DNA of 51,550 nt from Candidatus Faecalibacterium intestinigallinarum (lineage in GTDB: Bacteria; Bacillota; Clostridia; Oscillospirales; Ruminococcaceae), in assembly GCA_019113345.1 (NCBI GenBank), contig DXHQ01000086.1, positions 1 to 51,550 on the forward strand, written 5' to 3'. The translations under genes and the position numbers were made by a program. Within the stretch, counting starts at the first letter, position 1, and every line of letters begins with the position of its first letter. This document shows positions 1 to 51,550 of the stretch, in pieces. The notes below the pieces were generated by a model. The model did not search any database, was not told the origin of the DNA, and saw only the letters and a list, made by a program, of their open reading frames with translations.

Positions 1-837
1 GTCTTTGGCGAGACCATCGCCAACCCCGCCCTGACCGTGCTGGACATCGAGAAGTTTGCCCGGGCGGCCCACGCCCATGGGGTGCCGCTGATCGTGGACA
101 ACACCTTCCCCACCCCGGTCAACTGCCGGCCCATCGAGTGGGGGGCCGACATCGTCACCCACTCCACCACCAAGTATATGGACGGCCACGGCGCGGCGGT
201 GGGCGGCGCCATCGTGGACAGCGGCAACTTTGACTGGATGGCCCACGCCGACAAGTTCCCCGGCCTGACCACCCCCGACGAGAGCTACCACGGCATCACC
301 TACGCCGAGCGGTTCGGCCAGGGCGGCGCCTTTATCACCAAGGCCACCGCCCAGCTGATGCGGGACTTCGGCTGCTGCCAGTCGCCCCAGTCGGCCTTTA
401 TCCTCAACCTCGGCCTGGAGAGCCTGCACGTCCGGATGGCCCGCCACTGCGAGAACGCCATGGCGGTGGCCCGCTTCCTCGAAAAGCATCCCAAGGTGGC
501 CTATGTGGACTACTGCGGGCTGGAGTCCAGCCCCTACCACGCCCTGGCCCAGAAATACCTGCCGAACGGCAGCTGCGGCGTGGTGTCCTTCGGGCTGGCC
601 GGCGGGCGGGAGGCCGCCAGCACCTTTATGAAGTCGCTGCGGCTGGCCGCCATCGAGACCCACGTGGCCGACGCCCGCACCTGCTGCCTCAACCCGGCTT
701 CCAGCACCCACCGCCAGATGAACGACGAGCAGCTGAAGGCCGCCGGCGTCCCCGCCGAACTGGTCCGGATGAGCTGCGGCCTGGAGGCCAGCGAGGACCT
801 GATCGCCGACATCGCCCAGGCGCTGGATAAAGTCTGA
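1..837 (+). CDS. metY: O-acetylhomoserine aminocarboxypropyltransferase (sulfhydrylase), 5'-truncated by window
   Basis: The reading frame is open from base 1, so the true start lies upstream; 278 codons are visible. This is the Cys/Met-metabolism PLP fold: DNTF about residue 35 and the Schiff-base lysine in HSTTKYMDGHG (AAG at 172-174). The order and the C-terminal SCGLE..EDL motif fit the O-acetylhomoserine sulfhydrylase group, which joins sulfide to O-acetylhomoserine to give homocysteine. The next gene encodes MetA with acetyl-CoA specificity, which would supply its substrate, so the two form a direct-sulfhydrylation methionine route. A cystathionine gamma-synthase or methionine gamma-lyase reading is possible but less likely in this context. 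Confidence 0.88.
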   Translation, partial: VFGETIANPALTVLDIEKFARAAHAHGVPLIVDNTFPTPVNCRPIEWGADIVTHSTTKYMDGHGAAVGGAIVDSGNFDWMAHADKFPGLTTPDESYHGITYAERFGQGGAFITKATAQLMRDFGCCQSPQSAFILNLGLESLHVRMARHCENAMAVARFLEKHPKVAYVDYCGLESSPYHALAQKYLPNGSCGVVSFGLAGGREAASTFMKSLRLAAIETHVADARTCCLNPASSTHRQMNDEQLKAAGVPAELVRMSCGLEASEDLIADIAQALDKV

Positions 838-840
838 GCC

Positions 841-894
841 CCCTCCGACCCTTCGGGCCACCTCCCACCGCCGCACGCGGGGGAGGCTATCAGG
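841..894 (-). repeat. Dispersed palindromic repeat, family A, copy 1 (diverged)
   Basis: Read on the minus strand this is GCCTCCCCC, a hairpin, GGGAGGTGGCC, a second small hairpin and GTCGGAGGGGG. It matches the layout of the copies at 921, 3552 and 3703. It sits head-to-head with copy 2 between metY and metA. Such GGCTCCCC...GACTGAGAGGG hairpin elements recur in intergenic regions of clostridial genomes; here it could also end the metY transcript. Confidence 0.5.
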
Positions 895-920
895 AAGGCA
901 TTTCAATAACTACCTCTTAG

Positions 921-968
921 GCTCCCGCGTTTACGGGGGAGCTGTCAGCGCAGCTGACTGAGAGGGTC
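921..968 (+). repeat. Dispersed palindromic repeat, family A, copy 2
   Basis: GGCTCCCGCG-tttac-GGGGGAGC, then TGTCAGCGCAGCTGAC, a perfect small hairpin, then TGAGAGGG. It is in the opposite orientation to copy 1, just upstream of metA. Position and structure suggest an intergenic REP-like element and not a SAM riboswitch, whose core I do not see. Confidence 0.6.
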
Positions 969-984
969 CTGAAAGGAATCTGCC

Positions 985-1914
985 ATGCCCCTCATCATCC
1001 CCAAGACCCTGCCCGCCTACGACGCGCTGTATGCCGAGAATATCTTTGTCATGCACCGGGAGCGGGCCCTCTCCCAGCACATCCGTCCGCTGGAGATCGC
1101 CATCCTCAACCTGATGCCCACCAAGATCGCCACCGAGACCCAGATCGCCCGGCTGCTGGCCAACAGCCCCCTGCAGGTCCACATGACCTTATTGCAGACG
1201 GCCAGCCACGCGGCCACCCACGTCTCGGCCGCCCACCTCGAGGCCTTCTACAAGACCTTCGACGAGGTGCGGGACCGCCGCTTTGACGGCATGATCATCA
1301 CCGGCGCGCCGGTCGAGACCATCCCCTTTGAGCAGGTGGACTACTGGGACGAGCTGTGCGGGATCATGGACTGGTCCAAGTCGAGCGTCTACTCCACCCT
1401 GCACGTCTGCTGGGGGGCGCAGGCGGGGCTCTACCACCACTACGGGGTGCGCAAGGAGCTGCTGCCCGAAAAGATGTTCGGCATCTTTCCCCACCGGGTC
1501 ACCCGGCCGGCCAACCCCCTGGTGCGGGGCTTCGACGAGGTGTTCTATGCGCCGCACAGCCGCCACACCGGCGTCTGCGTCGATGACATCGCCCAGTGCC
1601 CGGCCCTGCGCATCCTGGCGGCCAGCGACGAGGCCGGCCCCTATCTGCTGAGCACCGAGAACGGCCGGCAGATCTTTGTCACCGGACACCCCGAGTACGA
1701 CAAGCTGACCCTCGACGCCGAGTACCGCCGGGACGTGGGCAAAGGGTTGCCCATCGCGCCGCCCAAAAACTACTACCCCGACAACGACCCGGCCCGGCCG
1801 CCCGTCTTCCGCTGGCGGGCCCACGCCCATCTGCTCTATTCCAACTGGCTGAACTATTACGTCTACCAGAACACCCCCTACGACCTGAACACCCTGGACG
1901 ACACGACGCCGTAA
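985..1914 (+). CDS. metA: Homoserine O-acetyltransferase (MetA family)
   Basis: 309 residues, the normal MetA length, with RBS GAAAGGA eight bases before ATG. MetA acylates homoserine at the start of methionine synthesis. Catalytic residues fall on the textbook numbers: Cys142 in [10 protein letters not shown], His235 and Glu237 in VTGHPEYDK. Residue 111 is Glu (GAPVE); in characterised MetA enzymes Glu at this position selects acetyl-CoA, while Gly selects succinyl-CoA. I therefore call it an acetyltransferase despite the old family name of homoserine succinyltransferase. It follows metY, which uses the product. Confidence 0.93.
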
Positions 1915-1927
1915 AGGAGGCTGCCCT

Positions 1928-2971
1928 ATGGGCATAGAAACACACTGGGGTTTTACCGTGGGCAGTCTGCCCCACGGGCCCCGCAATCTCATCAGCGATG
2001 TGCCGGGGGTGACGGTGGGCCACTGCACCCTGGCCGACGGGGACGTCCAGACCGGCGTCACCGCCCTGCTGCCCCACCCGGGCGATACCTTCCACGAGAA
2101 GGTGCCGGCGGCGGCCCACGTCATCAACGGCTTTGGCAAGACGGCCGGTCTTGTCCAGATCGAAGAGCTGGGCACCCTGGAAACGCCCATCCTCTTTACC
2201 AACACCCTGAGCGTCGGGACGGTGTCCACCGCGCTGGTGCGGTATATGCTGGACCGCTGCCCCGACATCTGCGAGACCACCGGCAGCATCAACCCGGTGG
2301 TCTGCGAGTGCAACGACAGCGGCCTTGACGACATCCGGGGGCTGCACGTCACCGAGGCCCACGCCCTGGCGGCGCTGGCCGACTGCCGCGCCGACTTTGC
2401 CGAGGGCGCGGTGGGCGCCGGCCGCGGGATGCGCTGCCACGGCCTCAAGGGCGGCATCGGCTCGGCCTCCCGGGTGGTGGAGCTGGACGGAAAGAACTAC
2501 TGCCTGGGGGCGCTGGTCCTCTCCAACCACGCCCGGTTCGACGACCTGATCCTGGCCGGCGTGCCCATCCGGGAGCGGCTGGCCGCGGTCCAGCCCAGGA
2601 TCGCGCCCCACCAGGACCGCGGCTCCATCATCACGGTGCTGGCCACCGACATCCCCCTCACCTGCCGGCAGCTGGGCCGGGTGGCCCGGCGGGCCATCGT
2701 GGGGCTGAGCCGCACCGGCTCCTACTGCGGCAACGGCAGCGGCGAGATCGTCATCGCCTTCTCGACCGGCTGCCGCATCCCCCACTACCCGCAGGGGGAC
2801 CTGCTGCCCCTGCGGGCCATCCATGAGGACCGGATCGACCGCCTGTTCCGGGCCGCGGCCGAGTGCGTGGAGGAGAGCGTCCTGTCCTCTTTGCTGCACG
2901 CCGAGACCGTCACCGGGCGGGGCGGACTGACCGTCCGCGGCCTGCCCGACCTTTTGAAAGGAGAATGCTGA
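1928..2971 (+). CDS. P1 family peptidase (DmpA-type N-terminal nucleophile hydrolase)
   Basis: 347 residues, with RBS AAAGGAGG eight bases before the ATG at 1928. Recognisable DmpA/S58 features are the N-terminal NLISDVPGVTVGHCT, the glycine-rich AVGAGRGM followed by Cys, and the self-cleavage site RGSIITVLATDIPL, where cleavage between Gly232 and Ser233 would expose the catalytic serine. Family members are aminopeptidases or beta-aminopeptidases made as one chain and cut into two subunits. There is no signal peptide, so it is probably cytoplasmic. It lies 13 bases after metA and abuts the nitroreductase gene, so co-transcription is likely, but its substrate cannot be read from the sequence. 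Confidence 0.85.
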   Translation: MGIETHWGFTVGSLPHGPRNLISDVPGVTVGHCTLADGDVQTGVTALLPHPGDTFHEKVPAAAHVINGFGKTAGLVQIEELGTLETPILFTNTLSVGTVSTALVRYMLDRCPDICETTGSINPVVCECNDSGLDDIRGLHVTEAHALAALADCRADFAEGAVGAGRGMRCHGLKGGIGSASRVVELDGKNYCLGALVLSNHARFDDLILAGVPIRERLAAVQPRIAPHQDRGSIITVLATDIPLTCRQLGRVARRAIVGLSRTGSYCGNGSGEIVIAFSTGCRIPHYPQGDLLPLRAIHEDRIDRLFRAAAECVEESVLSSLLHAETVTGRGGLTVRGLPDLLKGEC

Positions 2972-3547
2972 ATGGACATCCTGGAACTGCTCGCTTCCCG
3001 CCGCACCTACCGCCGCTTTCTGCAAAAGCCGGTGCCGGCCGATGTGATCGCCGACATGGCCGAGGCGGTGCGGCTTTCTTCCTGCGGGGCCAACCGGCAG
3101 GCCATCCGGCTGGTGGTGGTCCAGAGCCCCGAGATGGTGGCCAAAGTGCAGCCGCTGGTCAAGTGGGCAGCCTACCTGCCCCCCGAGCAGGGCACGCCCC
3201 AGCCGGAGGAACAGCCCGTCCTCTTTGCGGCAGTGGTGCAGGATACCTCCATCCCCGGCGACAAGGACACCGACGCCGGCATCGCGCTGGCCAACCTGAC
3301 CCTGGCCGCCTGGGCCAAGGGGGTGGGCAGCTGCATCATGGGGGCCATCGACCGCCCCCGGCTGACCGAACTGCTGGGCCTGGCCGAAAACGAGAAGCTG
3401 CACACCATGGTGGCGTTCGGCTACCCCGCCCACGCCGCCCGGGTGGTGCCCCTGACCGGGGAGACCGGCGTCAAGTACTACCTCGACGCCAACCGCGACT
3501 ACTGCGTGCCCAAGCGGGACGTGAAGGAGATCGTGCGGTATCTGTAA
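2972..3547 (+). CDS. Nitroreductase family FMN oxidoreductase
   Basis: 191 residues, starting on the base after the stop codon of the peptidase gene; its RBS GAAAGGAG lies inside that gene. The N-terminus LLASRRTYRRFLQKPV is the usual start of the nitroreductase fold (Arg pair contacting FMN phosphate), followed by SSCGANRQ, the SPSAxNxQ-like motif, and AAWAKGVGSCIMGAI near residue 115. Such enzymes reduce nitro groups, quinones or flavins with NAD(P)H. The specific substrate is unknown. Confidence 0.82.
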   Translation: MDILELLASRRTYRRFLQKPVPADVIADMAEAVRLSSCGANRQAIRLVVVQSPEMVAKVQPLVKWAAYLPPEQGTPQPEEQPVLFAAVVQDTSIPGDKDTDAGIALANLTLAAWAKGVGSCIMGAIDRPRLTELLGLAENEKLHTMVAFGYPAHAARVVPLTGETGVKYYLDANRDYCVPKRDVKEIVRYL

Positions 3548-3551
3548 AGGG

Positions 3552-3604
3552 CGCCCTCTCCGTCATGCCGCAAAGCGGCATGACACCTCCCCCGAAGGGG
3601 GAGG
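3552..3604 (-). repeat. Dispersed palindromic repeat, family A, copy 3
   Basis: On the minus strand: GCCTCCCCCTTCGGGGGAGG, then TGTC, then ATGCCGctttGCGGCAT, then GACGGAGAGGG. Two nested perfect hairpins in the order of the family consensus. It directly follows the nitroreductase stop, so on the plus strand it may also act as a weak terminator. Confidence 0.65.
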
Positions 3605-3702
3605 CAAGTTGCGTGCGTCAAACCCGGCAAAGCGGGCGGTGAGGCAAGGCCCTGAGCAAGTGTGCCTCACCCGGACCTGCCCGACACCCACGGGCGTATC
3701 TT

Positions 3703-3752
3703 GGCTCCCCCTGTGGGGGAGCTGTCGCGGCCGCAGGCCGTGACTGAGAGGG
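3703..3752 (+). repeat. Dispersed palindromic repeat, family A, copy 4
   Basis: GGCTCCCCCtgtGGGGGAGC, TGTC, GCGGCCgcaGGCCGtGAC, TGAGAGGG. It is the inverse-orientation partner of copy 3, about 100 bases away, mirroring the pairing of copies 1 and 2. Together with the promoter at 3849 it accounts for most of the 420-base gap before the binding-protein gene; I see no gene in that gap. Confidence 0.65.
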
Positions 3753-3848
3753 CTCTGGTCTTTTTTGTATATATACGTTACTTTTTGGCGAAGCGTGCAT
3801 AAATTATCTCAATTCGGTTTCAATTTGGGCCGCTTTTCTGCACAAGGC

Positions 3849-3877
3849 TTGACATTTACATTTGTACAAACTATACT
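3849..3877 (+). promoter_or_regulatory. Sigma-A promoter of the amino-acid ABC importer
   Basis: TTGACA at 3849-3854, 17-base spacer, TATACT at 3872-3877. Transcription would start near 3884, giving a leader of about 100 bases before the binding-protein gene. The surrounding sequence is AT-rich against a GC-rich background. Confidence 0.85.
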
Positions 3878-3989
3878 ACAGGTTGTCGCCGGGAAGATGC
3901 CCGGCTGAACGCCGCATCGTCTGTTTGCGGCCCGGGGCGGCCTGCCCGTCCCCGCACCTGTTTCCCTGATGCAAATACAAGAGGAGTGT

Positions 3990-4877
3990 ATGAATATGAA
4001 GAAGATCACCCGCCGCAGCTTTCTGGCAGCTGCCGGTCTGTCCGCCGCGCTGGCCCTGACCGCCTGCTCCAGCACCAGCTCTTCCACCGCCGCTTCCAGC
4101 AGCGCCGCTTCCGAGGCCGCCTCTGAGGCTGCTTCCAGCGAGGCTTCCACCCAGGCTATCCAGACCCTGGAGGACCTGGACGGCAAGACCGTCGGCGTCC
4201 AGCTGGGCACCACCGGCGACCTGATGATGAGCGAGGAAGTGGGCAAGGCCGACGGCCTCAACCTGGCCGGCGTGGAGCAGTACAACAAGGCCGCCGACGC
4301 CGTGCAGGCCCTGCTGACCAACAAGATCGACGCCGTCTGCATCGACGACCAGGTGGCCAAGAACTTTGTGGCCGCCAACCCCGACGAGCTGGTCATGCTG
4401 GACACCGCCTACGCGGAGGAGAGCTACGCCATCGCCGTCAGCAAGGACAACCCCGAGCTGACCGAGGCCCTGAACGGCGCCATCGCCGAGCTGATGAGCG
4501 ATGGCACCCTGGACGCCATCCTGGACAAGTACATCGCCAAGGTGGAGGGCGCGACCGGCTACGTCAGCCCCGAGGGCACCGAGTACCCCAACGGCACCCT
4601 GGTCATGGCCACCAACGCCGCCTTCGACCCCTATGAGTACATCGAGAACGGCGAGATCGTCGGCATCGACGCCGAGTTCGCCAAGGCCCTGTGCGACAAA
4701 CTGGGCTACGAGCTCGAGATCGAGGACATGGAGTTTGACTCCATCATCGCGGCTGTGGTCAGCGGCAAGGCCGACTTCGGCATGGCCGGCATGACCGTCA
4801 CCCCCGAGCGCGAGGAGCAGATCGACTTCACCGACACCTACTGCACCGCCGCCCAGAACATCATCGTGCTGAAGTAA
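3990..4877 (+). CDS. Circularly permuted polar amino-acid ABC transporter binding lipoprotein
   Basis: 295 residues from the ATG at 3990 (GAGGAG three bases upstream; the ATG at 3996 has better spacing and is equally possible). A twin-arginine-like signal (TRRSFLAAAG) leads to the lipobox LTAC with lipidated Cys26, then a Ser/Ala-rich tether to about residue 55. The SBP_bac_3 fold that follows is in reversed order. Residues 57-184 (LEDLDGKTVGVQLGTTGD ... DGTLDAILDKYI) are what is normally the second half. Residues 203-295 (TLVMATNAAFDPYEYIENG ... TPEREEQIDFTDTYC) are what is normally the first half. Hallmark residues of both halves are intact, including Arg274, so it should bind ligand. Permease and ATPase genes follow. 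Confidence 0.9.
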   Translation: MNMKKITRRSFLAAAGLSAALALTACSSTSSSTAASSSAASEAASEAASSEASTQAIQTLEDLDGKTVGVQLGTTGDLMMSEEVGKADGLNLAGVEQYNKAADAVQALLTNKIDAVCIDDQVAKNFVAANPDELVMLDTAYAEESYAIAVSKDNPELTEALNGAIAELMSDGTLDAILDKYIAKVEGATGYVSPEGTEYPNGTLVMATNAAFDPYEYIENGEIVGIDAEFAKALCDKLGYELEIEDMEFDSIIAAVVSGKADFGMAGMTVTPEREEQIDFTDTYCTAAQNIIVLK

Positions 4878-4991
4878 GCGCACAGCCAGGGCGGACCTAT
4901 TTCCGCCTGCCGCGCAGGTCGTCCAGCCGGACGGATTTGAAAAAACCTCTTTACAAATCGCGCGTTTTGTGGTTTAGTAAGAGATGCAGAG

Positions 4992-5068
4992 GACAGAGCA
5001 GGTTCTATGCCGGCTCTGTCCCTTCTCTTTGTGTATATATGCATAAAAATTCAGTTTTTTGTGCATAT
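4992..5068 (+). other. Two intergenic hairpins between binding-protein and permease genes
   Basis: The first hairpin is GACAGAGC ... GCTCTGTC at 4992-5020, followed by a pyrimidine-rich CCTTCTCTTTG. The second is ATATGCAtAAAAA ... TTTTTtGTGCATAT at 5037-5068. In binding-protein importers such structures usually let the first gene be expressed more than the rest, by partial termination or mRNA stabilisation. That role is inferred here. The 232-base gap holds no convincing gene. Confidence 0.5.
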
Positions 5069-5109
5069 CCGTCCCGTCTACTCCATCTGCCCCCCAAGGA
5101 GGGAACCCT

Positions 5110-5820
5110 ATGGCATTTTTCCAAAACCTGTGGGCGGAGCTTGTCAGCGAGTTCACCGCCACCTTCATCGCCGAACAGCGCTACCTGCTGTTCCTGAACG
5201 GCCTCAAGACCACCCTGATCGTCGCGTTCGGCGCGGCGGCGATGGGCGTCGTGCTGGGCTTTGTCATCGCCTACATCCGCACCACCCATGACCACACCGG
5301 GCACCTGCGCATCCTGAATGCGCTGTGCAAGCTCTACCTGACCGTCATCCGCGGCACCCCCACCATGATCCAGCTGCTGATTATGTACTTTATCATCTTC
5401 GGCTCGGTCAAGATCGACAAGGTGCCGGTGGCTGTCCTGGCCTTTGGCATCAACAGCGGGGCATATGTGGCCGAGATTTTCCGCAGCGGCATCATGAGCA
5501 TCCCTCCGGGACAGATGGAAGCCGCCCGCAGCCTTGGCCTCAACTACACCCAGGCCACCTGGAAGATCATCCTGCCCCAGGCGGTCAAGAACGTCCTGCC
5601 CGCGCTGGGCAACGAGGTGATCGTCCTGCTCAAGGAGACCTCCATCAGCGGCTACATCGCCCTGCAGGACCTGACCAAGGCCGGCGACATCGTCCGCAGC
5701 CGCACCTACAGCCCCTTCTTCCCCTACATCTCGGTGGCGCTGATGTATCTGGTGCTGGTGCTGGGACTGGAAAAGATTTTGGGCTATCTGGAAGGGAGGC
5801 TGGCGCGCAGTGACCGCTAA
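5110..5820 (+). CDS. Polar amino-acid ABC transporter permease (HisM/GlnP type)
   Basis: 236 residues from the ATG at 5110, chosen because AAGGAGGG lies seven bases upstream; a longer in-frame extension to 5059 has no RBS. The protein has several hydrophobic membrane segments and the cytoplasmic EAA loop [18 protein letters not shown] around residue 136, which docks on the ATPase. [20 protein letters not shown] and [13 protein letters not shown] are typical of the His/Glu/Gln/Arg permease family. It overlaps the ATPase start by 11 bases, so the two are translationally coupled. Confidence 0.92.
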
Positions 5821-6583
5821 CAAGGAAAAGATCATCGAGGTGCGGGGGCTGAAAAAGACCTACGGCGGCGAGAAAAAGCGCGGCTACAAGGGCCTGACCC
5901 CCAAGCTGGACGTTCTGAAGGGCATCGACATCGACATCTACCGCGGCGACGTGGTCTGCCTGATCGGCCCTTCGGGCTGCGGCAAATCCACCTTTCTGCG
6001 CTGCCTGAACCGGCTGGAAAAGCCGACCGGCGGCACCATCCAGTTTGAGGGCGCGGTGGTGGACGAGGCCCACATCGACAAGCTGCGGCAGAAGATGGGG
6101 ATGGTGTTCCAGCACTTCAACCTCTTCCCCCACATGACGGTGAAGGAGAACCTCGAGATGGCCCCCGTCCTGCTCAAGCTCAAGAGCAAAGAGGAGGCCG
6201 CCAAAAGGGCGGACGAGCTTCTGGCCCGGGTGGGCCTGTCGGACAAGGCGGACGCCTACCCGGCTAGCCTGTCGGGCGGGCAGCAGCAGCGCATCGCCAT
6301 CGCGCGGGCGCTGGCCATGGACCCCGACGTCATTCTGTTTGACGAGCCGACTTCGGCCCTCGACCCCGAGATGGTGGGCGAGGTGCTGGCCTTGATGAAG
6401 GAGCTGGCCCACACCGGCATCACCATGCTGGTGGTGACCCACGAGATGGGCTTTGCCCGCGAGGTGTCCAACCGGGTCATCTTCATCGACGAGGGGATCA
6501 TCCAGGAGGACGAGCCCCCCGAGGAGCTGTTCTCCAACCCCAAGAACCCCCGGCTGAAAGCGTTCCTCTCCAAAATGCTATAA
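5810..6583 (+). CDS. Polar amino-acid ABC transporter ATPase (GlnQ type)
   Basis: 257 residues from a GTG at 5810 that overlaps the permease gene; RBS GGGAGG is about ten bases upstream. Walker A is GPSGCGKST, the Q-loop is [11 protein letters not shown], the signature is LSGGQQQR, Walker B is [14 protein letters not shown], and the switch His is in VVTHEM. The region from [10 protein letters not shown] to LDVLKG near residues 17-35 is some ten residues longer than in standard GlnQ proteins, a small lineage-specific insert. It energises uptake together with the permuted binding lipoprotein and the permease. The exact amino acid is unknown. Confidence 0.93.
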
Positions 6584-6585
6584 AA

Positions 6586-6766
6586 TGCTCCAGGGGGGAC
6601 CCTTTTCTGCCTGCTGCGCAGGTCAGAAAACCTTCCCCCCTGGTATCCCCCTTTTAGACAAAATTCAACGCAGAACCGCGCACTCGCCCTGACGGGCTCG
6701 CACACTCTCTGCGCTGAATTTCCCTGTATGTGTCCCACCCGTCCGCACATGTCGGCCGGGCGGGAC
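6586..6766 (+). repeat. Structured ~180-nt element, family B, copy 1
   Basis: Three successive stems are visible. Stem I is CCAGGGGGG ... CCCCCCTGG, enclosing TTTTCTG-CCTGC ... GCAGG-TCAGAAAA. Stem II is AAATTCAACGCAGA ... TCTGCGCTGAATTT, enclosing ACCGCGCAC and GCACACTCT. Stem III is GTCCCACCCG ... CGGGCGGGAC around CGCACATGTCG. A second copy at 47512-47685 keeps the loop and junction motifs but changes the stem sequences with compensating bases. It lies just after the glutamine-type ATPase gene. Function is unknown: a structured RNA or a hairpin-type mobile repeat. Confidence 0.7.
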
Positions 6767-6773
6767 TTTTTTT
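6732..6773 (+). terminator. Rho-independent terminator of the amino-acid importer operon
   Basis: This is stem III of the structured element: a GC-rich hairpin, GTCCCACCCG pairing with CGGGCGGGAC with one A/C mismatch, followed immediately by seven T residues. Confidence 0.7.
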
Positions 6774-6794
6774 GACAGTCTGCGAACCTATAGG

Positions 6795-6914
6795 TTACTT
6801 CTTGCGCAGGTACTTGATGCAGGCCAGGATGACGGCCAGGTAGCAGCCGCACCGGAGCAGGTTCATGACGGCGGTCAGGACCATGCCGGCCCCGATCATG
6901 ATGGTGGGTGACAT
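6795..6914 (-). CDS. 39-residue single-pass membrane micropeptide downstream of dnaK
   Basis: A short frame starting MSPTIMIGAGMV and ending CIKYLRKK. It has a perfect AAGGAGGTG ribosome binding site seven bases before the ATG (6912-6914) and begins 26 bases after the dnaK stop codon. Residues about 7-34 are hydrophobic with two cysteines near the middle (RCGC at 21-24) and a third at 32, and the C-terminus is basic, which predicts a single helix with the C-terminus inside. The RBS quality and operon position make it a likely real gene; I do not recognise the family. Confidence 0.65.
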   Translation of the reverse strand: MSPTIMIGAGMVLTAVMNLLRCGCYLAVILACIKYLRKK

Positions 6915-6940
6915 CGCGCTTCACCTCCTTCCGGCCGGGG

Positions 6941-8761
6941 TTACAGGCTGCCGTCCGCGCTGCCGGCGGCGTCGCCGGTCTGCTGGGTGTAGAGGACCAT
7001 CAGGTGGCTGGCGCTGGCTTCCAGGGTCTCCTTGGCGGCGCGGAGGGCGGATTCTTCGCTCTCGTTCATCTTTTCGGGGTGGTCCCTGCGGATGCAGCGG
7101 CGGAGGTTGGCCAGGTCGGTCTTGACCCGGTTCTTTTCGTCCCGGTCGATCTCCTTTTTGCACTTGGAAAGGGCCTCGTCCACCTTGTAGGCCAGAATCT
7201 CGGCCTGGTTGTGCAGCTCGAGCCGGCCCTTGCGGCGGCTGTCCTCGGCCTCGTAGGCGGCCGCGTCGGCCATGGCCCGCTGAATCTCGCTCTCCGAGAG
7301 GTTGGTGGAGCCGGTGATGGTGATGTTCTGCTCCCGGCCGGTGGCCAGGTCCTTGGCCGAGACCTTGACCACCCCGTTGACGTCGATGTCGAAGGTGACC
7401 TCGATCTGGGGCTTGGAGGAAAAGCCGGCCCGGATGCCGCCCAGCTTGAACTTGCCCAGGGACTTGTTGTCCCGGGCGAAGCGGCGCTCGCCCTGCAATA
7501 CGTTGATCTCCACCGAGGTCTGCATGGGGCGGGCGGTGGTGAAGATCTGGCTCTTGCGGGTGGGGATCATGCTGTTGCGGGTGATGAGGGGGGTGGCGAC
7601 GCCGCCCAGCGTCTCGATGGAGAGGGTGAGCGGGGTGACGTCCATCAAAACCAGGCCCTGGGCCGCCGCGCCGGTGGCGCCGGCCAGCTTGCCGCCGCCC
7701 TGCAGCAGCCCGCCCTGGATGGCTGCGCCCATGGCCACGCACTCGTCGGGGTTGAGGGTGTGGCTGGGCTCTTTGCCCAGAATCTCCCGGACCTGGCGGG
7801 CTACCGCCGGCATCCGGGTGCTGCCGCCCACCAGAAGCACCCGCCCGAGGTCGGCGGGGGCAAGGCCGGCGTCCCGCAGGGCGTTCTGCACCGGGTCGAC
7901 GGTGCGGGCCAGCAGGTCGCCGGTCATCATCTCAAACTGGGGACGGGTCAGGGTGGTGTCGATGTGATGGGGGCCGTCTTTGCCGACGGCGATGAAGGGC
8001 AGGTTGATGGCCGCCGAGGGGGCGCTGGAAAGCTCTTTCTTGGCCTTTTCGGCCTCCTCCTTCAGCCGGCCCATGGCGGCGGGGTCTTTGGAGAGGTCGA
8101 TGCGGTCGGTGCGCTTGAACTCCTGCACCAGCCAGTCGACGATGCGGCCGTCAAAGTCGTCGCCGCCCAGGTTGGTGTCGCCGCCGGTGGCCAGCACCGT
8201 GAAGGTGCCGTCCTCGATCTCGATGATGGAGACGTCGAAGGTGCCGCCGCCCAGATCGTAGACCAGAATCTTCTGGGGGGCCTCGTTGTCCAGGCCGTAG
8301 GCCACCGCGGCGGCCGTCGGCTCGTTGATGATGCGCAGCACGTTCAGCCCGGCGATGCGGCCGGCGTCCTGGGTGGCCTTGCGCTGGCTGTCGTCAAAGT
8401 AGGCGGGGACGGTGATGACCGCCTCGGTCACCTTTTCGCCCAGGTAGCTCTCGGCGTCGCGGCGCAGCTTGGACAGGATCATGGCGCTGATCTCCTGGGG
8501 GGTCAGGTCCTTGCCGTCGATGCGCACCCGGTAGTCGCTGCCCATCCGCCGCTTGATGCTGGATACGGTGCGCCCGGCGTTGGCGGCCAGCTGCCGCTTG
8601 GCCGCGCCGCCCACCAGACGCTCGCCGTCCCTGGTAAAGGCCACCACCGAGGGGGTGGTGCGCTCGCCTTCGGCGTTGGTGATGACCACCGGCTTGCCCC
8701 CTTCCACCACCGCCACACAGGAGTTGGTGGTGCCAAGGTCGATCCCGATCACTTTGCCCAT
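6941..8761 (-). CDS. dnaK: Hsp70 family chaperone (DnaK)
   Basis: 606 residues, close to the DnaK norm. Residues 1-370 are the actin-like ATPase ([59 protein letters not shown]). The substrate-binding domain follows with [14 protein letters not shown] and a helical lid to the end. The stretch before it ([14 protein letters not shown]) differs from the usual acidic linker. There is no grpE, dnaJ or hrcA nearby and no CIRCE operator upstream. The gene lies 62 bases after a gene for an SseB/Sel1-repeat protein and before the micropeptide. This suggests a second, specialised DnaK and not the main heat-shock copy, though that is an inference. Confidence 0.93.
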
Positions 8762-8823
8762 AGTAGAAATCCTCTCTTTTCCTCAGTTTCCCCTTTATTG
8801 TACCGTGCAAACATGTCGCTTTT

Positions 8824-9984
8824 TCAGCTGAAATGTAAAGATTCTGTGTTCAGCTGGGCGGAGAGCTTTCTGAGCGATTCCCGCACGGTCTCGGCGCCGT
8901 CGTAGGCGGCCAGGGCGCAGTCGGCCAGGTCGGCGGCGGCCCGCAGCATCTCGTGCCGGGCGTCGGGGTCGCCGGTCTCCTGCCAGAGCAGCCGCAGCCC
9001 CTGCACCGCCTCGGCCAGCAGCCGGGCGGCCCGCTCGAGGTCGATGCCGCGGGCCTCGTACTGGGCCTGCCGCAGGCAGATCAGCGGCCAGGTGGTGATG
9101 TCCATCTCGGTCTCGGCCAGGGCGGCGGCCCGGCGGTAGGCCATCAGGGCGCGGCCGGGGTCGCCGGGGGTGCGGGCGGTGCCGGCGGCGTACCGGTCCC
9201 CGATGGCGACGGCGGCCGGGATATCCCCGGCGGCGGCCGCCTTCTTCCACAGGGAGAGGGCGCGGCGGCGGTCTTTGGCGATGCCGCGGCCGGCGTCGCA
9301 GCAGCCGGCCAGACGGCGCATCCCCTCGGGGCAGCCCTTGTCGGCCGAAGCGGCAAACCAGCCGGCGGCGTTCTCCCACAGGCCCAGGGAGGCGGCCTGG
9401 ACGCCCTTTTTGGCCTCCTCCTCGCCGGGGGCGGGGTCGGGCCCATGGGAATAGAGCAGCCCCCGCAAAAGCCCCTTGTCCAGGGTGGCCGACCGGCCCC
9501 AGGGGTTGATGACCAGGGCGGTGAGGTCGGTGCGGTCCAGCGCCTGGCGCATCACCTGCTCCAGCGGCAGCTCGGCCATGGGCAGGCCCAGGGTGGCGGG
9601 GCTGCCGTCGGCCTCCTCGGTCCGGGTAAAGACGGGCAGGACCCGATACCCCTTGGGGGCAGACAGGGTCCAGAGGGACAGGTCCGCCGCCTTTTCGGCC
9701 GGGATGGGGCTGGAAGCCCAGCTGAACTGTCCCTGGCTGCCCTCGGGGGTCAGCTGGACCGGCGCCAGGACCCGCGTTTCCATCTGCAAGGCGTAGTTCA
9801 GCGCCTTGATGAGGCCCCAGAAGCGGTCCTCCCGGTCTTTGTCGCCGGCCTGGTAGAGCCGCTCGACGGCCAGTTCCACCGCCGGGCAGCCGGTAAAGAG
9901 CGGCCCGTACCGCAGGTCCCCTGTCGGGGGTCTTTTTCGTTTTTTGACCGGCCGGTACCGGATGTGCTTGTTCCCGTTTGACAT
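8824..9984 (-). CDS. SseB-like domain protein with Sel1-type repeats
   Basis: 386 residues; AAGGAGGG precedes the ATG. Basic N-terminus (RYRPVKKRKRPP). Residues about 45-175 resemble an SseB N-terminal domain: the LAPV core strand, VLPVFTRTEEA and the terminal ALVINPWG. From about residue 205 there are alanine-rich helical pairs with Sel1-repeat spacing (ENAAGWFAASADKGCPEG, SLWKKAAAAGDIPAAVAIG, ALMAYRRAAALAE). No signal peptide or membrane helix. It is the first gene of the operon with dnaK, so it may be a client adaptor or regulator; no function is proven. The SseB assignment is from motif recall only. Confidence 0.65.
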   Translation of the reverse strand: MSNGNKHIRYRPVKKRKRPPTGDLRYGPLFTGCPAVELAVERLYQAGDKDREDRFWGLIKALNYALQMETRVLAPVQLTPEGSQGQFSWASSPIPAEKAADLSLWTLSAPKGYRVLPVFTRTEEADGSPATLGLPMAELPLEQVMRQALDRTDLTALVINPWGRSATLDKGLLRGLLYSHGPDPAPGEEEAKKGVQAASLGLWENAAGWFAASADKGCPEGMRRLAGCCDAGRGIAKDRRRALSLWKKAAAAGDIPAAVAIGDRYAAGTARTPGDPGRALMAYRRAAALAETEMDITTWPLICLRQAQYEARGIDLERAARLLAEAVQGLRLLWQETGDPDARHEMLRAAADLADCALAAYDGAETVRESLRKLSAQLNTESLHFS

Positions 9985-10007
9985 GGCTCGCCCTCCTTGC
10001 TGCTACC

Positions 10008-10036
10008 AGTATAGCAGGATTTTCGCCGTTTCTCAA
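10008..10036 (-). promoter_or_regulatory. Sigma-A promoter of the SseB/Sel1-dnaK operon
   Basis: On the minus strand: TTGAGA (10031-10036), 17-base spacer, TATACT (10008-10013). It is back-to-back with the promoter of the ABC exporter on the other strand. No CIRCE inverted repeat is present. Confidence 0.75.
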
Positions 10037-10054
10037 CAGGGGACGGGTTTTCGT

Positions 10055-10084
10055 CTGGCAATTTTGCCCGCGGCGCGGTATAAT
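10055..10084 (+). promoter_or_regulatory. Promoter of the heterodimeric ABC exporter operon
   Basis: CTGGCA at 10055-10060, 18-base spacer, consensus TATAAT at 10079-10084. The weak -35 element suggests possible dependence on an activator or modest strength. Confidence 0.65.
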
Positions 10085-10118
10085 AAGGGGTAGATTGCAA
10101 AAAAGGAGCGGTTTGTAT

Positions 10119-11876
10119 TTGAAACAGATGCTGCGTTATCTCAACGGCTACAAAAAGGAGAGCGTCATTGCGCCGCTGTTCAAGATGCTGGAGGCCTACT
10201 TTGACCTGCTGGTGCCTCTGGTGATGGCCGACATCGTCAATGTGGGCATCGCCGCGGGGGACGGCCGGTATATCCTGACCCGGTGCGCCCTGCTGCTGGC
10301 GCTGGCCCTGGTGGGGCTGGGGTGCAGCGTGACGGCGCAGTACTTTTCGGCCAAGGCGGCGGTGGGCTACGCCACCGCGCTGCGGCACGCGCTGTTCGCC
10401 CACATCCAGTCCCTCGGCTTTTCCGAGATGGACACCATCGGCACCTCCACCCTCATCACCCGGATGACCAGCGACGTCAACCTGGTGCAGGGCGGGCTGA
10501 ATATGTTCCTGCGGCTGTTTCTGCGCAGCCCCTTTGTGGTGGTGGGCGCCATGGTCTGCGCCTTTACCGTCAATTTCAAGGCCGCGCTGATCTTTGTGGT
10601 GACCATCCCGGCCTTGTCGGTGGTGGTGTTCAGCATCATGGCGGTGACCTCCCCCCTCTACCGGCAGGTGCAGGGCAGGCTGGACCGGGTGCTGGGGCTG
10701 ACCCGCGAGAACCTGACCGGCGTGCGGGTGGTGCGGGCCTTTGGCAAGGAGGCCAGCGAGGCCGGGCGGTTTGAGGAAGCCAACGGCCTTTTGACCCGCT
10801 TGCAGCTGAAGGTCGGGCACCTGTCGGCCCTGTCCAACCCCCTGACCTACGTCCTCATCAACCTGGCCATCGTGGCCCTGCTGTGGACCGGCGCGATCGA
10901 GATCAACCTGGGCAGCATGGCCTCGGGCGACCTGATCGCTCTGGTCAACTATATGAACCAGATTCTGGTCGAGCTGGTCAAGCTGGCCAATCTCATCGTC
11001 CAGATCAGCAAGGCATGGGCCAGCGCCGGACGGGTGCAGGCGGTGCTGGCCACAAAGCCGGGGATGACCTTCCCGGCGGCGGTGACCGGCAGGGCCGACG
11101 AGCGGAAAGCCGGCCAGGCCGTCCGCTTTGACCATGTGGGCCTGACCTACGCCGGGGCGGGCGCGCCCAGCCTGACCGGCATCACCTTCACCGCCCGGCA
11201 GGGGGAGACCATCGGGGTGATCGGCGGCACCGGCTCTGGCAAGTCCAGCCTGGTCAGCCTCATCCCCCGCTTCTACGACGCCACCGAGGGGACGGTGGAG
11301 CTGTTCGGCCGGCCGGCGGCCGACTGGCCGCGGGAGATGGTGCGCGGGAGGGTGGGCATCGTGATGCAGAAGGCCCAGCTCTTCACCGGCACCATCCGTT
11401 CCAACCTCCTCTGGGGCAACCGCGAGGCCACCGACGCCGAGCTCTGGGCCGCCCTCGAGACGGCGCAGGCCGCCGGCTTTGTGCGGGAAAAGCCCCTCGG
11501 CCTGGACGAGCCGGTGGAGCAGGGCGGGCAGAACTTTTCGGGCGGGCAGCGCCAGCGCCTGACCATCGCCCGGGCCCTGGTGGCAAAACCCGACATCCTG
11601 ATTTTGGACGACAGCGCCAGCGCCCTGGACTTTGCCACCGACGCGGCCCTGCGCAAGGCCATTGCGGCATTGCCGGGGGAGATGACCGTCTTTATCGTCA
11701 GCCAGCGGGCGGCCAGCCTGCAGCACGCCGACCGGATCATCGTGCTGGACGACGGGCACATGGTGGGCTGCGGCAGCCATCGGGAGCTGCTGGCCCGCTG
11801 CCCGGTCTACCAGGAAATCTACGCCAGCCAGTTCAAAAAGCCGTCCGAACTTGCGAAAGGGGGTGCGCCGGCATGA
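10119..11876 (+). CDS. ABC exporter half-transporter with degenerate Walker B (heterodimer partner 1)
   Basis: 585 residues from the TTG at 10119, chosen for AAAAGGAG ten bases upstream and the typical start KQMLRYLNGYKKES; no ATG with an RBS lies earlier. A six-helix membrane domain (about 15-310) is followed by an ATPase domain with Walker A GGTGSGKSS (about 370) and signature FSGGQRQR. Walker B is ILILDDSASALD, so the catalytic Glu is Asp. The switch residue after FIVS is Gln (SQRAAS) instead of His. These changes mark the degenerate-site subunit of heterodimeric exporters. The start of the next gene overlaps the stop in ATGA. Confidence 0.9.
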   Translation: MKQMLRYLNGYKKESVIAPLFKMLEAYFDLLVPLVMADIVNVGIAAGDGRYILTRCALLLALALVGLGCSVTAQYFSAKAAVGYATALRHALFAHIQSLGFSEMDTIGTSTLITRMTSDVNLVQGGLNMFLRLFLRSPFVVVGAMVCAFTVNFKAALIFVVTIPALSVVVFSIMAVTSPLYRQVQGRLDRVLGLTRENLTGVRVVRAFGKEASEAGRFEEANGLLTRLQLKVGHLSALSNPLTYVLINLAIVALLWTGAIEINLGSMASGDLIALVNYMNQILVELVKLANLIVQISKAWASAGRVQAVLATKPGMTFPAAVTGRADERKAGQAVRFDHVGLTYAGAGAPSLTGITFTARQGETIGVIGGTGSGKSSLVSLIPRFYDATEGTVELFGRPAADWPREMVRGRVGIVMQKAQLFTGTIRSNLLWGNREATDAELWAALETAQAAGFVREKPLGLDEPVEQGGQNFSGGQRQRLTIARALVAKPDILILDDSASALDFATDAALRKAIAALPGEMTVFIVSQRAASLQHADRIIVLDDGHMVGCGSHRELLARCPVYQEIYASQFKKPSELAKGGAPA

Positions 11877-13642
11877 GCAAGACCAAAAAAAGCCCCCTGG
11901 GCGCGGCCGAGAGCCGCGCGGCCCTGCGCCGGGTGCTGGCCTACATCCGGCCCTACCGCTTTTATGTGGCGGCCAGCCTGCTGGTGGCGGCGGGCAGCGT
12001 GGCGGCCCAGCTGTATATCCCGCTGCTGTGCGGCGACGCCATCGACCTGATGCTGGGCCCCGGCCAGGTGGACCGGGAGGGGGTGCTGGGCATCATCCTG
12101 GCCATCCTGGCGGTGATGGCGCTGGCCGCCTTCGCCCAGTGGGTGCTCAGCGTCTGCAACAACAAGATCACCTTCTCGGTCACCCGGGACCTGCGCAACG
12201 ACGCCATCCACAAGATCGAGGCCCTGCCCCTCTCCTACCTCGACAGCCACCCCGCCGGGGACATCGTCAGCCGGATGGTGGCCGACGTGGACACCTTTGC
12301 CGACGGGCTGCTGATGGGCTTCACCCAGCTGTTCACCGGCCTGCTGACCATTCTGGGCACCCTCCTCTTTATGTTCCGGGAGAACGTGCTGATCTCCCTG
12401 GTGGTGGTGCTCATCACCCCGCTCAGCCTGGTGGTGGCGGGGTTCATCTCGGGCCACTCCTACGGGTACTTCCACCGGCAGAGCGCGGTCCGCGGCGAGC
12501 AGACCGCCCTGGTCAACGAGATGATCGAGGGGCAGAAGGTGGTGCAGGCCTTCGGCCACGAGGGCGAGAGCCTGGCCGCCTTTGACGAGGTGAACGAGCG
12601 GCTGGCCGCAGTCAGCCTCAAGGCCACCTTCTTTTCCAGCCTGACTAACCCCGCCACCCGCTTTGTCAACAATATCGTCTACGCCGGCGTGGGGCTGGTG
12701 GGCGCCTTTTACGCGGCGGCCGGCGGCATCACCATCGGCCAGCTGAGCGTCTTTTTGAGCTACGCCAACCAGTACGCCAAGCCCTTCAACGAGATTTCGG
12801 GGGTGGTGACCGAGCTGCAGAACGCCCTGGCCTGCGCGGCGCGGGTGTTCGCCCTGCTGGACGCCGAGGACCAGCCCCCCGAAGCGCCAAACGCCGTCGT
12901 GCTGCGGCCCGACGGGCATGTCAGCCTGACCGACGTCTCCTTCCGCTACCTGCCCGACCGGCCGCTGATCGAGCACTTCAATCTGGACGTCCGGCCCGGC
13001 CAGCGGGTGGCCATCGTGGGGCCCACCGGCTGCGGCAAGACCACCCTCATCAACCTTTTGATGCGCTTTTACGACGTGGACGGCGGCCGCATCGAGGTGG
13101 CCGGCGCCGACATCCGCGGCGCCACCCGGGCCTCCCTGCGGGGCAGCTACGGCATGGTCCTGCAGGACACCTGGCTGCGGGCCGGCACGGTGGCCGAGAA
13201 CATCGCCTACGGCAGGCCGGACGCCGGGCGCGAAGAGATCGTGGCGGCGGCCAAAGCCGCCCACGCCGACAGCTTCATCCGCCGGCTGCCGGCCGGGTAC
13301 GACACCGTCCTGGCCGAAAACGGCGGCAACATCAGCCAGGGCCAAAAGCAGCTGCTGTGCATCGCGCGGGTGATGCTCTGCCTGCCGCCCATGCTGATCT
13401 TGGACGAGGCCACCAGCTCCATCGACACCCGCACCGAGGTGCGCATCCAGAAGGCCTTTGCCAAGATGATGGAGGGCCGCACCAGCTTCATCGTGGCCCA
13501 CCGCCTGTCCACCATCCGGGAAGCCGACGTCATCCTGGTGATGCGGGACGGCAAGATCGTCGAGCAGGGCACCCACGACGCGCTCCTGGCCCAGGGCGGC
13601 TTTTACGCCAAGTTGTACAACAGCCAGTTTGAAAAGACATGA
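11873..13642 (+). CDS. ABC exporter half-transporter with catalytic Walker B (heterodimer partner 2)
   Basis: 589 residues. Transmembrane domain about 20-320, then ATPase domain with Walker A GPTGCGKTT (about 383), non-canonical signature ISQGQKQ and intact Walker B MLILDEATSSID with catalytic Glu, switch His in VAHRLST. The intact Glu here would pair with the canonical FSGGQ signature of partner 1, giving one competent ATP site; the other site is degenerate. This is the BmrC/BmrD or TM287/288 arrangement, usually drug or lipid export. Substrate unknown. Confidence 0.92.
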   Translation: MSKTKKSPLGAAESRAALRRVLAYIRPYRFYVAASLLVAAGSVAAQLYIPLLCGDAIDLMLGPGQVDREGVLGIILAILAVMALAAFAQWVLSVCNNKITFSVTRDLRNDAIHKIEALPLSYLDSHPAGDIVSRMVADVDTFADGLLMGFTQLFTGLLTILGTLLFMFRENVLISLVVVLITPLSLVVAGFISGHSYGYFHRQSAVRGEQTALVNEMIEGQKVVQAFGHEGESLAAFDEVNERLAAVSLKATFFSSLTNPATRFVNNIVYAGVGLVGAFYAAAGGITIGQLSVFLSYANQYAKPFNEISGVVTELQNALACAARVFALLDAEDQPPEAPNAVVLRPDGHVSLTDVSFRYLPDRPLIEHFNLDVRPGQRVAIVGPTGCGKTTLINLLMRFYDVDGGRIEVAGADIRGATRASLRGSYGMVLQDTWLRAGTVAENIAYGRPDAGREEIVAAAKAAHADSFIRRLPAGYDTVLAENGGNISQGQKQLLCIARVMLCLPPMLILDEATSSIDTRTEVRIQKAFAKMMEGRTSFIVAHRLSTIREADVILVMRDGKIVEQGTHDALLAQGGFYAKLYNSQFEKT

Positions 13643-13681
13643 CAAGCAAAGCCCCCGTCCGTTTGGGCGGGGGCCTTGTCA
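13641..13681 (+). terminator. Terminator of the ABC exporter operon
   Basis: GACAAG ... GCCCCCGTCC-gttt-GGGCGGGGGC ... CTTGTC, then ATTTGT. The stem is long and near-perfect but the T tract is poor. Its right arm overlaps the -35 element of the toxin promoter. Confidence 0.7.
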
Positions 13682-13704
13682 TTTGTCTGCGGATATGGTA
13701 TTCT
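13676..13704 (+). promoter_or_regulatory. Promoter of the holin-like toxin gene
   Basis: TTGTCA (13676-13681), 17-base spacer, TATTCT (13699-13704). It would give a leader of about 105 bases. That leader contains the strong hairpin GGTCAGG ... CCTGACC (about 13764-13788) just before the RBS, as expected for a toxin mRNA under translational control. Confidence 0.55.
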
Positions 13705-13814
13705 TTTGTTGGGTGCTGCCGATAAACGGCAAGCGGTTGCTCCCTCTGGCCCGACTTTGTGCGGTCAGGGGCGCTTCTTTGTTCTCCTGACCGTATGGGA
13801 AAGGAGGACTGGCA

Positions 13815-13916
13815 ATGGTTACATACTCTGATCTGATCCAGATGGGTATTTTAATCGTTACTGTTATTGACGTAGTCCTCCGACTGATCGAAGCCGAGAG
13901 GAACCGTAAACAATAA
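13815..13916 (+). CDS. Holin-like toxin peptide of a type I toxin-antitoxin locus
   Basis: 33 residues starting MVTYSDLIQMGILIV, with RBS AAAGGAGG eight bases before the ATG. One hydrophobic helix (about 8-24) is followed by a charged, basic tail (EAERNRKQ). The MVTYSDLIQ start is that of the small putative holin-like toxin family found in Firmicutes. Its 3' end overlaps a convergent antisense transcription unit with a consensus promoter (14015-14043) and terminator, the architecture of TxpA/RatA-type systems. GC content is clearly lower than in the neighbouring genes. Toxicity is predicted, not shown. Confidence 0.8.
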   Translation: MVTYSDLIQMGILIVTVIDVVLRLIEAERNRKQ

Positions 13917-14008
13917 AAAGAAGTAACCGCCCTGTCTAGCCCACACGTGCGGTTACTTCTCTAACCGGACCAGGGTGACTACCGTTTGTCCGGCAGTACC
14001 CTTTCTCT
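13914..14008 (-). ncRNA. Antisense RNA antitoxin (RatA-like) opposite the toxin 3' end
   Basis: Transcription from the minus-strand promoter at 14015-14043 would start near 14008 and run to the hairpin AGAAGTAACCGC ... GCGGTTACTTCT (arms 13949-13960 and 13919-13930). On this strand that hairpin is followed by TTTTAT. The RNA would be about 95 nt and complementary to the toxin mRNA from its stop codon into the 3' UTR. The same palindrome has no T tract on the plus strand, so the terminator is built for the antisense RNA. Confidence 0.72.
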
Positions 14009-14014
14009 ATGTCT

Positions 14015-14043
14015 ATTATACTCCGGCTGTGCCGGGTTGTCAA
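14015..14043 (-). promoter_or_regulatory. Consensus sigma-A promoter of the antisense RNA
   Basis: Exact TTGACA (14038-14043), 17-base spacer, exact TATAAT (14015-14020) on the minus strand. It matches the consensus at all twelve positions, as expected for an antitoxin that must outnumber its toxin mRNA. Confidence 0.9.
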
Positions 14044-14060
14044 CGTCTGCTGCCGCTGCC

Positions 14061-14105
14061 AAACCCTCCGAAAACTCCAAACCCTCCGAAAACGCCGAAA
14101 ACTCC
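14061..14105 (+). repeat. Short tandem repeat, 18-base unit
   Basis: Two and a half units of AAACCCTCCGAAAACTCC: 14061-14078, 14079-14096 with one change (CTCC to CGCC), then GAAAACTCC at 14097-14105. The last part runs into the inverted-repeat element at 14086, so it may have grown from that element's end. Confidence 0.7.
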
Positions 14106-14172
14106 AATCTTATACACCCCTTCCGGCCCGGAGGGGGTGTAACTTTTTGGAGAAATTGGAGTTTTTGGCAGG
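14086..14172 (+). repeat. 87-bp inverted-repeat element C, left copy
   Basis: It is identical to the reverse complement of 16154-16240 except for one base, so the two copies bracket the GntR/ABC cassette. The element is itself a nested palindrome: the outer arms are GCCGAAAACTCCAA and TTGGAGTTTTTGGC, and the inner hairpin is TACACCCCTTCCGG-cc-CGGAGGGGGTGTA. The promoter of the cassette begins 19 bases inside this copy. Confidence 0.9.
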
Positions 14173-14190
14173 GTTTGCAGGGGAAGGCCC

Positions 14191-14219
14191 TTGACAGAGC
14201 TGTGCTTACCGTGTATAAT
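14191..14219 (+). promoter_or_regulatory. Consensus promoter and candidate GntR operator
   Basis: TTGACA (14191-14196), 17-base spacer, TATAAT (14214-14219), an exact consensus promoter. Inverted half-sites GTGTA (14211-14215) and TACAC (14236-14240) cover the -10 element and the start site, and TGTGCTT/AAGTACA lie within. This is where a YtrA-type repressor encoded by the first gene would bind to autoregulate the operon; the operator is inferred. Confidence 0.8.
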
Positions 14220-14263
14220 GTGCTTAGTCAACAAGTACACTACAGCACAAAGGAGGGACGCCG

Positions 14264-14638
14264 TTGGAGATCATCATCAGCTCAAACAGCGGCAAGCCGA
14301 TCTATGAGCAGATCACCAGCCAGATCAAGGCCATGATCATGTCCGGCGAGCTCAAGACCGGCGACGCTATCCCGTCCATGCGGGCGCTGGCCAAGGCCAT
14401 CCATGTCAGCGTCATTACGGTCCAGAAAGCCTACGAGGACCTGCAGCGGGACGGCTTTATCGAGACGACGGTGGGCCGGGGCAGCTTTGTCTCGGCCCGG
14501 AACAAGGACTTCTACCAGGAGGAGCAGCAGCGCCAGGCCGAGGCGCATCTGCAGGCCGCCGCCGAGATCGCGCGGGCCGCCGGCATCCCGCTTGCGGCCC
14601 TGGTCGACGTCCTGACCCTGTTTTACGAGGAGGAATAA
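14264..14638 (+). CDS. GntR-family transcriptional regulator, YtrA type
   Basis: 124 residues from the TTG at 14264 with AGGAGGG seven bases upstream. The winged helix is at about 10-76: KPIYEQITSQIKAMIMSG, LKTGDAIPSMRALAKAI, VSVITVQKAYEDLQRDG, then FIETTVGRGSFV. A short C-terminal helical dimerisation tail takes the place of an effector domain, which is the YtrA subfamily. YtrA-type repressors usually govern the ABC transporter genes next to them, as here: ATPase and permease genes follow within four bases and by overlap. Confidence 0.92.
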   Translation: MEIIISSNSGKPIYEQITSQIKAMIMSGELKTGDAIPSMRALAKAIHVSVITVQKAYEDLQRDGFIETTVGRGSFVSARNKDFYQEEQQRQAEAHLQAAAEIARAAGIPLAALVDVLTLFYEEE

Positions 14639-14641
14639 AGC

Positions 14642-15502
14642 ATGGAAACCCTGCTGGAAGTAAATGGCCTGACCAAGGCCTACCCCGGCTTTACCCTGGA
14701 CCACGTCTCCTTTGCGGTGCCGAAAGGCGCCATCGTGGGGCTGGTGGGCGCCAACGGCGCCGGCAAAAGCACCACCATCAAGGCCATGCTGGGCCTGGTG
14801 AACCCCGACGAGGGGTCGGCCTCCTTCTGGGGGCAGAGCCTGGCCCAGGCGCCCGCCTGCAAGGAGGAGATCGGCGTCGTCTTTGACGGGCTGAACTTCT
14901 ACCAGACCCTGACCCCCGCCCAAGTGGGCCGCATCCTGCGGGCGGCCTATCGCCGGTGGGACGACGCGCTCTACAAGGAGTATATCCAGCGCTTTGCTCT
15001 CCCCTTAGACAAGGAGATCAGGCAGCTGTCCAAGGGGATGAAGGCCAAGCTGGGCATCGCGGCGGCGCTGGCCCACCGGCCCCGGCTGCTGATTCTGGAC
15101 GAGGCTACCAGCGGCCTGGACCCGGTCATGCGGGACGACCTGCTGGACGTCTTTCTCGACTTCGTCCAGGACGAGGAGCACGGCATCCTGATGTCCTCCC
15201 ACATTTCGAGCGACCTTGAAAAGGCGGCCGACTACATCGCCCTCATCCATGAGGGGCGGTGCCTGTTCACCCGCCCCAAGGACGAGCTGCGGTATCGGTG
15301 GGGGGTGGTCCGGTGCGGCGCGGCCCTGTTCGGCCGGATCGACCCGGCCGAGATGCTGGCCTGGCGGCGGGAGACCTGCCAGTACGACGTGCTGGTGCCC
15401 GACAAGGAGGCGTTCCAGCGCCGCCACAAAGACGCCGTGGTGGACAGCGCCACCATCGACGATATCCTGCTTTTATATGTGAAAGGAGAGCGCGCACAAT
15501 GA
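14642..15502 (+). CDS. ABC transporter ATPase (antibiotic or peptide exporter type)
   Basis: 286 residues; GGAGG precedes ATG. Walker A GANGAGKSTT, signature LSKGMKAKLG, Walker B LLILDEATSGLDP, switch His in SSHISSD. The C-terminal 70 residues are a regulatory extension (FTRPKDELRYRWG) seen in the YtrB/BcrA-like exporters. The stop overlaps the permease start in ATGA, so the pair is coupled. Likely exports or senses a cell-envelope-active compound, judged from family and GntR partner only. Confidence 0.9.
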   Translation: METLLEVNGLTKAYPGFTLDHVSFAVPKGAIVGLVGANGAGKSTTIKAMLGLVNPDEGSASFWGQSLAQAPACKEEIGVVFDGLNFYQTLTPAQVGRILRAAYRRWDDALYKEYIQRFALPLDKEIRQLSKGMKAKLGIAAALAHRPRLLILDEATSGLDPVMRDDLLDVFLDFVQDEEHGILMSSHISSDLEKAADYIALIHEGRCLFTRPKDELRYRWGVVRCGAALFGRIDPAEMLAWRRETCQYDVLVPDKEAFQRRHKDAVVDSATIDDILLLYVKGERAQ

Positions 15503-16149
15503 AAGCCCTGCTGCTGAAAGACCTGTACAACATCGGCCACAACGCCAGGAGTATGCTGGTGGTGCTGCTCTTTCTGGCCATCGCCATCGTGCCCACCTCG
15601 GGGCCGGTCGCCTATATGGTGATGTGCGGGGTGCTGTGCGCCATGATGATCGTCACCACCTTCACCTTTGACGAGGCGTCCGGCTGGACGGCCTACGCCC
15701 TCATCCTGCCGGTGCGGCGCAGCCGGCTGGTGCTGGCCAAATACGCGGCCCTGGCCGTCTTCTGCACGGTGGGCATCCTGTTCGGCCTGGCGGCCGGCAG
15801 CCTGGGGGACTACCTGACCAGCGACGGTCCCGGCATGGCCGCCGCCCCGCTGGAAGCCGCGGCCGGCGCCCTGGTGGGCTGGGCGGTCGCCTTTGCCATG
15901 GGCGGCACCGCCATCCCGCTGGTCTTCCGCTTCGGGGCCGAAAAGGCCCGCATCCTGATCGTGGCGGCCTTCGTGGTCCCGGCGGCCCTGGTCATCGGCC
16001 TGGGCGGCCTGCTGCAGGCGGCGGGGGTGACCGAGCTCACCGAGCAGACCCTCATCGCCCTGCTCTGCGCCTCGCCGCTGGCGGCCCTGGCCTGGGGCGC
16101 GGCGATGTACCGCGTCGCCTGCGCCGTCTTTGCCAGACAGGAATGCTGA
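15499..16149 (+). CDS. ABC-2 type transporter permease
   Basis: 216 residues from the ATG at 15499 with GAAAGGAG ten bases upstream; the longer frame upstream lies inside the ATPase gene and is ignored. N-terminal MKALLLKDLYNIGHNARSM is the standard cytoplasmic start of ABC2_membrane_5-type permeases; about six hydrophobic helices follow, with the LPVRRSRLVLAKY loop after the second or third. It completes the exporter and ends four bases before the right inverted repeat. Confidence 0.85.
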   Translation: MKALLLKDLYNIGHNARSMLVVLLFLAIAIVPTSGPVAYMVMCGVLCAMMIVTTFTFDEASGWTAYALILPVRRSRLVLAKYAALAVFCTVGILFGLAAGSLGDYLTSDGPGMAAAPLEAAAGALVGWAVAFAMGGTAIPLVFRFGAEKARILIVAAFVVPAALVIGLGGLLQAAGVTELTEQTLIALLCASPLAALAWGAAMYRVACAVFARQEC

Positions 16150-16153
16150 GAAA

Positions 16154-16240
16154 CCTGCCAAAAACTCCAATTTCTCCAAAAAGTTACACCCCCTCCGGGC
16201 CGGAAGGGGTGTATAAGTTTGGAGTTTTCGGCGTTTTCGG
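16154..16240 (-). repeat. 87-bp inverted-repeat element C, right copy
   Basis: Reverse complement of 14086-14172 with one mismatch (base A instead of T in the CTCCAA/CTTATAC segment). It lies between the convergent ends of the permease gene and the PII-like gene, where its hairpin could also end both transcripts. Identity stops exactly at both element ends. Confidence 0.9.
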
Positions 16241-16254
16241 CATATTGGGGCCGG

Positions 16255-16923
16255 TCAGTCCTCCACCTTGCGCAGGCCGATGACGTCCGACACCGGCAGC
16301 GAGAAGCAGATGGCCCCCGCCTTGGTGCCGGCGCCGGTGGTCTTGTTGATGGCCGTCATGATGGCGGCCTTCTGGCCGGCCGGGGCCACGATGTAGAGGA
16401 TGTCCTTCTCTTCGGCCAGCGAGACGCCGAAGAACTTTTCGGCCTGCTTGGCGCCGGTGCCGCGGGCGTGCAGCACCGTGCCGCCCCCCGCGCCGGCGGT
16501 GCGGGCCGCGTCCATCACCGCGTCCGAGTAGCCCGCGTTCAGCACCGCAATGATCAGCTCGTGGGAAAAATCCATGGCGGGCGCGCCGCCCGTCGGGGTC
16601 TTGTTGCCAGTCAGATAAGCCAAGGTCCTGCCTCCTCCTACGCTCTTGATGGGCACGGTCAGCATGATGCCGTTGCCCGGAATGTCCATGTACAGTTTGC
16701 GCTTGGCCGCGCGGAACAGCTGCCGGGTGCGCTCGGCGTCGGCCACCGTCGAGACGATGGCCTTTTCGGTGTTGGAAAGCCCGTAGATGGACAGCTGCTC
16801 GCTGGTGGCGGTGCCTTTGCCCAGCATGATCAGGCCCATGTTCAGCTCAAGGCTCTGGAACAGCCCGGACAGCTCGGCCACCTGGTCGCGGTCGGTGATG
16901 CTGATGACGTAGTTCAGCTCCAT
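16255..16923 (-). CDS. Tandem PII-like (GlnB-fold) regulatory protein
   Basis: 222 residues beginning MELNYVISITDRDQ. Two halves share the same layout: residues 1-105 end in GNGIMLTVPIKSV and residues 118-222 end in GAICFSLPVSDVIGL. Each has the beta-alpha-beta pattern of PII (YVISIT ... AIVSTV ... and LIIAVL ... ILYIVA). PII-like proteins bind nucleotides or small metabolites and gate a membrane partner. The stop codon of the DUF1538 gene lies directly before this ATG, so the two proteins very probably act together. The conserved T-loop tyrosine of classical GlnB is not apparent, so this is not a standard nitrogen sensor. Confidence 0.75.
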   Translation of the reverse strand: MELNYVISITDRDQVAELSGLFQSLELNMGLIMLGKGTATSEQLSIYGLSNTEKAIVSTVADAERTRQLFRAAKRKLYMDIPGNGIMLTVPIKSVGGGRTLAYLTGNKTPTGGAPAMDFSHELIIAVLNAGYSDAVMDAARTAGAGGGTVLHARGTGAKQAEKFFGVSLAEEKDILYIVAPAGQKAAIMTAINKTTGAGTKAGAICFSLPVSDVIGLRKVED

Positions 16924-18459
16924 TCAGGCCACCTCCTCCCACAGTTCGATGATCTCGTCCTCGCCGTAGGCCGGCATGGGGGCCGCCGCGGCGGGCGCCA
17001 CCGAGCGGCGCAGCTTGACGACGTAGACCGCGCCCATCACCTGCACCGTGATCAGCGGCATCATGGCCACCAGGGCCACCAGCCCAAAGGCGTCGGTCAT
17101 GATGCTGCCCCCCAGCGCGTCGCAGGCGCCCATCGCAAAGGGCAGCATGAAGGTGGCGGTCATGGGGCCCGAGGCCACGCCGCCCGAGTCAAAGGCGATG
17201 GCGGTGAAGATGGGCGGCGCCACAAAGGAGAGGGCCAGCGCCACCAGATACCCCGGCACCACAAAATAGAGGATGGGCAGGCCGGTCAGCACCCGGATCA
17301 TGGCCAGGCCGTTGGCGATGGCCACCGCCACGCACAGGCTCAGGCCCATGGCCCGGGCCGAGATGGCGCCGCTGGTCAGGTCCTCCACCTGCTTGTTCAA
17401 CACGTGGACGGCCGGCTCGGCATTGATGATGAACCAGCCCATCAGCACCGCCAGCGGGATGAGCAGCAGCCCCATCCCCTGACGGACCATCTCGCCGCCC
17501 AGCACGTAGCCCAGAGAGGAAAAGCCGACGTTGACGCCGGTCAAAAACAGCACCAGACCCACATAGGTGTAGAGGATGCCCACCACGATGCGGGCCAGCT
17601 GGGGCCCCGGCAGCCGCAGCGTCACCAGCTGAAACAGCAGGAAAAAGACAAAGATGGGGGCCAGCGCCGACAGCACCTCGGCCATGTAGTGGGGGATGGC
17701 TTCCAGGTAGCCCCAGCCGATCTGGGTGGACTGGCCGAACTCCTCCACCGTCAGGCTGGTGGAGCCGGTGCTGTCCGGGAAGAGAAAGCCCAACAGCAGC
17801 ACCGCCAGGATGGGCCCGATGGAGCACAGGGCCACCAGGCCGAAGCTGTCGTCCTTGGCCTTTTCGTCGCTGCGGATGGAGGCCACGCCGACGCCCAGCG
17901 CCATGATGAAGGGGACGGTCATGGGCCCGGTGGTCACCCCGCCCGAGTCAAAGGCGACGGACAGAAAGCCCCGCTCGGACAAAAAGGCCAGCGCAAAGAC
18001 CGCCGCGTAAAAGGCCACCAGCAGCCACCGCAGCGCAAAGCCGGTCAGGATGCGCACCATGCAGACGGCCAGAAACAGACCCACCCCCACCGAGACGGTC
18101 AGCACCAGGGTCATCCGGTCGATGCCGGGCACATAGGCGGCCAGCACCTGCAAGTCGGGCTCGGACATGGTGATGACCACGCCCATCACAAAGCTGACCG
18201 ACAGGATGAGCAGGATGTTGCGGGACTTGGTCAGCCGGGAGCCGATCAGGTTGCCGATCTGGCTCATCGACTGCTCCGACCCCAGGGTGAACAGGGCCAT
18301 GCCCGCCAGGATCATCCCGGTGCCCACCAGAAAGGCCAGCATCAGCCCCGAACCCACCGGCACAAAGAACAGGCACAGCACGGCGACGATCAGCGCGATG
18401 GGCAGCACCGAGTCGACGGCCTCCCGCAGCTTTTCGGCAAGTACATTTTTCTGGATCAA
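16924..18459 (-). CDS. DUF1538 integral membrane protein (two homologous halves)
   Basis: 511 residues from a TTG (18457-18459) with GAAAGGAG eight bases upstream. It is very hydrophobic, with a dozen or so helices. The two halves repeat the same signature: FDSGGVTTGPMTVPF at 170-184 and FDSGGVASGPMTATF at 423-437, each followed about 26 residues later by DSFGLVAL or DAFGLVAL. That pattern, two inverted or parallel repeats with a conserved Ser-Gly-Gly loop, is typical of transporters. I recall DUF1538 proteins beside PII-like genes in other genomes. The transported species is unknown. Confidence 0.8.
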   Translation of the reverse strand: MIQKNVLAEKLREAVDSVLPIALIVAVLCLFFVPVGSGLMLAFLVGTGMILAGMALFTLGSEQSMSQIGNLIGSRLTKSRNILLILSVSFVMGVVITMSEPDLQVLAAYVPGIDRMTLVLTVSVGVGLFLAVCMVRILTGFALRWLLVAFYAAVFALAFLSERGFLSVAFDSGGVTTGPMTVPFIMALGVGVASIRSDEKAKDDSFGLVALCSIGPILAVLLLGFLFPDSTGSTSLTVEEFGQSTQIGWGYLEAIPHYMAEVLSALAPIFVFFLLFQLVTLRLPGPQLARIVVGILYTYVGLVLFLTGVNVGFSSLGYVLGGEMVRQGMGLLLIPLAVLMGWFIINAEPAVHVLNKQVEDLTSGAISARAMGLSLCVAVAIANGLAMIRVLTGLPILYFVVPGYLVALALSFVAPPIFTAIAFDSGGVASGPMTATFMLPFAMGACDALGGSIMTDAFGLVALVAMMPLITVQVMGAVYVVKLRRSVAPAAAAPMPAYGEDEIIELWEEVA

Positions 18460-18505
18460 GTCGTTGCTCCTTTCTTAATTTAGATTTTTTGCGATATCCA
18501 TGTAA

Positions 18506-18534
18506 AGTATAACATACTTTGGCCCGGGTGGCAA
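18506..18534 (-). promoter_or_regulatory. Promoter of the DUF1538/PII-like operon
   Basis: On the minus strand: TTGCCA (18529-18534), 17-base spacer, TATACT (18506-18511). It diverges from the infC promoter 16 bases away. Confidence 0.8.
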
Positions 18535-18549
18535 TTGATAAAATTCCCC

Positions 18550-18578
18550 TTGACAGCCGGCGCTGCCTGTGGTAAAAT
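18550..18578 (+). promoter_or_regulatory. Promoter of the infC-rpmI-rplT operon
   Basis: TTGACA (18550-18555), 17-base spacer, TAAAAT (18573-18578). Start predicted near 18585, giving a leader of about 187 bases. Confidence 0.85.
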
Positions 18579-18584
18579 CATCGG

Positions 18585-18729
18585 GTAAAGAAAGCAGCTA
18601 CGGCCATGCCGCGCTCGCCTTGCGGGTCCATCCGGGGCCCCGGGCTATACCAGGAGCCAGCCCACCAGCGGTGGGGCTGTGTTTTTGTGTGGACGATGCG
18701 CGGCTGCCCGGAGTGGGCGGCCGCTTTTT
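18585..18729 (+). promoter_or_regulatory. L20-type autoregulatory leader with two intrinsic terminators
   Basis: The leader of the infC operon contains CAGCCCACC-agc-GGTGGGGCTG (18658-18679) followed by GTTTTTG, and GCGGC ... GCCGC (18700-18723) followed by TTTTT. Upstream GC-rich hairpins (18610-18650) could form an alternative fold. In Firmicutes ribosomal protein L20 binds such a leader and triggers premature termination; L20 is the third gene here. Assignment is from position and hairpin layout. Confidence 0.65.
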
Positions 18730-18771
18730 CTGCATTCATGCGATGGATCATTGTTTGGAGGTGTATCGACA

Positions 18772-19302
18772 ATCGCTACCACCGGGAAATCGAAGGAACT
18801 CGAGATCAACGGTCAGATTCGTGACCGTGAAGTCCGCCTGATCGGCTCGGACGGCGCGCAGAAGGGCGTCGTGACCATCCAGGCGGCCATGCGCGCCGCC
18901 GAGGAAGCCGGGCTCGATCTGGTCAAGATCGCACCGCAGGCCAAGCCCCCTGTGTGCAAGCTGCTGGACTACGGCAAGTACCGTTTTGAGCAGCAGAAGA
19001 AGGAGAAGGAAGCCAAGAAGAACCAGAAAGTGGTCGAAGTCAAGGAGACCCGCCTTTCCCTCAATATTGACACCAACGACTTCAATACCAAGGTGACCCA
19101 GTCGGCCAAATTCCTGGCCGCCGGGCACAAGGTCAAGGCCTCGATCCGTTTCCGTGGCCGCGAGATGGCGCACAGCGCCCTGGGCGCGGACGTGCTCAAG
19201 CGCTTTGCCGCCGCCCTGCCGCAGGCGTCGATGGATAAACCGCCGGTCCTCGAAGGGCGCACCATGTCCATTCTGCTGACCCCGAAACCCAATAAGGATT
19301 GA
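18772..19302 (+). CDS. infC: Translation initiation factor IF-3 (AUC start)
   Basis: 176 residues. The conserved protein begins (M)[17 protein letters not shown], and the codon at that point is ATC (18772-18774), ten bases after the RBS TTGGAGG (18755-18761). No ATG, GTG or TTG in frame lies between the RBS and the conserved [16 protein letters not shown]. Rare AUU/AUC/AUA starts are a known hallmark of infC, because IF-3 rejects them and so represses its own synthesis. N-domain to about 80, Lys/Glu-rich linker ([13 protein letters not shown]), C-domain to [10 protein letters not shown]. Confidence 0.93.
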
Positions 19303-19321
19303 TTCTAGGAGGATACCGAAA

Positions 19322-19525
19322 ATGGCTAAGATGAAACTCAAGACCCATTCCGGCGCAAAGAAGCGCTTTAAGCTCACCAAGAACGGCAAGATCAAGCGCG
19401 GCCACGCCTTCCGCAGCCACATCCTGACCAAGAAGACCACCAAGCTCACCCGCGGCTACCGTCAGCCCTGCTACGTGGACAGCACCAACGCCGCCACCCT
19501 GAAGCGGATGCTGCCCTACGGCTGA
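19322..19525 (+). CDS. rpmI: Ribosomal protein L35
   Basis: 67 residues, beginning [19 protein letters not shown] with the [10 protein letters not shown] motif of bL35, and rich in Lys and Arg throughout. RBS AGGAGG lies ten bases before ATG. It is second gene of the infC-rpmI-rplT operon, the order conserved across bacteria. Confidence 0.97.
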
Positions 19526-19582
19526 TGCGGGCGAGACACAAAAGAGAGATTACCGTTTGATCGTTAAAAGGAGATAAAAACC

Positions 19583-19933
19583 ATGGCACGTATTAAAGGC
19601 GCAACGATGACCCACAAACGTCGCAAGAAGATGCTCAAGCTCGCCAAGGGCTTCTACGGCTCCAAGAGCAAGCATTTCAAGATGGCCAAGCAGCAGGTCA
19701 TGAAGAGCGGCAACTACGCTCTGGCCGGCCGCCGCATGAAGAAGCGTCAGTTCCGCAACCTGTGGATCTGCCGCATCAACAACGCCGTCCGTCCCCTGGG
19801 CATGAACTACTCCACCTTCATGGCCGGGCTGAAGAAGGCCGGCATCGAGCTGAACCGCAAGATGCTCAGCGAGATGGCCATCAACGACCCCGGCAGCTTT
19901 GCCGCTCTGGTCGAGAGCGTCAAGAACGCCTGA
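19583..19933 (+). CDS. rplT: Ribosomal protein L20
   Basis: 116 residues, [18 protein letters not shown], then the bL20 core [18 protein letters not shown] and [18 protein letters not shown]. Full length. It is last in the operon and is the presumed repressor acting on the leader at 18585-18729. Confidence 0.97.
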
Positions 19934-19949
19934 TAAACCCCGAACCTAA

Positions 19950-19981
19950 GACGCCCGCGCGCATACGCGGGCGTCGCTTTT
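19950..19981 (+). terminator. Terminator of the infC-rpmI-rplT operon
   Basis: GACGCCCGCG-cgcata-CGCGGGCGTC followed by GCTTTTG, 16 bases after the rplT stop. Confidence 0.88.
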
Positions 19982-20001
19982 GTATGTGTTGAATGCAGCA
20001 A

Positions 20002-20082
20002 GGCCCTGAACGCCTGGCAGGCAGACAGAACAGGGCCCACGCCCTGCCGCGGCACAGCCCCGGCGGGACGGCCCTGTTTTTG
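20002..20082 (+). promoter_or_regulatory. Candidate attenuator with mutually exclusive hairpins
   Basis: Three segments can pair in two ways: GGCCCTG (20002-20008) with CAGGGCC (20031-20037), or that same CAGGGCC with GGCCCTG (20070-20076). The second pairing is followed by TTTTTG and would terminate; the first would prevent it. It precedes the RNA methyltransferase gene. No effector-binding domain is recognised and no promoter is clear. Confidence 0.4.
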
Positions 20083-20104
20083 TTTGCGGGAAGGGGAGAA
20101 TAGG

Positions 20105-20881
20105 ATGGAAACGATCACCAGCCGGGACAACGCCCGGGTCAAATACGCCTGCAAGCTGGCCGCAAGCGGCGCGTTCCGCCGCAGCGAGGGGCGCTTTTTT
20201 GCCGAGGGGCGCAAACTCTGCCCCGAACTTGCCAGGGGCGCGCAGCTGGAAGAGCTGTTCTGCACCGCCGCCGCGCTGGAAAAGTGCCCCGAACTGGCCG
20301 CTCTGCCCGGGACGCACTTTCTGGTGGAAGAGCACGTGGCCGACAAGCTGGCCGGCGTGCCGGCCCACCAGGGGGTGTTCGGGGTGTTCCGCACCCCGGC
20401 GCACACCCTGGAGGAGATACGCCCCGGCTGGCGCTGCCTTGCGCTGGAAGGGGTGCAGGACCCCGGCAACGTGGGCGCCCTGCTGCGCAGCGCGGCCGCC
20501 TTCGGCTTTGACGGGGTCATCCTGTCGGCCGGGTGCGCCGCGCCCTACGCCCCCAAGACCCTGCGGGCCTCGATGGGGGCGGCGGTCCGCCTGCCGGTCA
20601 TCGAGACGGGGGCGCTGCCCCCGGTCATCGCCGCGCTGCGCCAAAAGGGCATCGAGTGCCTGGCCGCCGCCCTCTACCGGTCCCAGCCGCTGGGCGCCGC
20701 CCGGGCGGGGGCGGGCGGGGTCTGCGTCGTCATCGGCAGCGAGGGCCAGGGCCTGACCGCCGAGACCATCGCCGCCTGCGACCGGACCGTCCGCATCCCC
20801 ATGACCGACCGGGTGGAAAGCCTCAACGCCGGCATCGCCGGCAGCATCCTGCTGTGGCACTTCCGGGGGGCGGGACTGTGA
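20105..20881 (+). CDS. TrmH/SpoU family RNA 2'-O-methyltransferase
   Basis: 258 residues from the ATG at 20105 with AAGGGGAG seven bases upstream. N-terminal substrate-binding part (TITSRDNARVKYACKLAASG, FFAEGRKL). The SPOUT catalytic domain starts at about 115 with the three motifs LEGVQDPGNVGALLRSAAA, VVIGSEGQGL and RIPMTDRVESLNAGIAGSI. It methylates a ribose in rRNA or tRNA using S-adenosylmethionine. It follows rplT, a common place for this gene in Firmicutes. The stop overlaps the dprA start in GTGA. Confidence 0.9.
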   Translation: METITSRDNARVKYACKLAASGAFRRSEGRFFAEGRKLCPELARGAQLEELFCTAAALEKCPELAALPGTHFLVEEHVADKLAGVPAHQGVFGVFRTPAHTLEEIRPGWRCLALEGVQDPGNVGALLRSAAAFGFDGVILSAGCAAPYAPKTLRASMGAAVRLPVIETGALPPVIAALRQKGIECLAAALYRSQPLGAARAGAGGVCVVIGSEGQGLTAETIAACDRTVRIPMTDRVESLNAGIAGSILLWHFRGAGL

Positions 20882-21975
20882 CGGCGGCGGGACGGAGCGC
20901 CCAGGCTCCCGACCGGCTGCTGTGCTGGCTGTGGCTGGCCTGCGCCCTCGGCCCGGGCAGCAGGCTGGCCGGCCAGATGCTGGACTGGTGCGGCGGCGAC
21001 CCCTGCCGCGCCTGGCTGCGGCGCACGGACAGCGAGTTCAAAAAGATGGCGGGCCGCCGGGGGGAGAAAAAGACCCCGGAGGATTTCCGGCCGGTGCTGG
21101 ACCGCTGCCGGGCAAAGAAAATTCAGATCATCCCCTTCGGCCATGACGACTACCCGCTGTCCCTCTCCCGCCTGCCCGACCTGCCCTTGGTGCTCTACTG
21201 CACCGGCAGCCCCGCCTGGCTGAACGCCCCCTGCCTTGTGGGGATGGTGGGCAGCCGCAGCCCCGACGAATACGGCCTGTGGGGGGCGCAGATGCTGGGA
21301 CAGGGCCTGGCGCAGCACGGCGCGGTCATCGTCAGCGGGCTGGCCGGCGGGCTGGACACCGCCTGCCACCAGGCCGCCGTCGAAGCGGGCGCGGCCACCA
21401 TCGGGGTGCAGGGGGTGGCCATCGACCGCACCTACCCCGCCGCCAACCGCCCGCTGCGGGCCCAAATGGAAGCCCACGGCTGCGTCGTGGGGGAATATCC
21501 CCCCGGGGAGAACGGGGCCGGGCGCAACGGCTTTTTGCTGCGCAACCGGCTGATCGCGGGGCTGAGCCGGGCCCTGGTGGTGGTGCAGGCGCGGGAAAAG
21601 AGCGGCACCCTGTCCACCGTGGGCCACGCCGTGCGGTACGGCCGCGCGGTCTACGCCCTGCCCGGGGACGTCACCCGGGAGGCCTCGGCCGGCACCAACC
21701 GGCTGCTGCAGGAGGGCCGGGCCAAAGCAGTCCTCGCCGCCGGGGACCTGCTGGACCGGCTGGAGCTGGCCGGCGCGGCCCCCGCCCGGCAGGCGCGGCC
21801 CCTCTCGGCGGCCGAACGGCAGGTGCTGGCCTGCCTGACCGATGCGCCCCGGAGGCCGGAAGCCCTGGCCGCCGGCTGCGGGATGAGCCAGCCGGAACTG
21901 GCGGCCGTCCTGATGCAGCTGAGCCTGGCCGGCTACCTGCGGGAGCTGCCGGGCCAGCAGTATAGTTTACTCTGA
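20878..21975 (+). CDS. dprA: DNA-processing protein DprA
   Basis: 365 residues from the GTG at 20878, which overlaps the methyltransferase stop. An N-terminal helical segment is followed by the Rossmann-like core: LVGMVGSRSPDEYG (about 120), VSGLAGGLDTACHQ, FLLRNRLIAGLS, ALVVVQAREKSGTL, VYALPGD and GTNRLLQEG. A winged-helix tail (LSAAERQVLACLTD ... LSLAGYLRELPG) closes it. DprA loads RecA on incoming single-stranded DNA during transformation. The ordering dprA then topA is the usual one in Firmicutes. Confidence 0.93.
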   Translation: MTAAGRSAQAPDRLLCWLWLACALGPGSRLAGQMLDWCGGDPCRAWLRRTDSEFKKMAGRRGEKKTPEDFRPVLDRCRAKKIQIIPFGHDDYPLSLSRLPDLPLVLYCTGSPAWLNAPCLVGMVGSRSPDEYGLWGAQMLGQGLAQHGAVIVSGLAGGLDTACHQAAVEAGAATIGVQGVAIDRTYPAANRPLRAQMEAHGCVVGEYPPGENGAGRNGFLLRNRLIAGLSRALVVVQAREKSGTLSTVGHAVRYGRAVYALPGDVTREASAGTNRLLQEGRAKAVLAAGDLLDRLELAGAAPARQARPLSAAERQVLACLTDAPRRPEALAAGCGMSQPELAAVLMQLSLAGYLRELPGQQYSLL

Positions 21976-21995
21976 AAAAGAGGTGCGTGAGAAGC

Positions 21996-24083
21996 ATGGC
22001 GAAACTGGTTATTGTGGAATCGCCCGCCAAGGCGAAGACCATTGGCAAATATCTGGGCAAGGACTATGAGGTGACGGCCAGCATGGGCCACATCCGGGAC
22101 CTGCCCACCTCCCAGCTTGGCATTGATGTGGAGCACGGCTACACCCCCCAATACATCAATATCAAGGGGAAGGAAAAACTCATCAAGGAACTCAAGGCCA
22201 AGGCCAAAAAGGCCGACGGCGTCCTGCTGGCCACCGACCCCGACCGGGAGGGCGAGGCCATCAGCTGGCACCTGGCAAACCTGCTGGGAATCGACCCCGC
22301 CCAGCCCAACCGGGTCACCTTCGACGAGATCACCAAGAAGGGGGTCAAGGAGGGCATGGCCCATCCCCGCCCCATCAACGAGGACCTGTTCAACGCGCAG
22401 CAGGCCCGCCGGGTGCTGGACCGGCTGGTGGGCTATAAGCTCAGCCCCTTCCTCTGGCGCAAGATTCGGCGGGGCCTGTCGGCCGGCCGGGTCCAGAGCG
22501 TGGCCGTCCGGCTGATCGACGACCGGGAAAAGGAGATCGAAGCCTTCAAGCCCGAGGAATACTGGAACGTCGACGCCACCCTCAGCGCCTCGGGCAAAAA
22601 GTTCACCGCCCGCCTGGCCGCCGACGAGGCCGGCAAAAAGCTGCTGCCCCGCACCGAGGCCGAGGCCCGCGCCATCGAACGGGGCCTCGAGGGGGCCGCA
22701 TATACCGTCGGGGAGCTCAAGCGGGGCAAGCGGGCCAAGCAGCCCACCCCCGCCTTCATCACCAGCACATTGCAGCAGGAGGCCTCGCGCCGGCTGGGCT
22801 TTACCGCCACCCGCACCATGCGGGCCGCCCAGACCCTGTACGAAGGCGTGGACATCGCCGGGCAGGGCACCGTCGGCCTCATCACCTATATGCGCACCGA
22901 CAGCCTGCGCATCTCGGACGAGGCGGTGGCCGCGGCCAAAGACTATATTGCGGGCGCTTACGGGGAACAGTATATCTGCCCCTACAAGCGCACCTGGAAG
23001 ACCAAAAGCGCCACCGCCGCCCAGGACGCCCACGAGGCCATCCGGCCTTCCATGCCCGCTTTGACCCCCGACGAGGTGGATAAAAGCATCTCGGGCGACA
23101 CCGCCAAGCTCTACCGGATGATCTGGAGCCGCTTCATGGCCAGCCAGATGGCCGACTGCCAGATGGACACCGTCTCGGTCACCGTCTATGCGGCGGGCTA
23201 CCGGTTCAAGGCCAGCGGCTTCACCGTCACCTTCGACGGCTTCACCGCCCTGTACGAGGAGGCGGTGGAGGACAAGGAGAAGAAGGAGACCGCCCTGCCC
23301 CCCCTCGCCGAGGGGCAGACCCTCGTCCTCGAGCAGCTCAAGAGCGAGCAGAAGTTCACCCAGCCCCCCGCCCGGTACACCGAGGCGTCCCTCATCAAGG
23401 CGCTGGAGGAAAACGGCATCGGTCGCCCCTCCACCTACGCGCCCATCATCACCACCATCATCGACCGCGGCTACGTCGAGCGGGACCAGAAAAAGCTCAA
23501 GCCCACCCCCCTCGGCCGGACGGTGGACAGTTTGATGCTGGAGCAGTTCCCCCGCATCGTCGACGTCGACTTCTCGGCCCAGATGGAAAAGAACCTGGAT
23601 AAGATCGAGAGCGGCAGGGCCGACTGGCGCCAGACCATCGACGGCTTCTATAAAGACTTTGACGCCAGCCTGCAGGCGGCCGAAAAGAATATGGAGGGCA
23701 AAAAGGTCAAGGTGCCGGACGAGCCTTCCAGCGAGGTCTGCCCGCTGTGCGGCAAGCCGATGGTGGTCAAGGTGGGCAAGTACGGAAAGTTCCTGGCCTG
23801 CAGCGGCTTCCCCGAGTGCCGGGGCACCAAGCGCCTGGTCAAGGACACCGGCGGCATCTGCCCCAAGTGCGGCCAGGGCCGTATGCTGGAGCGCAAGAGC
23901 TCCAAGGGCCGCATCTACTACGCCTGCGAGCGCTACCCCGACTGCGACTTTATGACCTGGGACGTGCCGGTGCCCACCAAATGCGAAAAGTGCGGCGCCA
24001 CCCTCTTCCGCCACGGTTCCAAGCTCTACTGCGCCAAAGAGGGCTGCGGCTTTGAGATGCCCGTCCCCAAGAACAACGGATAA
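21996..24083 (+). CDS. topA: DNA topoisomerase I
   Basis: 695 residues from the ATG at 21996; an in-frame GTG at 21987 is too close to the AGAGG site. Toprim domain first (LVIVESPAKAKTIGKYLG, LATDPDREGEAISWHL). The nicking tyrosine is Tyr298 in ITYMRTDS, followed by the QDAHEAIRPS motif. Three C-terminal zinc ribbons follow (CPLC, CPKC and CEKC pairs at about 580-690). It relaxes negative supercoils. Complete, with normal domain order. Confidence 0.97.
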   Translation: MAKLVIVESPAKAKTIGKYLGKDYEVTASMGHIRDLPTSQLGIDVEHGYTPQYINIKGKEKLIKELKAKAKKADGVLLATDPDREGEAISWHLANLLGIDPAQPNRVTFDEITKKGVKEGMAHPRPINEDLFNAQQARRVLDRLVGYKLSPFLWRKIRRGLSAGRVQSVAVRLIDDREKEIEAFKPEEYWNVDATLSASGKKFTARLAADEAGKKLLPRTEAEARAIERGLEGAAYTVGELKRGKRAKQPTPAFITSTLQQEASRRLGFTATRTMRAAQTLYEGVDIAGQGTVGLITYMRTDSLRISDEAVAAAKDYIAGAYGEQYICPYKRTWKTKSATAAQDAHEAIRPSMPALTPDEVDKSISGDTAKLYRMIWSRFMASQMADCQMDTVSVTVYAAGYRFKASGFTVTFDGFTALYEEAVEDKEKKETALPPLAEGQTLVLEQLKSEQKFTQPPARYTEASLIKALEENGIGRPSTYAPIITTIIDRGYVERDQKKLKPTPLGRTVDSLMLEQFPRIVDVDFSAQMEKNLDKIESGRADWRQTIDGFYKDFDASLQAAEKNMEGKKVKVPDEPSSEVCPLCGKPMVVKVGKYGKFLACSGFPECRGTKRLVKDTGGICPKCGQGRMLERKSSKGRIYYACERYPDCDFMTWDVPVPTKCEKCGATLFRHGSKLYCAKEGCGFEMPVPKNNG

Positions 24084-24088
24084 AAAGG

Positions 24089-25462
24089 ATGAACAGTATA
24101 CTGCAAGCAACGATCATCGGGGCGGGCCTGGCCGGGTGCGAGGCCGCCCTCTGGCTGGCCGGGCGGGGGGTGCAGGTCACCCTGTACGAGCAGAAGCCCG
24201 TCCATTTTTCCCCGGCCCACAAGAGCGCCGGCTTTGCCGAGCTGATCTGCTCCAACAGCCTCAAGGCCGAGCGGCTGGACTCCGCCTCCGGCCTTTTGAA
24301 GGAGGAGATGCGCCGGATGGGCTCGAGCCTGCTGCCCGCCGCCGAGGCGGTCCGGGTGGCCGCCGGCGGGGCCCTGGCCGTCGACCGGGACGCCTTCAGC
24401 GCCCGGGTCACCGCTCTGGTGGAAGCGCACCCCAACATCACCGTCCGCCGGGAGGAAGCGACCTCCATCGACGAGTCGGCGCCGGTCCTCGTCGCCACCG
24501 GCCCCCTGACCGAGGGGGCCCTGGCCGGGGAGATTGCCCGGCTGACCGGCGGCAGCCGCCTGCACTTCTACGACGCGGTGGCCCCCATCGTCACCGCCGA
24601 GAGCCTCGACTACGGCAAGGTGTTCGCGGCCTCCCGCTACGGCCGGGGGGAGGCGGATTACCTCAACTGCCCCTTCAATAAAGCCGAGTACGAGGCCTTC
24701 CACGCCGCGCTGGTGGCCGCCGAGCGGGCCCCCCTGCACGACTTTGACCAAAACGCCCAAGCTGCCCCCGACCCCGACGCGGTGGGCAAAAAGGCGGACG
24801 CCGTCACCGTCTACGAGGGCTGTATGCCCATCGAGATCATGGCCGCCCGCGGGGCCGACACCATGCGGTACGGGCCGCTGCGCCCGGTGGGCCTTGTGGA
24901 CCCCCGCACCGGCCACCGCCCCTGGGCCAACGTCCAGCTGCGGGCCGAAAACCGGCAGCGCACCCTCTACAACATCGTCGGCTTCCAGACAAACCTCAAG
25001 TGGGGGGAGCAAAAGCGGGTCTTTTCCATGATCCCCGGCCTCGAGCAGGCCGAGTTTGTCCGCTACGGGGTGATGCACCGCAACACCTTTCTGGACGCGC
25101 CCCGGGTGCTGACCGGGGAGCTGTGCCTGAAAGAGCACCCCAACGTCTTCTTTGCCGGGCAGATCACCGGCTTCGAGGGCTATATGGAGAGCGCCGCCTC
25201 CGGCCTGCTGGCCGCCCGCAGCCTGTACGCCCGGCTGACCGGCCGCCCCTACGCGCCGCCCCCGCCCGACACCATGTGCGGGGCCCTGATGGCCTACCTG
25301 ACGGCCGAGAACAAGCACTTCCAGCCGATGGGGGCCAACATGGGCATCCTGCCCCCGCTGGCAGACCGCCCCCGCGACAAGCGGCTGCGCTACCTGGCCC
25401 AGGCCGAGCGGGCCCTGGCCAGCTTCCAACCCTGGGTGGACGCCCAGGACCATGCCGACTGA
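24089..25462 (+). CDS. trmFO: Folate-dependent tRNA (uracil-5-)-methyltransferase
   Basis: 457 residues, five bases after topA. FAD-binding GAGLAGCEAALWLAGRG at residues 11-27, then ELICSNSLK with Cys54 and YEGCMPIE with Cys245, the two cysteines of the TrmFO mechanism, and the C-terminal GGQITGFEGY-like FAGQITGFEGYMESAASG. The enzyme makes ribothymidine 54 in tRNA from methylene-tetrahydrofolate and FADH2. topA-trmFO adjacency is typical of Firmicutes. Confidence 0.95.
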   Translation: MNSILQATIIGAGLAGCEAALWLAGRGVQVTLYEQKPVHFSPAHKSAGFAELICSNSLKAERLDSASGLLKEEMRRMGSSLLPAAEAVRVAAGGALAVDRDAFSARVTALVEAHPNITVRREEATSIDESAPVLVATGPLTEGALAGEIARLTGGSRLHFYDAVAPIVTAESLDYGKVFAASRYGRGEADYLNCPFNKAEYEAFHAALVAAERAPLHDFDQNAQAAPDPDAVGKKADAVTVYEGCMPIEIMAARGADTMRYGPLRPVGLVDPRTGHRPWANVQLRAENRQRTLYNIVGFQTNLKWGEQKRVFSMIPGLEQAEFVRYGVMHRNTFLDAPRVLTGELCLKEHPNVFFAGQITGFEGYMESAASGLLAARSLYARLTGRPYAPPPPDTMCGALMAYLTAENKHFQPMGANMGILPPLADRPRDKRLRYLAQAERALASFQPWVDAQDHAD

Positions 25463-25483
25463 GACGGCAGAAAGGAACAAGCT

Positions 25484-26515
25484 ATGAAAATCATTCTGGA
25501 TCTGATGGGCGGCGACAACGCCCCCCTGGCCCCGCTGGACGGGGCCGCGCAGGCCGTCAAGGAGTACGGCGTGCAGGTCGTCGGCCTGGGCGACGAGGCC
25601 CTCATCCGCAAGACGGCCGCCGAAAACGGCATCTCCCTCGAGGGCATCGAGCTGGTCAACTGCACCGAGAACATCGAGATGTGCGACGAGCCGGCCCGCG
25701 CCGTCCGCCAGAAGAAGGATTCCCCCATCGTGGTGGGCCTGACTATGCTCAAGGACGGCAGGGGCGACGCCTTTGTCTCGGCCGGCAGCACCGGCGCGCT
25801 GCACGTGGGCACCAGCCTGATCGTCCGGGCCCTGCGGGGCATCAAGCGCCCCGCCCTCGCCACCATGATCCCCGCCCAGAAGGGGGCCTACCTGCTGCTG
25901 GACTGCGGCGCCAACGTCGAGTGCCGGGTGGATATGCTGGAGGCCTTTGCCGTCATGGGCACCTGCTATATGAAGCGGGTGGAGGGCATCCAGGACCCCT
26001 CCTGCGCCCTGGTCAACAACGGCGCCGAGGAGTCCAAGGGCACCCCCCTGCTGCGGGAGACCCACCAGAAGCTCAAGACCACCCCCGGCATCCGCTTTGT
26101 GGGCAACATCGAGCCGCGGGATATCCCCGCCGGCAACGTGGACGTGGTGGTCTGCGACGGCTTTACCGGCAACGTGGTCCTCAAGCTGACCGAGGGCATG
26201 GCCAAGATGATTATGGGCATGGTCAAGGGGGCCTTTTTGTCCAGCGCCACCGGCAAGCTGGCCGGCCTGATGATGAAGGGCAAGGTGGCCGAGCTGAAAA
26301 AGCAGATGGACAGCGAGGAATACGGCGGCGCGCCCTTCCTCGGCGCGCGGCAGCCGGTCATCAAGGCCCACGGCTCCTCCAAGGCCAAGGCCATCAAGAA
26401 TGCCATCCGCCAGGCCAAGAAGTGCGTCGACAACGACCTGTGCGGCACCATGCAGGCCGCCCTGGACGACGTGGCCGCCGCCAACGCCGCCGCGGCCAAA
26501 GCCGACGAAACTTGA
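25484..26515 (+). CDS. plsX: Phosphate acyltransferase PlsX
   Basis: 343 residues starting MKIILDLMGGDNAPLAPLDG, the PlsX signature, with SAGSTGALHVG and KRPALATMIPA about residues 105-130 and CDGFTGNVVLKLTEG near 225. It converts acyl-ACP to acyl-phosphate for phospholipid synthesis. GAAAGGAA lies eight bases upstream. The usual neighbour acpP is not between it and rnc. Confidence 0.95.
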   Translation: MKIILDLMGGDNAPLAPLDGAAQAVKEYGVQVVGLGDEALIRKTAAENGISLEGIELVNCTENIEMCDEPARAVRQKKDSPIVVGLTMLKDGRGDAFVSAGSTGALHVGTSLIVRALRGIKRPALATMIPAQKGAYLLLDCGANVECRVDMLEAFAVMGTCYMKRVEGIQDPSCALVNNGAEESKGTPLLRETHQKLKTTPGIRFVGNIEPRDIPAGNVDVVVCDGFTGNVVLKLTEGMAKMIMGMVKGAFLSSATGKLAGLMMKGKVAELKKQMDSEEYGGAPFLGARQPVIKAHGSSKAKAIKNAIRQAKKCVDNDLCGTMQAALDDVAAANAAAAKADET

Positions 26516-26534
26516 CCGGAAGGAGGGGATAGCC

Positions 26535-27209
26535 ATGGCGCATCCGCTTGAAACCATCATCGGCTACACCTTCAGGGACCCCGGCCTTCTGGCCACGGCC
26601 CTGACCCACACCAGCTATGCCAACGAGAGCCGCGTCCCGGTGGCCCACAACGAGCGGCTGGAATTTCTGGGCGACAGCGTGCTGCAGATCGTCTCGGCCG
26701 ACTATCTCTTCCACGCCTACGCCGACCGGCCGGAGGGCGATCTGACCCGCATCCGCTCCAGCCTGGTCAGCGAGGGGGCGCTGTTCCAGTTCGCGCAGGA
26801 GATCCATCTGGGCGACTACCTGCGGCTGGGCAAGGGCGAGGAGCGCTGCGGCGGCCGGGAGCGGCCCAGCGTCGTCTCGGACGCCTTCGAGGCCCTCATC
26901 GCCGCCCTCTATCTGGACGGCGGGATGGCCGTGGCCAAAAAGTTCATCCTGCCCTTCATCACCGAGGGCAAACACGCCGAGGCCGACTACAAGACCCGCC
27001 TGCAGGAGATCGTCCAGCAGAACCCCGAAGAGCGCCTGAGCTACGTGGTGGAAAAGGAGTCGGGCCCCGACCACGACAAGCACTTTGTGGTGGCGGTCCG
27101 GTTCAACTCGGACTGCGTGGCCCGGGGCGAGGGCCGCAGCAAAAAGGCGGCCGAACAGCACGCCGCCAAAGAGGCCCTCAAGCTGCTGGGCGTCCTCGGG
27201 GAAGAATAA
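26535..27209 (+). CDS. rnc: Ribonuclease III
   Basis: 224 residues from the ATG at 26535, chosen for AAGGAGGGG nearby; the frame is open further into plsX but without an RBS. RNase III signature NERLEFLGDSVLQIVS at about 37-52, second metal-site region DAFEALIAALYLDGG near 119, then a double-stranded RNA-binding domain (DYKTRLQEIVQQN ... GRSKKAAEQHAAKEAL). Processes rRNA and mRNA. Three bases separate it from smc. Confidence 0.97.
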   Translation: MAHPLETIIGYTFRDPGLLATALTHTSYANESRVPVAHNERLEFLGDSVLQIVSADYLFHAYADRPEGDLTRIRSSLVSEGALFQFAQEIHLGDYLRLGKGEERCGGRERPSVVSDAFEALIAALYLDGGMAVAKKFILPFITEGKHAEADYKTRLQEIVQQNPEERLSYVVEKESGPDHDKHFVVAVRFNSDCVARGEGRSKKAAEQHAAKEALKLLGVLGEE

Positions 27210-27212
27210 GGG

Positions 27213-30200
27213 ATGCTGCTGAAAGAGCTGGAGATCCAGGGCTTCAAGAGCTTCCCCGATAAAGTCAGGATCACCTTTGACAGGGGGGTCACCGGGGTGG
27301 TGGGGCCCAACGGCTCGGGCAAGAGCAACCTTTCGGACGCCGTCCGCTGGGTGCTGGGCGAGACCAGCAGCCGCCAGCTGCGCAGCGCCGGCAAGATGGA
27401 GGACGTCATCTTCGGCGGCGCCCGCCGGCGGGGGGCGATGGGCTACGCGTCGGTCCGGCTGACGCTGGACAACGCCGACCACGCCCTGGATCTGGACGCC
27501 GACGAGGTGACCATCGGCCGGCGGTACTACCGCTCGGGCGAGAGCGAGTACACCGTCAACGGCCAGGCCTGCCGGCTGAAAGATATCTATGAGCTGCTTT
27601 TGGACACCGGCATCGGCCGGGACGGCTACTCCATCATCGGGCAGGGCCGCATCGCCGAGATCGTGGCCGCCAAGGGCAGCGAGCGGCGGGAGATCTTCGA
27701 GGACGCCTGCGGCATCGCCAAATACCGCTACCGCCGCACCGAGGCCGAACACAGCCTGGCCGCCGCCGAGGGCAACCTCGAGCGGCTGCGGGACATCCTG
27801 GCTGAACTGGAAGGCCGGGTGGGCCCGCTGGCCAAAGAGGCCGGCAAGGCCCGGGAATACCTCGCCCTGGCCGAACGCCGCAAGGGGCTGGAAGTCACCC
27901 TCTGGGTGGAGGGCATCCGGGCGGCCCGCACCGCCATGCAGCAGCTCGGGCGGGACTACGAGACCGCCCAGGCCGACTGGGAGCGCTGCGACGCCCAGGA
28001 CAAAGCCGCCCGGCAGGAGGCTGAGGAGATCCGTATGCAGGCGCAGCGCCTCACCGTTGAGATCGAGCGCCTGAATGGGGATATCCGCAGGATCACCGCC
28101 GAGATCAGCGGCAGCGACAGCCGGATCGCCGTGCTGGAAAACGACCGGGTCCACGCCCGGGAGAGCGCCCAGGCCCTCCGCGCCGAACTGGCCGAGGGGC
28201 GCTCTGGCCGGCAGGCCGCAGCCGCCGAGCTGGCCCGCCAGCAAGCCGCCGCCGAAGCCCTGGACGAACAGGCCGAAGCCCTTGCCGGAGCCGTCCGGCA
28301 GCTGGAAGAAGAGCTGGCCGCCCTGCAGAGCCGGACCGACGCCGCCGGCGCCCGGCAGGCCGCGCTGCGCGCAGCCCTCGCCGAGGCAAACAGCCGGGAG
28401 ACCGCCGCCCGTGTGGAGGAGGCCGCCGCCAAAGCCGCCGCCGAAGCGGCCCGCGGCCGGCTGCCCGCCGCCCGGGAAGCGGCCAAAGCCGAAGCAGACC
28501 GCGGGGCCGAACTGCGGGCAAACCTTGCCGACACCCAAAAATACCTCGACCTGCTGGCCGCCAGCGAAAAGCAGCTGGCCAACGTCAAGGCCGGCCTTGC
28601 CCTCAAGCTGAGCGGCCGCAAAAAGGCTCTCGCCGCCGCCGAGGAGGACGAGCGGGCGCTGACCCGCGCCAAAGACGCGGCAAGCCAGCGGCTGAGCGTT
28701 TTGCAGGAGCTGGAAAAGAACATGGAGGGCTACCAGCACTCGGTCCGGGCGGTCATGCAGGCCGCCGCCGGCGGGCGGCTGCGGGGGATCATCGGCCCCG
28801 TCTCCTCCATCCTGACGGTGGAGGCCGGGTGCGAGGTGGCGGTGGAGACCGCCCTCGGGGCCGCCATGCAGAACATCGTGGTGGAAGATGAGGCCGCCGC
28901 CAAGGCCGGCATCGCCCTGCTGCGGCGGGAGAACGCCGGCCGCGCCACCTTCCTCCCCCTCGACACCGTCCAGCCCGGGCTGTTCCGGGGGGAGCTGCCC
29001 CTGTCCGCCCGGCTGGCCAGCAGCCTGGTCCGGGCAGACGAGCGGTATCAGAACATCGTCTCCAACCTCCTGGGCCGCATCGCGGTGGTGGAGGACATCC
29101 ACGCCGCCGCCAGGGTGGCCAAAGAGCTGCACTACCGCAGCCGGGTGGTCACCATGGACGGCCAGGTGGTCAACGCGGGGGGCAGCTTCACCGGCGGCAG
29201 CGTCCAGAAGTCGGCGGGGCTCTTCACCCGCCGGCAGGAGATACGGGAATTGCAGGACAAGATCGCCGGGCTCGCGCGGGACTGCACCGCCGCCCGGCTG
29301 CGGACCGACAAGGCCAAAAGCCAGGCCGACGCGGTGGCCGCCGAGCTGACCGCCGCCGAAGGGGAGGCGCGCACCGCCGCCGACGACCGGGTCCGGGCCG
29401 AAGCCGAGGGCCGCCGGCTGGAAGAAGCGGTCCGGCAGGCCGCCGAGGCCGCCCGCCGCCGCACCGCCGAGGCCGAGACTCTCGCCGCCGAGGCCGCCGC
29501 GCAGGAAGCCGCCGCCGCCGAAGCCGCCGCCCGGCGGGAGAAAGCCGCCGCCGAGGCCGCCGGGCTGACCGAAGAACTGGCCCGCCTGACCGAGGGCGAG
29601 GACAGCTTTGCCGCCCGCCAGAACGAGCTGACCCAGAAACTGGCCCAAAAGCGGCTGGAACAGCTGGCCCGCCAGAAGGACGCCGAGCTCTGCCGCAGCC
29701 GCATCGCCGACGCCGAGCAGCGGCTGGCCGACGCCGGCGCCCATCAGGACAGCCTGGCCGAGAGCATCCGCGCCCTGGAGGCGAAGGACGGCGAACTGGT
29801 CGGGGCCATCCAGCAGGTGAAGGAGGAGACCGAGCGCCGCCGCGCCGCCGTCCGGGAAAAGGAGGCGGCCATTCGGGACGCCGCCGACCGCCGGATGGAG
29901 CGGCAGGCCGCCGAGATCAAAGCCCAGGCCGACGCCCGCGCCGCCGCCGAGCGCCGGGAGGAGGCCGGCCGGGAGATGACCCGCCTGTCGGAGCGCAAAA
30001 GCGCCGCCGAGGGCGAATACGACCAGCTGGCCGCCAAGCTCTGGGACGAATACCAGCTGGCCCCCTCCGACGCGGCCAAATGCTGCGTCGCCTACACCTC
30101 GCTGCCTGCCCTGCGGGGGCAGGTGGCCGAGGTCCGCCACAAAATGCGGGCGCTGGGCAGCGTCAACGTGGGGGCGGTGGAGGAATACGAGGAGGTCCGC

Positions 30201-30770
30201 GCCCGCTACGAGGGGCTGAAAGCCCAGGTGGAGGACGTCGAAGAGAGCCGCGCCCGCCTCATCCGGCTGATCGGGGAGCTGAACAGCCAGATGCGGGACA
30301 TCTTCAGCCGCAGCTTTGCCGCCATCAACGCCCGCTTCGGCCAGGTCTTTGCCGAGCTGTTCGGCGGGGGCGAGGCCTCCCTCGTCCTGGAGGACGAGAA
30401 GGACGTGCTGAACAGCGGCATCGAGATTCGGGTCAGCCCCCCGGGCAAGGTCATCAAGAACCTCGAAGCCCTCTCGGGCGGCGAGCGGGCCCTCGTCGCC
30501 ATCAGCATCTACTTTGCCATCCTGGCGGTCAACCCCTCGCCCTTCTGCATCCTGGACGAGATCGAAGCCGCCCTGGACGACGCCAACGTGGTCCGCTTTG
30601 CGCAGTACCTGAAGCGGATCAGCGGCGAAACGCAGTTTATCGTCATCACCCACCGCCGCGGCACCATGGAAGCCGCCGACGTCCTCTATGGCGTGACCAT
30701 GCAGGAGGACGGCGTCTCCAAGCTGCTCAGGCTGGACCTTGAGCAGGTGGACGCGGCGCTGGTGTCCTGA
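27213..30770 (+). CDS. smc: Chromosome segregation ATPase SMC
   Basis: 1185 residues, normal for SMC. N-terminal ATPase half with Walker A GPNGSGKSNLSDAVRWVLGE (about 31-50), a long Ala/Glu-rich coiled coil (about 170-500), hinge at about 515-665 (GRLRGIIGPVSSILTV ... NAGGSFTGGS), the returning coil to about 1030, then signature ALSGGERALVAISI and Walker B FCILDEIEAALDDANV. It compacts and separates chromosomes with ScpAB. Starts ATG with no strong RBS, as expected for coupling to rnc. Confidence 0.97.
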   Translation: MLLKELEIQGFKSFPDKVRITFDRGVTGVVGPNGSGKSNLSDAVRWVLGETSSRQLRSAGKMEDVIFGGARRRGAMGYASVRLTLDNADHALDLDADEVTIGRRYYRSGESEYTVNGQACRLKDIYELLLDTGIGRDGYSIIGQGRIAEIVAAKGSERREIFEDACGIAKYRYRRTEAEHSLAAAEGNLERLRDILAELEGRVGPLAKEAGKAREYLALAERRKGLEVTLWVEGIRAARTAMQQLGRDYETAQADWERCDAQDKAARQEAEEIRMQAQRLTVEIERLNGDIRRITAEISGSDSRIAVLENDRVHARESAQALRAELAEGRSGRQAAAAELARQQAAAEALDEQAEALAGAVRQLEEELAALQSRTDAAGARQAALRAALAEANSRETAARVEEAAAKAAAEAARGRLPAAREAAKAEADRGAELRANLADTQKYLDLLAASEKQLANVKAGLALKLSGRKKALAAAEEDERALTRAKDAASQRLSVLQELEKNMEGYQHSVRAVMQAAAGGRLRGIIGPVSSILTVEAGCEVAVETALGAAMQNIVVEDEAAAKAGIALLRRENAGRATFLPLDTVQPGLFRGELPLSARLASSLVRADERYQNIVSNLLGRIAVVEDIHAAARVAKELHYRSRVVTMDGQVVNAGGSFTGGSVQKSAGLFTRRQEIRELQDKIAGLARDCTAARLRTDKAKSQADAVAAELTAAEGEARTAADDRVRAEAEGRRLEEAVRQAAEAARRRTAEAETLAAEAAAQEAAAAEAAARREKAAAEAAGLTEELARLTEGEDSFAARQNELTQKLAQKRLEQLARQKDAELCRSRIADAEQRLADAGAHQDSLAESIRALEAKDGELVGAIQQVKEETERRRAAVREKEAAIRDAADRRMERQAAEIKAQADARAAAERREEAGREMTRLSERKSAAEGEYDQLAAKLWDEYQLAPSDAAKCCVAYTSLPALRGQVAEVRHKMRALGSVNVGAVEEYEEVRARYEGLKAQVEDVEESRARLIRLIGELNSQMRDIFSRSFAAINARFGQVFAELFGGGEASLVLEDEKDVLNSGIEIRVSPPGKVIKNLEALSGGERALVAISIYFAILAVNPSPFCILDEIEAALDDANVVRFAQYLKRISGETQFIVITHRRGTMEAADVLYGVTMQEDGVSKLLRLDLEQVDAALVS

Positions 30771-30804
30771 ATCTACATCACGGAACAGCAGGAGGTTTGC
30801 CCCT

Positions 30805-31755
30805 ATGGGACTGTTCGGAATCGGAAAGAAGAACAAGGAAAAAACCAAGGAAAAGATGGAAAACGGCCTCAGAAAGACCCGCACCGGCTTCTGGGGCAAC
30901 ATCGTCAACGCCCTGACCGGCGCGGAGATCACCGACGACCTCTACGACGAGCTGGAGGAACAGCTGATCCTGGCCGACGTCGGCGCGGATGTGGCGCTGC
31001 ACCTGGTCGAGCGGCTGCGGGAGGAAGTGAAAAAGCAGTCCCTCAAGACCGGCGACCAGGCCATGGACGCGCTGCGCGCCATTATCCAGGAGGAGATGGA
31101 GCCGGCCGGCGAGATGGACCTGTCGGGCCATCCGGCCGTCATCCTGGTCATCGGGGTCAACGGGGTGGGCAAGACCACCAGCATCGCAAAGCTGGCCCAC
31201 TATTACCGGGAGCAGGGCCGCCGGGTCATGCTGGCCGCGGGGGACACCTTCCGCGCCGCCGCCAGCGAGCAGCTGGACATCTGGGCCGGCCGGGCCGGGG
31301 TGCCCATCGTCAAGGCGGGCGAGGGGGCCGACCCCGCCGCCGTCATCTTCGACACCGTCAAGTCGGCCGAGGCGCGGGGCTACGATATGGTCATCGCCGA
31401 CACCGCCGGCCGGCTGCACAACAAGGCTAACCTGATGGCCGAGCTGTCCAAGATCAGCCGCAGCGTCCGCAAGGCCGCGCCGGAATCCAGCCTCGAGACC
31501 CTGCTGGTCCTGGACGCCATCACCGGCCAGAACGCCATCAGCCAGGCGCGGGAGTTCTGCAAGGCCGCCGACGCCAGCGGCGTCATCCTGACCAAGCTGG
31601 ACGGCACCGCCAAGGGCGGCTGCGTGGTGGCGGTCAAGCAGCGGCTGGGCCTGCCGGTGCGGTTCATCGGGGTGGGCGAGGCCATCGACGACCTGCTGCC
31701 CTTCGACGCGGCCGGCTTTGTGGAAGAGCTGCTGCCCCGCAAATGGAGGAGCTGA
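30805..31755 (+). CDS. ftsY: Signal recognition particle receptor FtsY
   Basis: 316 residues from the ATG at 30805, with AGGAGG nine bases upstream. A short lysine-rich A region (KKNKEKTKEKMENG) replaces the long acidic one of E. coli. The N domain follows, then the G domain with GVNGVGKTTSIAKLA (about 115-129), AGDTFRAAASEQL, DTAGRLHNK and TKLDGTAKGG. It docks SRP-ribosome complexes at the membrane. smc-ftsY order is conserved in Firmicutes. Confidence 0.96.
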   Translation: MGLFGIGKKNKEKTKEKMENGLRKTRTGFWGNIVNALTGAEITDDLYDELEEQLILADVGADVALHLVERLREEVKKQSLKTGDQAMDALRAIIQEEMEPAGEMDLSGHPAVILVIGVNGVGKTTSIAKLAHYYREQGRRVMLAAGDTFRAAASEQLDIWAGRAGVPIVKAGEGADPAAVIFDTVKSAEARGYDMVIADTAGRLHNKANLMAELSKISRSVRKAAPESSLETLLVLDAITGQNAISQAREFCKAADASGVILTKLDGTAKGGCVVAVKQRLGLPVRFIGVGEAIDDLLPFDAAGFVEELLPRKWRS

Positions 31756-31757
31756 CC

Positions 31758-32405
31758 ATGAAGATCTGTGCTGCCACCGGCAACCCCGGCAAGCTCAGGG
31801 AGCTGCGCCGCATCCTGGAAAAGCAGGGCCATCAGGTGCTCAGCCAGAAGGAGCTGGGCCTTGACCTCGACCCCGACGAGACGGGTGCCACCTTTGCCGA
31901 AAACGCGGCCATCAAGGCGGCGGCCTTTGCGGCGGCCAGCGGGCTGCCCACCGTCGCCGACGACTCCGGCCTCTGCGTGGAGGCCCTCGGCGGCGCGCCG
32001 GGGGTCTACAGCGCCCGCTACTGCGGCCGCCACGGGGACGACGAGGCCAACAACGACAAACTGCTGGAGGCGATGAAAGACGTCCCGGCGGGCAAACGCC
32101 AGGCCAGCTTTGTCTCGGCGGTCTGCCTGATGCTGCCGGGAGGCGCGTCCCTCACCTGCATGGGCGAGTGCCCCGGCCGGGTGGCTTTCGAGCGGCTGCC
32201 GGGGGACTACGGCTTTGGGTACGACCCGCTGTTCATCCCCGACGAGCGCGGGGTGGCAGGCGGCGGCAAGCGCCCCAACACCGAGGGGGCCAGCTACGCC
32301 CAGCTGACCCCCGCCGAAAAGGACGCCATCAGCCACCGCGGCCGCGCCCTCGAAGCGCTGGAAGCAAAACTGGACGCCTTCCTCAAACAAAACAACGCTG
32401 AGTAA
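31758..32405 (+). CDS. rdgB: XTP/dITP diphosphatase (Ham1/RdgB family)
   Basis: 215 residues from the ATG at 31758 with GGAGG eight bases upstream; the frame overlaps the ftsY end only if an earlier start is used. ICAATGNPGKLREL is the TxNxGK-type substrate loop, then VADDSGLCVEALGGAPGVYSAR and GFGYDPLFIP. It cleans non-canonical purine triphosphates from the nucleotide pool. Confidence 0.95.
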   Translation: MKICAATGNPGKLRELRRILEKQGHQVLSQKELGLDLDPDETGATFAENAAIKAAAFAAASGLPTVADDSGLCVEALGGAPGVYSARYCGRHGDDEANNDKLLEAMKDVPAGKRQASFVSAVCLMLPGGASLTCMGECPGRVAFERLPGDYGFGYDPLFIPDERGVAGGGKRPNTEGASYAQLTPAEKDAISHRGRALEALEAKLDAFLKQNNAE

Positions 32406-32419
32406 TACGGGAGAAAATT

Positions 32420-32716
32420 ATGCTTACAAGTAAACAGCGCGCCATCCTGCGCGGCAAGGCCAACACCATGGACCCGGTCTTTCAGATCGGCAAGGGGGAG
32501 ATCGACCAGCCCCTGATCGACGCGGTCAAGAACTGTCTGGACGCCCGGGAGCTCATCAAGCTCAAGGTGCTGGAGACCAGCCTCTACAACGCCCGGGAGG
32601 CGTCGGTCCTGCTGGCCGAGGCCACCGGGGCCGACTGCGTGCAGGTGATCGGCTCCAAGTTCGTCCTCTACCTGCAAAAGAAAAAGGACAGCGCCTACGC
32701 TGACCTGCTCAAATGA
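32420..32716 (+). CDS. yhbY: YhbY-family CRM-domain RNA-binding protein
   Basis: 98 residues beginning MLTSKQRAILRGKANTMDP, with QIGKGEID, the GxxG-type loop of the CRM domain, and a closing TGADCVQVIGSKFVLY. YhbY associates with pre-50S ribosomes. Its stop overlaps the nadD start (ATGA). The yhbY-nadD-yqeK-rsfS order is a standard Firmicutes cluster. Confidence 0.93.
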   Translation: MLTSKQRAILRGKANTMDPVFQIGKGEIDQPLIDAVKNCLDARELIKLKVLETSLYNAREASVLLAEATGADCVQVIGSKFVLYLQKKKDSAYADLLK

Positions 32717-33381
32717 GACTGCTTTTGTACGGCGGCACCTTCGACCCGCCCCACAACGGCCACCTGAATAACCTCAAAGCCGCGGCCGCCCGGGTCATGC
32801 CCGACCTGGCGGTGGTGATGCCGGCCGGCGTGCCCCCCCACAAGGCGGCCAGCGCCACCCCCGCCGCGCTGCGGCTGGAGATGTGCCGCTGCTTTTATGA
32901 GCTGGAGGGCGCGCCCGCCCTGCCCAAAATCACGGTCAGCGACTGGGAGATCCGCCAGGCTGCCGGCGGCCGGCGCAACTACACCGTCCTCACCCTCGAA
33001 ATGCTGGCAAAGCGGTATCCCGAGGCCACCCTTTACCTGGCGGTGGGCAGCGATATGCTGGAGACCTTCCGGGAATGGTATCGCTGGCAGGACATCCTGC
33101 GGCTGGCCCGGCTGGTGGTGGTCAGCCGGGAGGCGGGGGACGACGACGCCCTCCACGCCGCGGCCCGCAGCCTCGACCCGATGGGCAGCCATATCCTGCT
33201 GGCCCCGGTGGAGGCGCTGCCCATGGCCAGCCGCGCGCTGCGCCGCCGCCTGGCCGCCGGGGAGGACTGCGCCGCAGACCTGCCCGCCAGCGTCCGGCAG
33301 GTGATCCGGCGGGAGGGGCTCTACACTTCCCCCGAGCCGCCCGAACCGCCCCGCCGCTGCCATCACCCCGAACACGGATAA
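32713..33381 (+). CDS. nadD: Nicotinate-nucleotide adenylyltransferase
   Basis: 222 residues. Nucleotidyltransferase motif YGGTFDPPHNGHL at residues 5-17, later YLAVGSDMLETF and VVSREAGDD. The closing ISSTxIR-like signature is relaxed to MASRALRRRLAAG. It joins AMP to nicotinate mononucleotide in NAD synthesis. Overlaps yhbY by four bases. Confidence 0.93.
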   Translation: MRLLLYGGTFDPPHNGHLNNLKAAAARVMPDLAVVMPAGVPPHKAASATPAALRLEMCRCFYELEGAPALPKITVSDWEIRQAAGGRRNYTVLTLEMLAKRYPEATLYLAVGSDMLETFREWYRWQDILRLARLVVVSREAGDDDALHAAARSLDPMGSHILLAPVEALPMASRALRRRLAAGEDCAADLPASVRQVIRREGLYTSPEPPEPPRRCHHPEHG

Positions 33382-33403
33382 CAGCAAGAAAGGAGCCCCC
33401 TCT

Positions 33404-33985
33404 ATGGACCTCAAGCAAGCCAAAGCCCTTGCCCGCAAGCGGCTGGGCGACAAGCGCTACCACCACACCCTGAACGTGGAAAAGATGGCCGTCAAGCTGG
33501 CCCGGCACTACGGCGCCGACCCCGACCAGGCCGCCCTGGCCGCCCTGCTGCACGACACCGCCAAGGAGATGCCCACCGCCGAACAGCTGGCCCTGCTGCG
33601 GGCCCATCCCGACCTGGCGGGGGACACCGAAAACCGCCCCACCCCCATCTGGCACGGGGTCTGCGCGGCCATCCTGGCCAGGACCGAGTGGGGCGTCGCC
33701 GACGAGGCGGTGCTGTCGGCGGTGGCCTGCCACACGGCGGGCAAGCCGGGGATGACCCTGCTGGACAAGATCCTCTTCCTGGCCGATATGACCAGCGCCG
33801 AGCGGGACTTCGACGGGGTCGAATCCCTCCGCAAGCTGGAGTTTGAGGACATCGACCGGGCCATGCTGGCCGCGCTGAACGAGTCGGTCTCCTTCGTCAA
33901 GCACGGGGGCAAGCCGCTCGACCCCATGTCGGCCGCCGCCCGGGACGATTTTGCCCGGCTGCTGGCCGCCCGGGAGAGCAGGTGA
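33404..33985 (+). CDS. yqeK: YqeK-type HD domain phosphohydrolase
   Basis: 193 residues. The HD metal ligands are visible as RYHHTLNVEK (about 22), ALLHDTAKEMP (about 47) and IWHGVCAAI (about 82), followed by KILFLADMTSAERD near 125. The family hydrolyses diadenosine tetraphosphate and related alarmones. AAAGGAG lies eight bases before ATG. It follows nadD as in most Firmicutes. Confidence 0.92.
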   Translation: MDLKQAKALARKRLGDKRYHHTLNVEKMAVKLARHYGADPDQAALAALLHDTAKEMPTAEQLALLRAHPDLAGDTENRPTPIWHGVCAAILARTEWGVADEAVLSAVACHTAGKPGMTLLDKILFLADMTSAERDFDGVESLRKLEFEDIDRAMLAALNESVSFVKHGGKPLDPMSAAARDDFARLLAARESR

Positions 33986-34012
33986 AGCTTTCATAAAACG
34001 GGGGCGAGATTG

Positions 34013-34041
34013 TTGCAGATTCGGCCCGAGAATGCTATACT
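34013..34041 (+). promoter_or_regulatory. Promoter of the LCP gene
   Basis: TTGCAG (34013-34018), 17-base spacer, TATACT (34036-34041), in the gap after yqeK. Confidence 0.75.
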
Positions 34042-34109
34042 GTAACAAGACTGTTTTTTTACATGGCATCACGGCCTGCCTCGGGCGGGCCTTTGAAGGA
34101 GATACGACT

Positions 34110-35591
34110 ATGAGTGGAACGCCCCGCCGCATCAATACAGACCGTTCACTGGGTACGCCTTCGGCAGGGGGGGCAGCGGGGGGCGGCGTTCCGCCCAAGC
34201 CCCCCGCCCCGCCGCCGTCGGGGCCCGCCCCCCAGGAGGACGATGCGCAGAGCTTTTTCCGCCCTGCCCCCGGCGACGGAGCCGAGCCCGCGGCAGCGCC
34301 CCGGGCGGAGGAACCCGCCCCCGGCGGCCCCGGACGGGGCGGCAAGGAACCGCCCCGCCACAGCGCGGGCGGCGGCAGGCGGAAAAAACGCCGCCGCTCC
34401 CCCCTCTGGCTGCCCCTGGCCGTCGTGCTGGGGTGCATGGCCCTGGTGGGCTGCGGGGTGATCTACGCCGTCAGCTACGTCAACCGGGTGCAGGAGAGCA
34501 TCCGCCCCGAGTCGGACGCGCCCTCCATCGTGGAGGAGATCCAGACCCTGGAAGAGTACAAGGGCGACGTGGTCAACATCCTGGTCTGCGGCATCGACTA
34601 CGAGGAGGGCCGCGCCTATTCCAACGACGGCTCCAACGACGGCATGACCGACATGATCCTCTACTGTCAGTTTGACATCAAGGGCGGGGCGCTGCGGATG
34701 CTGCAGATCCCCCGCAACACCCTGGTGTCCACCTCCAACCGGACCGTCACCCTCTCGAGCGGCAAGACCTACAAGGCCTCCAACTATCAGATCAACTCGG
34801 TGGCCCTGTCCAACGGGGGCAGCATCGCGGCCCTGGCCGAGGTCATCTACGACCAATACAAGCTGCCCATCGACTACTACGTCACCATCAACATGGAGGC
34901 TTTGACCGAGGTGGTGGATAACTTCGGCGGCATCGAGGTCTATATCCCCCGCGACATGGAGTACAACGGCAGCTTCCTGGCCAAGGGCTACCGCAATCTG
35001 GACGGCGCGTCGGCCGAGTTCTTTGTCCGCAACCGCCACGGCGAAGGGTACGAGAACGCCGACATCGACCGTCTGAATATGCAGCGGTATTTCTACGCCG
35101 CCCTGTTCAAGCGGGCCCGCTCGATGGGCATCCAGGACATCCTCAACCAGATGCCCCTCGTTTTCAACAACTATATCCAGACCGATATGGACCTGATCAC
35201 CCTGGGCAAGCTGGCGGTGTCCTTCATGCGGATCGACAGCGCCAACATCATGATCGCCCAGACCCCCGTCTTTTCGGGCGGGGTGCCCTTTGTGGGGGCG
35301 ACCGACAGCTTTGCCGGCTACTCCTGCGTGGTGCCGGACGCCGGGTCCATCGCCGAGCTGCTCAACACCTATTTCCGCACCTACACCGGCCCGGTCAGCG
35401 AGGAGGAGCTCAACCTCGTCACCGACGACTGGCCCCACGGGTCGGTGTCCACCAGCGCCAACATCCAGTTTGTGGGCCAGCTGGATAAGGAATCGGACGA
35501 CGCCATTCTGGAAGGCGATACCGACGTGGAAGGCGCAGTGACCACCGACGGCCAGCCCGCCGGCGGCGCGGGCGCCGGGACGCCGGAATAA
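34110..35591 (+). CDS. LytR-CpsA-Psr (LCP) family cell-wall ligase
   Basis: 493 residues from the ATG at 34110 with GAAGGAG eight bases upstream. The first 96 residues are a Pro/Gly/Ala-rich, low-complexity cytoplasmic tail ending in a basic patch (GGRRKKRRR). One membrane helix follows (about 99-124), then the extracellular LCP domain: VVNILVCGIDYEEG, GMTDMILYC, MLQIPRNTLV, NFGGIEVYIPRDM and RNRHGEGYENADIDRLNMQR. The Arg and Asp pairs that hold the polyprenyl phosphate are present. LCP enzymes attach teichoic acids or polysaccharides to peptidoglycan. It sits between yqeK and rsfS, a common placement. Confidence 0.93.
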   Translation: MSGTPRRINTDRSLGTPSAGGAAGGGVPPKPPAPPPSGPAPQEDDAQSFFRPAPGDGAEPAAAPRAEEPAPGGPGRGGKEPPRHSAGGGRRKKRRRSPLWLPLAVVLGCMALVGCGVIYAVSYVNRVQESIRPESDAPSIVEEIQTLEEYKGDVVNILVCGIDYEEGRAYSNDGSNDGMTDMILYCQFDIKGGALRMLQIPRNTLVSTSNRTVTLSSGKTYKASNYQINSVALSNGGSIAALAEVIYDQYKLPIDYYVTINMEALTEVVDNFGGIEVYIPRDMEYNGSFLAKGYRNLDGASAEFFVRNRHGEGYENADIDRLNMQRYFYAALFKRARSMGIQDILNQMPLVFNNYIQTDMDLITLGKLAVSFMRIDSANIMIAQTPVFSGGVPFVGATDSFAGYSCVVPDAGSIAELLNTYFRTYTGPVSEEELNLVTDDWPHGSVSTSANIQFVGQLDKESDDAILEGDTDVEGAVTTDGQPAGGAGAGTPE

Positions 35592-35625
35592 ATCTGAAGC
35601 AAAAAATTTGACAGAAAGGGAACCT

Positions 35626-36018
35626 ATGGAAAATCTGAACGACAGCAAGACCCTGGCCATCCGCATCGCAAAGATTCTGGATAAGAAAAAGGCCCAGCAG
35701 CTCCGGGTGCTGAAGGTGCAGGACCTGACCGTCCTGACCGATTACTTCGTCATCGCGTCGGGCACTTCCACCACCCAGGTGGCCTCCCTGGCCGACGAGG
35801 TGCAGTTCCAGCTCTCCCAGGAGGGGATCGAGCCCTACCACACCGAGGGCTTTGACTCCAAGAACTGGATCCTGCTGGATTACTCGGGGGTCATCGTGCA
35901 CGTCTTTGTGCCGGGCACCCGCACCTACTACGACCTGGAGCACCTGTGGGCCGACGCCGAGACGGTGGACGTCTCCCGGTGGCTGGAAGGCGAAGAGGGG
36001 CCCGAGGCGGCCGAGTGA
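35626..36018 (+). CDS. rsfS: Ribosome silencing factor RsfS
   Basis: 130 residues from the ATG at 35626 (AGAAAGGG upstream). Conserved VLTDYFVIASGTSTTQV, then GFDSKNWILLDYSGVIVHVF and a closing TYYDLEHLWADA. It binds L14 and blocks subunit joining in starvation. It precedes leuS as in many clostridia. Confidence 0.96.
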   Translation: MENLNDSKTLAIRIAKILDKKKAQQLRVLKVQDLTVLTDYFVIASGTSTTQVASLADEVQFQLSQEGIEPYHTEGFDSKNWILLDYSGVIVHVFVPGTRTYYDLEHLWADAETVDVSRWLEGEEGPEAAE

Positions 36019-36072
36019 GCCGCCCGCGCGGGAGAGCAAGATAAAGTAAGTAAAAACGGGAGCTGATACGAG

Positions 36073-38622
36073 ATGAAGTATGATTACAAGGCCGTGGAGG
36101 CCAAGTGGCAGAAGGTCTGGGAGGACGAAAAGACCTTCCACGCCGAGATCGACCATTCCAAACCCAAGTTCTATGCCCTGGTGGAGTTCCCCTACCCCTC
36201 CGCCGCCGGGCTGCACGTGGGGCATCCCCGCAGCTACACCGCGCTGGACGTGGTGGCCCGCCGCCGCCGTCAGTGCGGGTACAACGTGCTGTACCCCATG
36301 GGCTGGGACGCCTTCGGCCTGCCCACCGAGAACTACGCCATGAAGAACCACATCCACCCGGCCATCGTGACCAAAAAGAATGTGGACCGCTTCCGCGCGC
36401 AGCTCAAGAGCCTGGGCTTCTCCTTCGACTGGGACCGCGAGGTCAACACCACCGACCCCGAATACTATAAGTGGACCCAGTGGATCTTTTTGCAGCTGTA
36501 TAAGCACGGCCTGGCCTACAAAAAAGAGATGAACGTCAACTGGTGCACCGGCTGCAAGTGCGTGCTGGCCAACGAGGAAGTGGTCAACGGCGTCTGCGAG
36601 CGGTGCGGCAGCGAGGTGGTCCACCGGGTCAAGAGCCAGTGGATGCTCAAGATCACCGACTACGCCGACAAGCTGATCGACGGGCTGGACAATCTCGACT
36701 TCATCGACCGGGTGGTCACTCAGCAGAAGAACTGGATCGGCCGCAGCTACGGCGCCGAGATCGACTTCGGCACCACCACCGGCGACAAGCTGACCGTCTA
36801 CACCACCCGCTGCGACACCCTGTTCGGCGCGACCTACATGGTCCTCTCGCCCGAAAACACCCTGCTGGCCCGCTGGCTGGAGGAGGGCATCATCAAAAAC
36901 GCCGCCGAGGTCAAGGCCTACCAGGCCGAAGCCGCCCGCAAGAGCGACTTTGAGCGCACCGAGATCAACAAGGAAAAGACCGGCGTCCGCCTGGACGGCG
37001 TCATGGGCATCAACCCGGTCAACGACCAGGAGATCCCCATCTTCATCTCGGACTACGTCCTGGCCACCTACGGCACCGGCGCCATCATGGCGGTGCCCGC
37101 CCACGACAGCCGCGACTGGGAGTTCGCCAAGAAGTTCGGCCTGCCCATCGTCGAGGTGGTCCAGGGCAAGACGGCTTCCGATCTCGATAAGGAAGCCTTC
37201 ACCGACGTGGCCACCGGCACCCTGGTCAACTCCGGCTTCCTCAACGGCCTGTCGGTCCGCGACGCGCAGGCCAAGATGGTCGCCTGGCTGGAAGAGACCG
37301 GCCGCGGCCACAAGAAGGTCAACTACAAGCTGCGGGACTGGGTCTTCAGCCGCCAGCGCTACTGGGGCGAGCCCATCCCGATGGTCAAGTGCGAAAAGTG
37401 CGGCTGGCAGCCCCTGCCCGAGAGCAGCCTGCCTCTGACCCTGCCCGACATCGTCGACTTTGAGCCGGGCCCCGACGGCGAAAGCCCCCTGGCCCGCCAC
37501 ACCGACTGGGTCAAGACCACCTGCCCCTGCTGCGGCGGCCCCGCCGTCCGGGAGACCGACACCATGCCCCAGTGGGCCGGCTCGTCCTGGTACTTCCTGC
37601 GGTATATGGACCCCCACAACCCCGACGCCATCGCCTCCAAGGAGGCGCTGGAGTACTGGTCCCCGGTGGACTGGTACAACGGCGGCATGGAGCACACCAC
37701 CCTGCACCTGCTGTACAGCCGGTTCTGGCACAAGTTCCTGTATGACATCGGGGTGGTGCCCACCGCCGAGCCCTACCAGAAGCGGACCAGCCACGGCATG
37801 ATCCTGGGCCTCAACCCCCACAACTTTGCAAACCTGCCCGCCGACGAGCAGAAGAAGCTGCTGGAGGAGTACGGCAGCCAGAAGGCCGCCGAAAAGGCGC
37901 TGGAAGAAAAGTACGGCGAGATGGCCCGCCACCCGGTGGTCAAGATGTCCAAATCCCTGGGCAACGTGGTCAACCCGGACGACGTGGTGGACGCCTACGG
38001 CGCCGACACCATGCGGCTGTACGAGATGTTCATGGGCGACTTTGAGCAGGCCGCGCCCTGGCAGACCTCGGCCATTGCGGGCTGCAACCGCTTCCTGGAC
38101 CGCGTCTGGGCCCTGTCCGAAAAGCTGGTGGAAGGGGAGGGCTACCGCCCCGCCGTCGAGACTTTGATGCACCAGACCATCAAGAAGGTGGGCGCGGACA
38201 TCGAGAGCCTCAAGATGAACACCGCCATCGCCCAGCTGATGACCCTGGTCAACGCCCTGTACGACAACGGCGGCGCCACCAGAGCCGAGTACAAGACCCT
38301 GGTCCAGCTGCTGAACCCCTTCGCCCCCCACATGACCGAGGAACTGTGGGAGAAGCTGGGTCACCCCCACGCCGAGCAGCTGGCCTACTACCCCTGGCCC
38401 AGCTACGACGAGGCCAAGTGCGTCGAGGCCACCGTCGAGATCGCGGTGCAGGTCAACGGCAAGGTGAAAGCCCGCCTGACCGTCCCCGCCGGCATTGAGG
38501 CGGCCGACGCCATCGCCGCCGCCAAGGCCGAGCCCGCCGTCGCCGCCGCCCTCGCAGGCAAGACCCTGGTCAAGGAGATCTACGTCAAGGGCCGCCTTGT
38601 CAATCTCGCGGCAAAAGGCTGA
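36073..38622 (+). CDS. leuS: Leucyl-tRNA synthetase
   Basis: 849 residues, slightly longer than the usual 800-860. Class I HIGH motif as HVGH (from His48) in [15 protein letters not shown]1 editing domain runs about 220-400 ([32 protein letters not shown]). KMSKS is present from Lys624, followed by the anticodon-binding and C-terminal domains ([15 protein letters not shown]). It has Cys pairs in the zinc insertion (CTGCKCV and CERC at about 158-178). No T-box precedes it, in contrast to the leu biosynthesis genes. Confidence 0.98.
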
Positions 38623-38693
38623 AACGCCGTCCTGCCCGGGTGCCCTTTCATGAAAAGTTCAGAAAGTGGGACGGAAAAACTTCTGCAAAAAGG

Positions 38694-38722
38694 TTGACGG
38701 GAAAGCGAAAATGCGCTATACT
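38694..38722 (+). promoter_or_regulatory. Promoter of rpsU
   Basis: TTGACG (38694-38699), 17-base spacer, TATACT (38717-38722), 61 bases before the rpsU ATG. Confidence 0.85.
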
Positions 38723-38783
38723 GTCTCTGTTAGTTACCATGTAACAACGAAATTCCCGCCTCACGGTCCAAGGGAGGGATAAG

Positions 38784-38960
38784 ATGTCGGAAATTCGTGT
38801 TAAAGAGGGCGAGTCGCTGGAAAGCGCACTGCGTCGCTTTAAGCGGAGCACCGCCCGCAGCGGCGTGCTCGCAGAGGTTCGTAAGCGCGAGGCTTACGAG
38901 AAGCCCTCTGTCAAGCGCAAGAAGAAGTCTGAAGCGGCCCGCAAGCGCAAGTACAAGTAA
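38784..38960 (+). CDS. rpsU: Ribosomal protein S21
   Basis: 58 residues, starting [20 protein letters not shown] and ending in a Lys/Arg-rich tail (ARKRKYK). The [16 protein letters not shown] core is the bS21 signature. RBS GGGAGGG lies five bases before ATG. It has its own strong promoter and a clean terminator, so it is a single-gene unit. Short enough to be missed by length-filtered gene calling. Confidence 0.97.
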
Positions 38961-39019
38961 GGCTGCCTTGCCCACGGTCTTTCTTTAGAGAACAGACCGC
39001 TGCGTTGCTAACGCCGATG

Positions 39020-39053
39020 TGGGAGAACCCTGTTGCGGGGTTCTCCCATTTTT
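39020..39053 (+). terminator. Terminator of rpsU
   Basis: TGGGAGAACCC-tgttgc-GGGGTTCTCCCA followed by TTTTTG, an 11-base near-perfect stem. Confidence 0.93.
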
Positions 39054-39074
39054 GTTGAGCAGAGGAGACTGTCC

Positions 39075-39578
39075 ATGCTGATTACCCCCGAATACGTTTT
39101 TGCGGACGTGACCCATATCACCCCGGCCTTTCTGGCCCGGCTGGGGGTCACCGCCCTGGTGCTGGATATCGACAACACCCTGACCGCCGACCGCAGCCAG
39201 GAGCTGCCGGCCGAGGTGGCCGCCTGGCTGGACGAGATGCGGGCGGCCGGCGTCCGGCTGACCATCGTCTCCAACGGCACCCCCAAACGGGTCGCGCCCT
39301 TTGCCAAAAAGCTGGGACTCGATTTTGTCTGCTGGGCCGCCAAGCCCCTCACCCCCGGGCTGATTGTGGCCCGGCGGCGGCTGGGGGTCAACAAGCGGCA
39401 GATGGCCATGGTGGGGGACCAGCTCTACGCCGACCGGATGGCCGCGGCCCTCTACGGCATCCCCGCCCTGATGGTGGTGCCGCGCGGGCCCGACCTCGGC
39501 GCGCAGGTCAAGCTCAAGCGCAGATGGGAGCGCCGCTTCTGGCAGCGCTACTACGACCGGGGAGGGAAGCTGCTGTGA
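39075..39578 (+). CDS. yqeG: YqeG family HAD-IIIA phosphatase
   Basis: 167 residues from the ATG at 39075 with GAGGAG nine bases upstream. HAD motif I is LVLDIDNTLTAD (about 28-39), motif II TIVSNGTPKRV, then KPLTPGL with the motif III Lys and MVGDQLYADRMAA as motif IV. The trailing RWERRFWQRYYDRGG is basic. In Firmicutes YqeG is a predicted phosphatase with a mitochondrial PTPMT1-like relative (Gep4); its substrate here is unknown. The stop overlaps the next start in GTGA. Confidence 0.88.
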   Translation: MLITPEYVFADVTHITPAFLARLGVTALVLDIDNTLTADRSQELPAEVAAWLDEMRAAGVRLTIVSNGTPKRVAPFAKKLGLDFVCWAAKPLTPGLIVARRRLGVNKRQMAMVGDQLYADRMAAALYGIPALMVVPRGPDLGAQVKLKRRWERRFWQRYYDRGGKLL

Positions 39579-40447
39579 AGGATAACACCCCGCGTTTCGG
39601 CTCTGCCGGCATCAGCGACAGCTTTGCCGTGCAGGGGTATAAGACCAGCCTCGATATCCCGGCCTATGCGGCGGGGATGGGCCTGGACGCCTTCGAGTAT
39701 CAGTGCGGGCACGGCGTCCGCCTGGCCGAGAGCAAGGCTCGGCAGATGGCCGCCCGCGCGGCCGAACTGGGGGTCGTGTTCAGCGTCCACGCGCCCTACT
39801 ACATCAGTATGTCCAGCCTGAACGAGGAGACGCGGCTGGGCAGCATCCGCCACCTGCTGCAAAGCGCGCGGCTCTGCCGGGCGCTGGGGGGCAGGCGGGT
39901 GATCTTTCATCCGGGCAGCTGCGGCAAGCAGAGCCGCGCCGTCGCCCTCGAAAAGGCAAAGGACACCCTCGCCCGGGCCATCGAAGCCCTCGACGAGGCC
40001 GGCTTTGCGGACATCACCCTCTGCCCCGAGACGATGGGCAAGCTGGGCCAGCTGGGGGACCTGGAGGAGGTGCTCGCCCTCTGCGGGCTGGACAGCCGCC
40101 TTGTGCCCTGCATCGACTTTGGGCACCTGAACGCCCGCACCCTGGGCGGCATCCGGTCGAAGGCCGACTACGCCGCCATCCTTGACCGGATGGCCGACGT
40201 CCTCGCCGACGAGCGGGCGGAGAAATTCCACGTCCACTTCTCCCGCATCGAGTTCTCGGAAGGGGGCGAAAAGCGCCACTGGACCTTTGCCGAGACCCAG
40301 TACGGCCCCGAGCCGGCCCCCCTGATGGAGCTGCTGGCCGAGCGCCGCCTGGCCCCCACCATCATCTGCGAGAGCGCCGGCACCCAGGCCGAGGACGCCC
40401 GCACCATGGCCGAAATTTGGCGCGCAGCGCTGCAAAACGGCGGCTAG
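39575..40447 (+). CDS. Endonuclease IV-like TIM-barrel protein
   Basis: 290 residues from the GTG at 39575, overlapping yqeG; GGGGAGGG lies seven bases upstream. The AP-endonuclease-2 metal ligands appear in order: SVHAPYY (His), VIFHPGSCG (His), LCPETMGK (Glu), CIDFGHLNAR (Asp, His), FHVHFSRIE (His) and a C-terminal CESAG (Glu). In canonical endonuclease IV the enzyme cuts DNA at abasic sites. The GSCGK loop and overall length fit, so a DNA repair role is likely, though a sugar isomerase-type relative cannot be excluded. Confidence 0.82.
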   Translation: MKDNTPRFGSAGISDSFAVQGYKTSLDIPAYAAGMGLDAFEYQCGHGVRLAESKARQMAARAAELGVVFSVHAPYYISMSSLNEETRLGSIRHLLQSARLCRALGGRRVIFHPGSCGKQSRAVALEKAKDTLARAIEALDEAGFADITLCPETMGKLGQLGDLEEVLALCGLDSRLVPCIDFGHLNARTLGGIRSKADYAAILDRMADVLADERAEKFHVHFSRIEFSEGGEKRHWTFAETQYGPEPAPLMELLAERRLAPTIICESAGTQAEDARTMAEIWRAALQNGG

Positions 40448-40481
40448 AGACGGCTTTTTGCCCCTTTTTTGCCGAAACCCC

Positions 40482-40510
40482 TTGCCAAACAATGCGCAAT
40501 TGGGTACAAT
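40482..40510 (+). promoter_or_regulatory. Promoter of efp
   Basis: TTGCCA (40482-40487), 17-base spacer, TACAAT (40505-40510). Confidence 0.8.
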
Positions 40511-40561
40511 ATTCATAGATATGCGTGAGCATGAGATACTAAATTGATGGAGGAATTCCTT

Positions 40562-41119
40562 ATGATTTCTGCAGGCGAATTTCGCAATGGCGTGACCTTT
40601 GAGCAGGACGGCCAGGTTCTTCAGGTCGTCGAGTTCCAGCACGTCAAGCCCGGCAAGGGCGCGGCCTTTGTCCGCACCAAGACCAAGAACGTCATCACCG
40701 GCGCGGTCATCGAGACCAGCTACAACCCCACCGCCAAGTTCCCCCAGGCGTTCATCGAGCGCCGCGAGGTGACCTACAGCTACCAGGACGGCGATCTGTA
40801 CCACTTCATGGACAATGAGACCTACGACGACATCCCGGTCAACGCCAGCGATGTGCCTGAGAACTTTAAGTTCTGCAAGGAGAACGAGGTCTGCAAGCTG
40901 CTCAGCTACAAGGGCAAGGTGTTCAGCGTCGAGATCCCCAACTTCATCGAGCTGACCGTCACCGAGACCGAGCCGGGCATCCGCGGCAACACCGCCACCA
41001 ACACCCTCAAGCCCGCCACCGTCGAGACCGGCGCCACCCTGCGTGTGCCCCTGTTCATCAACGAGGGCGATGTCATCCGCATCGATACCCGCACCGGCGA
41101 GTATATGGAGCGCGTCTGA
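40562..41119 (+). CDS. efp: Elongation factor P
   Basis: 185 residues from the ATG at 40562 with GGAGGA seven bases upstream. KOW-like domain I carries the loop [14 protein letters not shown]. Domains II and III end with TGEYMERV, the EF-P C-terminal signature. It rescues ribosomes stalled at polyproline stretches. Single-gene unit with its own promoter and terminator. Confidence 0.97.
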
Positions 41120-41131
41120 TTCTGACCCGAA

Positions 41132-41168
41132 GCCGGGCCGGCGGCCCTTGCCGCGGGTCCGGCCTTTT
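41132..41168 (+). terminator. Terminator of efp
   Basis: GCCGGGCC ... GGTCCGGC type stem with internal GGCGGC/GCCGC pairing, followed by CTTTTTG. Confidence 0.85.
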
Positions 41169-41211
41169 TGTTCACAGGGCGGTTTCCGCCCCTGGATGGA
41201 GGGATAGCGTT

Positions 41212-41751
41212 ATGGAACTGATCGAAAAAGCCGCCTACCTGCAGGGCCTGATGGAGGGCCTGGGGCTGGATGACTCCACCAAGGAGGGCAAGGTCCTGCA
41301 CGCCATGAGCGACCTGCTGGCCGAGATGGCCGCCAGCATCAAGGCCATGGAGCAGGATATGACCCAGGCCGAGAGCCAGCTGGACGGCCTGCGCGAGGAC
41401 GTCGAGGAGCTGCAGGCCGACTTCTACGAGGACGAGGAGGACGACGAGGCCCCCTGCTACGAGGTGGACTGCCCCAATTGCAGCGAGACGGTCTACGTCA
41501 CCGAAGAGGACCTGGACGCCGGCGAAGCCTTCTGCCCAAACTGCGGCTGCACCTTTGAGGTGGCGCTGGACGACTCGGAAGAGGGCGCCGGCGAAGCGAA
41601 TGCCGCGGACGGCCAGGACGCCAGCTATGAGGTCACCTGCCCCGCCTGCGGCGCGGTGACCGTCCTGGACGAGGAGACGCTGCTGTCCGGCAAGGCGCGC
41701 TGCGCCGGCTGCGGCAAGCCCCTCGAGCTCGACCTGCCCGACGAGACCTGA
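41212..41751 (+). CDS. CD1247-type zinc-ribbon protein
   Basis: 179 residues. Residues 1-75 form a helix-rich N-terminal domain (ELIEKAAYLQGLMEGLGLDD, then a coiled coil AEMAASIKAMEQDMTQ). An acidic stretch (EDEEDDEA) leads to two zinc ribbons: CPNC with CPNC (about 84-107) and CPAC with CAGC (about 144-167). The N-terminal part matches what is annotated as the CD1247 domain in clostridia, often beside efp. Role unknown; possibly nucleic-acid or protein binding. GGAGGGA lies about seven bases before ATG. Confidence 0.8.
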   Translation: MELIEKAAYLQGLMEGLGLDDSTKEGKVLHAMSDLLAEMAASIKAMEQDMTQAESQLDGLREDVEELQADFYEDEEDDEAPCYEVDCPNCSETVYVTEEDLDAGEAFCPNCGCTFEVALDDSEEGAGEANAADGQDASYEVTCPACGAVTVLDEETLLSGKARCAGCGKPLELDLPDET

Positions 41752-41770
41752 TCCCCGCCCATAAGACGCA

Positions 41771-41810
41771 AAAAGCCCCCGCATGGCCTTGCCGGCTGTG
41801 CGGGGGTTTT
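41771..41810 (+). terminator. Bidirectional terminator between convergent genes
   Basis: GCCCCCGCA ... TGTGCGGGGG with AAAA before and TTTT after, so it works on both strands. It separates the zinc-ribbon gene from the convergent 102-residue gene. Confidence 0.93.
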
Positions 41811-41819
41811 GCCTTGCCT

Positions 41820-42128
41820 TTAATTCTTGGGGGCGGGGGCCTTTGCGGCGGTGATGGCTTTTTCCAGCCAGATGGAGCCGATGTCCAGCGCGTTGTACAG
41901 CCCGTGCCGCACCGACTGGCGGGCGGTGCGCTCCTTGATGGGCTTGGACAGGTCGGTGGACAGCAGCGTGACCTGCACCTTGTCGGGCATCTCTGCGCCG
42001 TCCACAGGGGCGGTGGACAGGATCTGCAAATAGAGCACGTAGGGGTCGGTCATCCAGCCGTAGTACAGCTCGTTGTCCTTGCGGACGAGGGGCTTGCCTT
42101 TATAGGTCATTTTGGGTTTATAGGACAT
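41820..42128 (-). CDS. Uncharacterised 102-residue protein
   Basis: Start MSYKPKMTYKGKPLVRKDNE with RBS AAAGGGAGG eight bases upstream, own promoter at 42206-42234 and the shared terminator at 41771. The sequence is soluble, alpha-beta in look, with TYKGKPLVRKDNELYYG, a strand-rich YVLYLQILS and an amphipathic C-terminal helix (ALDIGSIWLEKAI). No signal peptide or membrane segment. I do not recognise the family; it looks like a conserved small protein of the lineage. Confidence 0.75.
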   Translation of the reverse strand: MSYKPKMTYKGKPLVRKDNELYYGWMTDPYVLYLQILSTAPVDGAEMPDKVQVTLLSTDLSKPIKERTARQSVRHGLYNALDIGSIWLEKAITAAKAPAPKN

Positions 42129-42205
42129 TCCAAAGCCTCCCTTTGTATATTGTCAGGCCCCGCGCCGCCGTGGCCGCGCAGGACCGGAATAGAAAACTCT
42201 CTCTA

Positions 42206-42234
42206 AGTATAACATAAAAGAAAGAGTATTACAA
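42206..42234 (-). promoter_or_regulatory. Promoter of the 102-residue gene
   Basis: Minus strand TTGTAA (42229-42234), 17-base spacer, TATACT (42206-42211), in an AT-rich patch. Confidence 0.75.
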
Positions 42235-42265
42235 TTCAAAAAACGATGAACGCAGTGAACGCCGA

Positions 42266-42299
42266 AGCCGCCCCGTATTTGCGGCGATACGGGGCGGCT
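42266..42299. other. Perfect 13-bp-arm hairpin in a gene-free stretch
   Basis: AGCCGCCCCGTAT at 42266-42278 and ATACGGGGCGGCT at 42287-42299 around an eight-base loop. No T tract on either strand, so it is not a simple terminator. The gap 42129-42486 holds this hairpin, the promoter at 42206-42234, and a 28-codon frame at 42335 with a good RBS that I do not call. Confidence 0.6.
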
Positions 42300-42486
42300 C
42301 ATTTGCGGTATTCGGTTTGGTATGAGGAGGAATCATGTGTTACAGGGGGCGGTTGCGGCCCCGCCGTTCCTGTGACTATAGGATACCAAAGATTTATACA
42401 CAAACTGTTTTCAATCTATGAATCTTTTGTAAACTGTGACGGGCCTCTCCGGCGCAGCAGCCCTGCACGCAGAAAGGGGAGCAAAC

Positions 42487-45400
42487 TCATTCCGGCGCCT
42501 TCATGCTCTCGACCATGCTGATGCCGCGCACCTGACGGCGCATCATCCGGCAGACCACGACGGTGAACAGCAGCGTCAGCGCCACGCTGAACAGGTAACT
42601 GGTGGGCTCCAGCATACGGATGAACATCATCTGTTCCGACTCGACGGTGCGGATGACAAACTGGTGCAGCGGCGCGCCGATGGCAAGCCCCAGCACCGCG
42701 CCGATGACGCTCAGCAGTTCGATCTCCCGGAAGATATAACGGTAGACCTCCTTGTCGAAGAAGCCCAGCACCTTGATGGTGGCCAGCTCCTTTTTGCGCT
42801 CGCCGATGTTGACGCTGATCAGGTTGTACAGCACCACCGCAGCCAGGGCGGCCGCACAGACGATGATGAGCAGCACCACATAGTTGATGCAGGTGATGGT
42901 GCTGTCGTACATGGCGGCGGAGTCGGCGGTGAAGGAGGTGCCGGACACATAGTTGCAGCCCAGCAGCACGGTGCTCAGGGTCTGGCGTTCGGTGTCGGTC
43001 TCGCAGGCGGTGCGGGCGTAGACGGTGTTGGGCGCCGGGTCGGCCACCAGCCGCGCCAGGGTGTTCTGGGTGACGTAGAGGTAAGCGCCCAGGTAGTTCT
43101 GGGTGATGCCGGTCAGTTTGACCTCCACCCGGCTCCCGTCGGTGCCCTGCACCCAGATGCTGTCCCCGGCCGAGACGCCCAGCAGCTCGGCGGTCTTGGC
43201 GCTGAGCACCACGCTGCCGTCGATGAAGGGCAGCTCGCTGCCGGCGGGGCTGCGGAGGGTGAAGTACTCGCTCACCTTCTGGGGGCCGTCGGCGGCCACC
43301 AGGGTGACGCTCAGCTCATTCGTGCCCTCCTGGTCGGCATAGACCGGGACGGTGCGGGTGTAGAAGGCGCCCCAGCTCTCCACCTCATCCCGGGCGGCCA
43401 GGGTATCGGTCAGGCCGCCGTCCAGGTCCAGGGCCTTGTCGCTGGACAGGGAGATGGTCAGATCGGCCTTCTGGATGACGTCGTACTGGCGGGAGACGAT
43501 CTCGACGATGGAGTCCTGCAGGCCGAAGCCGATCAGCAGCAGAGCGGTGCAGCCCGCCACGCCCAGCACCGTCATGTAAAAGCGCTTTTTGTAGCGGAAC
43601 ATATTGCGGGCGGTGGTCTTTTGCGAAAAGCTCATGTGCCGCCACAGCGGGCCGATCCGCTCGAGGAAGATGCGCTTGCCGGCCGCGGGGGCGCGGGGCA
43701 GCAGCAGGGCGGCCGGCTTCTCCTTGAGGGAGACGCGGCAGGCGGCCAGCGTCGTCAGCCCGACCACCCCGATGCTGACCACGATGCTCAGGGCAGCCAG
43801 CCACGGGGAGACGGTCAGCTTGAAGGTGGGCAGGGAGAACACGGTGGAGTAGGCCCACCAGATGACGCCGGGGATGACGGTAAAGCCCAGCGCCATCCCC
43901 GCCGCGCAGCCCAGCAGGCCGGCGGCGCAACCGTAGACCATGTACTTGGCGGTGATCTCCCGGTCGGTGTAGCCCAGCGCCTTGAAGGTGCCCATCTGGG
44001 TGCGGTTTTCCTCCACCATCCGGGTCATGGTGGTGCTGGCCACCAGGGCCGCCACCAGGAAGAAGAAGATGGGGAAGACCCGCGCGATGGACTCGATGCG
44101 GTCGGCGTTCTGTTCATAGAACACGATGGAGACGATGCTGCCCCGGTCCAGGACATACCATTCGGCCGCGGCGATGTCGTCCACCTGTTCGGCGGCGTCG
44201 TTCAGCTGCCGGCGGGCGTCGGCCAGCTGGGCCTCGGCGTTGGCCTTTTCCTCGGCGAACTGAGCCGCGCCCTCGTTGTACTCGGCCCAGCCCTCGTCCA
44301 GCTGGGCGCGGGCGGCTTCCAGCTGCGCCTCGGCGGCGTCAAAGGCGGTAAAGGCCTCGGCGTTGCCGGTGTTGAGGGCCAGCTGCCCTTCCAGCACCTG
44401 CAGCTTCATCTCCCGCAGGGCGGCCTCCGCCTCGGTTACCAGTTCCTCGTTGGACAGGTCGGGGGAGGAGATCAGCCCCTGGGCGTACATCTGCCGCTTG
44501 CCCTCGTCCAGCTGGGCCTGGTAGTCGGCCAGCTGGTTGTAGGTGGAGTCGTAGAGGGCCTGGGCCCGGGCCAGGATATCCCGCAGCTCAACGTAGTTGA
44601 TGTCGTCCGGCTCGGCCTCTTCGAGGGCGATCTCGGCGTTGTGGAGGATGTCCTCGGCGTAGCCCAGCATGGGGTCGGCCACCCCCTTGAGGGTGACCAG
44701 CTGCTTGATCTGTTCCAGCTGGGCTTCAAATTCCAGCACCTGCCGCTGGGCGTCCACCAGCTGGTCTGCGCCGCTGGCCATGGTGCCGGGCAGGGCGGCC
44801 TTCTGTTCGTCCAGCTGGGCCTTGCCGCTCTGGTATTCGGCTTCGCCCGCGTCCAGCTGGGCTTTGGCGTCGGCCAGCTGGGCTTCGGCCTCAGCCAGCT
44901 GGGCCTGGGCGTCGGCCTCCTGCCGCGCAAACTCGGCCTCGGCGTCGGCCAGCTGGGCCTGGGCGTCGGCGATCAGGCTTTCCCGGCGGGCCTCGGCCCG
45001 GGCCGGCGCGATCTCTTCCAGCCGGGCGGACACCGCGTCTACCGCGGCCTGATACTCGTCCGAGTAGTTGTCATAGGCATCCGCGCCGGCTGCCTTGATG
45101 TAGCAGGCGGCGTAGTAGTCCATCTCGAGGCTGCCGTCCGGGACATAGGCGGCCAGCCCCAGCGCGCCGTTGCCGGCGGTGGTGCTCTCGGTCTCGTTGG
45201 AGAAGTAGAGGGGGTCGGTCACAAAGCCGACCACCGTCAGCTCCTCGGGCCCGAGTCCGTCCACCCCCTCGCCGTCCAGCTCGATGACGTCGCCCAGCCG
45301 CAGACTGCCGGCCGCGCCGGCGTCCAGCACCTGGACGGTGCACTCGCCGGCGGCCTCGGGCATCCGGCCCGACGCCAGAACAAGGCGGTTCATGTTGCTC

Positions 45401-45756
45401 TTTTCGGCCAGGGTGGGGTAGGCCGGCAGCTGCTGGACCCGCACCGCCAGGGTGCTGCCCCCGCGGAAGGAGCCCTCGCAGTCCACCTGCTTGACCGGCA
45501 TGACCGCCTCGACCCCTTCGACGGCGGCGATGGCGGCGATGTCCTCCTCGCTCAGGCCGAGGGTGGAGACCACCCGGATGTCAAAGACGTTCTGGCCGCT
45601 GTACCACGCCTGACCGGCGCGGCGCATCCCGGGGCCCACGCTGAGCAGGCCGGACAGCATCATGACCCCCAGCAGCACGATGCCGAACACCGAGGCAAAG
45701 CGGCTCTTGTTGGCGGCAAGTTCCCGCCACATATTTTTGCGATAGGTCTTTTTCAC
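42487..45756 (-). CDS. FtsX-like ABC transporter permease with extracellular coiled coil
   Basis: 1089 residues from a GTG (45754-45756), seven bases after the ATPase stop; the RBS is weak, suggesting coupling. N-terminal helix after RKNMWRELAANKSRFASV, then a large outer domain. Residues about 230-540 are Ala/Gln/Glu heptads (repeats of AQLADAE type) that predict a long coiled coil. Three helices come at about 570-700 (FPIFFFLVAALVASTTMTRM), a second outer domain, and three helices at about 980-1080 (YVVLLIIVCAAALAAVVLYN). This is the large FtsX/MacB-fold permease of Firmicutes, often linked to lipid, peptide or cell-wall functions. It ends MRRQVRGISMVESMKAPE. Confidence 0.88.
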   Translation of the reverse strand: MKKTYRKNMWRELAANKSRFASVFGIVLLGVMMLSGLLSVGPGMRRAGQAWYSGQNVFDIRVVSTLGLSEEDIAAIAAVEGVEAVMPVKQVDCEGSFRGGSTLAVRVQQLPAYPTLAEKSNMNRLVLASGRMPEAAGECTVQVLDAGAAGSLRLGDVIELDGEGVDGLGPEELTVVGFVTDPLYFSNETESTTAGNGALGLAAYVPDGSLEMDYYAACYIKAAGADAYDNYSDEYQAAVDAVSARLEEIAPARAEARRESLIADAQAQLADAEAEFARQEADAQAQLAEAEAQLADAKAQLDAGEAEYQSGKAQLDEQKAALPGTMASGADQLVDAQRQVLEFEAQLEQIKQLVTLKGVADPMLGYAEDILHNAEIALEEAEPDDINYVELRDILARAQALYDSTYNQLADYQAQLDEGKRQMYAQGLISSPDLSNEELVTEAEAALREMKLQVLEGQLALNTGNAEAFTAFDAAEAQLEAARAQLDEGWAEYNEGAAQFAEEKANAEAQLADARRQLNDAAEQVDDIAAAEWYVLDRGSIVSIVFYEQNADRIESIARVFPIFFFLVAALVASTTMTRMVEENRTQMGTFKALGYTDREITAKYMVYGCAAGLLGCAAGMALGFTVIPGVIWWAYSTVFSLPTFKLTVSPWLAALSIVVSIGVVGLTTLAACRVSLKEKPAALLLPRAPAAGKRIFLERIGPLWRHMSFSQKTTARNMFRYKKRFYMTVLGVAGCTALLLIGFGLQDSIVEIVSRQYDVIQKADLTISLSSDKALDLDGGLTDTLAARDEVESWGAFYTRTVPVYADQEGTNELSVTLVAADGPQKVSEYFTLRSPAGSELPFIDGSVVLSAKTAELLGVSAGDSIWVQGTDGSRVEVKLTGITQNYLGAYLYVTQNTLARLVADPAPNTVYARTACETDTERQTLSTVLLGCNYVSGTSFTADSAAMYDSTITCINYVVLLIIVCAAALAAVVLYNLISVNIGERKKELATIKVLGFFDKEVYRYIFREIELLSVIGAVLGLAIGAPLHQFVIRTVESEQMMFIRMLEPTSYLFSVALTLLFTVVVCRMMRRQVRGISMVESMKAPE

Positions 45757-45762
45757 TGCTGC

Positions 45763-46470
45763 TCACCACTCGATCTCTTCCACCGGGACGGGGTGTTCGT
45801 TCACCTCGTTCGAGATGATCTGGCCGCTGCGCACCTGGACGATCCGGTCGGCCATGCCGGTCAGCGCCGAATTGTGGGTGATGACGATGACGGTGCGCCC
45901 CGTTTTGCGGCAGGTGTCCTGCAGCAGGGCCAGCACCGACTTGCCGGTCTTGTAGTCCAGCGCGCCGGTGGGCTCATCGCAGAGCAGGATCTTGGGGTTT
46001 TTGGCCAGCGCCCGCGCGATGGCCACCCGCTGCTGCTCGCCGCCCGACAGCTGCGCCGGGAAGTTGTTCAGCCGCTGCCCCAGCCCGACGCTGCGCAGGG
46101 TCTCGGCGGGGTCGAGGGGGTTCTTGCAGATCTCGATGGCCAGCTCGACGTTTTCGAGGGCGGTCAAATTCTGCACCAGGTTATAGAACTGGAACACGAA
46201 CCCCACATCGTACCGCCGGTAGGCGGTCAGCTCCTTTTCGTCGAAGCGGCTGACCTCGGCCCTATCCAGCACGATGCGGCCCTCGTCGCAGCGGTCCATC
46301 CCGCCCAGCATATTCAGCAGGGTGGTCTTGCCCGCGCCGGACGGCCCGACGATGATGCAGAACTCCCCCTTGTTGACATGGAAGGTCATGTGGTCGGCCG
46401 CGGCCACCCGGACGCTGCCGGTCTGGTAATACTTCGACACGTCGGTAAAGCTGACAAAGGGCTCATCCAT
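45763..46470 (-). CDS. ABC transporter ATPase (MacB/LolD type)
   Basis: 235 residues. Walker [18 protein letters not shown]-loop FVFQFYNLV, signature [15 protein letters not shown], Walker [13 protein letters not shown], switch His in VITHNS. MacB-type ATPases partner FtsX-fold permeases, and the permease gene follows by seven bases. The RBS AAGGTGG lies eight bases before ATG. Such pairs are often mechanotransmission machines and not pumps of small solutes. Confidence 0.93.
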
Positions 46471-46644
46471 AGAAAACCACCTTCACTTTCCTTCAATTTT
46501 TTGAGCTTTTGCGCACAGGCACGCAATTCTACTCTATACACTATAATAGTACAACAAACTGGCCACTTCTTGCAAGAAGAAAGAGATTGTTTTAATGCAA
46601 ACTTTACAAATTTTCTGTTTTTGCCGGCAAGCCCTGCCCGCCGC

Positions 46645-46687
46645 AAGAAAAAAGTCCGTCCGGAAAGGTATACCTTTCCGGACGGAC
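46645..46687 (-). terminator. Perfect palindromic terminator (candidate attenuator) before the MacB/FtsX genes
   Basis: 46654-46687 is a perfect 34-base palindrome (two 17-base arms, GTCCGTCCGGAAAGGTA and its complement). On the minus strand it is followed by TTTTTTCTT. It lies between a minus-strand promoter (46712-46740) and the ATPase gene, so it would stop most transcripts about 60 nt after the start unless read through. Confidence 0.75.
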
Positions 46688-46711
46688 CAAACAGTCAAAT
46701 TTCTGGCCCAA

Positions 46712-46740
46712 ATTATAGCATAAAATCGTCAATCACGCAA
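46712..46740 (-). promoter_or_regulatory. Promoter upstream of the palindromic terminator
   Basis: Minus strand TTGCGT (46735-46740), 17-base spacer, exact TATAAT (46712-46717). Predicted start near 46705, directed at the ATPase-permease operon through the palindrome. Confidence 0.65.
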
Positions 46741-46775
46741 CATAAGTTTTACAGTGCCCACATCAAAACGGGGCA

Positions 46776-46798
46776 TCCGGAAAGGTATACTTTTCGGA
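46776..46798. repeat. Second, imperfect copy of the palindrome core
   Basis: TCCGGAAAGGTATAC is identical to the core of the palindrome at 46654-46687; the right half is degraded (TTTTCGGA). The two copies lie 122 bases apart on either side of the minus-strand promoter, a layout compatible with regulator binding sites. Confidence 0.6.
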
Positions 46799-46831
46799 AC
46801 GCAGGGCAAACGTTGCAGCTGGGGTGATGAA

Positions 46832-47098
46832 ATGAACGTGGAAATGTCGCTTTTGGAGTATCTGGCCTATCGGGCAGGCTGCAGGTGGCTCAGCGACCTG
46901 CACTGTCTGGATGGCTGCCAGCGCATCCGCCTGCATCACGTGCTGGAACAGCTGCCGCCGGAGGCTGCGCCGCTGCGGGAGTGGAATGATGCGGTGACCT
47001 ATCTGACCGGGCGGCAGCCCGCCGCCACCGCCGCTGCCGCGCGGCAGGCGCTGCTGGATTCGCTGCGCCGGGATGCTGGCGGCGCGGGGCCTGACTGA
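46832..47098 (+). CDS. Uncharacterised 88-residue protein
   Basis: From the ATG at 46832 (weak GGGGTGA RBS) the protein begins MNVEMSLLEYLAYRAGCRWL. It is compact and helical, with Cys at 17 and two more nearby (LHCLDGCQRI), then LHHVLEQLPPEAAPLREWNDAV and an Ala/Arg-rich C-terminal helix. No membrane segment. Upstream frame extension to 46754 runs through the palindrome repeat and is not used. Family not recognised. Confidence 0.6.
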   Translation: MNVEMSLLEYLAYRAGCRWLSDLHCLDGCQRIRLHHVLEQLPPEAAPLREWNDAVTYLTGRQPAATAAAARQALLDSLRRDAGGAGPD

Positions 47099-47161
47099 CG
47101 GCAGAAAACCCCGCTGTCTGTGCTTTGTGTGCGCCGACTTCGTCACAGCTGAAAAAAGTTC

Positions 47162-47190
47162 TTGACTTCATCGACGCAGCATGGTACAAT
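47162..47190 (+). promoter_or_regulatory. Promoter of the leucine operon
   Basis: TTGACT (47162-47167), 17-base spacer, TACAAT (47185-47190), immediately before the T-box leader. Confidence 0.88.
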
Positions 47191-47196
47191 AAGTCC

Positions 47197-47506
47197 AGTT
47201 TTTACAGACGTACATGCGTTGACGGGGAGAAATCGGATGATTTCCCGCTTGCAGAGAGCCGCCGGGTGGTGCGAGGCGGCGCGGGCGCTTCCGGCTACTG
47301 GCCCCTGAGCAGCAGAGCTGAACGGCCATTCCCCAGTAGGCTTTGACGGACGCCCACCGTTACAGGGGCAGCGATTCGCGCTTTGTGCTGATCGTGTCGA
47401 GTGGCCGCATCATCTGCGGCAAAGAGAGTGGTACCACGGGCCGCCTTGTAGGAATTTACGGGCTCTCGTCTCTCAGGGCTTTTCGCCTTGAAAGACGAGG
47501 GCCTTT
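47197..47506 (+). promoter_or_regulatory. T-box riboswitch leader (leucine, probable CUG specifier)
   Basis: The Stem I start GACGGGGAGAAAT and the AGAGAGCC ... GGTGGTG features are present. The T-box core AGAGTGGTACCACGG lies at 47425-47439. It is followed by an intrinsic terminator at about 47461-47506 (TCTCGTCT ... AGACGAGG stem, then CCTTTTC). Aligning the region before CCCTGAGCAG with known T-boxes puts CTG (47298-47300) as the specifier, a Leu codon, although CTA (47295-47297) is adjacent. Uncharged tRNA-Leu would pair with the T-box and let transcription into leuACDB proceed. Confidence 0.93.
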
Positions 47507-47511
47507 TCGTA

Positions 47512-47685
47512 TGCCTCTAGGGGGACCCATTTCTGCCCGCATACGCGGGTCAGAAATTCCTCCCCCTAGTGTCCCCCGGGGACAAAATTTCCCGGCGAAC
47601 CGCGCACGCACCTTTGGCGCGCACACTCTCGCCGGAAAATTTCCCTGAAGGTGTTGCATCTGACGCGCATGTCGCCAGATGCAAC
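47512..47685 (+). repeat. Structured ~180-nt element, family B, copy 2
   Basis: Stem I is CTAGGGGG ... CCCCCTAG with inner ATTTCTG-CCCGC ... GCGGG-TCAGAAAT. Stem II is AAATTTCCCGGCGA ... TCGCCGGAAAATTT, with the unchanged ACCGCGCAC and GCACACTCT motifs inside. Stem III is a perfect GTTGCATCTG ... CAGATGCAAC around CGCGCATGTCG. All three stems differ from copy 1 (6586-6766) by paired changes. It lies between the T-box terminator and the leuA RBS, so it is part of the leuA leader RNA. Confidence 0.7.
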
Positions 47686-47735
47686 GTGCATGTTGTCAGC
47701 TTCAATGTAGAACGCATGTTTAGGAGGAAACGAAC

Positions 47736-49388
47736 ATGATGGACGCCACCAAGTACGCACCCGGATATTACCCCGCACCCGCCGGCTATGACAGCTGGGT
47801 CAAGAAGGATCACATCGAAACAGCCCCCGCCTTTTGCAGCGTCGACCTGCGCGACGGCAACCAGGCGCTGATCGTCCCCATGAGCCTGGAAGAAAAGATC
47901 GAGTTCTTCAAGATGCTGGTCCGGATCGGCTTTAAGGAGATCGAGGTCGGCTTCCCGGCTGCCAGCGAGACCGAGTACGAGTTTCTGCGGGTGCTGATCG
48001 AGCAGAATATGATCCCCGAGGACGTCACCGTCCAGGTGCTGACCCAGTGCCGCGACCACATCATCCGCCGCACCTTCGAGGCAGTCAAGGGCGCGCCCCG
48101 CGCCGTCATCCACTTCTACAACTCCACCTCGGTGGCCCAGCGGGAGCAGGTCTTCCACAAGTCCAAGGAGGAGATCAAGCAGATCGCCACCGACGGCGCC
48201 AAGCTGGTCAAGCAGCTCAGCGAGGAGTACGAGGGCAACTTCCTGTTTGAGTACAGCCCCGAGAGCTTTACCGGCACCGAGCCGGACTATGCGCTGGAAG
48301 TCTGCAACGCCGTCATCGACATCATGCAGCCCACCCCCGACCGGCCCATGATCATCAACCTGCCGGTCACCGTCGAGATGAGTATGCCCCACGTCTACGC
48401 CAGCCAGATCGAGTACTGCTCGGCCAACCTCCACAGCCGGGACAGCGTCATCCTCTCCACCCACCCCCACAACGACCGCGGCACCGGCGTCGCCTGCGCC
48501 GAGCTGGCCGTCCTGGCCGGCGCGCAGCGGATCGAATGCTGCCTGTTCGGCAACGGCGAGAGGACCGGCAACGTGGACGCCGTCACCCTGGCCATGAATA
48601 TGTACAGCCACGGCGTCGACCCCAAGCTGGACTTCTCCGATATGCCCGCCATCTGCGAGCTGTACGAGCGGGTCACCCGGATGCACGTCTACGAGCGCAC
48701 CCCCTACGCCGGGCAGCTGGTCTTTGCCGCCTTCTCGGGCAGCCATCAGGACGCCATCGCCAAGGGGATGGCCTACCGCAAGGCCACCGGCGAGCACCGC
48801 TGGACCTGCCCCTATATCCCCGTCGACCCCCACGACATCGGCCGCACCTACGACGCCGACGTCATCCGGATCAACAGCCAGAGCGGCAAGGGCGGCATCG
48901 GCTTTGTGCTGGAGCAGAACTACGGCTACAACCTGCCCGCCAAGATGCGGGAGGACCTGGGCTACAAGGTCAAGGCCGTCTCCGACCACAGCCACAAGGA
49001 GCTCTCGGCCTCCGAGGTCTGCCGCATCTTTGAGCAGGAGTACCTCAATAAGCAGAAGCCCTTCAACGTCGCCGAGGCCCACTTCATCCAGAAGAGCGGC
49101 ATCACCGCGTCGGTCACCCTCGAGATGAACGGCGCCACCCGCGAGGTGGTGGCCATCGGCAACGGCCGTCTGGACGCCGTCGCCAACGCCATCCAGACCG
49201 CCACCGGGATGGACTTCCACCTCGAGCAGTACGCCGAGCACAGCCTGGACGGCGGCTCGACCTCCCGCGCAGCCTCTTATGTGGGCCTGGTCTGGGGCGA
49301 CGGCACCGCCACCTGGGGCGCCGGCACCGACACCGACATCATCGTGGCCGGCATCCGCGCGCTTGTTTCGGCCATCAACAATAAGTAA
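47736..49388 (+). CDS. leuA: 2-isopropylmalate synthase
   Basis: 550 residues from the ATG at 47736; TAGGAGGA is eight bases upstream. Catalytic [12 protein letters not shown] (Arg39, Asp40), metal ligands [10 protein letters not shown], and a C-terminal regulatory domain (about 420-550, [20 protein letters not shown]) where leucine normally inhibits. Length and the [14 protein letters not shown] start place it in the long LeuA type, as in actinobacteria and fungi. It condenses acetyl-CoA with 2-ketoisovalerate, the first committed leucine step. First gene of leuACDB. Confidence 0.95.
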
Positions 49389-49399
49389 GGAGCACCACC

Positions 49400-50659
49400 A
49401 TGGGAATGACACTGACACAGAAGATCCTCGCCCACCACGCCGGCCTCGATGAGGTCAAGGCCGGTCAGCTCATCAACGCCAAACTGGACATCGTCCTGGG
49501 CAACGACATCACCACCCCGGTGGCCATCAACGAGTTCGAGAAGGCCGGCTTCAACGGCGTCTTTGACCGGGAGCGGGTCGCCATCGTCCTCGACCATTTT
49601 GTCCCCAACAAGGACATCAAGAGCGCCACCCAGTCCAAGCAGTGCCGGCAGTTTGCCGATAAGTACGACATCCTCAACTTCTACGACGTCGGCCAGATGG
49701 GCATCGAGCACGCCCTGCTGCCCGAAAAGGGCATCGTCACCGCCGGCGACTGCGTCATCGGCGCCGACAGCCACACCTGCACCTACGGCGCGCTGGGCGC
49801 CTTCTCCACCGGCGTCGGCTCCACCGATATGGCCGCCGGCATGGCCACCGGCATGGCCTGGTTCAAGGTGCCGGCCGCCATCCGCTTTGTCCTCACCGGC
49901 AGCCTGCCCGAGCGGGTCTCGGGCAAGGACCTGATCCTCTCCATCATCGGGATGATCGGGGTGGACGGCGCGCTGTACAAGTCGATGGAGTTCACCGGCC
50001 CGGGGGTGGCCTCCCTCTCGATGGACGACCGGCTCTGCGTCTGCAACATGGCCATCGAGGCCGGCGCCAAGAACGGCATCTTCCCGGTGGACGAGGTGAC
50101 CAAAGCCTACCTCGCCGGCCGCAGCCAGCGCACGCCGGTCTACTACGAGGCCGACCCCGACGCCGTCTATGAAAAGACCATCGAGATCGACCTGTCCAGC
50201 CTGGTGCCGACCGTCAGCTACCCCCACCTGCCCGAGAACACCCACCCCGCGGCCGAGGGCGGCAGCATCAAGATCGACCAGGTGGTGATCGGCAGCTGCA
50301 CCAACGGCCGCCTCGAGGACATGGAGGCCGCCTACCACATCCTGAAGGGGAAACACATCGCCAAGGGGGTCCGGGGCATCATCATCCCCGCCACCATGGC
50401 CGTTTATAAGGAGTGCATCCGCCGCGGGTGGACCGAAGCCTTCATCGACGCGGGCTGCATCGTCTCCACCCCCACCTGCGGCCCCTGCCTGGGCGGTTAC
50501 ATGGGCATTCTGGCCGAGGGCGAGCGGTGCGTTTCCACCACCAACCGCAACTTTGTGGGCCGGATGGGCCACGTCAAGAGCGAGGTCTACCTGGCCAGCC
50601 CGGCCACCGCGGCGGCCAGCGCCCTCACCGGCTGCATCACCGACCCCCGCACCGTGTAA
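49400..50659 (+). CDS. leuC: 3-isopropylmalate dehydratase large subunit
   Basis: 419 residues, the shorter LeuC/AksD-like type. The 4Fe-4S ligands are Cys300 (VIGSCTNGR), Cys360 and Cys363 (PTCGPCLGG). [12 protein letters not shown] and [15 protein letters not shown] are further aconitase-family motifs. AAGGAG lies before ATG. With LeuD it isomerises 2- to 3-isopropylmalate. Confidence 0.96.
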
Positions 50660-50675
50660 AAGGAGGAGAACTGCC

Positions 50676-51164
50676 ATGAACGCAAAAGGCCACGTTTTCA
50701 AATACCCCGACAACGTCGACACCGACGTCATCATCCCGGCCCGCTACCTGAACACCCAGGACGCCAAAGAGCTTGCCTCCCACTGCATGGAGGACATCGA
50801 CAAGAGCTTTGTCGCCAAAGTCCAGCCCGGCGACGTGATGGTGGGCGGCTGGAACTTCGGCTGCGGCTCCAGCCGGGAGCACGCGCCCCTGTGCATCAAG
50901 ACCAGCGGCATCTCGGTGGTCATCGCCAAGAGCTTTGCCCGCATCTTCTACCGCAACAGCATCAACATCGGCCTGCCCATCCTCGAGTGCGAGGCGGCCG
51001 CCGACGCCATCGCGGCCGGCGACCTGGTCAGCGTCGACTTTGACACCGGCCTCATCACCGACGAGACCACCGGCGCGACCTTCCAGGCCGAGCCCTTCCC
51101 GCCCTTCATCCAGGAGATCATCGCGGCCGGCGGCCTGATGAACTCCATCAAGGCCAAGCAGTAA
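50676..51164 (+). CDS. leuD: 3-isopropylmalate dehydratase small subunit
   Basis: 162 residues from the ATG at 50676 with AAAGGAGGA upstream. The swivelling domain is recognised by [32 protein letters not shown] and [19 protein letters not shown]. The short LeuD type matches the short LeuC. The earlier open frame inside leuC has no RBS. Confidence 0.96.
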
Positions 51165-51176
51165 GGGGGACGCGCC

Positions 51177-51550
51177 ATGGAAAAGAATATCGCCGTCATC
51201 TGGGGCGACTGCTCGAGCCCCGAGATCGTCCGCCAGGCCCTGCGGGTGCTGGATAAGATCGCCGCAAAATACGGCCACACCTTCCGCTACACCGACGCCG
51301 CGATGGGTGGCGAGGCCATCGACAAATACGGCGACCCGCTGCCCCAGCACGAGCTGGACAAGTGCCTGGCCGCCGACAGCGTCCTGCTGGGCGCGGTGGG
51401 CGGCCCCAAGTGGGAAGGTCTGCCCGGCGAGCAGCGCCCCGAGAAGGGCCTGCTGCGGCTGCGGGCCGGGATGGGCCTGTACTCCAACAGCCGTCCGGCC
51501 AGGATCTGGCCCCAGCTGGCCCCGGCCAGCCCCCTCAAACCCGAGATCGT
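51177..51550 (+). CDS. leuB: 3-isopropylmalate dehydrogenase, 3'-truncated by window
   Basis: ATG at 51177, nine bases after GGGGGA; 124 codons are visible before the window ends. LLGAVGGPKWEGLPGEQRPE and the following LLRLRAGMGLYSNSRPARIW are diagnostic of LeuB. The N-terminal loop that normally reads GDGIGPE is GDCSSPE here, an unusual substitution in the coenzyme-binding loop. It oxidises and decarboxylates 3-isopropylmalate to 2-ketoisocaproate, completing the leuACDB set. Confidence 0.92.
   Translation, partial: MEKNIAVIWGDCSSPEIVRQALRVLDKIAAKYGHTFRYTDAAMGGEAIDKYGDPLPQHELDKCLAADSVLLGAVGGPKWEGLPGEQRPEKGLLRLRAGMGLYSNSRPARIWPQLAPASPLKPEI

Follow-up and report, generated by a model that had tools for sequence, protein, structure and literature searches.

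A family of structured repeats in Faecalibacterium, probably non-autonomous IS1182-type mobile elements that target terminators

Introduction

Whether intergenic DNA that folds into paired stems is a functional RNA or a mobile repeat is the question raised by two stretches lying 41 kb apart in the window, by which is meant the whole 51,550-nucleotide stretch of DNA from Candidatus Faecalibacterium intestinigallinarum analyzed here. The first-pass annotation of this DNA reported that the two stretches align end to end, that their stem arms differ by compensating changes and that selection for structure explains these changes better than recent duplication; both an undescribed structured RNA and a hairpin-rich mobile repeat were put forward. 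Covariation-based RNA searches could mistake mobile elements of this kind for riboswitches, and the family provides a well-sampled case in which to ask whether covariation in a mobile repeat comes from RNA function, from transposase recognition or from palindrome-correcting mutation. In the last of these, the arms of an imperfect palindrome are copied by template switching. Group IIC introns have an insertion preference behind terminators, and REPs are located near stop codons.

In this study, the repeat was analyzed in the genome of the window (G000, 2.21 Mb) and in related genomes using a covariance model, pattern searches and reading of the insertion sites. The preferred reading, to which we assign a probability of about 0.8, is that the stretch is a non-autonomous mobile element (MITE) of IS1182 type, ∼215 bp in length, consisting of four hairpins and targeting terminators.

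Results

Copies in the window

Copy 1, a T-type copy on the forward strand, spans stem I through the right terminal repeat (6588–6782), and the covariance model R1 described below matches 6588–6774 with 204 bits. Stem I and its inner hairpin (CCAGGGGGGA..TTCCCCCCTGG; TTTTCTGCCTGC/GCAGGTCAGAAAA) occupy 6590–6643 (+), followed by stem II at 6661–6722 (+), with the internal-loop motifs ACCGCGCAC (6675–6683) and GCACACTCT (6700–6708), and by stem III with the loop CGCACATGTCG and a run of seven T at 6732–6773 (+). Stem III is terminator-like by eye and is absent from the output of a simple terminator scan. The right terminal repeat GACAGTCTG, which is common to IS1182-type elements, lies at 6774–6782 (+), while this copy lacks the left repeat (CAGCGTGTCG, stem 0). 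Directly before copy 1, and separate from it, is the gene for the ATP-binding protein of an ABC importer (5810–6583, +), of the amino-acid type according to its best NCBIfam matches, all of which are under their cut-offs. A 39-codon ORF of membrane-like sequence on the reverse strand (6795–6914) ends just past copy 1, and DNA similar to this region is present at the same place in two relatives (G004 and G016).

Copy 2 (47515–47693, +; 168 bits with R1) has neither a T run nor terminal repeats. It is positioned in the leader of leuA, between a T-box (RF00230; 47210–47476, +) on its 5′ side and the ribosome-binding site; the T-box and the leuA gene on its 3′ side (2-isopropylmalate synthase; 47736–49388, +; NF002991, 785 bits against a cut-off of 455) are both separate from the element. 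LeuA is 98% identical to the Candidatus Faecalibacterium faecigallinarum protein, and the named matches that come next also belong to Faecalibacterium.

The end-to-end alignment was confirmed, and both copies fold with the loop and junction motifs that had been listed for them. The folding energies of 6586–6766 and 47512–47685 are ∼7 SD below those of dinucleotide shuffles (z = −7.1; none of 200 as good). At the Rfam gathering score the T-box was the sole match in the whole window and no family matched the element; at E ≤ 5 around copy 1 there was a single sub-threshold microRNA model, on the opposite strand and outside the element.

Family size and covariation

The loop pattern ACCGCGCACN{6,20}GCACACTCT occurs 36 times in the genome of the window, compared with zero occurrences of the reversed pattern. 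R1 was built from 25 full copies among these 36 matches, the other 11 having no first stem or being cut by a contig end. With R1, at least 126 matches at E ≤ 0.01 were obtained in this genome (150 of 959 candidates scored), of which 64 reach at least 82 bits and 50 reach at least 167 bits, corresponding to full length; several of the 64 strong matches are located at contig ends, where two pieces may represent one copy, and many of the weaker matches are antisense on the same palindromes. Intact copies span CAGCGTGTCG to TTTTTTGACAGTCTG: CAGCGTGTCG is the 5′ arm of stem 0, from which the element continues to stem III, the T run and GACAGTCTG.

The compensating changes extend well beyond the two copies in which they had been noticed, with two-sided changes in 24 of the 53 base pairs of the 25-copy alignment. 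In these copies 97.0% of the paired cells are paired, against 86.8% in shuffles and 29.6–45.9% with slid partners. The covariation score was reached by none of 500 shuffles, whereas the count of further pair types was reached by 194 of 500. Since the 25 copies were chosen by the exact loop motif, this motif and the three helix 4 pairs inside it are invariant by construction. In a set of 90 copies collected by model or pattern, the exact stem II loop motif is present in 55 and most of the other 35 differ by a few letters (commonly ACCATGCAC or ACCGTGCAC); the stem III loop CGC[AG]CATGTC is present in 73 of the 90.

Between the orthologues L182 and L260 the inner hairpin is swapped, each version also being found in several other copies. 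Because whole hairpins are exchanged between copies, the pair counts are not independent events, and part of the apparent compensation is whole-hairpin exchange. The two window copies are indeed not recent duplicates of each other, as had been argued; the covariation can fairly be read as selection for structure, with hairpin exchange and palindrome-correcting mutation as further candidates.

Placement, orientation and tail types

In G000, 63 copies were analyzed for orientation, excluding L008 and L021, which are truncated at contig ends. A simple codon model gives an upstream gene call for 58 of them, and 51 of these genes share the strand of the copy (p = 2 × 10⁻⁹ against one half). Two of the seven exceptions follow same-strand RNA genes, namely rnpB (L026) and tRNA-Ser (L035), and L026 is the sole apparent divergent gap.

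T-type copies have a T run at their end, and the others GGACGGATTGAAA or a similar tail. Among the 14 copies that lack a T run, seven have a same-strand gene within 60 nt downstream, compared with four of the 38 T-run copies (p = 0.005); when four borderline tails are re-sorted by motif, the figures become 10 of 16 and 1 of 36 (p = 5 × 10⁻⁶), both the re-sorting and the 60-nt cut-off having been picked after the data were seen. Copies inside operons or before a native terminator often carry the tail without a T run.

Six copies at stop codons (L182, L192, L013, L191, L189 and L004) each have, by eye, a different stem 0, which in some cases appears to be formed by host bases with the stop codon in its loop; no 3′ arm of this variable stem was seen by eye in the empty sites of relatives. 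At another locus an IMPDH RNA (RF02994; L201, 1832–1940, −) is upstream of a mosaic copy on the same strand.

Empty sites, remnants and orthologous copies

All 30 other genomes of the genus match the flanks of copy 1, and in the ten relatives printed the element is absent and an ordinary terminator-like hairpin follows the importer gene. Copy 2 is absent from all 15 leuA leaders read, and R1 finds no copy in 25 leuA loci. A riboswitch or leader role for leuA was rejected on the absence from these 15 leaders. G004 has at least 42 copies; of the 14 that were read, one occupies a site that also holds a copy in G000. Nine G000 sites located right behind a stop codon are empty, remnant-like or orthologous in relatives, as judged by eye, with remnant-like sites at L237, L248, L269, L270 and L274 and orthologous copies at L260, L271 and L277. 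At the L034 site, G016 carries the element in the opposite orientation and G004 carries a remnant. The family is thus mobile, and the suggestion of a hairpin-rich mobile repeat was correct, with empty sites in relatives and copy numbers ranging from zero to at least 42 between species.

A decay test on the orthologous pairs gave one near-identical pair, one hairpin swap and one pair in which stem I of the partner is broken. In the near-identical pair, L004 (G000) and L271 (G013), 188 of 193 aligned columns are identical, with one internal substitution and the rest end gaps, whereas the 182 bases upstream are 90% identical and an ungapped comparison downstream gives 133 of 163. This near-identity beside a diverged flank may point to a role at this site or to local recombination. 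By eye, the copy stands before a gene resembling a biotin carrier.

Duplication of terminator hairpins

Many T-type copies with stem 0 are located at intrinsic terminators, within the T tract or immediately after it. Among the 90 copies from eleven genomes, a hairpin duplication score of at least 18 is found in nine and of at least 13 in 11, where shuffled partners expect 0.0 and 0.46, respectively; in the remaining ∼79 a clear duplication was not found. In G220, a genome of another genus, 10 of 20 copies were read, nine of them testable and one without a recognizable left end. Eight of the nine show duplication of a whole hairpin of 24–41 bp, four of them letter-perfect, with scores of 22–41 against a maximum of 14 in mismatched flanks. 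The junctions there read hairpin|CAGCGTGTCG ... GACAGTCTG|hairpin or are close to this, and at L405 the two hairpins of the duplicated terminator differ by a compensated pair. Stop-codon copies without a T run, including copy 2, have neither terminal repeats nor a duplication.

Relation to IS1182 elements

By scanning viral contigs for the right end and then pairing the ends, two longer elements were found, L351 and L354, with lengths of 1,502 and 1,501 bp and ends CAGACTGTC..CTTTTTTGACAGTCTG (the left end is also given as CAGACTGTCAAAG). They are flanked by exact hairpin duplications of 25 and 26 bp, and their ORF encodes an IS1182-family transposase (NF033551, 410 bits against a cut-off of 270). 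The right end of the repeat, CTTTTTTGACAGTCTG, is identical to theirs, and its left end, CAGCGTGTCGAAAAA, is close to CAGCCTGTCGAAAAAG of L393 (Subdoligranulum) and L394 (Thermocaproicibacter), where CAGCCTGTCGAAAAAG, which resembles the start of stem 0, stands behind a hairpin and one flank is visible. A match to a known transposon end, which the first-pass annotation had named as evidence against its proposal, was therefore found in part, and the internal stems are left unexplained by it. The element's own left and right repeats agree at only seven of nine positions, and the IS1182-like repeats are missing on both sides in copy 2 and on the left side in copy 1.

Among eight IS1182-type copies read, four have a hairpin duplication, two have different hairpins and two have one visible flank. 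Related transposase genes lie between hairpin duplicates in L396 (Sutcliffiella) and L397 (a Streptococcus phage), and unlike hairpins flank L395 (E. faecalis) and L392 (a viral contig). Just inside the GACAGTCTG end of L351 is a short hairpin, in which four perfect pairs are followed by a mismatch and then by an A/T helix including the T run; it recalls stem III and the T run of the repeat but is weaker. Stems I–II were seen at none of the IS1182 ends read. The repeat itself, being ∼215 bp of hairpins, contains no transposase gene, and a transposase query over the window and the loci examined returned L351 and L354 only. Elements of this type are likely to be the autonomous partner.

Distribution across genomes

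The search of related genomes with R1 revealed further copies, in 11 of 61 genomes including that of the window, all 11 belonging to the 31 genomes of the genus; in the other 20 of the 31, no copies were found at the stricter filters used. Three genomes (G000, G004 and G016) each reach at least 42 copies. A wider R1 search covered 394 genomes of the order at six scored candidates per genome and gave further copies in G187, G220 and G223, of genera outside Faecalibacterium, at 39.6–46 bits. A loop pattern identifies G187 (13), G220 (20) and G369 (2) among the same 394, and the reversed-pattern control gave one match across all of them.

Copies in other genera have stem arms quite unlike those of Faecalibacterium copies and similar loops: the stem II loop is CGCGCAC/GCACACT in G187, G220 and G369, and the stem III loop is CGCATGTC or near to it. 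Copies found by the loop pattern contain the loop by construction; this does not apply to the four copies in G187 and G220 that were detected first with R1. Stem 0 (AGCGTGTCG..CGACACGCT) is present in G220 copies and in one G223 copy. The least certain relatives are those in G223, whose stem II loop is different. In G187, nine of the ten copies read were analyzed for stem II (L399 was left out, its stems I and III not being intact), and four versions of the stem were found, all fully paired, with two-sided change in five of seven pairs; the covariation score was reached by none of 500 shuffles and the count of two-sided pairs by 179 of 500.

Searches of phage and plasmid collections with copy 1 gave no matches. 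In the viral contigs, five loop-pattern matches, none of them found by R1, and ten stem-0 pattern matches were judged on reading to be due to chance. The viral contig L337 (783–815) has both ends fused as CAGACTGTCAAAAAAGTCTTTTTGACAGTCTG, directly behind a terminator-like hairpin, which is possibly a minimal element. A second hairpin-rich repeat family (GCAGCGCGGGC..GCCCGCTTGCAAA, with CTGTTTCTGCCGCAGGCAGCGGC in some members) is inserted inside the element at L023, L024, L029, L009, L015 and L034, between or inside its stems; L206 of G004 is the L023 site without these inserts. On an uncultured Subdoligranulum contig (L086, 2400–2413, −), TTTTTTGACAGTCTG ends a different intergenic hairpin repeat beside leuA, and other repeat families may, from this case, share the same termini.

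Discussion

The ends, the target, the orientation, the hairpin duplication in part of the copies and the loss at other sites are established at the level of sequence. In a plausible course of insertion, the target of an IS1182 transposase supplied in trans would be a hairpin, present as an extruded cruciform or as a terminator in single-stranded form; the enzyme would join the element to the base of this hairpin, and repair would then copy the hairpin as a whole. Stem III with its T run would give the terminator back, and insertions behind genes would therefore do little harm; the native terminator could then decay or be lost. Such a course would fit copy 1, in which stem 0 and the old terminator are gone and the native terminator seems to have decayed. 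Where transcription must continue, the element would carry the tail without a T run. The family would thus insert into terminators and supply one itself, with a second form without a T run where transcription continues. The transposon-like ends, terminator-hairpin duplications and empty sites leave the idea of an undescribed structured RNA, understood as a gene or riboswitch, without support as such.

A different possibility is that the element is kept for the host as a functional RNA, such as a 3′ UTR or intercistronic stabilizer, a processing site or a source of RNA, its mobility being a mere route of arrival. Sense placement behind genes would be expected of such an element, as would a tail type that suits its context (10 of 16 against 1 of 36 with a near downstream gene, at a cut-off chosen post hoc), and the recurrence of the loop motifs on different stems in other genera, also in R1-found copies, points the same way, together with L004 and L271, near-identical between two species where the upstream flank differs by ∼10%. 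However, remnant-like decay, seen by eye at several of the same sites in relatives, and the 20 genus genomes without the element argue against host maintenance, which we regard as decidedly unlikely. Mobility by another route is very improbable: hairpins in sense orientation behind terminators would also be expected of a REP-like repeat dependent on a Y1 (RAYT/IS200) transposase, or of a retroelement inserting behind terminators in the manner of group IIC introns, and some poorer carriers have RVT_1 (G021, G013 and G019, one) or a Y1 fragment (G019 and G013). Nevertheless, Y1_Tnp (PF01797) and RVT_1 (PF00078) each have zero matches in the three richest genomes, G000, G004 and G016 (84–93% complete), on which both enzymes were rejected as movers, and the IS1182-like termini and hairpin duplications also speak against this route.

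The origin of the paired stems may be considered apart from the mode of transposition. The covariation could be a product of mutation rather than of selection, with template switching in palindromes copying one arm onto the other and gene conversion swapping hairpins. The inner hairpin exchanged whole between L182 and L260, the compensated pair between the duplicated terminators of L405 and the four block versions of the stem II arms in G187 are all consistent with such processes. We nevertheless consider this explanation unlikely, since the internal loops of stem II stay unpaired and near one motif (exact in 55 of 90 copies), whereas palindrome correction would be expected to bring them into pairing, although this argument is weaker than the 25-copy alignment suggests, that set having been chosen by the exact motif. 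On the IS1182-type reading, the stems may stay paired through movement of folded copies only or through a further role of the core as RNA; transposase recognition of hairpins, an RNA role at transcript ends and hairpin-correcting mutation are the candidates for the core structure. A tentative and rather doubtful extension is that a selected, transposon-borne module of structured RNA or single-stranded DNA is made up of stems I–II (loop near CGCGCAC/GCACACT) and stem III (loop near CGCATGTC), is common to several genera and is spread by IS1182-type ends; the module might act in cis at transcript ends, its terminating and read-through forms being tuned to the ends and interiors of operons.

Comparison with known systems

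In the open-access literature, a scope outside which most subscription papers fall, no description was found of this element, of any structured MITE of IS1182 type or of a comparable Faecalibacterium element. The papers on the bcr1–bcr18 repeats of the Bacillus cereus group (PMC3446304, PMC6542083) describe intergenic, lineage-restricted repeats of 100–400 bp, the commonest in many copies, located in UTRs and operons and in some cases having conserved secondary structure, all of which resembles the present family. Their mobility is tied there to TTTAT motifs. In contrast to the bcr repeats, the present element targets terminators and has IS1182-like ends. With the REP/BIME, BOX, RUP and SPRITE elements, as presented in PMC3733652, PMC3049150 and PMC10969869, it shares extragenic hairpins behind genes and terminator-like members, whereas it differs in its much larger four-hairpin unit, whole-terminator duplication and lack of a Y1 match in its own genome.

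The element also resembles the IS1182 family, in which the discussion of PMC5678879 lists IS1272. The right terminal repeat and the hairpin target are shared, as are a whole hairpin duplicated beside the ends in some copies and a short hairpin with a T run inside one end (L351); unlike IS1182 elements, the repeat is a MITE without a transposase, with a structured core of ∼190 bases unseen at the IS1182 ends read. In the IS1272 study (PMC5678879), inverted repeats are reported to be targeted and the hairpin is replaced without duplication, whole duplication appearing as a modelled alternative only. The present family provides a natural series of insertions in which the whole terminator hairpin is duplicated, four of them letter-perfect in one genome, and the proposed hairpin-directed IS1182 transposition is therefore directly testable.
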